Positions 1 to 37,745 of a stretch of 37,745 nt of DNA are shown in pieces; position 1 is the first letter of the stretch; each line of letters begins with the position of its first letter. Source of the DNA: Candidatus Gastranaerophilales bacterium. GTDB taxonomy: Bacteria > Cyanobacteriota > Vampirovibrionia > Gastranaerophilales > Gastranaerophilaceae. The position numbers and the translations under genes are program-made. The stretch spans positions 1-37,745 of the forward strand of contig CALUWL010000011.1 in NCBI GenBank assembly GCA_944324445.1. The letters are read 5' to 3'. Below the pieces are notes generated by a model. The model saw only the letters and a program-made list of their open reading frames with translations, ran no database searches and was not told the DNA's origin.

Positions 1-501
1 CAATTTGAAACAATATATAGGATTAGCCTTGATTCAACAGATGAAATTGAAAATGATGAATTAAGAGGCAGAGGCAGCTTCAGAAAAGCACTTTGCGCTA
101 TTATGAGCCTTTTAAAATATGAATTCAATCCGATAATTAGCGTTGTGAACTATAAAAATCGCCCAAAGGAAGAAATTTTTAACGAATTTAAAAATTATTT
201 CTTTAAAAAAGGTTTTGAATTGGAAGATATTAATTTAAAAATAATTCCTTATTTTTCAAAGTCGGATGAAACAAATCAGGTTGAAATGATTGAAAATATT
301 CAAATTAAAAAGCTTGATTGTTACAATTCAAGAGTAGTTTCTCAAAATGGGGTATATTCTTGCCCTATGCTGGTGGATGATTATAGAGCTAGATTGGGCT
401 CATCTTTGAGCAATTGCTCAAGAATTAATTATCTTGATTGCGAAAAATGCACTATTTGTATAAAAACTAATCAAAAAGTCCAAGTCAACGATTGGATGTA
501 G
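1..501 (+). CDS. Radical SAM family protein, C-terminal part (5' end outside window)
   Basis: The reading frame is open from base 1, so this is the C-terminal 166 residues of a longer protein. The internal ATG at 103 is not its start. The fragment reads through a segment typical of the end of a radical SAM barrel (a D-E-x-R-G-R-G-S-F element followed by hydrophobic strands). It then has a cysteine-rich tail with Cys residues spaced like a SPASM/twitch-type auxiliary iron-sulfur region: CYNSRVV, YSCPMLVDDYRARLG, NCSRI, DCEKCTIC. The DDYRARLG stretch between cysteines resembles a group of uncharacterised radical SAM proteins. The radical SAM CxxxCxxC motif would lie outside the window, so the family call rests on the tail alone. 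Substrate unknown. The stop codon is followed directly by a gene-free hairpin-rich region. Confidence 0.6.
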   Translation, partial: QFETIYRISLDSTDEIENDELRGRGSFRKALCAIMSLLKYEFNPIISVVNYKNRPKEEIFNEFKNYFFKKGFELEDINLKIIPYFSKSDETNQVEMIENIQIKKLDCYNSRVVSQNGVYSCPMLVDDYRARLGSSLSNCSRINYLDCEKCTICIKTNQKVQVNDWM

Positions 502-800
502 ACCCGAGCCGAGCGAGCTTAGCGAAAGCTTAGCAAGCGAAGGCGAGGGCATAGGTGTGTGAAGAACTTTTGAAATTCGAGCTATACTCCGATTCGGAGT
601 TAGCGAGAATGAAAAAGCCAAGGTGTGTGAGCTCGTGATGTCAGACCGTGAGGTCTGACAGACAGAGCGAAACCGTACCAAAGCGACGTGGGACAAAGTC
701 CCACAGGAGCAAAAGGCAGGAGCGTTGAGCTCGTGCCAAGTGCGAAACCGTACCCCAGAGCCGAGCGAAACGTATTATTTTAATTATATTTAATATATTT
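502..800. repeat. Mosaic of short palindromes and repeated modules, more G+C-rich than the genes
   Basis: This gene-free stretch is visibly richer in G and C than the flanking coding DNA. It contains perfect or near-perfect hairpins: ACTCCG at 586-591 with CGGAGT at 595-600; TGTCAGACC at 639-647 with GGTCTGACA at 652-660 around a GTGA tetraloop; GTGGGAC at 688-694 with GTCCCAC at 698-704. Short modules recur: GCGAAACCGTACC at 667-679 and 742-754, GAGCTCGTG at 629-637 and 727-735, AGGTGTGTGA at about 552 and 621, and many AGCGA words. CCCACAGGAGC at 700-710 also occurs near the tRNA locus (37196-37206), so both regions may hold the same repeat family. The minus-strand ORF across it looks spurious. 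Confidence 0.6.
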
Positions 801-856
801 GTTCACTTTTTCTTTTTGTCCCTCAAGCGCCGGACACGCAAAAAGAAAAAGTGAAC
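801..856. repeat. Perfect 18-bp inverted repeat with 20-nt loop
   Basis: The arm at 801-818 (GTTCACTTTTTCTTTTTG) is the exact reverse complement of 839-856; the 20-nt loop holds a G+C-rich CAAGCGCCGGACACG segment. The strong stem lies between the radical SAM gene and mtaB. It could be a small dispersed palindromic element or a processing or termination structure. It lacks the classic U-tract after a G+C-rich stem, so I do not call it a terminator. Confidence 0.7.
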
Positions 857-963
857 CGAAAAAGAAAAACCTCGGCTTTTTAAATTTTTAGTTATATTAA
901 AACAAGTAAAATAATTAATCTTATAGTAAATTATAGAAGCTAAAGCCAGAGTGAAGCCGTTAA

Positions 964-996
964 AAAAATGACAATGCGTTGAGCATTGGCATTTTT
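964..996 (+). terminator. Hairpin with A-run/T-run flanks (possible terminator)
   Basis: The stem CAATGC (972-977)/GCATTG (983-988) with a GTTGA loop is extended by AAAAATG/CATTTTT across one A-G mismatch, giving a terminator-like structure with a short T-run. It lies about 70 bp upstream of the predicted mtaB promoter. Outer bases (AGCC before, GGCT after) could lengthen the helix, so a structured leader or small RNA is also possible. Confidence 0.4.
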
Positions 997-1061
997 AGGC
1001 TGCAACTGTTGATAGGAATAAAACCGCAAAGCTATAATTGCACCGGATTGAATAAAATTCA

Positions 1062-1090
1062 TTGAGTCAAAAAAACTCCCATGTTAAAAT
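1062..1090 (+). promoter_or_regulatory. Predicted mtaB promoter giving a leaderless mRNA
   Basis: TTGAGT (1062-1067), a 17-bp spacer and TAAAAT (1085-1090) match a sigma-70-type promoter. Only 6 nt separate the -10 box from the ATG, so transcription should begin at or next to the start codon. There is no Shine-Dalgarno sequence. Confidence 0.55.
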
Positions 1091-1096
1091 TTTTCT

Positions 1097-2365
1097 ATGA
1101 AAACATTTTACATAAAATCCCTTGGCTGTAAGCAAAATCAACTTGAAGGGCAAATAATTCAAAATGAACTGGAAAAACTCGGCTATAAACAAGTAAAATC
1201 TGATGAAGCAGATATATATATTTTAAATTCCTGCACGGTTACTTCTCACAGCGATTCACAGGCAAAATATCTTTTAAATCGCGCTAAAAGAAATAATCCC
1301 AATGTAAAAACGGTTTTAGCGGGTTGTATTGCTCAAACTTATAAGCAGCATAAAGATTTTGATTATTCAAATATTGATTTAATTCTCGGAAACGAGGAGA
1401 AAATGAATATTGAAAAATATATTAATCAGCTTTTTGAGAAAGAAAATTCTTTTTTTGTTCAGGATATATTTGAGCAGAAAGAGTTTGAAAATAAATTTTT
1501 AGTTAATCCTAAAACCACAAGAGTAAGTGTTAAAATTCAAGACGGATGCAATAATCGTTGTGCTTATTGCATAATCCCTTTTGCAAGAGGTAATTCACGT
1601 TCTAATTCAATTGAAAATATAATTTCTCAAATTAATTTGATAGCAAAAAACGGCATAAAAGAAATTGTTTTAACAGGTATTCATATAGGTCAGTGGGGGT
1701 TAGAATTTAATAAGACTTTATTGGATTTATTAAAAGAAATTGAAAAAACCGACATTCCCCGTTATCGTTTGGGTTCGTTGTATATTGATGAAATAGACGA
1801 TGATTTGATTGAATTTTTGAAAAATTCTAAAAAATTTTGTCCGCATTTCCATCTTTCTCTGCAATCTTTATCAAGTTCAGTTTTAAAACGAATGAACAGG
1901 CGCTATAGTGCCGATGAAGCCATGATTTTAATTGAAAAATTGCACAAAAATTTTAATTTACCTTATCTTGGCTGCGATATCATAGTCGGTTTTCCGGATG
2001 AATCCGATGAAGAATTCAGGCAAACTTATGACAATTTAAAAAAGGCAAAATTATCTTCAATTCATTGCTTTCCTTATTCTAAAAGAGAAAATACCCCCGC
2101 TTATTATATGAAAAATCAAATACAAAATTCTATTAAAACAAAAAGGGTTAAATTGATTTCAGAGTTATCTGAAAAATTGCACCAAGAATTTCTAGATAAA
2201 AATAAAAATAATAAAGCAGAAGTTTTAATTGAAAGAAAGTCGCCAAAAACAGGTTTATATAGTGCTGTTACAAGAAATTACATAAAAATTTATATAAAAG
2301 ATAATTCAAATAATTTACAACATACCCTTAAAACAGTCGATTTAAGTGAATTTGAATTAATGTAA
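1097..2365 (+). CDS. mtaB: tRNA threonylcarbamoyladenosine methylthiotransferase MtaB
   Basis: This radical SAM methylthiotransferase should convert t6A to ms2t6A at position 37 of ANN-decoding tRNAs. The N-terminal UPF0004 domain has three cluster cysteines, C11 (SLGCKQNQ), C46 (LNSCTVT) and C77 (LAGCIAQ). The radical SAM motif CNNRCAYC supplies C151, C155 and C158, and a TRAM-like RNA-binding tail follows residue about 370. At 422 residues it is normal for the MtaB/MiaB-like group. The SLGCKQNQ start and the missing MiaB-specific insert favour MtaB over MiaB or RimO. The start is the first ATG and has a -10 box 6 nt upstream instead of a Shine-Dalgarno. It appears to be transcribed alone. 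Confidence 0.88.
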   Translation: MKTFYIKSLGCKQNQLEGQIIQNELEKLGYKQVKSDEADIYILNSCTVTSHSDSQAKYLLNRAKRNNPNVKTVLAGCIAQTYKQHKDFDYSNIDLILGNEEKMNIEKYINQLFEKENSFFVQDIFEQKEFENKFLVNPKTTRVSVKIQDGCNNRCAYCIIPFARGNSRSNSIENIISQINLIAKNGIKEIVLTGIHIGQWGLEFNKTLLDLLKEIEKTDIPRYRLGSLYIDEIDDDLIEFLKNSKKFCPHFHLSLQSLSSSVLKRMNRRYSADEAMILIEKLHKNFNLPYLGCDIIVGFPDESDEEFRQTYDNLKKAKLSSIHCFPYSKRENTPAYYMKNQIQNSIKTKRVKLISELSEKLHQEFLDKNKNNKAEVLIERKSPKTGLYSAVTRNYIKIYIKDNSNNLQHTLKTVDLSEFELM

Positions 2366-2448
2366 ACAAATGTAACAAAAATATATACTTTTGATATATC
2401 GATTTACTTTTTGTTTTTATTTATATGTAAGCAAAAAGGTAAAAAATC

Positions 2449-2655
2449 ATGGATAGCCGTACAAGTTCAATTTTAATTAATTTAGATTTAAGTATTAATC
2501 CGAATATGGTTGCAAATCAATATTGTTCATCTAAAGCAGAGATTGAAGAATCTGCCGCAGGTGATAAACAAAAAGTATATAAAAATTTGCGCCAAACTTT
2601 AAGAGAATGCTATTTAACGGGTTCTTTAAAGTATGGCAATAATTTTGTAATGTAA
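2449..2655 (+). CDS. Small hypothetical protein, 68 aa
   Basis: This short ORF has an AAAAGG Shine-Dalgarno 8-9 nt before the ATG, and its stop lies 2 bp from the convergent downstream gene. The protein is soluble and polar, with no signal peptide, membrane segment or recognised domain. The C-terminal half (from EIEESAAGDKQKVYKNLRQ) looks helical and charged. It sits between mtaB and a flagellar-type zinc-ribbon gene on the opposite strand, so context gives little clue. Composition matches its neighbours. Real but unidentified; it could be a small regulator. Confidence 0.55.
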   Translation: MDSRTSSILINLDLSINPNMVANQYCSSKAEIEESAAGDKQKVYKNLRQTLRECYLTGSLKYGNNFVM

Positions 2656-2657
2656 TA

Positions 2658-3140
2658 TTATAAATCGTAATTTTGAATAAAACCGTATCGAGTATCGTTA
2701 TCTGCGGTATTTATTCCGCCTCTTAAGCGTCTATTTATATTGCGGGCTTCTTCTTCGTATTTTCTTATGTTTAGACCTTTTTTTTCAAGCTCATTAACTT
2801 TTGGAGAAAAACGCATTAAGCATTTTTTGCAGGTAAAACCTGTTTTTTCATCATCTTCAAGTTCAACCCCGCAAAATCTGCATTTTATAAGCAGTTTAGG
2901 TAGAACCGTAAATAATCTGCCTCTTGAAATTAAATCTTCTAAATCCGGTTTTGAAACACTGCAAGCTTGGACAATGTCTTCAAGGGGAACTTTGTCTTTT
3001 CCTGTCGACATAACAAAATTTCTTATTGAATCGATTAGCTCAAGCTCTTTTTTAAAACATTCTTCGCAGACTTCTCTTCCTGAATTTTTAAAAAACAGCG
3101 TTCCGCATTTTTTGCAGTTTATTAATCCATCTCTTGCCAT
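2658..3140 (-). CDS. YvyF-like flagellar operon zinc-ribbon protein
   Basis: I choose the ATG at 3140 (MARDGLINCKKCGTLF), giving 160 aa; the upstream ATG would add nine residues that overlap the promoter. The N-terminal CxxC pairs (CKKC and CEEC) form a zinc ribbon. A helical segment with PLEDIVQACSVSKPDLEDLI follows and looks like a small helix-turn-helix. A second ribbon has CRFC and CKKC pairs. This N-terminal layout matches the TIGR03826/YvyF family found in flagellar operons, where it is a possible regulator. Here it is apart from fliFGHI but within 5 kb. The second ribbon and charged tail make it longer than YvyF (about 140 aa). Function inferred only. Confidence 0.6.
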   Translation of the reverse strand: MARDGLINCKKCGTLFFKNSGREVCEECFKKELELIDSIRNFVMSTGKDKVPLEDIVQACSVSKPDLEDLISRGRLFTVLPKLLIKCRFCGVELEDDEKTGFTCKKCLMRFSPKVNELEKKGLNIRKYEEEARNINRRLRGGINTADNDTRYGFIQNYDL

Positions 3141-3147
3141 ATAAATA

Positions 3148-3175
3148 ATTTTAGCAATTTTTAGCAAAAAATCAA
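3148..3175 (-). promoter_or_regulatory. Predicted leaderless promoter of the YvyF-like gene
   Basis: On the minus strand, TTGATT (3175-3170), a 16-bp spacer and TAAAAT (3153-3148) are followed by 7 nt and then the ATG at 3140. No Shine-Dalgarno is present. The arrangement matches those before mtaB and the GlcD-type gene. Confidence 0.5.
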
Positions 3176-3315
3176 ATGAAAATACTGTTTTAAATAAAAA
3201 AGCTTGTATAAATAAATATTTTTATATAAAATAAAGTTATTATAATTTTGATAGTGAGAGTGTATTTAGAAAAATATTGCCTATTAAGTTAATTTCATTA
3301 AGTGATGGGAATAAT

Positions 3316-3337
3316 AAAATAATAGAAAGATTATTTT
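3316..3337 (+). promoter_or_regulatory. 8-bp hairpin directly before the start codon, ribosome-site-like loop
   Basis: AAAATAAT (3316-3323) and ATTATTTT (3330-3337) are perfect complements around AGAAAG, and the ATG follows one base later. The loop is the only purine-rich ribosome-site-like sequence upstream of this gene. Folding or protein binding could therefore modulate translation, although the A-T stem is weak. Confidence 0.4.
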
Positions 3338-3338
3338 A

Positions 3339-4091
3339 ATGTATACGAACAAGTGTATTAAATGTGGTAAAGAATTTGAAACTAAGAACCCCAAAAGGGT
3401 AATTTGTCCTGACTGTTTATATCCTGAAAGAATAACTGAATTAAATGCGCCGACAGATGAAAATGGTGTTGTACAGGATTATTCAAGAGGCTATAGCGCC
3501 GGATCAGGAAATCCTGAAGGATATCAAAGAAGATACAATAACCGTCCTCAAAATAATCAAGGAGGATATAATAAGCCTAGAAATAATTCTTCCCAAAGAC
3601 GTGATAACAATTTCAAGCGTCCTCAAAGACCAAATCAAAAAGGTAATTTCAAACGTCCTCAAAGACCGAATAAACAAAAACCATTGTTGGTGAACAAAGA
3701 GCAATTAGCTCAAATAGAAGAAATGTATAAAAAAATGCTTCCTCTGCCAAATCCCGATGCGCATGAAGTTATCGCTCAAGCTATTGATTTAGAACCTAAA
3801 AAAGTATTTTTTGGAATTAATTTAATAAGACAAAAAATGATGCTTCCAAAGGTTCAATTCCCCAAAAGAAAACTTGCAATTACGCCTGATCAAATGATGG
3901 CGATAAAAAATCTGTATGAACCATTATTGCCGCTTCCTCCGATTGGATGCCATAAAATTCTTGCAGCCCAATTAAAAATGGATGAATGGAGAGTTCATGT
4001 CGGTATCGGTTTGGTAAGAAAACAAATGGGTCTTGATAGATGGAATCAAGATAGAGAAGATTGCCCCGAAGAATTTAAGAAAAAAGCCTAA
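3339..4091 (+). CDS. Zinc-ribbon protein with basic disordered linker and duplicated C-terminal domain
   Basis: The 250-residue protein has three parts. Residues 1-30 form a zinc ribbon (C6, C9, C23, C26). Residues 40-115 are a low-complexity R/N/Q/G/P linker holding a duplicated NFKRPQRPN segment. Residues 119-171 and 182-234 are two copies of one domain, aligned by LPLP, a following His (H142/H205), an AQ element, the FGINLIRQKM/VGIGLVRKQM helix and similar spacing. The positively charged, disordered middle is typical of RNA- or DNA-binding proteins. I do not recognise the repeated domain. The gene stands alone after a probable TATAAT at 3241-3246 and a leader of about 85 nt ending in a hairpin. 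Nucleic-acid binding is inference. Confidence 0.65.
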   Translation: MYTNKCIKCGKEFETKNPKRVICPDCLYPERITELNAPTDENGVVQDYSRGYSAGSGNPEGYQRRYNNRPQNNQGGYNKPRNNSSQRRDNNFKRPQRPNQKGNFKRPQRPNKQKPLLVNKEQLAQIEEMYKKMLPLPNPDAHEVIAQAIDLEPKKVFFGINLIRQKMMLPKVQFPKRKLAITPDQMMAIKNLYEPLLPLPPIGCHKILAAQLKMDEWRVHVGIGLVRKQMGLDRWNQDREDCPEEFKKKA

Positions 4092-4134
4092 ATATTAAAT
4101 AATGTAACAATTTTTTGTTTTTCTCTAATATTTT

Positions 4135-4153
4135 GTTATCGAATGCCGATAAC
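4135..4153. promoter_or_regulatory. Inverted repeat GTTATCG-N5-CGATAAC (operator candidate)
   Basis: Perfect 7-bp arms at 4135-4141 and 4147-4153 lie just before a TATATT -10-like box (4154-4159) upstream of the small hypothetical gene. The first in-frame ATG (4143) falls inside this palindrome, which argues that translation begins downstream. Confidence 0.4.
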
Positions 4154-4181
4154 TATATTAAGCAGAAAGGTGTGCGTATTT

Positions 4182-4490
4182 ATGAAAGATGAAAAATTGA
4201 CATTAGAGGAAAGCAAACTGGCGGGAATTTTAAGGAATGAAATCCTTAAAAGTTCGGAAAATATTGTTAAAGCACCCGAGAAAAAATCGGATTTATCCAA
4301 GTTTGAACTTATTTCAGAAAATAAAAAACCCTATATTTCTCCCATTTTTTCGATGAACGAAGATGAAATTCTTGCTTTTGTGGAAGAATTTGAAGTTTCG
4401 GAATTGGCAACATTGTCTGTTGCCGAATTAAATCGAATTGGTGAAGTTTTAGGGGTGGATCCTAAAATTTTGGTCGAAGGAGAGGATTAA
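4182..4490 (+). CDS. Small acidic hypothetical protein, 102 aa
   Basis: I place the start at ATG 4182 (MKDEKLTLEESK), after an AGAAAGG site about 11 nt upstream. A GTG at 4170 is also in frame, and the ATG at 4143 lies in a palindrome and is unlikely. The protein is charged and helical. Its C-terminal half (MNEDEILAFVEEFEVSELATL onward, ending VLGVDPKILVEGED) looks like a small all-helical domain, perhaps helix-hairpin or HTH-like. There is no signal peptide or membrane segment. It converges on the gloA operon with 5 bp between stops. Function unknown. Confidence 0.55.
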   Translation: MKDEKLTLEESKLAGILRNEILKSSENIVKAPEKKSDLSKFELISENKKPYISPIFSMNEDEILAFVEEFEVSELATLSVAELNRIGEVLGVDPKILVEGED

Positions 4491-4495
4491 TTGAA

Positions 4496-4873
4496 TTATT
4501 GATTAGATTCAATTAATTCAATCGAATTACCATCGGGGTCAAGCAGGAATGAAATTCTTGTATTGACCTCTTTCATATAAAAAGGTTCTACTTCCCATTT
4601 ATAGCCTAATTTTTCCATTTTTTCATTTATTTCTTCAAGATTTTCACACAAAAAAGCAAAATGTCCGAAGGAATTACCGTTTTCATATTTTTCGGGCGTT
4701 TCATCGTTTATTGTTAGTTCTATTTCGACTCCGGTTTTTTCATCTGTTAAATATTGCAGATAACAATCTTCAAGGCGAATTCTTTTGCCTTTTTTAAGTC
4801 CAAGTAAATCGCAATAAAATTTTATTGCTTCGTCTTCATTTTTAACTCTTATCATTGAATGTAAAAATTGCAT
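4496..4873 (-). CDS. gloA: Glyoxalase I-like VOC family protein
   Basis: Lactoylglutathione lyase-type enzymes isomerise the methylglyoxal-thiol adduct. The 125-residue protein has both beta-alpha-beta-beta-beta modules of the VOC fold. All four metal ligands of bacterial GlxI are in place: H5 (MQFLHSM), E52 (VEIELTIN), H71 (SFGHFAF) and E119 (NSIELIE). Length is slightly below E. coli GloA (135). Its AAGGAG Shine-Dalgarno overlaps the gmhA stop codon, so it is the last gene of the rlmD-gmhA-gloA operon. Whether the thiol cofactor is glutathione is not shown; another VOC metalloenzyme is possible. Confidence 0.75.
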   Translation of the reverse strand: MQFLHSMIRVKNEDEAIKFYCDLLGLKKGKRIRLEDCYLQYLTDEKTGVEIELTINDETPEKYENGNSFGHFAFLCENLEEINEKMEKLGYKWEVEPFYMKEVNTRISFLLDPDGNSIELIESNQ

Positions 4874-4882
4874 AATTTCTCC

Positions 4883-5422
4883 TTAAAAATTTTCCTCTGT
4901 TATTTTACAAATTATATGTCCGATTGCAATGTGCATTTCTTGTATTTGCTCTGTTTTATCGCTTGGAGCATTAATTTCAATGTCAACATTAAAATTGCTC
5001 TTATTTTTCCCTGTGAGAAAAACAACTTTCATTTCTTGTTTTTTTGCTTGTTTTATAGCTTCAATAATATTTTTGCTTTTTCCGCTTGTAGAAATGGCAA
5101 AAAGTACATCATTTTTCTTGCCTAAGCCTTCAATTTGTCTTTTAAAAATGTAATCGAAAGAAAAATCATTTGCAATTGCTGTTATAGTTGAATTATTGGC
5201 GCATAGTGAAATGGCAGGAAGTGATTTTCTTTCTTTTTTAAATTTTGAAATAAATTCACAAGCTAAATGGTTACAATCGCTTGCAGAGCCGCCATTTCCG
5301 CAAAAAAGAATTTTATTTTCACTTTTAAGAGCTTCAATTAAAATTAAAGAAGCTTTATTTATGTTTTCAATTTCGTTTTTTAAAAGCTTAAAATTTTCAA
5401 TTCTTTCTTCTATATCGTTCAT
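4883..5422 (-). CDS. gmhA: Phosphoheptose isomerase GmhA
   Basis: This enzyme should convert sedoheptulose 7-phosphate to D-glycero-D-manno-heptose 7-phosphate, the first step to ADP- or GDP-heptose for LPS core or surface glycans. The SIS domain shows the family signature FCGNGGSASDCNHLACEF at residues 39-56, a second phosphate-binding STSGKS element near 111, and the C-terminal EMHIAIGHIICKITEE helix with the active-site His. The 179 residues are within the normal range (about 190). The start has AAGGA 7 nt upstream and overlaps the rlmD stop by 4 nt. No other heptose genes are nearby. Confidence 0.88.
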   Translation of the reverse strand: MNDIEERIENFKLLKNEIENINKASLILIEALKSENKILFCGNGGSASDCNHLACEFISKFKKERKSLPAISLCANNSTITAIANDFSFDYIFKRQIEGLGKKNDVLFAISTSGKSKNIIEAIKQAKKQEMKVVFLTGKNKSNFNVDIEINAPSDKTEQIQEMHIAIGHIICKITEENF

Positions 5423-6777
5423 TTTTGTTCCTTTTTAAATAAGATAACATTTTCTATATGATATGTATAGGGAAATAAATCTACTCCTTGAATAAATTGA
5501 GGTTCAAAACCAAGTGTTTTAAGATGTTCCATATCTCTTTTAAGAGTTATGGGGTTGCATGATACGTAAATTATATTTTTTGAGATACTTGCAATATCTT
5601 CTAATCCTTCTTTTTCAACTCCGCTTCTCGGCGGGTCTAAAATTGCGTAATCAAAGGTTCTTTTTTCGTCTTTGAAAATTTTAAAACGTTTTTTAGCATC
5701 GTCAGAAAATATTTCATAATTTTTGAAATTGTTTAATTCATAGTTTTCTTTTGCCATTTTTGTAGCGTTTTGATTTTCTTCAACAAGAGTTATTTTTCTT
5801 GCCTTATCACTAGCAAAAATACCGATTGCGCCGACTCCGCCATAGGCATCAAGTATGGTTGAATTATTTTTTATATTTTCTTTTACGACTTTAAAAAGTT
5901 CTTCTGTAATCCAAGGATTAACTTGAAAGAAACTTACAGCGCCGATTTTAAAGATTTTGTCGCCTAATTTTTGCAAGATAAAATCATCACCTAAAATTTT
6001 AATTGTTTTATTACCTAAAATATTATTTGTGTTTTTATCGTTAAAATTGACAAAAAAGCCTTTAATATCTTTAAATTCGTCTTTAATTTTTTCTGCAAAA
6101 TCTGAAATATGGTTTTTAACGGTTTTAAATTTTTCTTCGTTCAGATTTAAAACAAAAGTTAAAAGTATGCCGTTATCTGATGAACTTATTCTCATTACAA
6201 CGTGTTTTAATAGTCCTGTTTTATTTTTTTCTTGGTAACAGCCTAATTTATAATTATTTCTTATAAATTCCGTAATTTTATTTACTATTTCGGGTTGTAT
6301 CGGGCAAAATTTTATGTTTGTTATATCGTGAGTATTTTCCTTGTAATAGCCGAGCAGAACTCGTTTAGAATTTTTTGTTTCACGAGCCGGAAATTGGATT
6401 TTGTGCCTGTATTCTTTTGTTTTAGGGCTTTTTATTATGGGTAAGATTAAATTTTTTTCGTTTTTAAAAATATCAAATAAAATTTCTTTTTTAAGTTCAA
6501 TTAAATAATCATAATCGCATATCTGTACTTGACAGCTGCCGCAGGCGTTATACATCGGGCAAAAGGGCTTTATTCTTTTTTTGGAAGGTTCTATTAATTC
6601 AATAATTTCTCCTCTTGCAAAGTGTTTATTTAAAGAGGTGATTTTAATTTTTATTTTTTCATCAGGCAGACAGTTTTTTATAAAAATAACAAATTTATCT
6701 TCGCCATAGCGGCATAACCCTTCGCCTTGAGGGGTTATTTTTTCAACATTTACAATTATTTCATCGTTAATTTTCAA
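5419..6777 (-). CDS. rlmD: 23S rRNA (uracil-C5)-methyltransferase, RlmD/RumA family
   Basis: This SAM-dependent enzyme makes 5-methyluridine in 23S rRNA. Residues 3-62 are a TRAM domain. C73, C79 and C82 (FCPMYNACGSC) plus a later FCP cysteine form the [4Fe-4S] site. The Rossmann methyltransferase domain has ILDAYGGVGAIGIF, the DPPRSG motif and the catalytic Cys407 in YVSCNPITLKRD. The 452-residue length is normal. It starts with TTG at 6777, overlapping the previous stop as TTGA; the TRAM domain begins right there, so no later start fits. Distinguishing U1939 (RlmD) from the dual-site RlmCD type is not possible from sequence alone. Confidence 0.88.
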   Translation of the reverse strand: MKINDEIIVNVEKITPQGEGLCRYGEDKFVIFIKNCLPDEKIKIKITSLNKHFARGEIIELIEPSKKRIKPFCPMYNACGSCQVQICDYDYLIELKKEILFDIFKNEKNLILPIIKSPKTKEYRHKIQFPARETKNSKRVLLGYYKENTHDITNIKFCPIQPEIVNKITEFIRNNYKLGCYQEKNKTGLLKHVVMRISSSDNGILLTFVLNLNEEKFKTVKNHISDFAEKIKDEFKDIKGFFVNFNDKNTNNILGNKTIKILGDDFILQKLGDKIFKIGAVSFFQVNPWITEELFKVVKENIKNNSTILDAYGGVGAIGIFASDKARKITLVEENQNATKMAKENYELNNFKNYEIFSDDAKKRFKIFKDEKRTFDYAILDPPRSGVEKEGLEDIASISKNIIYVSCNPITLKRDMEHLKTLGFEPQFIQGVDLFPYTYHIENVILFKKEQK

Positions 6778-7097
6778 TACGTAAAATACCTGTCAAAATC
6801 AACATCATCAAAAGAGCATAAAAGCTGGTAGATTTCATCTTCTTCGTCGAGTCTTTGGTAGTTATATTCATCAAAACGCCAATATTTAGGGTTCAGACCC
6901 GAGCAGCGTATGATTTTATGTTCGCATAGGAGTTTGAGCTTTTTTTTCACAATATTAAGGTCAATCCCTACTCTTTTAGCTAACTCTACAGCTGTTATCC
7001 CTTCCGGGTTTGAATACTTTTCAGGGGTTAGAAACATAAGTTCCAATCCCACCTGTTTTAAATCTTTATCTTCGTTTTCATAATCGTATTCAAACAT
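6774..7097 (-). CDS. Small winged-helix-like protein, 107 aa, first gene of the rlmD operon
   Basis: The acidic start (MFEYDYENEDKD) is followed by a segment with helix-turn-helix character: ITAVELAKRVGIDLNIVKKK then LLCEHKIIRCSG, matching a winged-helix recognition helix and wing. The tail is acidic and aromatic. It overlaps rlmD by 4 nt, so the two are probably translationally coupled. It could regulate its own operon through the shared divergent promoter at 7098-7134, but that is inference. No Shine-Dalgarno; the -10 box lies 6 nt from the ATG. Confidence 0.6.
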   Translation of the reverse strand: MFEYDYENEDKDLKQVGLELMFLTPEKYSNPEGITAVELAKRVGIDLNIVKKKLKLLCEHKIIRCSGLNPKYWRFDEYNYQRLDEEDEIYQLLCSFDDVDFDRYFTY

Positions 7098-7134
7098 ACT
7101 TTAATAATACCTTAAATTGTGTTAATATTTAAGT
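7098..7134. promoter_or_regulatory. Compact divergent promoter, near-palindromic, leaderless both ways
   Basis: The 37 bp between two divergent ATGs hold both promoters. Minus strand: TTAAAT (7132-7127), 17 bp, TATTAT (7109-7104), 6 nt, ATG. Plus strand: TTTAAT (7100-7105), 17 bp, TAATAT (7123-7128), 6 nt, ATG. The whole region is close to its own reverse complement (ACTTTAATAATACC against ACTTAAATATTAAC at the ends). The -35 of each promoter overlaps the start-site region of the other, so they should compete. Confidence 0.5.
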
Positions 7135-7413
7135 ATGAAAAAGATTTTGTTAAGTTTACTCTTTCTGCTTTTTACTGTAATACCTTCTTTTGCCATCAAT
7201 TTCGGTTCATATAGAAGTGAAACCGATTATGGTTTAATAGACGGCTTTAAATGGAATTTCTTTAATCGTGAGAAAGGTCAACCTTTGGTTCAGATTAAAT
7301 CAGAAACCAAGGAAGAGCAGGAAAGACTTGAAAAAGAGAAAAATAAACCTAAAGAAGTGCAGGATGACGTGCAATTATACCGTTTTATGACTGAAGATAT
7401 AGTTGCTTATTAG
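7135..7413 (+). CDS. Secreted hypothetical protein, 92 aa
   Basis: A clear signal peptide (MKKILLSLLFLLFTVIPSFA, cleavage after SFA at residue 20) is followed by a 72-residue mature part. That part is charged, with a helical QERLEKEKNKPKE segment. No domain recognised. It lies directly upstream of fliF, 120 bp away and on the same strand, but an intervening promoter suggests separate control. A periplasmic or surface role is likely; a link to flagella is only positional. It appears to be translated from a leaderless mRNA. Confidence 0.6.
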   Translation: MKKILLSLLFLLFTVIPSFAINFGSYRSETDYGLIDGFKWNFFNREKGQPLVQIKSETKEEQERLEKEKNKPKEVQDDVQLYRFMTEDIVAY

Positions 7414-7454
7414 GTTTTTAGCCTTTTAAAATATTTTACAAACTCTTAACATTA

Positions 7455-7490
7455 TTGAAATTGCCAATAAGTAATATATTATATTATTGG
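7455..7490 (+). promoter_or_regulatory. Predicted flagellar operon promoter with overlapping inverted repeat
   Basis: TTGAAA (7455-7460), a 16-bp spacer and TATTAT (7477-7482) form a sigma-70-like promoter about 50 nt before fliF. The inverted repeat CCAATAA (7464-7470)/TTATTGG (7484-7490) brackets the -10 box and is a candidate operator. I see no sigma-28 or sigma-54 consensus here. Confidence 0.4.
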
Positions 7491-7533
7491 GGAGTATTCT
7501 ACTCGGATATTGAATTAGTAATGGAAAAAATCA

Positions 7534-9303
7534 GTGAACGAACATGTTAAATTATTAATCGAAGATATTAAAAAACTTTGGTTAAAGCTTGATATAAATC
7601 AAAAATTCTCAATTGCCGCACTTTTAGTTGCGATGTTTGTTGTGGGGATATTCTTTATAGTCAAAGCAACAGAACCAAATTGGACAGTTTTATATTCGGA
7701 TTTAAGCAAGGAAGATGTTGCAGCTATAACTGAAAGTTTTAAAAAAAGCGGTTATGCTTATAAGCTTTCTGAAGATAAAACTGCAATTTTAGTTAGAAAC
7801 CAAGATAAAGAAGACTTAAGATTTTTTGTTGCTGAAAATGACTTAATAAGAGATACAACTGGCGGTTTTGAGCTTTTGGATGATTTACAATTAGGTTCAA
7901 CTGATTTCAAAAATAAACTTACAAAGCAAAGGATTTTCCAAGGCGAACTTACTCGTTCAATTGAAAAAATAAACGGCGTTTCAAAAGCAAGAGTTCAATT
8001 GGCAGAACCCGAACGTTCGATTTTTTCGGATGAAGATGAAGAACCTTCAGCAAGTGTTGTTTTAATTCTTGAGCCGAATGTAAAATTAAAACCAAGCCAA
8101 ATTTTAGCCATTAAAAATCTTGTGGCATATTCTGTTCCAAGATTAACAAATGACAGAGTATTTTTAACCGATCAATTTGGAAATGTTTTATCTGAAGATG
8201 TATCTAGAAATTCTTCTGATATGCAAAGCTATAGAACAAATTTTGAAAAAGAAGCAGCTAAAAAGATTAAAGATACACTTGAAACAATAATGGGAAAAGA
8301 CAACGTTTCTGTTCAAGTTTCGACTGTTATGGATTTTAATCAAACAAGATCAACTATAGAAAGTTATACTCCAAATAAAGATGGTGAAACCGGAATTGTT
8401 GTCTCTCAACAAGGTGAAAAAGAAGTTTATTCAAATCCTAAGGATTTGCCAAGTAATCAAAAAGAAAAAAGCGTTTTTGATAATCCTAATCAAACACAAG
8501 CGCAAATAAATGCACAAAATCAGATGGATAATATTAATGCAGCGCAAAATCAAAATCCTACCTTAAATCAAGCAGAAGGAGCTTCAGCGGCTCAAAATGT
8601 TGCGCAATTGCCTCTAAATCAAACTCCTGCCAAGACAACCAATTACGAGGAAGAAAATTACGGGGCAAATTCAGATGATGTAAGAAAATTAAGCTACGAA
8701 AAAGAAAAATCAGCTACAACTTATGCTGTTACAAAAGAAATTAAACAGGTAGTATATGCGCCGGGGTCTGTTGTCCGTATGAGTGTTGCGGTTGCAGTCA
8801 ATAAGATTTTAACTGATGAAGAAAAAGATGAAATAAAAAGCCTTGTAGCTGCAGCTGCAGGCATGGACTATTCAAGAGGAGATGTAGTAAGTGTTTCAAG
8901 CCTTAAATTTACGGGTATAGATAATAGTGAAGAAATAAAACAAGATAAAGAAAAACAACGTGAATTTATCATGGAAGTTTTGACTTTTATCTTCAAAAAC
9001 GTTTCTCCTGTGTTTATTATATTGCTTTTGGGTCTTATTGCACTTCATAATTTTGGAAATGTATTTAAAGCCCCAAAACCAAAAGAAGAAGAACTTGAAC
9101 TTGAACCTGAAAACGAAGATATTTTGCCTTCTTTTGATCCTTATCTTGCACTTCAACAAAATCAAACAAACAATGAAGATTTTTATCAACAGGATATACA
9201 ATATACTTCTGCTGTTGATAAGAAGAAAAGCGAGATTATTAATTCAATAATAGGAAATCCCGAAGAAGCAGCCAGAATTTTAACTTCATATATTAAAGAA
9301 TAA
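7534..9303 (+). CDS. fliF: Flagellar MS-ring protein FliF
   Basis: FliF forms the inner-membrane MS-ring on which the rotor and export gate assemble. The first membrane segment is at about residues 25-44. Ring-building motifs follow (YSDLSKEDVAAI, then GVSKARVQLAEPERSIF and a secretin-like repeat). Residues about 280-400 form a long low-complexity N/Q-rich periplasmic linker, and a second membrane segment lies at about 490-510. The acidic cytoplasmic tail ends PEEAARILTSYIKE, the FliG-binding element. The 589-residue length is typical. It starts with GTG; a nine-codon ORF (ATG 7521 to stop 7550) overlaps this start and may be chance. First gene of the fliFGHI cluster. Confidence 0.95.
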   Translation: MNEHVKLLIEDIKKLWLKLDINQKFSIAALLVAMFVVGIFFIVKATEPNWTVLYSDLSKEDVAAITESFKKSGYAYKLSEDKTAILVRNQDKEDLRFFVAENDLIRDTTGGFELLDDLQLGSTDFKNKLTKQRIFQGELTRSIEKINGVSKARVQLAEPERSIFSDEDEEPSASVVLILEPNVKLKPSQILAIKNLVAYSVPRLTNDRVFLTDQFGNVLSEDVSRNSSDMQSYRTNFEKEAAKKIKDTLETIMGKDNVSVQVSTVMDFNQTRSTIESYTPNKDGETGIVVSQQGEKEVYSNPKDLPSNQKEKSVFDNPNQTQAQINAQNQMDNINAAQNQNPTLNQAEGASAAQNVAQLPLNQTPAKTTNYEEENYGANSDDVRKLSYEKEKSATTYAVTKEIKQVVYAPGSVVRMSVAVAVNKILTDEEKDEIKSLVAAAAGMDYSRGDVVSVSSLKFTGIDNSEEIKQDKEKQREFIMEVLTFIFKNVSPVFIILLLGLIALHNFGNVFKAPKPKEEELELEPENEDILPSFDPYLALQQNQTNNEDFYQQDIQYTSAVDKKKSEIINSIIGNPEEAARILTSYIKE

Positions 9304-9315
9304 GAAAGAAATAAT

Positions 9316-10338
9316 ATGCCAAATATTCGTATTGAAAATATGACACCAACGCAAAAAGTCGCAGCCCTTTTGATTACACTGGGGCCTTCTACGGCTTCTG
9401 AAATAATGAAAAATATAGAAGACGATAATGCGCTTGAGCAAATTACGATTGAAATTGCAGGCATGTCAAAATTGCCTCAAGAAGTTATAGAAGCGGTGGT
9501 TGATGAGTTTCATACGGTATTTCAGGCTTCTTCAATGCTTGCAGCAGGCGGTATGAATTATGCTCGTGAATTATTAGAAAAAGCATACGGAGCAACTGAA
9601 GCTAATAATATTTTAAACAGACTTGTTACAATATTGAATTCAAATCCGTTTCAGTTTTTTAACGAGGCTGATCCTGTTCAATTGGCAACATCATTTCAAA
9701 ATGAAAATCCGCAGCTTATTGCTTTAATTTTGGCTTATTTGAAGCCTGAACAATCAGCAAAAGTGTTGAATTGTCTTGCTCCCAATATTCAGCATAAGGT
9801 TGCTTTAAAAATTGCACAAATGGAAACAACGAACCCTGAAGTTATATCTGAAGTTGAAAAAATTGTTGAATCAAGATTTTCAAATGTTGTGGCTTCCGAT
9901 TTTTCAAAGGCCGGCGGAACAAAAACCCTTGCAAGCATTTTAAACAGCACAGATAGAGCCACAGAAAAGAATGTTATAGAAATGATGGAAGTTGAAACTC
10001 CTGAATTAGCAGAAGATGTCAGAAGTCTTATGTTTGTATTCGAAGATATTATCCAGCTTGATGATTCTTCAATTCAAAGGGTTTTAAGAGAAGTAGATTC
10101 AAGGGATTTAGCTACGTCTTTGAAGGGTGCTAAAGAAGAAGTTAAGAATAAGATATTAAAAAATATGTCAGAACGTGCTCAAGGCGTGCTTTTAGAAGAT
10201 ATGGAATATATGGGACCGGTTAGAACCAAAGAAGTTCAAAAAGCACAATCTAAAGTTGTTGGCATTATTAAAGCGCTTGAAGCGGTTGGGGAAGTTACTA
10301 TTTACCGTGGAAGCCAAGAGGATGAGTTAATTGAGTAA
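9316..10338 (+). CDS. fliG: Flagellar motor switch protein FliG
   Basis: FliG links the MS-ring to the C-ring and transmits torque from the stator. The N-terminal FliF-binding domain begins MTPTQKVAALLITLGPSTAS. The middle domain carries ENPQLIALILAYLKPEQSA, the EHPQ-type motif with Asn in place of His. The C-terminal domain has SIQRVLREVDSRDLATSL, with the charged torque-helix residues of the family. The 340 residues are normal. It lies 12 bp after fliF with a weak AGAAAG site, and overlaps fliH by 8 bp. Confidence 0.95.
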   Translation: MPNIRIENMTPTQKVAALLITLGPSTASEIMKNIEDDNALEQITIEIAGMSKLPQEVIEAVVDEFHTVFQASSMLAAGGMNYARELLEKAYGATEANNILNRLVTILNSNPFQFFNEADPVQLATSFQNENPQLIALILAYLKPEQSAKVLNCLAPNIQHKVALKIAQMETTNPEVISEVEKIVESRFSNVVASDFSKAGGTKTLASILNSTDRATEKNVIEMMEVETPELAEDVRSLMFVFEDIIQLDDSSIQRVLREVDSRDLATSLKGAKEEVKNKILKNMSERAQGVLLEDMEYMGPVRTKEVQKAQSKVVGIIKALEAVGEVTIYRGSQEDELIE

Positions 10339-11302
10339 ACTAAAATCGGATAATATTAACTATAGCGATAATTTTCTTGTAGTAGAACCAAAAGCTATAA
10401 AAGCTTTTAATAGTATTCCTGCTGTTACAATTCCGGAAAAAGATCAACAACAAGAAGAAGATGAAGCTATAAAAGAAGCGGCAAATATAATTGATGATGC
10501 TTATAAAAAGGCTCAGGAAATAATCAAAAATGCAGAATTTGAAGCAAATAATATAATTGAAAAGTCAAAAAAAGAAGCTGAAGCTGAAAAACAAAAGATA
10601 ATATTTGAAGCAAATGAAAATGCCGAAGGAATTTTGGCATCTGCTTCTGCTGATTCCGAAAATCTTCGAAATGAGGTTCAAAAGGAAGCGGAGGAACTAA
10701 TAAATTCTTCTAAAGCTGAAATCGAAAAAGCAAGAACACAAGCTGCAAATGAGGGTTATCAAGACGGCTATCAGGACGCAGGTCAAAAAATTCAAGAAGA
10801 ATTGGAAGAAAAAATAAAGGATTTTGAAAATTTTTGTAAAATTCAGTTTGAAATAAAAGATAAAATTATAAAATCAGCTTCAAAAGATATTTTAGATATT
10901 ATTTTAAATATTGCAAGAAAGATTTTGCATAAAGAATTAGACGCTAAAACAATAGATAAAATAATAAAATCCACCGTTGTACTTTTTGAAAAAAAAGAAA
11001 ATATAAATATAATTTTAAGTGAAAAGTATGCAAAATTACTTTATGAATTGCAGAAAAAATCTTTAAATAATGATATTTTGTTTGAATTTGAAGATTTTAA
11101 ACAATATGAAGGTTTTCAGGTTATTTATAATCCAAAATATGATGATGACACTATAATACTTGAAAATTTAAAAGAGCGTTTTGATGCTTCAATTAATTCG
11201 CAAATGGATGTTATTATAAGAAATATTTTGGAAAATACCGGAAACGGACAGTTAGATTCTCTGGAACAATACGTTGAAGAAAAAAACGAAGATGAAACTT
11301 AA
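10331..11302 (+). CDS. fliH: Flagellar export ATPase regulator FliH
   Basis: FliH binds FliI and tethers it to the export gate. Identification rests on position between fliG and fliI and on architecture. An acidic coiled-coil rich in A, E and K spans about residues 35-145, and a GYQDGYQDAGQKIQEELEEK element resembles the GxxxG-containing FliH stalk. A C-terminal domain contains ILNIARKILHKELD. At 323 residues it is longer than E. coli FliH (235), mostly in the coil. The start is TTG at 10331, overlapping the fliG stop by 8 bp, and it overlaps fliI by 11 bp. Sequence identity in this family is low. Confidence 0.82.
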   Translation: MSKLKSDNINYSDNFLVVEPKAIKAFNSIPAVTIPEKDQQQEEDEAIKEAANIIDDAYKKAQEIIKNAEFEANNIIEKSKKEAEAEKQKIIFEANENAEGILASASADSENLRNEVQKEAEELINSSKAEIEKARTQAANEGYQDGYQDAGQKIQEELEEKIKDFENFCKIQFEIKDKIIKSASKDILDIILNIARKILHKELDAKTIDKIIKSTVVLFEKKENINIILSEKYAKLLYELQKKSLNNDILFEFEDFKQYEGFQVIYNPKYDDDTIILENLKERFDASINSQMDVIIRNILENTGNGQLDSLEQYVEEKNEDET

Positions 11303-12599
11303 GGATATAAACAATATAATAAATCAATCTGAACCCGTTTCTAAAGTTGGCAGAATAACTGAAATTATAGGTTTAACTATTGTTGCAGATGGTCCTGTTT
11401 CTTCGATTGGGGATTTGTGTCATATTGTAGGGGAAAATTTATCTGAAGTTATATACGCAGAAGTCGTCGGTTTTAGAGAAGATAGGGTCCTTTTAATGCC
11501 TTTAGGGTCAATGGAAGGACTTTGTGCGGGTGCAAAAGTTATTAATACCGGCACACAAATGAAAGTTAAAGTTTCTGATACTCTTTTAGGACGTGTATTA
11601 GACGGGCTTGGAAATCCGATAGACGGCAAAGGCGAAATAATAGCAGATGAATATTATCCGACTAATGCTAAAATTATAAATCCTATGGATAGAAAACCTA
11701 TTGATGAACCTTTGTCTTTAGGCTTGAGAGCAATAGACGGACTTAACACTATTGGAAAGGGTCAAAGAGTTGGGATTTTTGCAGGTTCAGGTGTTGGAAA
11801 ATCCACTACTCTTGCTATGATAGCAAAAAACACTGAAGCAGATATCAACGTTATTGCTCTAATCGGAGAACGCGGAAGAGAAGTTCGGGAGTTTATTGAA
11901 AATACAATGACAGAAAGCGGCATGAAGCGCTCCATTGTTGTTTGTGCCACATCCGAACAACCTGCTTTGGTTAAGATAAAAGCCTCTTTTGTAGCTTGTG
12001 CTATTGCTGAATATTTTCGAGATAAAGGTAAAAATGTTCTTTTTATGCTCGATAGTGTTACAAGAATTGCTCTTGCACAAAGAGAAGTAGGGCTTGCAGT
12101 TGGTGAACCGCCCGCAACAAGAGGATATACGCCTTCTGTTTTTGCGCTTTTGCCTAAATTTTTAGAACGTGCAGGAGCAAATAAGAAAGGTACAATAACA
12201 GGTCTATATACCGTTTTGGTCGAAGGTGATGATATGAATGAGCCTATAGCAGACGCTTCAAGAAGTATATTAGATGGGCATATAGTTCTATCACGTGCCT
12301 TGGCGCATAAAAATCATTATCCTGCTATTGATGTTTTAGCGAGTATTTCTCGTGTTATGAATAATGTTGTATCTTCTGAGCATAGGCAAGCAGCCGGTAA
12401 AATAAGAAATTTGCTTGCAAGCTATGCAAAAAATGAGGATTTAATTAACATAGGTGCATACGCAAAGGGTTCTGATGCTTCAGTTGATAAAGCAATAGCT
12501 ATGATAGATAAAATAAATAATTATTTAATGCAAGATATAGATGATAAAACGGATTTCGAAATAACAAAAAATGAGCTTATTAACCTTGCTAAAATGTAG
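11292..12599 (+). CDS. fliI: Flagellum-specific ATPase FliI
   Basis: This is the ATPase of the flagellar type III export apparatus, related to F1-beta. I choose ATG 11292 (MKLKDINNIINQSEPVSKVG), giving 435 aa; a TTG six codons upstream is less likely. Visible motifs are Walker A GSGVGKST with K170, IGERGREVREFIE, Walker B LFMLDSVTRIA, and the FliI/YscN signature GEPPATRGYTPSVFALLPKF. It overlaps the fliH stop by 11 bp. The usual next gene, fliJ, is absent; two transcriptional regulators follow instead. Confidence 0.95.
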   Translation: MKLKDINNIINQSEPVSKVGRITEIIGLTIVADGPVSSIGDLCHIVGENLSEVIYAEVVGFREDRVLLMPLGSMEGLCAGAKVINTGTQMKVKVSDTLLGRVLDGLGNPIDGKGEIIADEYYPTNAKIINPMDRKPIDEPLSLGLRAIDGLNTIGKGQRVGIFAGSGVGKSTTLAMIAKNTEADINVIALIGERGREVREFIENTMTESGMKRSIVVCATSEQPALVKIKASFVACAIAEYFRDKGKNVLFMLDSVTRIALAQREVGLAVGEPPATRGYTPSVFALLPKFLERAGANKKGTITGLYTVLVEGDDMNEPIADASRSILDGHIVLSRALAHKNHYPAIDVLASISRVMNNVVSSEHRQAAGKIRNLLASYAKNEDLINIGAYAKGSDASVDKAIAMIDKINNYLMQDIDDKTDFEITKNELINLAKM

Positions 12600-12602
12600 G
12601 TA

Positions 12603-12631
12603 TTTATAAAGAAACAATTTTTCTATATAAT
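12603..12631 (+). promoter_or_regulatory. Predicted promoter for the WYL regulator pair
   Basis: TTTATA (12603-12608), a 17-bp spacer and TATAAT (12626-12631) precede a GAGGG Shine-Dalgarno and the ATG at 12651. The regulators can thus be expressed apart from the flagellar operon, although no terminator separates them from fliI. Confidence 0.45.
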
Positions 12632-12650
12632 TACAGTTGAGGGAAAATAG

Positions 12651-13559
12651 ATGTATTCTTCAAGTGCATATAGAATATTATATCTTTTAAATTTGTTATC
12701 TAAAAAAGATTACACTAAAAATGAATTAATTGAAGAATTTGAAAAAAAAGGAATTAAGTTATCAAGTTCTACAGTAAGCTTGTATATTAATAAATTAGTT
12801 AAAAATGGTGTCAATATATCTATTTTAAAAGAAAAAAATAAAAATGTTTATCATTTTCAAAGAATACCTGCTAAACTTGACTTATCAGAAGAAGAATTGT
12901 CGATTTTATATGATGTTAAAAAACTTCTTTTTACTCAAAAAGACCATAATAAAATAAGAAAAGTTATTCGTTTGTTTTACAAATTGGCTTTTGTTTCAAA
13001 AAATGAAGAAATAAAAAGCGGCTTATTAGATTTTGGATATTATTCAAGCATAAATTGGCCGCTAGTTAGGATTTTAGAAAAACATTGCAGAGAAAAAAAT
13101 ATTATTCAGCTTGATTATATGTTGCCTAAAGGTGAAAATAAAAAGCTTATTATCCACGCAGACGATATAAGAATTGGTGATTGGTCAAATAAGATTTATC
13201 TTTGGGGCGCTTTTGAGGGTTCTAATTATTTATCTTATCTTCCTGTTGATAAAATTTATATGGTTGAAAAAGTTATACAAAAAAATGTTCCTTTTGATTC
13301 AACAATAACAACTTTAACATATAAAATTTCAAGAAAATTGTATGATGATATACAATTAAACTCTAAAGAAAATCTTGTTGAATTAAATGATAAATTCGCA
13401 GTAATTTCAAGACCTTTAGAGGATAATTTTTATATAATTCAAAGATTGATGTCTTTTTGTCCGGATTTATATTATATATCGGATGAAAATATTAAAAATA
13501 AAGTAAAAGAAAAATTAAGTATTTTGAAAGCTTCTTATGACAAAGAATTCGATAAATGA
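12651..13559 (+). CDS. WYL-type transcriptional regulator, first of a tandem pair
   Basis: Residues 1-60 form a winged helix-turn-helix (AYRILYLLNLLSKKDYTKNE, then SSSTVSLYINKLVKNGVNI). A helical linker leads to a WYL domain at about 150-215, with the core strand KIYLWGAFEGSNYLSYLPVD in place of the consensus WYL. WYL proteins bind DNA and sense nucleic acid or small ligands through this domain. The 302-residue length is typical. It has a good GAGGG Shine-Dalgarno and its own promoter. It overlaps the next, similarly organised gene by 23 bp. The arrangement resembles the actinobacterial PafB-PafC pair by layout only. Target unknown. Confidence 0.7.
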   Translation: MYSSSAYRILYLLNLLSKKDYTKNELIEEFEKKGIKLSSSTVSLYINKLVKNGVNISILKEKNKNVYHFQRIPAKLDLSEEELSILYDVKKLLFTQKDHNKIRKVIRLFYKLAFVSKNEEIKSGLLDFGYYSSINWPLVRILEKHCREKNIIQLDYMLPKGENKKLIIHADDIRIGDWSNKIYLWGAFEGSNYLSYLPVDKIYMVEKVIQKNVPFDSTITTLTYKISRKLYDDIQLNSKENLVELNDKFAVISRPLEDNFYIIQRLMSFCPDLYYISDENIKNKVKEKLSILKASYDKEFDK

Positions 13560-14400
13560 AAATAATTCTATAAAAATGTTCAATCTTTTGATAAATAATT
13601 CGATTACAAAAGATGAAATTTGTTCAATTTTAAATATTAAATTGCCGACTTTTTATAAATGCTATAAAAAATTAAAAGATGCAGGAATAGAAATTGAAAA
13701 AAACGGACTTTTATATTCTGCTTCAAAATTTTCTAAAACAATAACTTATACTCCCCTTGAAACAAGCATTCTTGCCTATCTTGTTTTTTTGGCGGATACT
13801 ATGCTTCCTGAAAAGAAAAATAAAATATTAAAAAATGCAGTATTAAAAATGCTTTATATTTCAACAAAAGAAAATTATGATGAAACGTTGAAAAAATATG
13901 AAATTTTAAAACAAAAGGCAAATGAAAACACATTTAAAGAAAAAATTGAACTTTTGCAGAAATATAAAGATGCAAAATATGCTCTTAAAATTGTTCTTCG
14001 CTCAGGCAGAGAATACGATTTAACCCCTATAGATTTTTATTGGGAGAATAATAAAGTATATTTTTATTTTATGGATAGTGAAATCAGAAAAAGAAAAATG
14101 ATTTCTATAGAAAAAATTGTTAAAATCATTCCTGAACATAAATTTAATAAAATAACCGAAGCGAAAGAAACAATATTTGAATTATACGGAAGACTTGCTA
14201 AAATATATGTTCTAAAAGAAGACGAAAGAGTTGTGGATAATTTTCCCGACAGATTAGTAATAGCAAACGGAAGTTCGGATAAGGAAGTTTTATTTAAAAG
14301 ATTATTCAGGTATGATGAATTATGTAAGGTGCTTTTTCCTAAAGAAGATGTTGAAGCATTTAAAAGAATGATTGAAAAATCGCTTGATAATATAGATTGA
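13537..14400 (+). CDS. WYL-type transcriptional regulator, second of a tandem pair
   Basis: The architecture matches the preceding gene. A helix-turn-helix (SITKDEICSILNIKLPTFYK, then KLKDAGIEIEKNG) is followed by a helical linker and a WYL-like domain at about 140-210, with core strand KVYFYFMDSEIRKRKMISIE. I start at ATG 13537, inside the first gene, with a GAAAG site 6 nt upstream; ATG 13576 is an alternative. The two proteins are clearly diverged, so they may form a heterodimer rather than be redundant. A flagellar role is suggested only by position after fliI. Confidence 0.65.
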   Translation: MTKNSINENNSIKMFNLLINNSITKDEICSILNIKLPTFYKCYKKLKDAGIEIEKNGLLYSASKFSKTITYTPLETSILAYLVFLADTMLPEKKNKILKNAVLKMLYISTKENYDETLKKYEILKQKANENTFKEKIELLQKYKDAKYALKIVLRSGREYDLTPIDFYWENNKVYFYFMDSEIRKRKMISIEKIVKIIPEHKFNKITEAKETIFELYGRLAKIYVLKEDERVVDNFPDRLVIANGSSDKEVLFKRLFRYDELCKVLFPKEDVEAFKRMIEKSLDNID

Positions 14401-14430
14401 TTAAAAGATAATTAAAAAAAAGGTAATTAA

Positions 14431-14703
14431 GTGAAACTGCAAACAAAATATTTTATTAACGGTTTAATTTGTTTAATATTAGGGCTTTTGTGCATTACGT
14501 ACTTACCTTATATAGTAAGAGATTTATTTATTAAAATTCAATTACAAAATTATATTTTTGTTCAATTGGAGCTTTTTTTGTTAATTGCCTGTTCTATTTT
14601 TTATCTTTTTTCTCCAAAATACTACACAAAGCAGATTTTAAGCTTTGTTTTAGGATATGTTTATTATTTGTTTTTTATTAAAGTTCTTGTGAATTATCTA
14701 TAA
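14431..14703 (+). CDS. Small membrane protein, 90 aa, three predicted helices
   Basis: It has a GTG start with AAAAGG 8 nt upstream. Hydrophobic segments at about residues 10-30, 44-61 and 69-87 predict three membrane helices. No known family is recognised. It follows the WYL pair by 30 bp and may be co-transcribed with it. Its last 26 bp overlap the 3' end of the convergent TolC-like gene, which is unusual and means the two transcripts would be antisense to each other there. Confidence 0.6.
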   Translation: MKLQTKYFINGLICLILGLLCITYLPYIVRDLFIKIQLQNYIFVQLELFLLIACSIFYLFSPKYYTKQILSFVLGYVYYLFFIKVLVNYL

Positions 14704-16240
14704 CTTCGGAGCTTTCCGGTTTTAAGGTTTGACCTATGGATTTTTCGAGGTTCGCTCTTGCGCTGTTATATTCATAGATTGTTTGATAATATGTCAGTTT
14801 TGCTTGAGAAAGAGCTACTTGAGCGTCTTTTAATTCAATTGCATCGCCATAACCTACTCTGTATCTTCCTGAAGTCAGGTCATAATTTTCTTGAGCTTTA
14901 TCCATTGCAAGTTTTGTAACCGGAATTCTTGCTTTAGCATCTTTTAACCTTGTATAGACGCTTTGGATTTCATAATATATGTCGTTTACTTGTGCTTTTG
15001 TATCATATTGAATTTGTTGATAGGCTGCTTTTGCTTCTTTAATTTGGTTTCTTATTAAAACGGGATTAACGGTAGGAAATGTTAAAAAACCGCCGTAATT
15101 ATACCAGTTTCTATCCGTCCAATTATCTATTCCGCCTTTTGAATAGCTTGCTTGAAATTCTAAACTGGGAAGAAAAGTTTTCCAAGCTAATTTAATACCT
15201 TGTTCTGCCGCATCAACGTTCAGCATAGCTCCTTTTAAATCAGGACGGGCATTATTAGCTATTTCAACAGCTTCTTTCATTGTTATTGAAACGGGTTCAT
15301 ATTTTAAAGATGTATTTATTGAATAAGGGTCAACAAAAGGAAGCCCCATAGCATTATTTAATTTGGAATATGCAATGTCAACGTTATTTTCAGCTGCAAT
15401 TAGCTGTTGTCTTGCATCTTCCATGTTTGTTTGAGCAAATAAAACATCTACTTTTGTTTTTGTGCCGACTTCCCAAAAGGCCATTGCCTGATGATAAGTT
15501 TGAGTGAAGCTATCCAGAGTATCTCTTGCAACTTTTCTTTGATCAAATGCGTATAAAAGGTTATAATATGCGTCTTTTACAGCGCATACAACCTCATTTA
15601 CAGTTGTATCTATATCGGTTTTGGCTTTTTCGTACGATATTTTATCTATTGTATATTGGTTTTGAGTGTAGCCAAAATCCCAAACAAGCTGTTTTATGGT
15701 AATTGTACCTAATGTATATTTATTAAAAGCGCTTGCTTTAATGTTTCTCAGCATACTTAAATCAGGCATGTTATGGTTAATTGAGCTTGACCAATCAAGT
15801 CTTGGAGTGTAGCCTGACAATGTTTCCCATTTTTGATATTTAGCTATTTCTGTTTTAGCGTATGCTGATTTAATTTTAGGATTATTAATAAGCGCTAATT
15901 CAAGGCAATCAGCTAAATTTAGCTCAACGGATTTTGAAATTCCGCCTTCGAGTTTAATTTTTTTGTCGCTTGCTTCTCCGACATTCATATAAACATCTGT
16001 CGGAATTGAATATTTTTCTTTTACTTTATCTGTTACCTGATATTGTTTTTTAGGTTTTTCGGGTTTAACTTTGATTTTTTTAGGTTTTTTATTTTTTTTA
16101 AAAATGCTTAAACCCTTATCAAGCTCTTGTCTTTCAGCGCTTGAATTGCTTTCGTTTGTTGTTGTTAAGTCATCTGCTAATGCGATTGAAGTGGCAAAAA
16201 GACAAAAGACAATAAATAAAGCTTTAATTTTTTTGCTCAT
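14678..16240 (-). CDS. TolC-family outer membrane efflux protein
   Basis: This is the outer-membrane channel of the tripartite pump encoded upstream. I choose ATG 16240 ([20 protein letters not shown]), with a strong GAGGGGG Shine-Dalgarno, over the TTG at 16255; this gives 520 aa. A signal peptide ends near ALA at residue 22. A charged lysine-rich segment (about 45-75) precedes two structural repeats with the OEP pattern: [20 protein letters not shown], and the second repeat with [14 protein letters not shown]. The C-terminal coil has [17 protein letters not shown], typical of TolC/OprM. Its Shine-Dalgarno lies within the end of the RND gene, which it overlaps by 17 bp. Confidence 0.88.
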
Positions 16241-19200
16241 TATTATCCCCCTCAATTTTATTATGCCATTTTTTCTTCGTGTCTTCTCGTAATTGTTGAA
16301 TTATTACATAAAATGCAGGGACAAGTATTGTACCTATTATTGCGGCTGCTGTCATACCGCCAAAAACTGTTACGCCGAGAGATTTTCTGGACATTGAACC
16401 CGGACCTACCGCAAAAACGAGCGGTAAAATACCGAAAATAAATGCTAAAACTGTCATCATAACAGCTCTAAATCTTGTTATAGCGGCTTTTTCGGCTGCT
16501 TCAATTATAGATAGACCATTTTCACGCTCTGTTTTTGCAAATTCTATAATTAAAATCGCTTGTTTAGCTGCAAGACCAATTAACATAATAAGACCGATTT
16601 GAGCATATAAATCGAGTGATTGACCCCACAAATATTGGAATAATACGGCTCCAAGCATAGCAATAGGCGCAATCAGCATAACCCCTATTGGTAACATCCA
16701 GCTTTCATATAATGCTACAAGGAATAAATAAACGAAAATTAAAGACATCGCAAGAACTATTGTTGTTTGACCTGCGGATTCAATTTCTTGAAGTGAAGTT
16801 CCCGACCAAGCAAAGCCCATATCACTAGGCAGATTTTCTCTTGAAATTCTTTCCATTTCAGCTATAGCATCACCTGAAGATTGACCTTTTGCAGGGTTAC
16901 CTTGGATTTGGATTGATTTATACATATCAAATCTTGTTATATTATAAGGACCTGTTGTAGGTTCAACTCTTACTATGGATGATAGAGGTGCAGAAGCACC
17001 TGAGGCTGTTTTAACATAGACTTTATCTATTGAATCTATTGTTGAACGGTATGGTTCTTCAGCTTGCATCATAACTCTGAATACACGTCCGTATAAGTTA
17101 AAGTCATTAACATAATACGTACCGAATTGGCTTGATAGTGCTGTATAGACATCATTTATATCTATACCTTGAGATAATATTTTTTCATAGTCTATATTTA
17201 TTATAAGTTGAGGCGTTTGTGAGTTATATTGTGTGAAAACGCTTGATAATTTAGGGCTTTGATTTGCCTTTTGAATTATTTTTTTAGCTTCCTCATGAAG
17301 TTCTTGAGGGGTTCTGTTTCCTTTATCCAAAAGCTGATATTCAAATCCTCCGAACATACTTAAACCGGTAATTGGCGGCGGAACGAAAGAGAATATGCTT
17401 ACATTTGGATATTTTTTAGCCAAGGTATTAGCATTTGCTAAGATATCATCAAGTGTTTTGTGTGATTTTGCTTTTTCTTCTTTTGACATGAAAAGATATT
17501 TAATAAAATTAGGCTTTAATCTTGTATGCCAATCATCCAGATGAGCAATCATAATTGATGTATTTTGTCCGTTAAAGCCGTTCATGGTTAAAACGGAGTG
17601 AACACCGGGGGTATTTAATAAGTCATCAGTGAATTTTGTTGCTATTTCATCTGTTTTAGCTAATGATGCACCGTCTTTTAGCTGTACATTGGTAAAAATT
17701 GCGCCTGAATCTTCTGTTGGTAAAAATCCTGTGGGAATTAACTTGAACATACCAATTAAGGCTACAACCAATATAACGTAAGTTATAAGAGTTCTTTTGG
17801 GTGCTTCAATAAAGTATTTAGAACCTTCCATGTAACTATTTTTTGTTCTTTCAAAGGCTCTATCGAATTTTTTGAGTGAAACATCCCATCCATAAGCTAA
17901 AAATTCTCCCCAAGCTTTTATTTTTTCAAAACCTTTGAGGTCTTTTTTATCGTTCCAATAATCTTTATATAATTCTCTGTATTTTTCGTAAAAACTTCTT
18001 TGAGGCATATCTTCCTTGCTTCTTAAGAAGATTGCGCACAAAGCAGGTGCTAAAGTTAATGCCATAATGGTTGAAATACCTACTGAAACAGCTATGGTAA
18101 CAGCAAATTGTTGATACATTTTGCCTGTAATTCCGGGGATAAATGCAACAGGAACAAAAACCGCCATTAAAACAAGTGATGTTGCAATAACGGCCCCTGA
18201 AACTTCTTCCATAGAAATAATTGCTGCTTCTTTAGGTTTTAAACCTCTCTCGATATGCCTTTGAACGTTTTCAACGACAACAATGGCATCATCTACAACT
18301 GTTCCGACCGCAAGAACAAGTCCGAATAATGTTAAAGTGTTAATTGAAAAACCAAATACTGTAAATGCTGCAAAAGTACCGATTAAGGATACAGGAATTG
18401 CGCAAAATGGTACAATGCTGGCTCTCCAGTCGCCAAGGAACAGATAAACCGTTGCAACAACGATTAATATAGCAAGTATAATGGCTTCAATAACTTCATG
18501 CAAAGAGTCTTTAACAGAATCCGTTGCATTATAGAAGGTTGAATATTTTATTCCGTCGGGGAAGTTTTTAGATAATTCTTCCATTTTTTTGTTACATTTT
18601 TCAGCAACATCAATTGCATTTGCATAGGATAATTGCGTAACAGACATAACCGCAACGGATTTATTATCTACTTTACCGTCTGTAGTATAGTTTTCGCCTG
18701 CAAGTTCGACCCTTGCTATATCTGATAAGCGAATTGCTTGTCCGCCAACATTTGAGCGAATTATGATATTTTCAAACTCTTCTTTGGTTTTAAGTCTTCC
18801 GGGGGTTTTTAGGGTAATTGCCATATCAGTTTTTTTGACTAAAGGTTCATTACCCAAAGAACCTGCTGAAACTTGAGCATTTTGAGCGTTTATGGCAGCT
18901 GAAACCTCGGCAGATGAAACATTAAGAGCCGCCATTTTTTCGCTATCCAGCCATATTCTCATTGAGTAGTCTTTTCCGCCGAAAACTTGAACTTCTGCAA
19001 CGCCGTATATACGCGCAAGTTCATCTTTTAAATATATTGATGCGTAATTTGATAAAGTTACCAAATCAACGGAATTATCGGGTGAATAAATACCGTAATA
19101 CAAAAGTCCGCCGCCGCTTGTATTTTGTTTTACCGTAAGTCCGTATCTTGATACATCCGAAGGAAGTCTTGAAGTTACAAGAGAGATTTTATTTTGAACG

Positions 19201-19520
19201 TTAACGACGTTCATATCAGGATCAGAACCTACTTCAAAGTATATTTTTAATCTGTATTGTCCGTCTTTTGAATCAGACGACATATATAACATTCTTTCAA
19301 CGCCGTTAACAGCTGATTCAATAGGAGCTGCAACTGTTGATTCTATAACATCTGAACTCGCACCTGTGTATGTTGCCGTTACCATAACTTGCGGCGGGGT
19401 AATTGTCGGATATTCTTCAAGGGGTAATGCTTTCATTGCAATAAAACCTACAAGCATTATTACAATTGATATTACAAAAGCAAATCTAGGCCTTTCTATG
19501 AAAAATTTTGATGAAAACAT
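16224..19520 (-). CDS. RND multidrug efflux transporter, HAE1/AcrB type
   Basis: The inner-membrane proton-driven pump starts [20 protein letters not shown], the standard HAE1 opening. The proton-relay residues are present: D410 and D411 in [14 protein letters not shown] (AcrB D407/D408), K986 in [15 protein letters not shown] (AcrB K940), and the Arg in RFRAVMMT. The 1098 residues exceed AcrB (1049), mainly through a longer cytoplasmic segment between the two transmembrane bundles (about 500-570) and an extra lysine-rich loop near 690. It begins directly after the adaptor stop codon and overlaps the TolC-like gene. Drug, bile-salt or metabolite export is likely; substrate cannot be read from sequence. 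Confidence 0.93.
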
Positions 19521-20687
19521 TTATTCCCCTTTTTTTGTTGTTTGTTCAGCGTTTTCCTTATTTTGTTGAATTTTTACGGGCATTTTAGGTGTTAGTTTGG
19601 TTAAATTGGTTGCAATATATTTATCACCTTTTTTTAAACCTTCTTTGATTATCCAATAATTTTCATATTGTCCTGCATCTTTAAAATATTTTGTTTGTAC
19701 AATGTTGTTTTCGTCTGCAACATAGACATAACGCCCTTTTGAATCTTGCAGGACAACTTCTTGCGGTACAACAAGAACGTTATTTTTTTGATTTGAATAA
19801 ACTTTAACCTTTACAAAATCTCCAGGAATTAGAACATGGTCATTATTTTCAAAAGTTGCTCTAAAATCCATAGTTCCTGTGGAGGTAGATATCTGGTTAT
19901 CCCAAAAATCTTGTATACCTTTAACAGGATATACCGTTCCGTTTGGTAATATAACATCTACTTTTATTGGTTTTTCGCCTTTTTTAGGTATGAAATCCAA
20001 ATTTCTTAAATCACTGAATTGTTTTGAATCAACGCTATATTTAACGTATATCGGATTTGTTTTAATTACTGTCGCTAAAGTACCCGATGAAATTGTTACA
20101 TAGTTTCCTTCTTGAATTTGCAGAGAGCCGATTTTGCCGTCTACGGGAGATTTTATTGAGGTATATCCGTAATTTCTCTTAGCTTCGGCTAATTGTGCAC
20201 TTGCAGATTTAACAGCAGCGCTTGCTGCATCTTTATCTGCTTTTAGTCCGTCATAAGTAGATTTTGAAATAAAATCTTTTTTAACAAGCTCAGCGCCTCT
20301 ATCGTAATCTCTTGTTGCTTTATATAAAACCGCTTTAGCATTTTCCAAATCTGCTTTTGCTTTATTTAAATTGTTTAAATATTGTGTAGGTTCAATTGTA
20401 AAGAGCAACTGCCCTTTTTTTACAAAATCACCTTCCTTGAAATGCTTTTTTTGTAAGTAGCCGTCTATTCTTGCAACTAAATCAACTTTATCCATAGATT
20501 GAACTCTGCCGGGGATTTCGATTGATTTATAGATTTCTTTTTCTTCAATATTGCCCAATTCAACCGTTGGAGTTGAACTCAGTGCAAGAGCTTTTGCTCT
20601 TTGGATTTCTCCGACTTTAGTTATAGTAAAACGGATACCTACAAGCACCAGAATTACAACTGATGTAACAATTAATATTTTCTTCAT
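19521..20687 (-). CDS. RND periplasmic adaptor (membrane fusion protein), AcrA/MexA type
   Basis: It begins with an N-terminal membrane anchor or uncleaved signal (residues 4-22, VTSVVILVLVGIRFTITKV). The barrel-sandwich (lipoyl-like) half VDLVARIDGYLQKKHFKEGD and its partner IKSPVDGKIGSLQIQEG bracket a helical hairpin at about 100-165. Beta-barrel and membrane-proximal domains follow. No lipobox Cys is present, so anchoring is by the N-terminal helix. The 388 residues are normal. An AGGGGAG site lies about 12 nt before the ATG, longer than usual. First gene of the efflux operon. No dedicated regulator (such as TetR) is adjacent. Confidence 0.9.
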   Translation of the reverse strand: MKKILIVTSVVILVLVGIRFTITKVGEIQRAKALALSSTPTVELGNIEEKEIYKSIEIPGRVQSMDKVDLVARIDGYLQKKHFKEGDFVKKGQLLFTIEPTQYLNNLNKAKADLENAKAVLYKATRDYDRGAELVKKDFISKSTYDGLKADKDAASAAVKSASAQLAEAKRNYGYTSIKSPVDGKIGSLQIQEGNYVTISSGTLATVIKTNPIYVKYSVDSKQFSDLRNLDFIPKKGEKPIKVDVILPNGTVYPVKGIQDFWDNQISTSTGTMDFRATFENNDHVLIPGDFVKVKVYSNQKNNVLVVPQEVVLQDSKGRYVYVADENNIVQTKYFKDAGQYENYWIIKEGLKKGDKYIATNLTKLTPKMPVKIQQNKENAEQTTKKGE

Positions 20688-20868
20688 TTTATGGTTTATC
20701 TCCCCTATGTTTCATCATTTTATCATAAATCAAATGCTGTAAGAAATAATAATCATCCATTTAAAGTAGATGGAATTACATTTTTCAGATAATATGATTT
20801 ATTTTTTTATCTCCCTCAATAGGATAAAAAACAAATTATACTATCATCCAATTTAAAAAAATGAAAAG

Positions 20869-20898
20869 TTGAGATAATAGAATTATCCTCTTTATATT
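20869..20898 (+). promoter_or_regulatory. Predicted promoter with palindrome in its spacer
   Basis: TTGAGA (20869-20874), an 18-bp spacer and TATATT (20893-20898) lie just before the strongest Shine-Dalgarno of the window. GATAAT-AGA-ATTATC (20873-20887) is a perfect inverted repeat within the promoter and a candidate repressor site. Confidence 0.35.
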
Positions 20899-20921
20899 TC
20901 AAAAGAAAGGAGGGAAATTCT

Positions 20922-21080
20922 GTGATTAAGAGATATTTTAATATTTTAATAAAAAAAACCGATAAATATAATAAAAAAGCGACCAACCCCTTTTTAAAAA
21001 GTGAATTTTCATATAATCCTTTTAAATCTATATATGAACAAACCTATATTTGGGTAGAGAAAAAATCTGATGATACTTGA
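20922..21080 (+). CDS. Small basic protein, 52 aa, with a strong Shine-Dalgarno
   Basis: The ORF starts with GTG at 20922, preceded by AAAGGAGGG, the best ribosome site in the window, at 8-9 nt spacing. Translation gives MIKRYFNILIKKTDKYNKKA at the N-terminus and YIWVEKKSDDT at the C-terminus, with lysine and aromatic residues throughout. The stop is 1 bp from the end of the convergent gene. No membrane segment and no known domain. The ribosome site and tight fit between neighbours support a real gene, but conservation cannot be tested here. It could be a small DNA- or protein-binding regulator, or a toxin-like peptide. Confidence 0.5.
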   Translation: MIKRYFNILIKKTDKYNKKATNPFLKSEFSYNPFKSIYEQTYIWVEKKSDDT

Positions 21081-21081
21081 T

Positions 21082-21420
21082 TTATCTTTTAAAAATCGGG
21101 TCGTGATTGGAATATTTTTTCTTTTTTTCCTTATTAAAATTTGAGCTTCCTACATTTTCGATTGTTTGTTTTTCTAACTCCTGTCCGAGGTTGTTTAAAT
21201 CTAAATTTTCAATTTCGGACAGATTTTCTTTGTTTGAATAAATTTCATCTAATTTCTTTTTTGTTTCTTGAAATACAAATTCTTTTTGACTTTCATCAAT
21301 ATTAAATTTTTCGATTGCTGCTCTTATTTCTTCATCGGTAGGCATTTTGAGTTCTTGTGCTATAGTTAAATTCGCAAATAAGAAAAAAACAACAGTAATT
21401 ATATAGAAAATTTTTTTCAT
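21082..21420 (-). CDS. Secreted hypothetical protein, 112 aa
   Basis: A signal peptide (MKKIFYIITVVFFLFANLTI, cleavage near IA-QE at 21-22) precedes a charged, mostly helical mature region. That region has ELKMPTDEEIRAAIEKFNI, a possible coiled-coil to about residue 85, and a very basic tail (KEKKKKYSNHD). AAGGGA lies 7 nt before the ATG. It is divergent from the GlcD-type gene across a 43-bp region. No family recognised; an exported structural or adaptor role is only a guess. Confidence 0.6.
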   Translation of the reverse strand: MKKIFYIITVVFFLFANLTIAQELKMPTDEEIRAAIEKFNIDESQKEFVFQETKKKLDEIYSNKENLSEIENLDLNNLGQELEKQTIENVGSSNFNKEKKKKYSNHDPIFKR

Positions 21421-21429
21421 TTTATTCCC

Positions 21430-21457
21430 TTAAGATATTATATTTTTATAATAAAAT
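21430..21457 (+). promoter_or_regulatory. Predicted leaderless promoter of the GlcD-type gene
   Basis: TTAAGA (21430-21435), a 16-bp spacer and TAAAAT (21452-21457) lie 6 nt before the ATG. An overlapping TATAAT (21447-21452) could also serve as -10, giving a leader of about 4 nt. No Shine-Dalgarno. Confidence 0.45.
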
Positions 21458-21463
21458 ATTTTT

Positions 21464-22834
21464 ATGACTTTTGTAAATGAATTAAAAAGAGTATGTCCTG
21501 ATAATTTTCTTGAAAAAAAAGAAGATTTATACGTTTATGCTCATGATACATCTCAAAATCCTGATAATATAATTTTACCTCGTGCGGTTGTTTTTCCGAA
21601 AAATACTAAAGAGGTAAGTGAAGTTGTTAAAATTTTAAATAAATATAATGTTCCTTTTATTCCAAGAGCGCAAGGCACAAATCATTGCGGCGCAACAAGA
21701 TTAATAAAAGAATCGGTTGTTATTCATTTTTCTAAAATGGATAAAATTATAAAAATTGATAAAAAGAATTTAATTGCAAAAGTTCAACCGAATGTTGTGA
21801 TAGGAGATTTGAATAAAGAGCTCGATAAATTAAATCTTTTCTTTCCGCCTGATCCTTCAAATCTTGCTGTTTCAACTGTTGGCGGTGCAATAGGTCTTTG
21901 TGCCGGCGGACCAAGAACATTTAAATACGGAAATACAAAAGATTATGTTATTAATCTTGAGGTTGTTTTAGCAGATGGCTCTGTTATTAAAACTTCTAAA
22001 GACTTGCCAAAAAATGTTACGGGATATAATATTACAAGTCTTTTTGTTGGGTCTGAAGGAACTTTGGGGTTAATTACGGAAGCTACTTTGAAGCTTATTC
22101 CAAAACCTGAAGAAAGACTTTTAACCTTAGCTTATTTCAATTCTCTTGAAGATGCTGCTAAATGTGTAAATAATATAATAGATTTTGGATTTATACCTTC
22201 CACTTTGGATTTATTGGATAATAATACAATTAAAACAATTGAAAGATTTAATCCTTGTAATCTTTTAACAGATAAAGAGGCTGTTTTATTAATTGAATTA
22301 GACGGATTTAGAAAATGCGTCCAATATGAAACCGAAATTTTAAAAGAAATTTTGCAAAAATCAAATGCGCTCAATATTATTCAAGCAAAAAATCAAATTG
22401 AAAATGAAGAAATTTGGAGAGCAAGAAGAAGTGCTTATTCTGCTGTTACTCAGTTAAAGTCGAATGTTGTAACGGAAGATATTGTTGTTCCGAGAGAAAA
22501 AATAGTTGAATGCGTTAGAAAAATAAATGAAATTTCAAAAAAATATAATATTACAGTCTGCATTATGGGACATGCAGGAGATGGCAATATCCACCCTAAT
22601 TTTGCTCTTGATTTATCTGATAAAACTGAAAAAGAAAATTTTGAAAAATTAAAAGACGAGCTTTTTTATTATGCGTTATCTGTAGATGGAACACTATCAG
22701 GAGAGCATGGGATAGGTTTGCATAAGAAAAAATATTTAAAAGACGCTCTTGATAATGGGGCTTTTCAGGTAATGCAAAATATTAAAAAATTATTTGATAC
22801 TAAAAATATTATAAATCCGGAAAAAATGTTTTAA
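21464..22834 (+). CDS. glcD: FAD-linked oxidase, GlcD / D-lactate dehydrogenase type
   Basis: This flavoprotein should oxidise a 2-hydroxyacid such as D-lactate or glycolate. The PCMH-type FAD domain shows FIPRAQGTNHCGATRL, PPDPSNLAVSTVGGAIGLCA and VGSEGTLGLITEATLKLIP. The C-terminal FAD-oxidase domain has the conserved GHAGDGNIHPNF (metal/substrate histidines) and GTLSGEHGIGLHKKKYL. The 456 residues match the family (about 460-480). The substrate cannot be fixed, and the GlcE/GlcF partners are absent, which leans towards a single-subunit lactate dehydrogenase. The MATE gene follows 2 bp after its stop, so the two form an operon. Confidence 0.85.
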   Translation: MTFVNELKRVCPDNFLEKKEDLYVYAHDTSQNPDNIILPRAVVFPKNTKEVSEVVKILNKYNVPFIPRAQGTNHCGATRLIKESVVIHFSKMDKIIKIDKKNLIAKVQPNVVIGDLNKELDKLNLFFPPDPSNLAVSTVGGAIGLCAGGPRTFKYGNTKDYVINLEVVLADGSVIKTSKDLPKNVTGYNITSLFVGSEGTLGLITEATLKLIPKPEERLLTLAYFNSLEDAAKCVNNIIDFGFIPSTLDLLDNNTIKTIERFNPCNLLTDKEAVLLIELDGFRKCVQYETEILKEILQKSNALNIIQAKNQIENEEIWRARRSAYSAVTQLKSNVVTEDIVVPREKIVECVRKINEISKKYNITVCIMGHAGDGNIHPNFALDLSDKTEKENFEKLKDELFYYALSVDGTLSGEHGIGLHKKKYLKDALDNGAFQVMQNIKKLFDTKNIINPEKMF

Positions 22835-22836
22835 TT

Positions 22837-24162
22837 ATGACAAAATTCAATGATTATAAAGAAATAGTTATTAATTTAATCAAGCTTTCTTTGCCTATCT
22901 TAGGCGGAAATCTTTCGCAAATTTTGGTAAATTTAGCTGATACCATTATTGCAGGCAGATATTCAACATTGGCACTAGGAGCTGTTTCAGTTGCAAGCGC
23001 TATAATAATGACTGCAATAATAGGCGCAATCGGCTTAATTATGAGCATTAGTCCGGTTATATCAAATTTTAGAGGTGCAAATATAAGAAGTAAGAAATAT
23101 TTTAAATTAACTCTTTTATTTTCTCTTGTTGTTTCAATTCCGTTTTTTATTTTAATTGAAATTTTAATTTTGAAGTTGCCTATGATAGGGCTTTCAGATG
23201 AATTATTTGAACCTGTTAAGATTTATCTTGAAATATGCTCTTGGACGGTTTTTCCGAGCGCTGTTTTTATAGCTTTAAAAGAATTTTTGCAGGCTTATGA
23301 AAAAGTTGTTTTTGCAAATGGTTTAATGCTTTTTATGGTAATTTTAAATGTTATATTAAATATTATTTTAGCTTTCGGGTTTAATTTTAACGGAATACAA
23401 ATTCCTGAAATGGGGGTTAAAGGTCTTGCATTAGCTACTTTGATTTCAAAAGTGCTTGTTGCTGTTTTGATGATTTTATATTGCCTGCCTTTATTTAAAA
23501 CTCCTTTTGAAAAGTCCAAAAAATATGTTAAAGATTTAATTAAAACGGGTTTTCCAATCTCGCTTGCCATGTTTTTTGAATTTTTAGGATTTAATTTGAC
23601 AGCTGTTTTAATTGGGAAGTTTTCAGCTCTATTTGCAGGAGTTCATAATATAATTTTATGTGTTGCAAATTGTACATTTATGATTGCGCTTTCAATTTCT
23701 TCGGCTGCAAGTATCAGAGTCGGATATTTTAACGGTAAGAAAGATAAGCTTAATATAAAAAGATACGCAATTACCAGTATTTCGATGATTATAATAGTTT
23801 GTATTATTGCTTTTTGCTTTTTTGATATATTTCAAAATCAAGTTGTGTATTTGTTTTCAAAAGATGCAGAGGTTTTATATTGGTGTAAAAAAATTCTTAA
23901 AATTGCGCTGTGTTTCTTATTCTTTGATGGTTTGCAATGTGCTTGTGTCGGAGTTTTAAAGGGATTAAAAGATACTAAAATTATCATGTTTACCATGCTT
24001 TTTGCATATTTAATTATAGCAATTCCTTTTGGGTCTTATTTTGCATTTAATTACGGCTATGTTCTTGAAGGATATTGGACAGGACTTGCGCTTGCTTTGC
24101 TTTTTGCGGCTATAGTAACAAGTACAAGATTAATATACGATATAAGGAAAATTAAGTTTTAG
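22837..24162 (+). CDS. MATE family efflux transporter
   Basis: The 441-residue polytopic protein has about twelve hydrophobic segments in two homologous halves. The MATE start LSLPILGGNLSQILVNLADT and the following GAVSVASAI element are recognisable, as are the second-half counterparts beginning GFPISLAMFFEFLGFN. MATE proteins export cationic drugs or metabolites using Na+ or H+. It lies 2 bp after the GlcD-type gene. Its last 4 bp overlap the convergent XRE regulator. Substrate unknown; it could be a DinF/NorM-type exporter or a relative that moves another solute. Confidence 0.88.
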   Translation: MTKFNDYKEIVINLIKLSLPILGGNLSQILVNLADTIIAGRYSTLALGAVSVASAIIMTAIIGAIGLIMSISPVISNFRGANIRSKKYFKLTLLFSLVVSIPFFILIEILILKLPMIGLSDELFEPVKIYLEICSWTVFPSAVFIALKEFLQAYEKVVFANGLMLFMVILNVILNIILAFGFNFNGIQIPEMGVKGLALATLISKVLVAVLMILYCLPLFKTPFEKSKKYVKDLIKTGFPISLAMFFEFLGFNLTAVLIGKFSALFAGVHNIILCVANCTFMIALSISSAASIRVGYFNGKKDKLNIKRYAITSISMIIIVCIIAFCFFDIFQNQVVYLFSKDAEVLYWCKKILKIALCFLFFDGLQCACVGVLKGLKDTKIIMFTMLFAYLIIAIPFGSYFAFNYGYVLEGYWTGLALALLFAAIVTSTRLIYDIRKIKF

Positions 24163-24494
24163 TTTTTTTTGTTATTTTCTTTAACTGCTTGTATTAAGGC
24201 AATACATAAATCAACTTCTTTATCATTGAGTGAATATATATTTTGGATTAATTCTTCTCTTTTTTTATTTATTTGACTGCTTGTATTTATTCCGAATTCA
24301 CATAAATTAATATCAAGTATTTCTATGATTTTAAAAAAATTATTTATATTTGGTAAAAATGCTCCTCTTTCAATTTGACCTAGGTGTTTTTCGGATATTC
24401 CTATTAATTCTGATAGTTCTTCTTGAGTTAATTTTTTCTTTTTTCTGTGTTTTTTTATAATCTGACCTGTTAATTTTTTATCTTGAAGTATCAT
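24159..24494 (-). CDS. XRE-family helix-turn-helix regulator, 111 aa
   Basis: I choose ATG 24494 (MILQDKKLTGQIIKKHRKKK), which has a GGAG site 9 nt upstream; the track start 13 codons earlier lies in the palindromic operator region. The HTH is LTQEELSELIGISEKHLGQI at about residues 22-41, followed by ERGAFLPNINNFFKIIEILD. A helical tail may mediate dimerisation. It is divergent from a cysteine-repeat prepilin gene, and two inverted repeats lie between them. By analogy to similar regulators it may control itself and that neighbour; this is inference. Confidence 0.8.
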   Translation of the reverse strand: MILQDKKLTGQIIKKHRKKKKLTQEELSELIGISEKHLGQIERGAFLPNINNFFKIIEILDINLCEFGINTSSQINKKREELIQNIYSLNDKEVDLCIALIQAVKENNKKN

Positions 24495-24515
24495 GATGTA
24501 TTCTCCAATATTTAA

Positions 24516-24549
24516 GTTAAAAATAGGATACATACATAGTATTTTTAAC
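24516..24549. promoter_or_regulatory. Inverted repeat GTTAAAAATA-N14-TATTTTTAAC
   Basis: Perfect 10-bp arms (24516-24525 and 24540-24549) sit directly upstream of the XRE gene's Shine-Dalgarno. The spacing suits an autorepressor binding as a dimer or tetramer, although A+T-rich arms can arise by chance. Confidence 0.45.
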
Positions 24550-24558
24550 TTTATTAAT

Positions 24559-24582
24559 ATATCTTTTTATATAAAAAGATAT
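24559..24582. promoter_or_regulatory. 24-bp perfect palindrome between XRE and prepilin genes
   Basis: ATATCTTTTT, ATAT and AAAAAGATAT form an uninterrupted palindrome centred between 24570 and 24571, about 87 bp before the prepilin ATG. It could be an operator or part of a cruciform. It is entirely A+T apart from one C and one G. Confidence 0.45.
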
Positions 24583-24668
24583 GTAAATATTGCTTTTTTA
24601 AAAAATTTATATTATATATAAAATTAACCAAAACATTTTTGAATAACGGATTGAACTAGGAAAATAAT

Positions 24669-26465
24669 ATGAAAAAAATTTTTGCTTTTAGTTTAATTGA
24701 ACTTATGATTAGTTTAATTACAATAAGTTGTATAATGGCTGCGTTTACGCCAATTTTGACTAAAAAATTGAATAAAACAAATGTTACAATGTCTATATCT
24801 GAAATTTCATCAAAGTGTGATAAATTTTCTTCCGATTGTGTACTTTGTTATCCTAATAAATGTTTAATTTGTAATAAAAGTTGTACTGATGGCGAAATAA
24901 AAGATTCTGAAAAATGCAGTTGTGAAACTTGTGCTGCAATGTATCCTAATTGTTTAGAGTGTAAAACTTCGGGTTGCCAAAAATGCTTGTCCGGTTATGG
25001 ATTAACGGCAGATAAGTCTTGTGAATTATGTCCTTTGGGATATTATTCGGATGGTTCAACTTCCTGTAAGCCTTGTTCTGCAGGCAAATATCAGGATACA
25101 ACAGGTCAAAGTACTTGTAAAGATTGTCCTGCGGGTAAATATCAAGATTTAGAAGGTCAAAGTACTTGTAAAGATTGTTCTGCAGGTAAATATCAGGATT
25201 TAGAAGGTCAAACTACTTGTAAAAGTTGCCCGATAGGTAAATATCAGGATGTAACAGGTCAAAGTACTTGTAAAGATTGTTCTGCAGGTAAATATCAGGA
25301 TTTAGAAGGACAAACTACTTGTAAAAGTTGCCCGATAGGTAAATATCAGGATGTAACAGGTCAAAGCACTTGTAAAGATTGTCCTGCAGGTAAATATCAG
25401 GATTTAGAAGGACAAACTACTTGTAAAAATTGCCCTGATGGTAAATGGTCAACTTCTGCTTCAAATACATGTGATATTATTTGCGAAGTTGGATATAGTT
25501 GTTCTTCCGGCAGTATGCAGGTTTGCTCTGCGGGAACTTATTCTTCAGGTTCTTTGGGATTGTGTTTAGCATGTGAAAAAGGTAAATATCAGGATATAAC
25601 AGGTCAAAGTAGTTGTAAAAGTTGTCCTGCAGGTAAATATCAGGATACAACAGGTCAAAGCAGCTGTAAAAACTGTCCTGATGGGAAATATCAGGATTTA
25701 GAAGGTCAAAGTACTTGTAAAAGTTGTTCTTCAGGATATACTCCTAATTCTACAAAGACAGGATGTGAAAAGACTTGCTCTTGTTCTGAAAATTATTATT
25801 TATATTATTCTTTTTTTGAAGATGAAAAAGAATCGAAGTATAGTTGCAGCAGCAGTTGTCCTGAAAATTTCGGAACGGTGATAACAGATGAAAAAGGATG
25901 CAAAACTTGTCGAATCGTATGTCCGAGCAATTATCGATATGATTCATATAATGGATGTGCACAATGTTATTCTCCTAGTGTTCCAAGTAAATTAAATGCA
26001 ACAAGTTGTACTTGTCCTTCCGGTTATTATATTGAGAAGAATGTCATAATCGCAAAAATATATGCTTCCGATGGAACTTTGTATAAGAATATAACACTTA
26101 CTGGCGGATTTAATAAATGTATAGAAAATTTAAACCCCAGTCTTGCAGGATGCAGGTCGATAGATACCGTACCTAGCACTAATCATTCTACTTGGGCTAA
26201 TTATGGGTGCAAACCCAGCTGTAATTGGTATAAAGGTGAATATATTGATACAACAGACGGAACATGTAAACAATGCAGCGGTTACTCTACTGGATTTGAT
26301 TGTAAATCAAATTACCTTATATCATTAAGCAGAAAATATCTTACTGATGGTAATTTTGTATATCAAATTTCAATTTCATACGATTCTGTAAGTGATGACG
26401 GAAAAACTTTTACAAAAGACGGAGTTACTTATTATATGAAAGCGTTAACAGAATCCGAGTTTTAA
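24669..26465 (+). CDS. Prepilin-like protein with ten 17-residue cysteine repeats (GCC2/GCC3-like)
   Basis: The 598-residue protein opens with a class III (prepilin) leader: MKKIFA then FSLIELMISLITISC, with Glu at +5 and a hydrophobic helix to about residue 28. The residue before the cut is Ala rather than Gly. A cysteine-rich region follows. Seven tandem units of the form C-S/P-x-G-K-Y-Q-D-x-x-G-Q-x-x-C-K occupy residues 136-254, and three more occupy 302-352, resembling eukaryotic GCC2/GCC3 (ephrin-receptor-like) modules. Further cysteine motifs (CSCSENYYLYY, CTCPSGYY) extend to about 560. An AGGA Shine-Dalgarno precedes the ATG. Expected location is outside the inner membrane, as a pseudopilin or surface stalk with many disulfides. 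Function unknown. Confidence 0.8.
   Translation: MKKIFAFSLIELMISLITISCIMAAFTPILTKKLNKTNVTMSISEISSKCDKFSSDCVLCYPNKCLICNKSCTDGEIKDSEKCSCETCAAMYPNCLECKTSGCQKCLSGYGLTADKSCELCPLGYYSDGSTSCKPCSAGKYQDTTGQSTCKDCPAGKYQDLEGQSTCKDCSAGKYQDLEGQTTCKSCPIGKYQDVTGQSTCKDCSAGKYQDLEGQTTCKSCPIGKYQDVTGQSTCKDCPAGKYQDLEGQTTCKNCPDGKWSTSASNTCDIICEVGYSCSSGSMQVCSAGTYSSGSLGLCLACEKGKYQDITGQSSCKSCPAGKYQDTTGQSSCKNCPDGKYQDLEGQSTCKSCSSGYTPNSTKTGCEKTCSCSENYYLYYSFFEDEKESKYSCSSSCPENFGTVITDEKGCKTCRIVCPSNYRYDSYNGCAQCYSPSVPSKLNATSCTCPSGYYIEKNVIIAKIYASDGTLYKNITLTGGFNKCIENLNPSLAGCRSIDTVPSTNHSTWANYGCKPSCNWYKGEYIDTTDGTCKQCSGYSTGFDCKSNYLISLSRKYLTDGNFVYQISISYDSVSDDGKTFTKDGVTYYMKALTESEF
25074..25724 (+). repeat. 51-bp coding tandem repeats in two arrays (7 + 3 units)
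   Basis: Units of 51 bp begin at 25074, 25125, 25176, 25227, 25278, 25329 and 25380, then at 25572, 25623 and 25674. The 102-bp blocks 25176-25277 and 25278-25379 differ at only two positions, a sign of very recent duplication. The repeat keeps the reading frame, so copy number can change without truncating the protein. Confidence 0.85.
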
Positions 26466-26532
26466 TTATTTTTTGTGTTTTGATTAGGGATGTGCTTTTG
26501 TATATCCCATTTTTTTAATTTTCAGGCAAAAT

Positions 26533-26563
26533 AAAAAGCAGGCTATTTATGAGCCTGCTTTTT
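26533..26563. terminator. Bidirectional intrinsic terminator
   Basis: AAAAAGCAGGCT (26533-26544), a 7-nt loop and AGCCTGCTTTTT (26552-26563) form a perfect 12-bp stem with A and T runs on both sides. It lies between the convergent prepilin gene and korD and can stop transcription from both. Confidence 0.88.
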
Positions 26564-26575
26564 GAATTTTGTTTA

Positions 26576-26833
26576 TTATTTTTTAACTACTTTAATTGCG
26601 CTATCGGGGCAAACCATAGCACAAGTTCCGCAGCCTATGCATAATGACGGGTCAGGTTCTACGCAGGGTGTTTGATATAATCCTACTTCTTTTGACCATT
26701 TTAAGCATTGTTTCGGGCATTTCACCATGCAAAGTCCGCAGCCTTTGCATAATTCTGAAAACATATACCAGTCTGCTTTTCCGTTTGCTACATTTTCAAC
26801 TTTAAAGCCTTTATATTGTTTTTCTGTTGTCAT
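26576..26833 (-). CDS. korD: 2-oxoacid:ferredoxin oxidoreductase, delta (ferredoxin) subunit
   Basis: This 85-residue ferredoxin-like protein carries two [4Fe-4S] motifs, CKGCGLCMVKCP and CIGCGTCAMVCP, and transfers electrons from the TPP centre to ferredoxin. The N-terminal extension of about 25 residues is typical of Kor/Vor delta subunits. It starts right after the gamma-subunit stop and is the last gene of the operon, ahead of a strong terminator. In other organisms delta often comes first; here the order is alpha-beta-gamma-delta. Confidence 0.85.
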   Translation of the reverse strand: MTTEKQYKGFKVENVANGKADWYMFSELCKGCGLCMVKCPKQCLKWSKEVGLYQTPCVEPDPSLCIGCGTCAMVCPDSAIKVVKK

Positions 26834-27394
26834 TTAAACACCAACTTTCTCTATCATTTCCATACCCATTTCAAGAGCCTTGTAGTTAAGTTCTCTCAAT
26901 TCGGGTTTAGCTGCAAATTTTTTACCGAGTGCAATTTCCATTGCGTTTTTAATATCGTCTAATTTTAGAACGTTTGTTGCTTTTAATAAAACGCCTAAAA
27001 TCATAATATTAAATACACGAGCTGATAATTGTTCGTTTGCTATTTTATTTGCTTCAACCGAAATTACTTCTTTACATTTTGCAGTCGGTTTTGTGGTACA
27101 TACAGATGAATCGTAAACTACGACTGAATCAGGGGATGTATAGGTTTCACATCTTGCAATTGCTCTATCTGATAGAGCAATTATAATGTCGCCTTTTGCA
27201 AAACGAGGTTCGCCGATTTTTTCATCTGCTATTTGACAGAAAGCAACTGAAACACCGCCGCGTTGTTCAACGCCGAAGTTTGGAATATAAAGAATTTCTT
27301 TTCCTGCTTCATATCCTGCTTCAACAAGGATTTTTGCAATTGATTGAACGCCTTGTCCGCCTTCACCTGCCAAAACTATTTTTGTTCTTGCCAT
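26834..27394 (-). CDS. korC: 2-oxoacid:ferredoxin oxidoreductase, gamma subunit
   Basis: The 186-residue protein begins with the family signature KIVLAGEGGQGVQSIAKIL and contains NFGVEQRGGVSVAFCQIADE, both typical of the gamma (catalytic-gamma, POR/KOR) domain. GGAG lies 7 nt before the ATG. It is 4 bp after the beta-subunit stop. It forms the complex with alpha, beta and delta that reversibly decarboxylates a 2-oxoacid to acyl-CoA with reduced ferredoxin. The enzyme class is oxygen-sensitive, so this operon supports an anaerobic lifestyle. Confidence 0.88.
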   Translation of the reverse strand: MARTKIVLAGEGGQGVQSIAKILVEAGYEAGKEILYIPNFGVEQRGGVSVAFCQIADEKIGEPRFAKGDIIIALSDRAIARCETYTSPDSVVVYDSSVCTTKPTAKCKEVISVEANKIANEQLSARVFNIMILGVLLKATNVLKLDDIKNAMEIALGKKFAAKPELRELNYKALEMGMEMIEKVGV

Positions 27395-27398
27395 ATTA

Positions 27399-28154
27399 TT
27401 ACTCCAATCCTTCTCTTATAAGAAATTCTTTTACTTCGAAACATTCTTCCATTGTTTTCAATCTGCCCCAAGTGTCAACATTGTTTGTTCTCCAGTTTAG
27501 AGGGCAAACTGATAAAACTTCAACGAATGAATATCCGCCCATTGCTGTGTTTTTAAGAGCTTTTTTCATTACACTTGAAAGTTTTCTTAAGTTTGAAACA
27601 GAAGCTCTTGCAACATAAGCTTTATTAGGGTCAGCAATTGCTGCAACAAGTTCTGCTGCTTTTGCCGGTCTTCCTGTAACTTCAGGGTCGCGACCGTATG
27701 GAGTTGTTTCCGTTTTTTGTCCGGGCATTGTAGTAGGACTCATTTGTCCGCCTGTCATACCGTAGTTTGTGTTGTTTGCAACAATAACAAGGATATTTTC
27801 GCTTCTTGTTGCAGCGTTTACAAGGTGTTGAGCACCAATTGCCAATCCGCCGCCATCTCCCATGTATGCAATTCCTACGGTTCCGGGGTTAGCTCTTGTA
27901 ACACCGTATATAACAGGGGTTGTTCTTCCGTGGTGTGTTTGAACGGTATCAAGGTTCATATAATTCCAAGATAATAAAGAACATCCTATATCACAACCAA
28001 ATACGGTTCTTTCGTTTAATTCCAATTCATCTATTGCTTTAGCTAAAGTTTTTAAAATCATACCATGACCGCAGCCGGGGCAGAATTTACTTGCTCCTGC
28101 TTCTTCATTTTGAGCTTTAGCTAAATCAGGTTTTACATCTAATGTAGTTATCAT
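27399..28154 (-). CDS. korB: 2-oxoacid:ferredoxin oxidoreductase, TPP-binding beta subunit
   Basis: The 251-residue protein has FCPGCGHGMILKTLAKAIDE at the start, FGCDIGCS, and the thiamine diphosphate motif GDGGGLAIGAQHLVN followed by NNTNYGMTGGQ. These are hallmarks of the catalytic beta subunit of KOR/VOR enzymes. The short length (251, against about 280-290 in OorB) still covers the whole domain. A GAGGAA site precedes the ATG, 19 bp after korA. Substrate (2-oxoglutarate, branched-chain oxoacid or other) is not decided by these motifs. Confidence 0.88.
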   Translation of the reverse strand: MITTLDVKPDLAKAQNEEAGASKFCPGCGHGMILKTLAKAIDELELNERTVFGCDIGCSLLSWNYMNLDTVQTHHGRTTPVIYGVTRANPGTVGIAYMGDGGGLAIGAQHLVNAATRSENILVIVANNTNYGMTGGQMSPTTMPGQKTETTPYGRDPEVTGRPAKAAELVAAIADPNKAYVARASVSNLRKLSSVMKKALKNTAMGGYSFVEVLSVCPLNWRTNNVDTWGRLKTMEECFEVKEFLIREGLE

Positions 28155-28173
28155 TTTATTTCCTCATCAATTT

Positions 28174-29277
28174 CTATACGTTTGCCATTTCACGAACCAT
28201 TGATTCAACTTTTGCAACTATATCGTCGCCTGTAACACCTACGCCCATTTTGAATAATGTTTGATATGGTGTCGTAAGTCCGTATAATTTTTCTAAGCAC
28301 ATTTGAGCAAGTTGACCATTAGCAGATTCCGTAAAGAGAACTTGTTTAGCTTGTTTAACTGCTTTTCTCATAGGTTCAGTCGGCAAAGGTCTAATTGTGA
28401 TTGGTCTGAATAGACCGGCTTTAATTCCTTTTGCTCTCAATTCATCAACAGCTGTCATAGCAGAACGTGCCACTATACCATGAGCAATAATAAGAACTTC
28501 AGCATCTTCTGCTTTATATTCAAGATATTCTTCAACTTCTTTGCTCATTTTATCGTAATCAATTTGATATTGGTCAAGCTGAGCCATAAGCTCTTCTTCA
28601 AGATTAAATGTATTTCTTAAATGATTTGCTTTTCTATCAACGCCGATTTTGCCTTCTGCTCTTAGGGCTGCAGGAGTAGGTTCCATTTTGATACCGCGAG
28701 AAGCAGGGTCATATAATGTAACAGGTTCTCTCATTTTGCCTTGATAGCCGTCAGCCAGCATAAATGTTGGGAAACGATATTTCCAAGCAGTGTTAAAAGA
28801 TTTAATCATATAATCAAATAAATCTTGGTGTCCTGCTGTTGAATAAACTATTCTAAAGCCTTCTCCGTTTCCGCCAAAGCATGTTAAACGAGTTTCTTGT
28901 TGAGCATAAATTACGGTTGCAGTAGAAGGTCCGCCTCTTTGCATTACTGCGCAGACGAAAGGAATTCTCATCATTTCAGCCATAGATTGAGCATCTTGCA
29001 TAATAACGTTACCGGGGCCTGCTGTAGCTGTAAAAGCACGTTTGCCTGCTAAGATACCGCCGATTGTAGAAAAACCTGCAGAGATTTCATCTTCGGTTTG
29101 CAAAAATCCTGCTTCGGTTTTTGGTAATAATTTGCACCAAGTGTGCATAATTTCATTTTGAGGTGTAATCGGGTATCCGTACATAAATTCAGCTTCTGCG
29201 GCATTTGCTGCATAGGCTATAACTTCATTACCCGTCAAGAACATTCTGGTGTCTTGAGTGATAAGTTTTTTAACCAT
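28174..29277 (-). CDS. korA: 2-oxoacid:ferredoxin oxidoreductase, alpha subunit
   Basis: It has the pyrimidine-binding domain and domain II of a 2-oxoacid oxidoreductase. GYPITPQNEI, TATAGPGNVIMQDAQSMAEM and QRGGPSTATVIYAQQE are the alpha-subunit landmarks. At 367 residues it matches stand-alone KorA/VorB alpha chains. AAGGA lies about 7 nt before the ATG, and it is the first gene of the operon. Several details (QN rather than AS after ITP, ATV after GPST) differ from the 2-oxoglutarate enzyme as I know it, so a branched-chain (Vor) or other 2-oxoacid substrate is possible. Confidence 0.85.
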   Translation of the reverse strand: MVKKLITQDTRMFLTGNEVIAYAANAAEAEFMYGYPITPQNEIMHTWCKLLPKTEAGFLQTEDEISAGFSTIGGILAGKRAFTATAGPGNVIMQDAQSMAEMMRIPFVCAVMQRGGPSTATVIYAQQETRLTCFGGNGEGFRIVYSTAGHQDLFDYMIKSFNTAWKYRFPTFMLADGYQGKMREPVTLYDPASRGIKMEPTPAALRAEGKIGVDRKANHLRNTFNLEEELMAQLDQYQIDYDKMSKEVEEYLEYKAEDAEVLIIAHGIVARSAMTAVDELRAKGIKAGLFRPITIRPLPTEPMRKAVKQAKQVLFTESANGQLAQMCLEKLYGLTTPYQTLFKMGVGVTGDDIVAKVESMVREMANV

Positions 29278-29371
29278 AATTAATCCTTAACCCTTATTTT
29301 AAAACTCTATACAATTTAAAAATACTACAAAATTAAGCTTTTATCAAGATTTTTTCAATATTTTAAAGGCT

Positions 29372-30127
29372 TTATTTTTTTACAACAAAACCAAAAGTTG
29401 AAGAATTATTTTGTCTGGATTCTGCAATAATATTCCAGTTATGAGCGCTAATTAGTTTTTTTGCAATGTTTAAATTTAAACTCATACCAAGTTGGTTAAA
29501 ATCGCATAAATTCTTTTTATCTTCAAATAAACTGTTGATTTTTTCTTTTGTCATATAAATCGACTTATTTTTTGTACAGAAAGAAATTGATTTCTTGCTT
29601 TCTTTAACTAAAATTTCAATGTCGCTTTTTTCAAAACCATAGGAAACAGAACTTGAAAGAATATTGAAAATGATTTTTTGTATCATTAATCTGTCTGCTT
29701 TTAATTTAATTTCATTTTTTTTGTTAGTTTTTACAACTATATTTTGATTTTTTTCTTTTGCAAAATTTTTAATTATATTGCAGCAATCTTGAATTTGTTC
29801 AAGTATATCAATGTTTTCTAATTTTGGCTGCGGTTTTTCATTTTCATATTTAGCAAGAAAAATTGTATTTGAAATAATTTCAAATAAGAAATAATTAGAA
29901 TTTAAAATTTCGGTTAATATATCTTTTTGTTCAGAATTTAATTTGCCGAAACGTTCTTTTAAAATTAATTCAAGACTTTGAATTTGCGCTAAAAGAGGTG
30001 TTTTTATGTCATGGTTTAAAATGCAGGTAAATTTGTTTCTTTCTTTTTGAAGTTTTTCATTGTACCTGCTTTTTATTTTTTTAAATTTTTCTTTTATTTT
30101 TTTTATGAGTTTTTTTTTAAAAAACAT
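29372..30127 (-). CDS. Degenerate histidine kinase (HisKA plus eroded ATPase domain)
   Basis: A very basic N-terminus (KKKLIKKIKEKFKKIK) precedes a good HisKA H-box, NHDIKTPLLAQIQSL, with H39. The HATPase-like region keeps an N-box-like IIFNILSSSV but has Ser where the second Asn is expected. It lacks the DxGxG G1 box (CTKNKSIYM at that place) and has only a remnant G2 (QLGMSLNLNIAKKLI). There is no membrane segment or sensor domain. It may therefore be a phosphatase, a phosphotransfer partner or an inactive scaffold. It starts 12 bp after the response regulator with a GAGG site, so the pair is one operon. Confidence 0.7.
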   Translation of the reverse strand: MFFKKKLIKKIKEKFKKIKSRYNEKLQKERNKFTCILNHDIKTPLLAQIQSLELILKERFGKLNSEQKDILTEILNSNYFLFEIISNTIFLAKYENEKPQPKLENIDILEQIQDCCNIIKNFAKEKNQNIVVKTNKKNEIKLKADRLMIQKIIFNILSSSVSYGFEKSDIEILVKESKKSISFCTKNKSIYMTKEKINSLFEDKKNLCDFNQLGMSLNLNIAKKLISAHNWNIIAESRQNNSSTFGFVVKK

Positions 30128-30139
30128 TTTTTCCTCGTT

Positions 30140-30802
30140 TTAAAATAAGTTTGCTCTTACTGCTTTAACTGCTGCTTGGACTCTATCTTCTACGGATAAT
30201 TTCATTAAAATATTTCCTACATGAGCTTTTGCGGTGTTTGTTGAAACAATTATTTCTTTTGCTATTTGGGAATTGGTTTTACCTTCGATTAAAAGCCTTA
30301 AGACTTCAAGTTCTCTATCTGTTAGGCTATTTTTTAATCTTCTGTTTTCATATAAATTTTCTAAATCTTTTATATTTGGAGCAGGAATGGATGCAAAAGC
30401 TGTTTTTGCTATTTCTAAATCCATCCAAAATTCTCCTGAGGTAACCATTTTGATAATTTTTTTAAGTTCTTGTTCTTCAGTATTTTTAAGAACATATCCG
30501 CAAGCCCCGCAAGCTAGAGAGGCAAGAACTCTTTCTTCGTTTTCATAGGATGTAAACATAATTACTTTGGTTTTAGGATATGTGTCTTTTATGATTTTCG
30601 TTGCTTCAATTCCGTTCATTTCAGGCAGTTCAATATCCATAAGGATAATATCCGCTTCATTTTTTTTCATTGCATCAAGACATTCTTCTGCAGTTTGAAA
30701 ATCACCTAAAATCTTGTAATTATCATCATGCTCGAAATATCTTTTATGTGCAATTCTGGTGAGTAAATAATCATCAACTATGTATAAGGTGATTGTTTTC
30801 AT
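30140..30802 (-). CDS. NarL/FixJ-type response regulator
   Basis: The receiver domain (residues 1-120) contains the acidic pair D10-D11 (YIVDDY), phosphoacceptor D56 (ILMDIELPEMNG), the conserved Thr in IMFTSYE and the Lys in GYVLKNTEEQE. The C-terminal LuxR-type HTH is SLTDRELEVLRLLIEGKTNS, followed by the recognition helix STNTAKAHVGNILMKL. I place the start at MKTITLYIVDD (220 aa); an ATG four codons upstream has AGGA too close to serve it. The partner gene just downstream is a degenerate kinase, so phosphorylation may come from elsewhere. Targets unknown. Confidence 0.88.
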   Translation of the reverse strand: MKTITLYIVDDYLLTRIAHKRYFEHDDNYKILGDFQTAEECLDAMKKNEADIILMDIELPEMNGIEATKIIKDTYPKTKVIMFTSYENEERVLASLACGACGYVLKNTEEQELKKIIKMVTSGEFWMDLEIAKTAFASIPAPNIKDLENLYENRRLKNSLTDRELEVLRLLIEGKTNSQIAKEIIVSTNTAKAHVGNILMKLSVEDRVQAAVKAVRANLF

Positions 30803-30881
30803 ATCAGCTCTCATTCCTGTTCAGTGTCAAGGCTATGATATTAAACAACTTGATGTTTGTATATTACCCGAGTCGGCTAAT

Positions 30882-32561
30882 TTAGTTGAATAATTTTTGA
30901 GCTTGCTCTATTGTTTCTTTTAGTTTTTCGGGTTTGTCTGCCATATAATATATTTTCATTTTTTGTTCGTATAGTTCGTATGAATTCGGATATTTTTTCG
31001 TGGCATCGTTAAGAATTTTTATTGAGGGTTCTTCTTTGCCTGTTAATTCGTAGTATATTTCTGATAAATCAATATATTCATCTGGTGTGGCAGGTTTGAA
31101 TTTTTTTATTTGAGCAAACTGAGCTTTTGATTTTTTTTCATCGCCTTGTAATTTGTATAAAATATACAAATTATATTTATATATTATTGAATTTTTGTCA
31201 AGCGAAAGTTTTTCGTTCAAAAATTCTTCTGCCTTTTTAATTTCATTTAGTTTTATGTAGTTTTTTATGTATAATTTTTCGGCTTCTGCGTTTAGTTTGG
31301 TGATTTTATTAAGTTCTTCAAGTGATTTAGAATAATTTTTTAAATAATATTCAATTTTTGCTTTTTCAAAATAATATTCATTATGTTTTCCTAATTTTAA
31401 AGCTTCGTTTATATATTCAAGAGCTTCTTTATAGTTTGCTTCTTTTGAACATATTTTTGACAGTAAAAATTGCACTTCGCTTGATTTGGGATTTATTGAA
31501 GAAGCTTTTCTTATTAAATTGATTGCTTCTTTTAATTTTCCTGTTTCAATCAGTGAATATATGTAGCCGAAATATCCTTCATAATAAGCGTCATTAACGT
31601 TTATCAATGTTTCGAAATATATTTTTGCATTTTTGTAATCTTTTTTATTTAAGTAGTAATTTCCTAAATAAAGAAGAACTTTTATGTTATTTGGGTTGAT
31701 TTTATACGCTTTTTGAAGAGCTGAAAATTCTTTTTCAGGGTTATTTTCAATAGAATATATTTTTGCTTCAAGAAGATTTATTCTTAAATTATCGCTGCTA
31801 TATGTTTTTTTATATTCTTCAAGGGTTGATTTTGCAGAATTAATATCGTTATTTTTTAGATAGCATTCTGTTAAAAAGGCATAAGTTTCAGGATTTTTTT
31901 CTATTTCAAGACTCTTTTTTAAGTTTTCGATTGTCTTATCAATTTCGCCTTTAAAATATAATTCAAGAGCGCTTAAATCGTATATTTCTTTTGTTGTATC
32001 GGGAATTGATGTTATTCCCAGTTCTTTTGCAAGATTGGTATTTAAAAGATTATTGTCAAAAATAATTGCTTTTGAAATGTATTTACCGGCTTGTTCTTTG
32101 TCGCCTTCAAGAAGGGCTATTTTTGCTTTTATAAAATATGCACTTGATGATTTTGGATCAATTTTTAACATCATATCAGCATAATAGCCTGATTCTTTTA
32201 TTTTTCCGGTTTCATAATACATTGCTGCCATATCAAAATAATCTTCAATATTGATATTTTTATTTTCAAAAATTATTTTTTCTATGCTTCTATTTTCTGA
32301 AGTGATTTGGTATGATTTTTTAAAATATTTAATTGAATTATTTTTATCTGAAAGATTTTTATAAATTTCGCCTAAAAACCAATACCCGTCTTCGTCGTTG
32401 GGATTGCTTACAATGTAATTTAAAAAGAAATTTTTAGCTGAGCTAAAGTTTTTGTTTTGAAATTCATTTATTCCGTCTTGGATTTTCCACAGTAAGCTTG
32501 CATTTGCATTTGTGCAAATGAGAAAAAAGAAAATAAAAAATATTTTGAAATTTTTTATCAT
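30882..32561 (-). CDS. Secreted TPR-repeat protein
   Basis: A signal peptide (MIKNFKIFFIFFFLICTNAN, cleavage near NAS) precedes about 530 residues of consecutive tetratricopeptide repeats. Examples are DGYWFLGEIYKNLSDKNNSI, AYFIKAKIALLEGDKEQAGK and VLLYLGNYYLNKKDYKNAKI. TPR arrays bind other proteins; a periplasmic or outer-membrane assembly role is likely. Its ATG overlaps the tmk stop by 4 nt (ATGA). A pairing of tmk with a TPR protein does not by itself suggest a pathway. The lysine- and isoleucine-rich composition matches its neighbours. Confidence 0.82.
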   Translation of the reverse strand: MIKNFKIFFIFFFLICTNANASLLWKIQDGINEFQNKNFSSAKNFFLNYIVSNPNDEDGYWFLGEIYKNLSDKNNSIKYFKKSYQITSENRSIEKIIFENKNINIEDYFDMAAMYYETGKIKESGYYADMMLKIDPKSSSAYFIKAKIALLEGDKEQAGKYISKAIIFDNNLLNTNLAKELGITSIPDTTKEIYDLSALELYFKGEIDKTIENLKKSLEIEKNPETYAFLTECYLKNNDINSAKSTLEEYKKTYSSDNLRINLLEAKIYSIENNPEKEFSALQKAYKINPNNIKVLLYLGNYYLNKKDYKNAKIYFETLINVNDAYYEGYFGYIYSLIETGKLKEAINLIRKASSINPKSSEVQFLLSKICSKEANYKEALEYINEALKLGKHNEYYFEKAKIEYYLKNYSKSLEELNKITKLNAEAEKLYIKNYIKLNEIKKAEEFLNEKLSLDKNSIIYKYNLYILYKLQGDEKKSKAQFAQIKKFKPATPDEYIDLSEIYYELTGKEEPSIKILNDATKKYPNSYELYEQKMKIYYMADKPEKLKETIEQAQKLFN

Positions 32562-33175
32562 AATATTTTTTCTATGATTTCTTTTAAATCGCTAAAAACT
32601 TTATCAATAGTTTGAGTAGCATCTATTACTTTTATTCTTTCAGGATATTTTTCAGAAAGTTCAAGATAACCTTGTCGAACTCTTTTATGGAATTCAAGAC
32701 TTTCTTTTTCCATTCTGTCTTTGGTTGAACCTACTCTTTTTTGAGCTGTTTCGATATCCACATCGAAAACAATTGTCAAATCAGGTTTCCTGCCTTTTGT
32801 TGCAATATTATTTAAAAGGTCAATTTGTTCAATATTTCCTTTTCTTCCGTATCCTTGGTAAGCAACAGTTGAATCTATACATCTGTCGCAGAGAACAATT
32901 TTACCTTCGTTGACATTTTTTAAAACAATTTCTTCAATGTGTTGGGCTCTATCTGCAAGATATAAAAACATTTCCGCAACATCAGAAACAAAACCTTTGT
33001 GAAATAAAAGGATCTGTCTTAAATTTTTGCCGATTTCACATCCGCCCGGCTCTAATGTTACAATTGTTTCATAATTTTTTTCTTTTAGATAATTATTTAG
33101 AAGTTCAATTTGAGTTGTTTTTCCGCAACCGTCAATTCCTTCAAAACTAATAAATAAGCCTTTTTTACACTCCAT
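32558..33175 (-). CDS. tmk: Thymidylate kinase
   Basis: It phosphorylates dTMP to dTDP. I start at ATG 33175 (MECKKGLFISFEGIDGCGKT), preceded by AAGGAG 6-7 nt upstream; the longer ORF would read through that site. The P-loop GIDGCGKTT, the DR motif DRCIDSTVAYQG and the lid region with RVGSTKDRMEKE are present. The substrate loop reads EPGGCEIGKNLR, with Cys replacing the usual Thr after EPGG. At 205 residues it is normal. A TATAAT at about 33195 suggests its own promoter within the minus-strand gene series. Confidence 0.92.
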   Translation of the reverse strand: MECKKGLFISFEGIDGCGKTTQIELLNNYLKEKNYETIVTLEPGGCEIGKNLRQILLFHKGFVSDVAEMFLYLADRAQHIEEIVLKNVNEGKIVLCDRCIDSTVAYQGYGRKGNIEQIDLLNNIATKGRKPDLTIVFDVDIETAQKRVGSTKDRMEKESLEFHKRVRQGYLELSEKYPERIKVIDATQTIDKVFSDLKEIIEKIL

Positions 33176-33250
33176 TTTATACTCCTTATTAAAATTATAG
33201 TACAATTTCTTGTATTGATTTAAAGGAGTAAAAAAAATTTTACAAAAAGC

Positions 33251-33388
33251 TTAAATATTAAGTATTTTTTCAATCCTGAATTTATAACCGTCAGGTTTAT
33301 TAGATACAATTGTATAAATTGACGAAATAATTAATAGTATCATTGAAATTGAAAAACAAATTGCAATAACCTTTTCTTTTTTAGTCAT
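33251..33388 (-). CDS. Small single-pass membrane protein, 45 aa, downstream of a prepilin
   Basis: The ORF starts at ATG 33388, 1 bp after the prepilin stop, with AAAAAGGTG 6 nt upstream inside the prepilin's last codons. It encodes MTKKEKVIAICFSISMILLI, a membrane helix at about residues 7-28, then a short polar tail ending EKILNI. The tight coupling indicates translation after the prepilin. No family recognised. It may be an anchor, chaperone or assembly factor for the prepilin; this is inference. Confidence 0.6.
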   Translation of the reverse strand: MTKKEKVIAICFSISMILLIISSIYTIVSNKPDGYKFRIEKILNI

Positions 33389-33389
33389 T

Positions 33390-34145
33390 TTAATCACCTT
33401 TTTGCATTGATTTATTAATCCATTCGTTTGCTCTTGGACCTGGAAGAATTTTGCCGTCTACTCTTAAAGCATATCCAAATGGGTCTTCACCTTTATCTAC
33501 ACCGTCTACATCCATACAAATTAATGTGTATGAATCATAAAATCCGTCATATTTTATTTTGAAACTTCTGTAATCAGACGATTGGCAATATCCGCTTATA
33601 GTGCTTGAGCTGCAAATTCCGCCTGCCCAAGGGCTTTCGTGGTGTATTCCAAAAGGAGAGTGCGGCCACACTTGATAAAAAATTATACCGTCAGATGTAA
33701 CAATTTCTTTTATTTTGCCACCGTCTGCGTATGTAATACAATTTTTGTCCCATTCTTCTTTTTGAAGTGCATCTGTGCTTAACATACGATAAGATGTTTT
33801 TAAATCCGAATGCACATTATTAAGTTTGTCGCAATTCGATTCTTTAACATTCAACATGTCTGCAAAAGTTTCGCAAAAATATTTATAATCTCCGTCATGG
33901 GTTCCATCTATTAAAGTTCCGTCAGGTTTTATCCCTAAATCGCCGTTTGCATAATATTGATCTGAATTAACTAATTCTCTTATAACGGTACCTAATGTAT
34001 TATTTCCTTTTTTAAATTTCATAACATTTTCATCGGGTGAAGAATTAATCGCAACGGGCAATAGAATTGCTGTTATAACTCCGATTACAGTTAAAACAAT
34101 CATAATTTCAGCTAATGTAAAAGCTTTAAAGATATTTTTTTTCAT
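33390..34145 (-). CDS. Type IV prepilin-like protein (pseudopilin)
   Basis: I start at ATG 34145 (MKKNIFKAFTLAEIMIVLTV), with a GGAG site 9 nt upstream; the longer ORF reads through the promoter region. The leader MKKNIFKA is followed by FTLAEIMIVLTVIGVITAIL, with Glu at +5 and the N-methylation/cleavage pattern of type IV pilins and type II secretion pseudopilins. The site before the cut is Ala. The mature part (about 240 residues) is soluble, with six or more cysteines and Gly/Asp-rich loops such as DVDGVDKGEDPFGYALRVDG, a possible calcium or minor-pilin fold. A membrane microprotein follows. No pilus assembly genes are nearby. Confidence 0.82.
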   Translation of the reverse strand: MKKNIFKAFTLAEIMIVLTVIGVITAILLPVAINSSPDENVMKFKKGNNTLGTVIRELVNSDQYYANGDLGIKPDGTLIDGTHDGDYKYFCETFADMLNVKESNCDKLNNVHSDLKTSYRMLSTDALQKEEWDKNCITYADGGKIKEIVTSDGIIFYQVWPHSPFGIHHESPWAGGICSSSTISGYCQSSDYRSFKIKYDGFYDSYTLICMDVDGVDKGEDPFGYALRVDGKILPGPRANEWINKSMQKGD

Positions 34146-34269
34146 TAAATAAACTCCATAATTTATAAATATATTCATGTCATGAAAAATATTATATTGC
34201 AAGGAATTTAACAATTTTTGTAAGAAAGATATTACAGAATTTATTAATCTAAAATGCAACAATCAAAAA

Positions 34270-34479
34270 ATGGGTATTAGAAAAATAAAAAATCAAATTG
34301 GTAAGAAAATAAAAAATTTGAGAATTGAAAACGATTTATCCCAAGAACAGCTTGCAGAATTTGTAGGGATGTCCAGAGAACATATTTCCTGTCTTGAGAG
34401 AGGCAAAAATCTTGTAACTATTGAATCTTTATATAAAATTTCTGAGTATTTTAAAATAGATATAAGAGATTTTTTTTAA
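34270..34479 (+). CDS. Small XRE-family regulator, 69 aa
   Basis: This single-domain Cro/C1-type HTH reads LRIENDLSQEQLAEFVGMSR followed by EHISCLERGKNLVTIESLYK; it is essentially only the DNA-binding domain. It resembles the regulator at 24159-24494 in the HTH core (LSQEQLAE against LTQEELSE). It is likewise divergent from a prepilin gene, across 124 bp. No Shine-Dalgarno is evident; a TAAAAT at 34250-34255 would leave a leader of only a few bases. It may control the prepilin gene; this is inference. Confidence 0.78.
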   Translation: MGIRKIKNQIGKKIKNLRIENDLSQEQLAEFVGMSREHISCLERGKNLVTIESLYKISEYFKIDIRDFF

Positions 34480-34525
34480 ATTTATGTTATAAAATATTAC
34501 ATTTTATGAAAAAATTGAAATAAAT

Positions 34526-34554
34526 TTTACCTTTTTAAATTATTATTTTATAAT
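34526..34554 (+). promoter_or_regulatory. Predicted promoter of the MerR-like gene and downstream kinase
   Basis: TTTACC (34526-34531), a 17-bp spacer and TATAAT (34549-34554) precede a strong AAGGGGAG Shine-Dalgarno and the GTG start at 34595. Confidence 0.5.
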
Positions 34555-34594
34555 TGATTATATAAGTATTGGTTGACAAAAAAGGGGAGATTCC

Positions 34595-35233
34595 GTGCAG
34601 GATTCGTTATTGAATACAGTTAAAAAGCTTACGGTTGAGGAAAAAATTAACGTTGAAGAATTAGAAATTATTTTAGATAGCAATATCGAAGAAGTTGTTA
34701 AATTGTGCAAGAAAGCTTGCTTGAAACCGAAAACAGATTCTGCCGGAAATGCATACTTTACAAAAAGTGATGTAGATACTTTAAAAAAGATTAAAGAACT
34801 TTATCTAAAATCTCAAGAAATTCATAATTCAGAAAAAAAACAAGAAATTTTAAAAAATGCTTCAAATGCTGATGTAAATGTTGAAATAGCTAACCCTGAT
34901 AAGAAAGTTAATTTCCTAACCAGAGCAAAAAACAGAATTAAAAGCGAAAGTAATTTACCTATAAATGCTAATCATCCTGTTTTTCATCTTCAAGCGCAAA
35001 TGGAGAAATTGGAAAATAATTTAGTTTCAAAAATGAGCGCTATTTTAAGCGAGAAAATGGATGGATTTGATGAAATTATCGTTGAATTAATCAGAGCCAA
35101 AACAGAAAATGAAAATTTACGCCAGCAGGTTAATACTTTAAATAAACAAGTGTTTATATTGAAAAAAGAACTTGCAGCTTTTAGCCCTCTGCCTTTTGGA
35201 TTGTATACCAAAAAAGAAACAGATGAATTATAA
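34595..35233 (+). CDS. MerR-like HTH / coiled-coil protein, 212 aa
   Basis: It has a GTG start with AAGGGGAG 6 nt upstream. Residues about 15-75 look like a MerR-type winged helix (INVEELEIILDSNIEEVVKL, then GNAYFTKSDVDTLKKIKELY). A polar linker follows, then a coiled-coil at about 130-195 (LENNLVSKMSAIL to LRQQVNTLNKQVFILKKEL). No ligand-binding domain or metal-binding cysteines are visible. It ends 13 bp before the histidine kinase, so they are probably co-transcribed and may act together. DNA binding is inferred from the N-terminus only. Confidence 0.6.
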   Translation: MQDSLLNTVKKLTVEEKINVEELEIILDSNIEEVVKLCKKACLKPKTDSAGNAYFTKSDVDTLKKIKELYLKSQEIHNSEKKQEILKNASNADVNVEIANPDKKVNFLTRAKNRIKSESNLPINANHPVFHLQAQMEKLENNLVSKMSAILSEKMDGFDEIIVELIRAKTENENLRQQVNTLNKQVFILKKELAAFSPLPFGLYTKKETDEL

Positions 35234-35246
35234 TTTTAATTAAATT

Positions 35247-36950
35247 ATGAGTAATGCTTTAATAAATTTTTATCATAACCTTGAAGAGCCGATTATAATT
35301 TATGATAAAAAGCAGAATATCTTGTATCATAATTTAGCTTTTAAAAAGATTTTCGGCGATTTCAACAATTCTGAAGGATATGATTGTCTTTCAAAGTTGA
35401 GTTATAAATTTTCTTATCAAATGTGTTTTTTAAAATCGGAAGATTTGAAAACATATTGTCCGCCGATTAGCGCCATTAAAAAAGATGTTAATTTTTCTAC
35501 TTTTGCAACTTATCAAAAAGACGAAAATAAGTTTTATCATTTTATGATAAAGGCATTTAGCGTAAAAAGGTACAGAATAGTTTATTTCTATGACATAACC
35601 GATGAACTTAGAACGGAAAAATTAAAAGAAGAAAATGAACGATTAAGAATTCAAAATGTTGAATTTGCTTCAACAAATTCAAAAGCTCAAAATCAAGCCG
35701 TTAAAATGGCTTTGTTAAATAGAATTTCAATTAGTATAAAAAACGAACTTGATATAAAAACTTTAATAGAAAAATCTTTAAGGGAATTAAGCATTGTATT
35801 TGGTGCAAGCAAGAGTTATTTTGCAGAATACGATAAAAATGATTTCATAATAAAATACACATATCCTGAAGTTTATGCTCCTCAAATCGGGGAAAAAGTT
35901 ATATATTCAAAAGCTTTGACTGATGAATTGCATAGCGGTGAAATTTCAATTCAGACTTGTATAAAAGAACATGAAGGAGCATGTATTCCTCTTTTAAATT
36001 CAACAGTAAGAATTATTATGCCCATTATCAAAAATGCTCAGCTTTTTGGTATAGCGGTTATTTTCACTCCCAAAAAAGAAATTACGGCGCTTGAAAGAGA
36101 GCTTTTAACGGGGATTTCAATGGTTATAACTTCTTCTTTAATGCAAGCAAGTTTATTTCATCAGATTTCGCAGAAAAAAGAGGAACTTGAATCAGCAATA
36201 AAAGAATTAAAGGAAACGCAATTGCAGCTGATTAATTCTGAAAAAATGGCGTCATTAGGTCAATTGATTGCATCTGTTGCGCATGAAATAAATACACCGT
36301 TGGGCGCAATCAGCGCAAATAATGAGATGATGGAAAAATTGTTTAACAGTTTTGATGTAAGTACTCTTGATATTTTAAAGGAGATGAACGGAATAGATAA
36401 AGAAGCAATTAAGCGCATTACAAACATTGTGCAATCCTTAAAGCGCTTTGTAAGATTGGATGAAACCGTTCAACAAGAGGCAAATATTAATGAAGAATTA
36501 GATTTAACGCTTGAATTGATAAGGCATAAAATCAAAAAAGGATTTGAAATAGTTAAAAATTATGGAAACATTCCTTTTGTTAGTTGTTATCCTAATATGT
36601 TAAATCAGGTTTTTTTAAATATTTTGATGAATGCGGTTCATTCAATTGAAGAAAAAAAAGCTAAAGATTCATCCTTTGTAGGTAAAATTAAGCTTACAAC
36701 TGAAGTTAAAGACGATTTTTTAAGGATAAGTATTTTTGATAACGGGGTTGGAATAAAAACTTCTAATAAAGATAAGATTTTTTCTGCAGGCTTTACAACA
36801 AAAAAGAAAGGTCAAGGGACGGGCTTGGGGCTAGCAATTTGCAGGAAAATTATTGAAAAACATAAGGGTGAAATTTCTTTTGAAAGCGGAAATTTAGAAG
36901 GTGAAGTTGATTATAAAACAGTGTTTATTGTTGATATACCGCTTTTTTAG
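35247..36950 (+). CDS. Soluble PAS-GAF sensor histidine kinase
   Basis: In order: a PAS-like domain (residues 1-125, EEPIIIYDKKQNILYHNLAF), a short coil, a GAF domain (about 155-305), a coiled linker, and HisKA with H346 in SVAHEINTPLGAISANN. The HATPase domain is complete: N-box NQVFLNILMNAVHSIEEKK, G1 DNGVGI, F-box IFSAGFTTKKKGQGTG and G2 GTGLGLAI. No membrane segment is seen, so it senses a cytoplasmic signal. No response regulator is adjacent on this strand; the NarL-type regulator 4.5 kb away is a candidate partner. No Shine-Dalgarno is evident; translation may couple to the upstream gene. Confidence 0.88.
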   Translation: MSNALINFYHNLEEPIIIYDKKQNILYHNLAFKKIFGDFNNSEGYDCLSKLSYKFSYQMCFLKSEDLKTYCPPISAIKKDVNFSTFATYQKDENKFYHFMIKAFSVKRYRIVYFYDITDELRTEKLKEENERLRIQNVEFASTNSKAQNQAVKMALLNRISISIKNELDIKTLIEKSLRELSIVFGASKSYFAEYDKNDFIIKYTYPEVYAPQIGEKVIYSKALTDELHSGEISIQTCIKEHEGACIPLLNSTVRIIMPIIKNAQLFGIAVIFTPKKEITALERELLTGISMVITSSLMQASLFHQISQKKEELESAIKELKETQLQLINSEKMASLGQLIASVAHEINTPLGAISANNEMMEKLFNSFDVSTLDILKEMNGIDKEAIKRITNIVQSLKRFVRLDETVQQEANINEELDLTLELIRHKIKKGFEIVKNYGNIPFVSCYPNMLNQVFLNILMNAVHSIEEKKAKDSSFVGKIKLTTEVKDDFLRISIFDNGVGIKTSNKDKIFSAGFTTKKKGQGTGLGLAICRKIIEKHKGEISFESGNLEGEVDYKTVFIVDIPLF

Positions 36951-36958
36951 TAAAATAC

Positions 36959-36986
36959 TTGCAAGAAATATTTTATTTGGTATGAT
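36959..36986 (+). promoter_or_regulatory. Predicted promoter of the tRNA-Arg locus
   Basis: TTGCAA (36959-36964), a 16-bp spacer and TATGAT (36981-36986) lie 12 nt before the first truncated tRNA copy, the distance expected for a tRNA promoter. The intact tRNA gene is about 345 bp further on and has only a poor promoter of its own. Confidence 0.45.
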
Positions 36987-36998
36987 TGAAATAGTTAA

Positions 36999-37016
36999 GC
37001 TCTGGTAGCTCAGCTG
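36999..37016 (+). pseudogene. Truncated tRNA-Arg 5' piece, copy A
   Basis: GCTCTGGTAGCTCAGCTG equals the first 18 nt of the intact tRNA except for one C to T change. The match stops in the D-loop, after GCTCAGCTG, and unrelated hairpin-rich sequence follows. Confidence 0.75.
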
Positions 37017-37209
37017 AATGCGAAGCCGGTGCGGAAATTGATAAGGCGTTGAGTCTTAGCGATTAAGCAGATGATGGCGATGCACACAATCCGTTAGCGA
37101 AGTAATGAGCTTTACGGATTGGAAACACCCTAGGGGTGCGTAGGATAATTGAACAAACGAACGACAGCGTTAGCGATAGTGAGATTTGTGAAATACCCAC
37201 AGGAGCTAT
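37017..37209. repeat. Hairpin-rich insert between tRNA copies A and B
   Basis: No gene is visible. Palindromes include AATCCGT (37089-37095)/ACGGATT (37114-37120) and CACCC-TA-GGGGTG near 37130. AGCGA/TTAGCGA words recur, and CCCACAGGAGC (37196-37206) is shared with the mosaic region at 700-710. Base composition is richer in G+C than the genes. Confidence 0.55.
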
Positions 37210-37249
37210 GAGTTTGAAAATTAAATACTATGCCCTGGTAGCTCAGCTG
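37210..37249 (+). repeat. 40-bp direct repeat, first copy, including tRNA 5' piece B
   Basis: GAGTTTGAAAATTAAATACT, then AT and the first 18 nt of the tRNA (37232-37249), match 37311-37350 at all 40 positions. The tRNA again breaks off after GCTCAGCTG. The 61 bp that follow (37250-37310) contain the hairpins TCAAGAAC-TAA-GTTCTTGA (37253-37271) and GCAAC-AA-GTTGC (37282-37293). Confidence 0.85.
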
Positions 37250-37310
37250 CCGTCAAGAACTAAGTTCTTGATAAGATAATAGCAACAAGTTGCGATATCC
37301 AGCTGACACA

Positions 37311-37350
37311 GAGTTTGAAAATTAAATACTATGCCCTGGTAGCTCAGCTG
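37311..37350 (+). repeat. 40-bp direct repeat, second copy, leading into the intact tRNA
   Basis: It is identical to 37210-37249, with an offset of 101 bp. Here the sequence continues into the complete tRNA-Arg, so this copy is the functional junction. Confidence 0.85.
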
Positions 37351-37406
37351 GATAGAGCAACTGCCTTCTAAGCAGTAGGTCATGCGTTCGAATCGCATCC
37401 AGGGTA
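37333..37406 (+). tRNA. tRNA-Arg, anticodon UCU
   Basis: The 74-nt gene folds as a normal cloverleaf. The acceptor is GCCCTGG/CCAGGGT (G1-U72 wobble), the D-stem GCTC/GAGC, and the anticodon stem ACTGC/GCAGT with loop CTTCTAA, which gives anticodon TCT. The T-stem is ATGCG/CGCAT with loop TTCGAAT, and the discriminator is A. CCA is not encoded. It reads AGA, the dominant arginine codon in this A+T-rich genome, so it should be essential. Two truncated 5' copies lie upstream and an intrinsic terminator follows 5 nt downstream. Confidence 0.95.
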
Positions 37407-37411
37407 GACTT

Positions 37412-37441
37412 AAAAAAGACTCCCTCGAGGGAGTCTTTTTT
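37412..37441 (+). terminator. Intrinsic terminator of tRNA-Arg
   Basis: AAAAAAGACTCCC, a TCGA loop and GGGAGTCTTTTTT form a 13-bp symmetric stem ending in six Ts, just after the tRNA 3' end. Confidence 0.9.
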
Positions 37442-37533
37442 GCGTTTAAGCCCACCCCGAAGGATTCTCAGCATCCCCCTACAGTGTTTTAATCTGTTTT
37501 GTTTGATTTGATTATGGGTTAGGGGTCCCTGTT
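37442..37533. other. Gene-free stretch ending in a T-arm-like remnant
   Basis: No supported gene. The last part, GGGGTCCCTGTTCGAATCG (about 37522-37540), looks like the variable loop and T-arm of a tRNA cut off after the T-loop. GTTCGAATCGCA (37531-37542) is shared with the intact tRNA-Arg (37386-37397). The minus-strand ORFs here are the usual translations of tRNA DNA and are not genes. Confidence 0.4.
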
Positions 37534-37745
37534 CGAATCGCAAAAGCAATTCTCACACGCATTTGTACGCAAGTAAACTTGCTACAACTGCGGTTTACCG
37601 AGAGTTTGTTAATACAAACTCCGGCACTCCGTCATTTTATGGCTCATTCTTCGCCATAAATGTCGTTGCGAATCGCAAAAGCAATTCTCACACGCATTTG
37701 TACGCAAGTAAACTTGCTACAACTGCGGTTTACCGAGAGTTTGTT
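37534..37745. repeat. 135-bp-period structured tandem repeat, running off the window
   Basis: 37534-37610 and 37669-37745 are identical over 77 bp, and the second copy is cut by the window end. Each unit holds several hairpins: GAATCGC-AAAA-GCAATTC (one mismatch), CAAGT-AA-ACTTG, GTAAAC paired with GTTTAC, GAGTTTGT-TAAT-ACAAACTC (37602-37621), and TTTATGGC (37636-37643)/GCCATAAA (37653-37660). No ORF is convincing. Confidence 0.8.

Follow-up and report, generated by a model that had tools for sequence, protein, structure and literature searches.

Gene-free tandem cassettes with direct and inverted copies of tRNA arms at both ends of tRNA genes in Gastranaerophilales

tRNA genes of Gastranaerophilales, an order of gut bacteria, appear to undergo an undescribed kind of recurrent remodelling, in which short cassettes built partly from the tRNA's own arms accumulate beside the gene while the tRNA itself stays whole. 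tRNA genes are classic landing pads of mobile DNA. It is quite possible, if somewhat short of an even chance, that these cassettes form a class not described before, mobile or self-amplifying and free of genes, which would colonise both tRNA ends with a direct and an inverted arm copy, fold into a closed junction, and insert, multiply and vanish harmlessly.

Results

The window analysed here is a stretch of 37,745 nucleotides, contig C11 of the host's draft genome (G000, 1.8 Mb); all coordinates refer to its + strand. An intact tRNA-Arg(UCU) gene lies near its end (37333-37406). The native promoter of this gene was found by a consensus scan as TTGCAA and TATGAT separated by 16 nt (36959-36986), an extended site, and at the empty sites of relatives it directly precedes the intact tRNA. 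In the window, what follows the promoter is the tRNA 5' end in two truncated copies. Copy A, the outermost (36999-37016, GCTCTGGTAGCTCAGCTG), comprises tRNA nt 1-18 with one mismatch and has the native short leader. Copy B (37232-37249) matches the same 18 nt exactly and is preceded by a boxA-like leader, GAGTTTGAAAATTAAATACTAT (37210-37231). In both, identity to the tRNA ends after GCTCAGCTG and differing inserts follow, E1 (37017-37209) in the case of copy A and E2 (37250-37310) in the case of copy B. The leader of the intact tRNA (37311-37332) is identical to that of copy B, and nt 1-18 of the gene (37333-37350) make up a third copy, C, so that 37210-37249 and 37311-37350 form an exact direct repeat of 40 bp. 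The initial annotation had described this layout, with copies starting at 36999, 37232 and 37333 and only the third in a full tRNA, a common end point of A and B, and 40 identical bp including the leader in B and C; our coordinates and the intact tRNA call agree with it. Its further claim that the sole good tRNA promoter stands before copy A holds in substance, the other consensus matches being weak. Since the 5' units lie downstream of this single native promoter, they should be co-transcribed with the tRNA. A chance origin of the copies is excluded, as none of 3000 Markov-resampled upstream sequences had even one copy of tRNA nt 1-18 at up to one mismatch.

The two inserts represent two classes of unit. 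In E2 (class I), a hairpin named P2 (TCAAGAACTAAGTTCTTGA, 37253-37271) sits where the D-loop is broken; tRNA-like sequence (GATA..AGCAAC) then resumes, and the D-arm of the tRNA follows in inverted orientation, GTTGCGATATCCAGCTGA (37289-37306). Within the latter, 37296-37306 matches the reverse complement of tRNA nt 12-22 exactly over 11 nt. E1 (class II) is a hairpin-rich interspersed element, whose family occupies the same D-loop position in tRNA-Arg(ACG) with 89% identity. Its right-end type, CCCACAGGAGC, occurs again at position 700 of the window and on contig C30, where a 130-bp unit with this right end is repeated about 2.4 times in tandem between rplF- and rplR-like genes (14541-14850). 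Near the other end of the window, interspersed palindromic repeats (ACCCGAGCCGAGCGAGC.. and AAGCCAGAGTGAAGCCG..) lie in intergenic DNA at 490-780 and 945-1020; they have motifs in common with class II inserts and with the insert at tRNA-Leu(UAG).

Downstream of the tRNA, a terminator-like hairpin with a T run (AAAAAAGACTCCC..GGGAGTCTTTTTT, 37411-37445) can be read directly from the sequence, being absent from the consensus scan. It is followed by a 3' unit (37446-37542), made up of a hairpin region ending in GGGGTCCCT and a T-loop fragment, GTTCGAATCGCA (37531-37542). This unit is diverged; relatives have the full 21-nt tRNA 3' end at the same position. The T-loop-like fragment is overlapped by a 77-bp direct repeat (37534-37610 and 37669-37745) that marks the start of a 3' repeat (37534-37745), inside which the contig ends.

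An uninterrupted version of the locus, which the initial annotation had pointed to as a check, exists among the relatives. In G001, G002, G003, G005 and G017 the site is empty and consists of the promoter, a short leader and the intact tRNA; in G004, G007, G009, G011 and G020, as in the host, it is filled. The histidine kinase that adjoins the tRNA (35247-36950), with orthologues in Candidatus Gastranaerophilales MAGs, served as tree marker. On a 20-taxon kinase tree the filled and empty states are scattered, with about seven changes (6-7 in the bootstrap), at least three of them forced by supported branches. G011 and G017 even have the same native leader, GTTGACAGCCGG, one being filled and the other empty. 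In one MAG, E02__bin289, two kinase-tRNA-Arg(UCU) loci occur (L158 and L159), with kinases 100% and 93% identical to that of the window and arrays at both; they reflect either a strain mixture or a duplication. In L072 (from G015) and L179, a truncated copy of another Arg allele (GCGTCCG.., about 47 nt) lies upstream of an intact GCCTCGG.. allele, apparently through an exchange of the tRNA body at this locus.

The leaders suggest an order of events. In G004, G007, G011 and the host, the outermost copy has the native leader and its identity to the gene is limited to tRNA nt 1..17/18, and the leader before the intact tRNA (of the TGAAAATTAAATA type) is new and non-native. In most cases the leaders of the outermost and the real copy are either identical or unrelated to each other. 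Judging from these sequences, the primary event is a repetition of tRNA nt 1..p, where p is the break point, with a leader brought in, and the 40-bp repeat of copies B and C is a later tandem event, because its leader arrived with an earlier insert. The proposal that the leader plus 18 nt are carried or duplicated is supported as far as the insert brings its own leader in primary cases; the 40-bp repeat is secondary.

The same arrangement is found at many other tRNAs, for which the initial annotation had proposed a search. Whole-genome counts, taken from sampled stretches of the genomes, give 5' copies at 9/33 tRNA genes of the host and 3' copies at four; two more 5' cases lie at contig ends, on C54 (an Ala array) and on C26, so that at least 11 tRNAs are affected at the 5' side. 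At the same threshold G007 has 5' copies at 3/37 tRNAs, in addition to tRNA-Arg(UCU), whose copy has a mismatch (3-4/37 in all), and a 3' copy at one. G028, from another family of Gastranaerophilales, has 5' copies at 13/35 and 3' copies at 12/35, and none of the 24 tRNAs of G034, a third and more distant genome, has a 5' copy. Only MAGs were compared, and array copy numbers are uncertain in such short-read assemblies. Across 427 kb of the host genome, non-coding direct repeats of at least 16 bp spaced 45-450 bp apart all lie at tRNAs, except for the rplF-rplR intergenic tandem. A pattern search for the boxA-like leader joined to a tRNA found 30 of 292 genomes of the phylum, 28 of them in the host's family, and the reversed control pattern had 0 matches in the same 292. 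The spacing of these matches is often constant: G184 has four copies at intervals of 133 bp and G300 two at 107 bp. Arrays recur in many independent assemblies and also within contigs of 100-700 kb.

Across units, the 5' arrangement has a common order: tRNA nt 1..p, a P2 hairpin at the break, often resumed tRNA sequence, a reverse-complement D-arm, an AT-rich boxA-like leader and the intact tRNA. Units are 60-200 bp long and gene-free. The common D-arm break position noted for this locus is real for copies A and B, whereas across units p lies mostly at 11-21 and extends over nt 5-21. In class I the forward copy often resumes after P2 and is then followed by its own reverse complement. In G011, G009, G015 and G022 a hairpin of different sequence takes the position of P2. 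Inverted copies of at least 10 nt of the unit's own tRNA 5' half occur in 24 of 42 5' units, against 0.05 expected from shuffles, and for 12 of 13 class I tails the best pairing partner is the tail's own isoacceptor. These 42 units, and the 30 3' units below, include loci that were sampled non-randomly, so the per-genome figures above should be used for rates. A clear inverted copy is lacking in class II units (E1, Ala and Ile) and, altogether, in 6 of 19 inspected units, E1 among them. The truncated tRNA end and the insert fold as one closed branched hairpin, with z of about -2.5 to -3.5, and in Lys units both sides of the pairing beside the fragment vary together (GTCT:AGAC, GTCC:GGAC, CTTG:CAAG). 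Left ends, among them ACTCTGCC and AGGGACCCC, recur in the 5' units of several tRNAs and, reversed, in the 3' units of other tRNAs. In an Rfam search of the inserts only tRNA, tmRNA and SRP reached the gathering threshold; a weak CopA match falls in a coding region.

At the 3' ends of tRNA genes the units are mirror images: the intact tRNA is followed by a terminator, often an inverted T-arm, a hairpin and a copy of the tRNA 3' end that extends from the T-loop as far as the discriminator base. In G028, tandem 3' units with an inverted T-arm (e.g. GAACGCAGGACCTATC and ACAGGATTTGAACCT) stand past the terminator of the Lys, Phe, Pro and Gly genes. Inverted copies of at least 10 nt of the unit's own tRNA are present in 6 of 30 3' units, against 0.15 expected from shuffles, the other 24 falling short of 10 nt, and two of three folded 3' units close like the 5' ones. 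The structure had initially been viewed as the reverse of classic integration at tRNA 3' ends; the 5' units are real, but they have these counterparts at 3' ends, which break at the T-arm.

The boxA-like sequence TTGAAAATTAAATA often precedes the intact tRNA of arrays and goes with them (12/23 versus 10/105 tRNAs, Fisher p = 1.4e-5); G007 and many G028 arrays are without it. We take it to resemble the boxA of cyanobacterial rRNA spacers; a literature search did not yield the spacer sequence. The same sequence occurs without arrays directly before tmRNA (L248, C58:4416), upstream of small SRP RNA (L255, C67:640) and before tRNA-Tyr (L246, C31:15047). Judged by this distribution, it probably serves as a general leader signal of stable RNAs in the lineage. 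When the boxA-tRNA junction was used as an attP-like query in viral contigs, it gave two matches, in contigs of 159 and 435 kb.

Discussion

The initial annotation read the locus as a small palindromic element in the D-arm, with a duplicated 5' end regenerating the tRNA. This describes the product well, given the empty relatives, the similar arrangement at other tRNAs, the kin of E1 at tRNA-Arg(ACG), the repetition of exactly nt 1..17/18 in primary cases and the single shared promoter ahead of the outermost copy. A simple palindromic element entering the D-arm is nevertheless insufficient, because most inserts hold an inverted tRNA-arm copy, which that reading leaves unexplained.

We prefer, with a confidence only just below even, to regard the units as tRNA-end foldback cassettes that arose by DNA-level template switching or recombination at the palindromes of tRNA arms, combined with unequal crossing-over. 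Synthesis through the palindromic D- or T-arm would switch strand, copy the arm backwards and re-engage upstream, leaving a direct-inverted-direct repeat, with the arms being homogenised along with the switch. Spread between tRNA loci could occur by recombination over the short homology of conserved D-arm and boxA-like sequence, and arrays would grow by unequal crossing-over. Precise deletion between the repeats of tRNA 1..p would account for precise loss and hence for the empty sites. Only events that keep the tRNA whole would survive, and the truncated end, locked in its closed branched hairpin, may leave the real tRNA free for RNase P. Both the enzymology and the direction of these events we infer from sequence comparison.

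The predicted direct-inverted-direct order with local identity is displayed by class I (24/42 5' units), and not by class II. Foldback formation is also consistent with the tRNA-specific inverted copies, the mirror symmetry, the shared left ends, the tandems of constant spacing and the roughly seven changes between filled and empty. Against it stand the 6 of 19 inspected units without a clear inverted copy and the 24 of 30 3' units below 10 nt; moreover, the shared left ends suggest a moving sequence. In the primary insertions the second, boxA-like leader is unlike the native one, which is not expected from purely local switching. A template switch of the purely local kind was in fact rejected: not all insert sequence is locus-derived, P2 being common to different tRNAs and the leader non-native, so both must have been imported.

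A different explanation, which we consider unlikely but worth serious attention, is that a tyrosine recombinase acting in trans moves minimal non-autonomous elements, each consisting of its own leader (5') or terminator (3') and a tRNA end, with crossover at the D- or T-loop; the native fragment would be left outside and the restored tRNA inside. Indeed, the outermost copy keeps the native leader, the intact tRNA receives that of the insert, and identity comprises tRNA 1..p and then stops. The partial copies reach from the crossover to the gene end with native flank outside, and the 3' copies look like classic att blocks. Tyrosine recombinases were found in all five genomes tested, att sites in the 5' half of tRNA genes are known from archaea (PMC8371274), and partial tRNA copies left by integration are common (PMC9897764). 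Yet G028, with the most arrays, has only two Phage_integrase matches, likely XerC and XerD, which could act in trans. Break points spread over nt 5-21, the left end is shared with a different tRNA part at each tRNA, and the gene-less units of 60-200 bp contain inverted tRNA arms, which known att systems do not include.

It is improbable that the 5' structures instead function as leaders in cis-regulation or processing, in which a three-way junction derived from the tRNA would, together with the boxA-like motif, control how selected tRNAs are transcribed or matured, and would be kept by selection though often lost. The layout is kept across families, the pairing of Lys units is maintained, and the boxA-like motif is both associated with arrays and present before tmRNA, SRP RNA and tRNA-Tyr without them. 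However, many close relatives have no unit at the corresponding gene, the set of affected tRNAs differs between species, tandem number varies, and G034 has none at the 5' side. The 3' mirror units beyond terminators, above all the G028 arrays, cannot easily be accounted for by a role of the RNA alone, and make a DNA-level origin likelier.

Still less probable is transposition of a palindromic repeat, MITE- or REP-like, in which the tRNA would be restored by a long target-site duplication. The E1 family, present at tRNA-Arg(ACG) too, is similar to elements outside tRNA loci, and the C30 rplF-rplR copy lies within a tandem of 50-bp repeats. Nevertheless, the duplication ranges from 17 to 57 bp, its start in primary cases being tRNA nt 1, and spaced direct repeats are nearly confined to tRNAs; a target-site duplication of fixed length was rejected on account of this varying length and this boundary. 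A family search for the Y1 (RAYT) transposase, PF01797, was negative in all five genomes with its controls matched, which leads us to reject a REP/RAYT origin. The corresponding search for RVT_1 was positive in the host only, and target-primed retrotransposition was rejected, since the array-bearing G007, G020 and G028 are without this family. The lack of Y1 transposase and the restriction of reverse transcriptase to one genome are in keeping with the foldback reading. The reverse transcriptase gene of the host (L272, C37:1520-2053) lies about 1 kb from a tyrosine recombinase, and is absent from the four relatives searched. Finally, an assembly artefact, raised initially for the 40-bp repeat, or a chance spacer is very improbable: contigs do often end at such loci, and short-read MAGs give uncertain copy numbers, but the arrangement recurs in the independent MAG G020 (99% over 187 bp), in many other assemblies and inside contigs of 100-700 kb, with a chance expectation near zero.

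Tandem inversion duplications have a direct-inverted-direct order, and Rickettsia palindromic elements, REP/RAYT and MITEs are small non-coding hairpins in many copies. The cassettes resemble the latter in this respect, but come without RAYT, hold the target tRNA's own sequence in direct and inverted form, and form spaced repeats almost only at tRNA ends. Template-switch quasi-palindromes and tandem inversion duplications are like the cassettes in repeat order and in homogenised arms; according to PMC8604942, template switching between inverted-repeat arms homogenises the arms and inverts spacers. The cassettes differ by their recurrence at tRNA arms across one order of bacteria and by having a new leader as well as an additional, shared hairpin. 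With phages, ICEs and islands that tyrosine recombinases insert site-specifically into tRNA genes, usually at the 3' end, they share an intact tRNA on one side, a partial copy on the other, native flank outside and breaks in the loops. Unlike such insertions they are non-coding, short and tandem, contain inverted arms and hairpins, and flank many tRNAs on both sides; no dedicated integrase was found. Their 5' orientation alone is not new, because archaeal pTN3-like integrases integrate into the 5' half of tRNA genes (PMC8371274). At the tRNA-Thr locus of Caldiarchaeum, likewise variable within the population, a 5' fragment lies 1.8 kb upstream of the full tRNA (PMC3293823); that insert encodes a recombinase, whereas the cassettes are gene-free tandem hairpin units. 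Literature searches on palindromes in tRNA genes, Gastranaerophilales repeats, tycheposons and tandem tRNA fragments, with subscription journals mostly uncovered, found no description. We therefore hold, with moderate confidence, that this arrangement is undescribed, in which tandem cassettes without genes carry tRNA arms in direct and inverted form and adjoin many tRNAs at either end.

In G028 more than a third of the tRNA genes bear 5' arrays, a frequency that seems unreported in the literature searched. Events at tRNA palindromes are recorded naturally in these arrays, which could serve to separate template switching from recombinase action. They could also explain why MAG contigs of Gastranaerophilales break at tRNAs, and they pose the question of how a tRNA is made from transcripts full of tRNA look-alikes. 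Elsewhere in the window, at 25086-25720, a long ORF contains coding repeats with periods of 51 and 102 bp.
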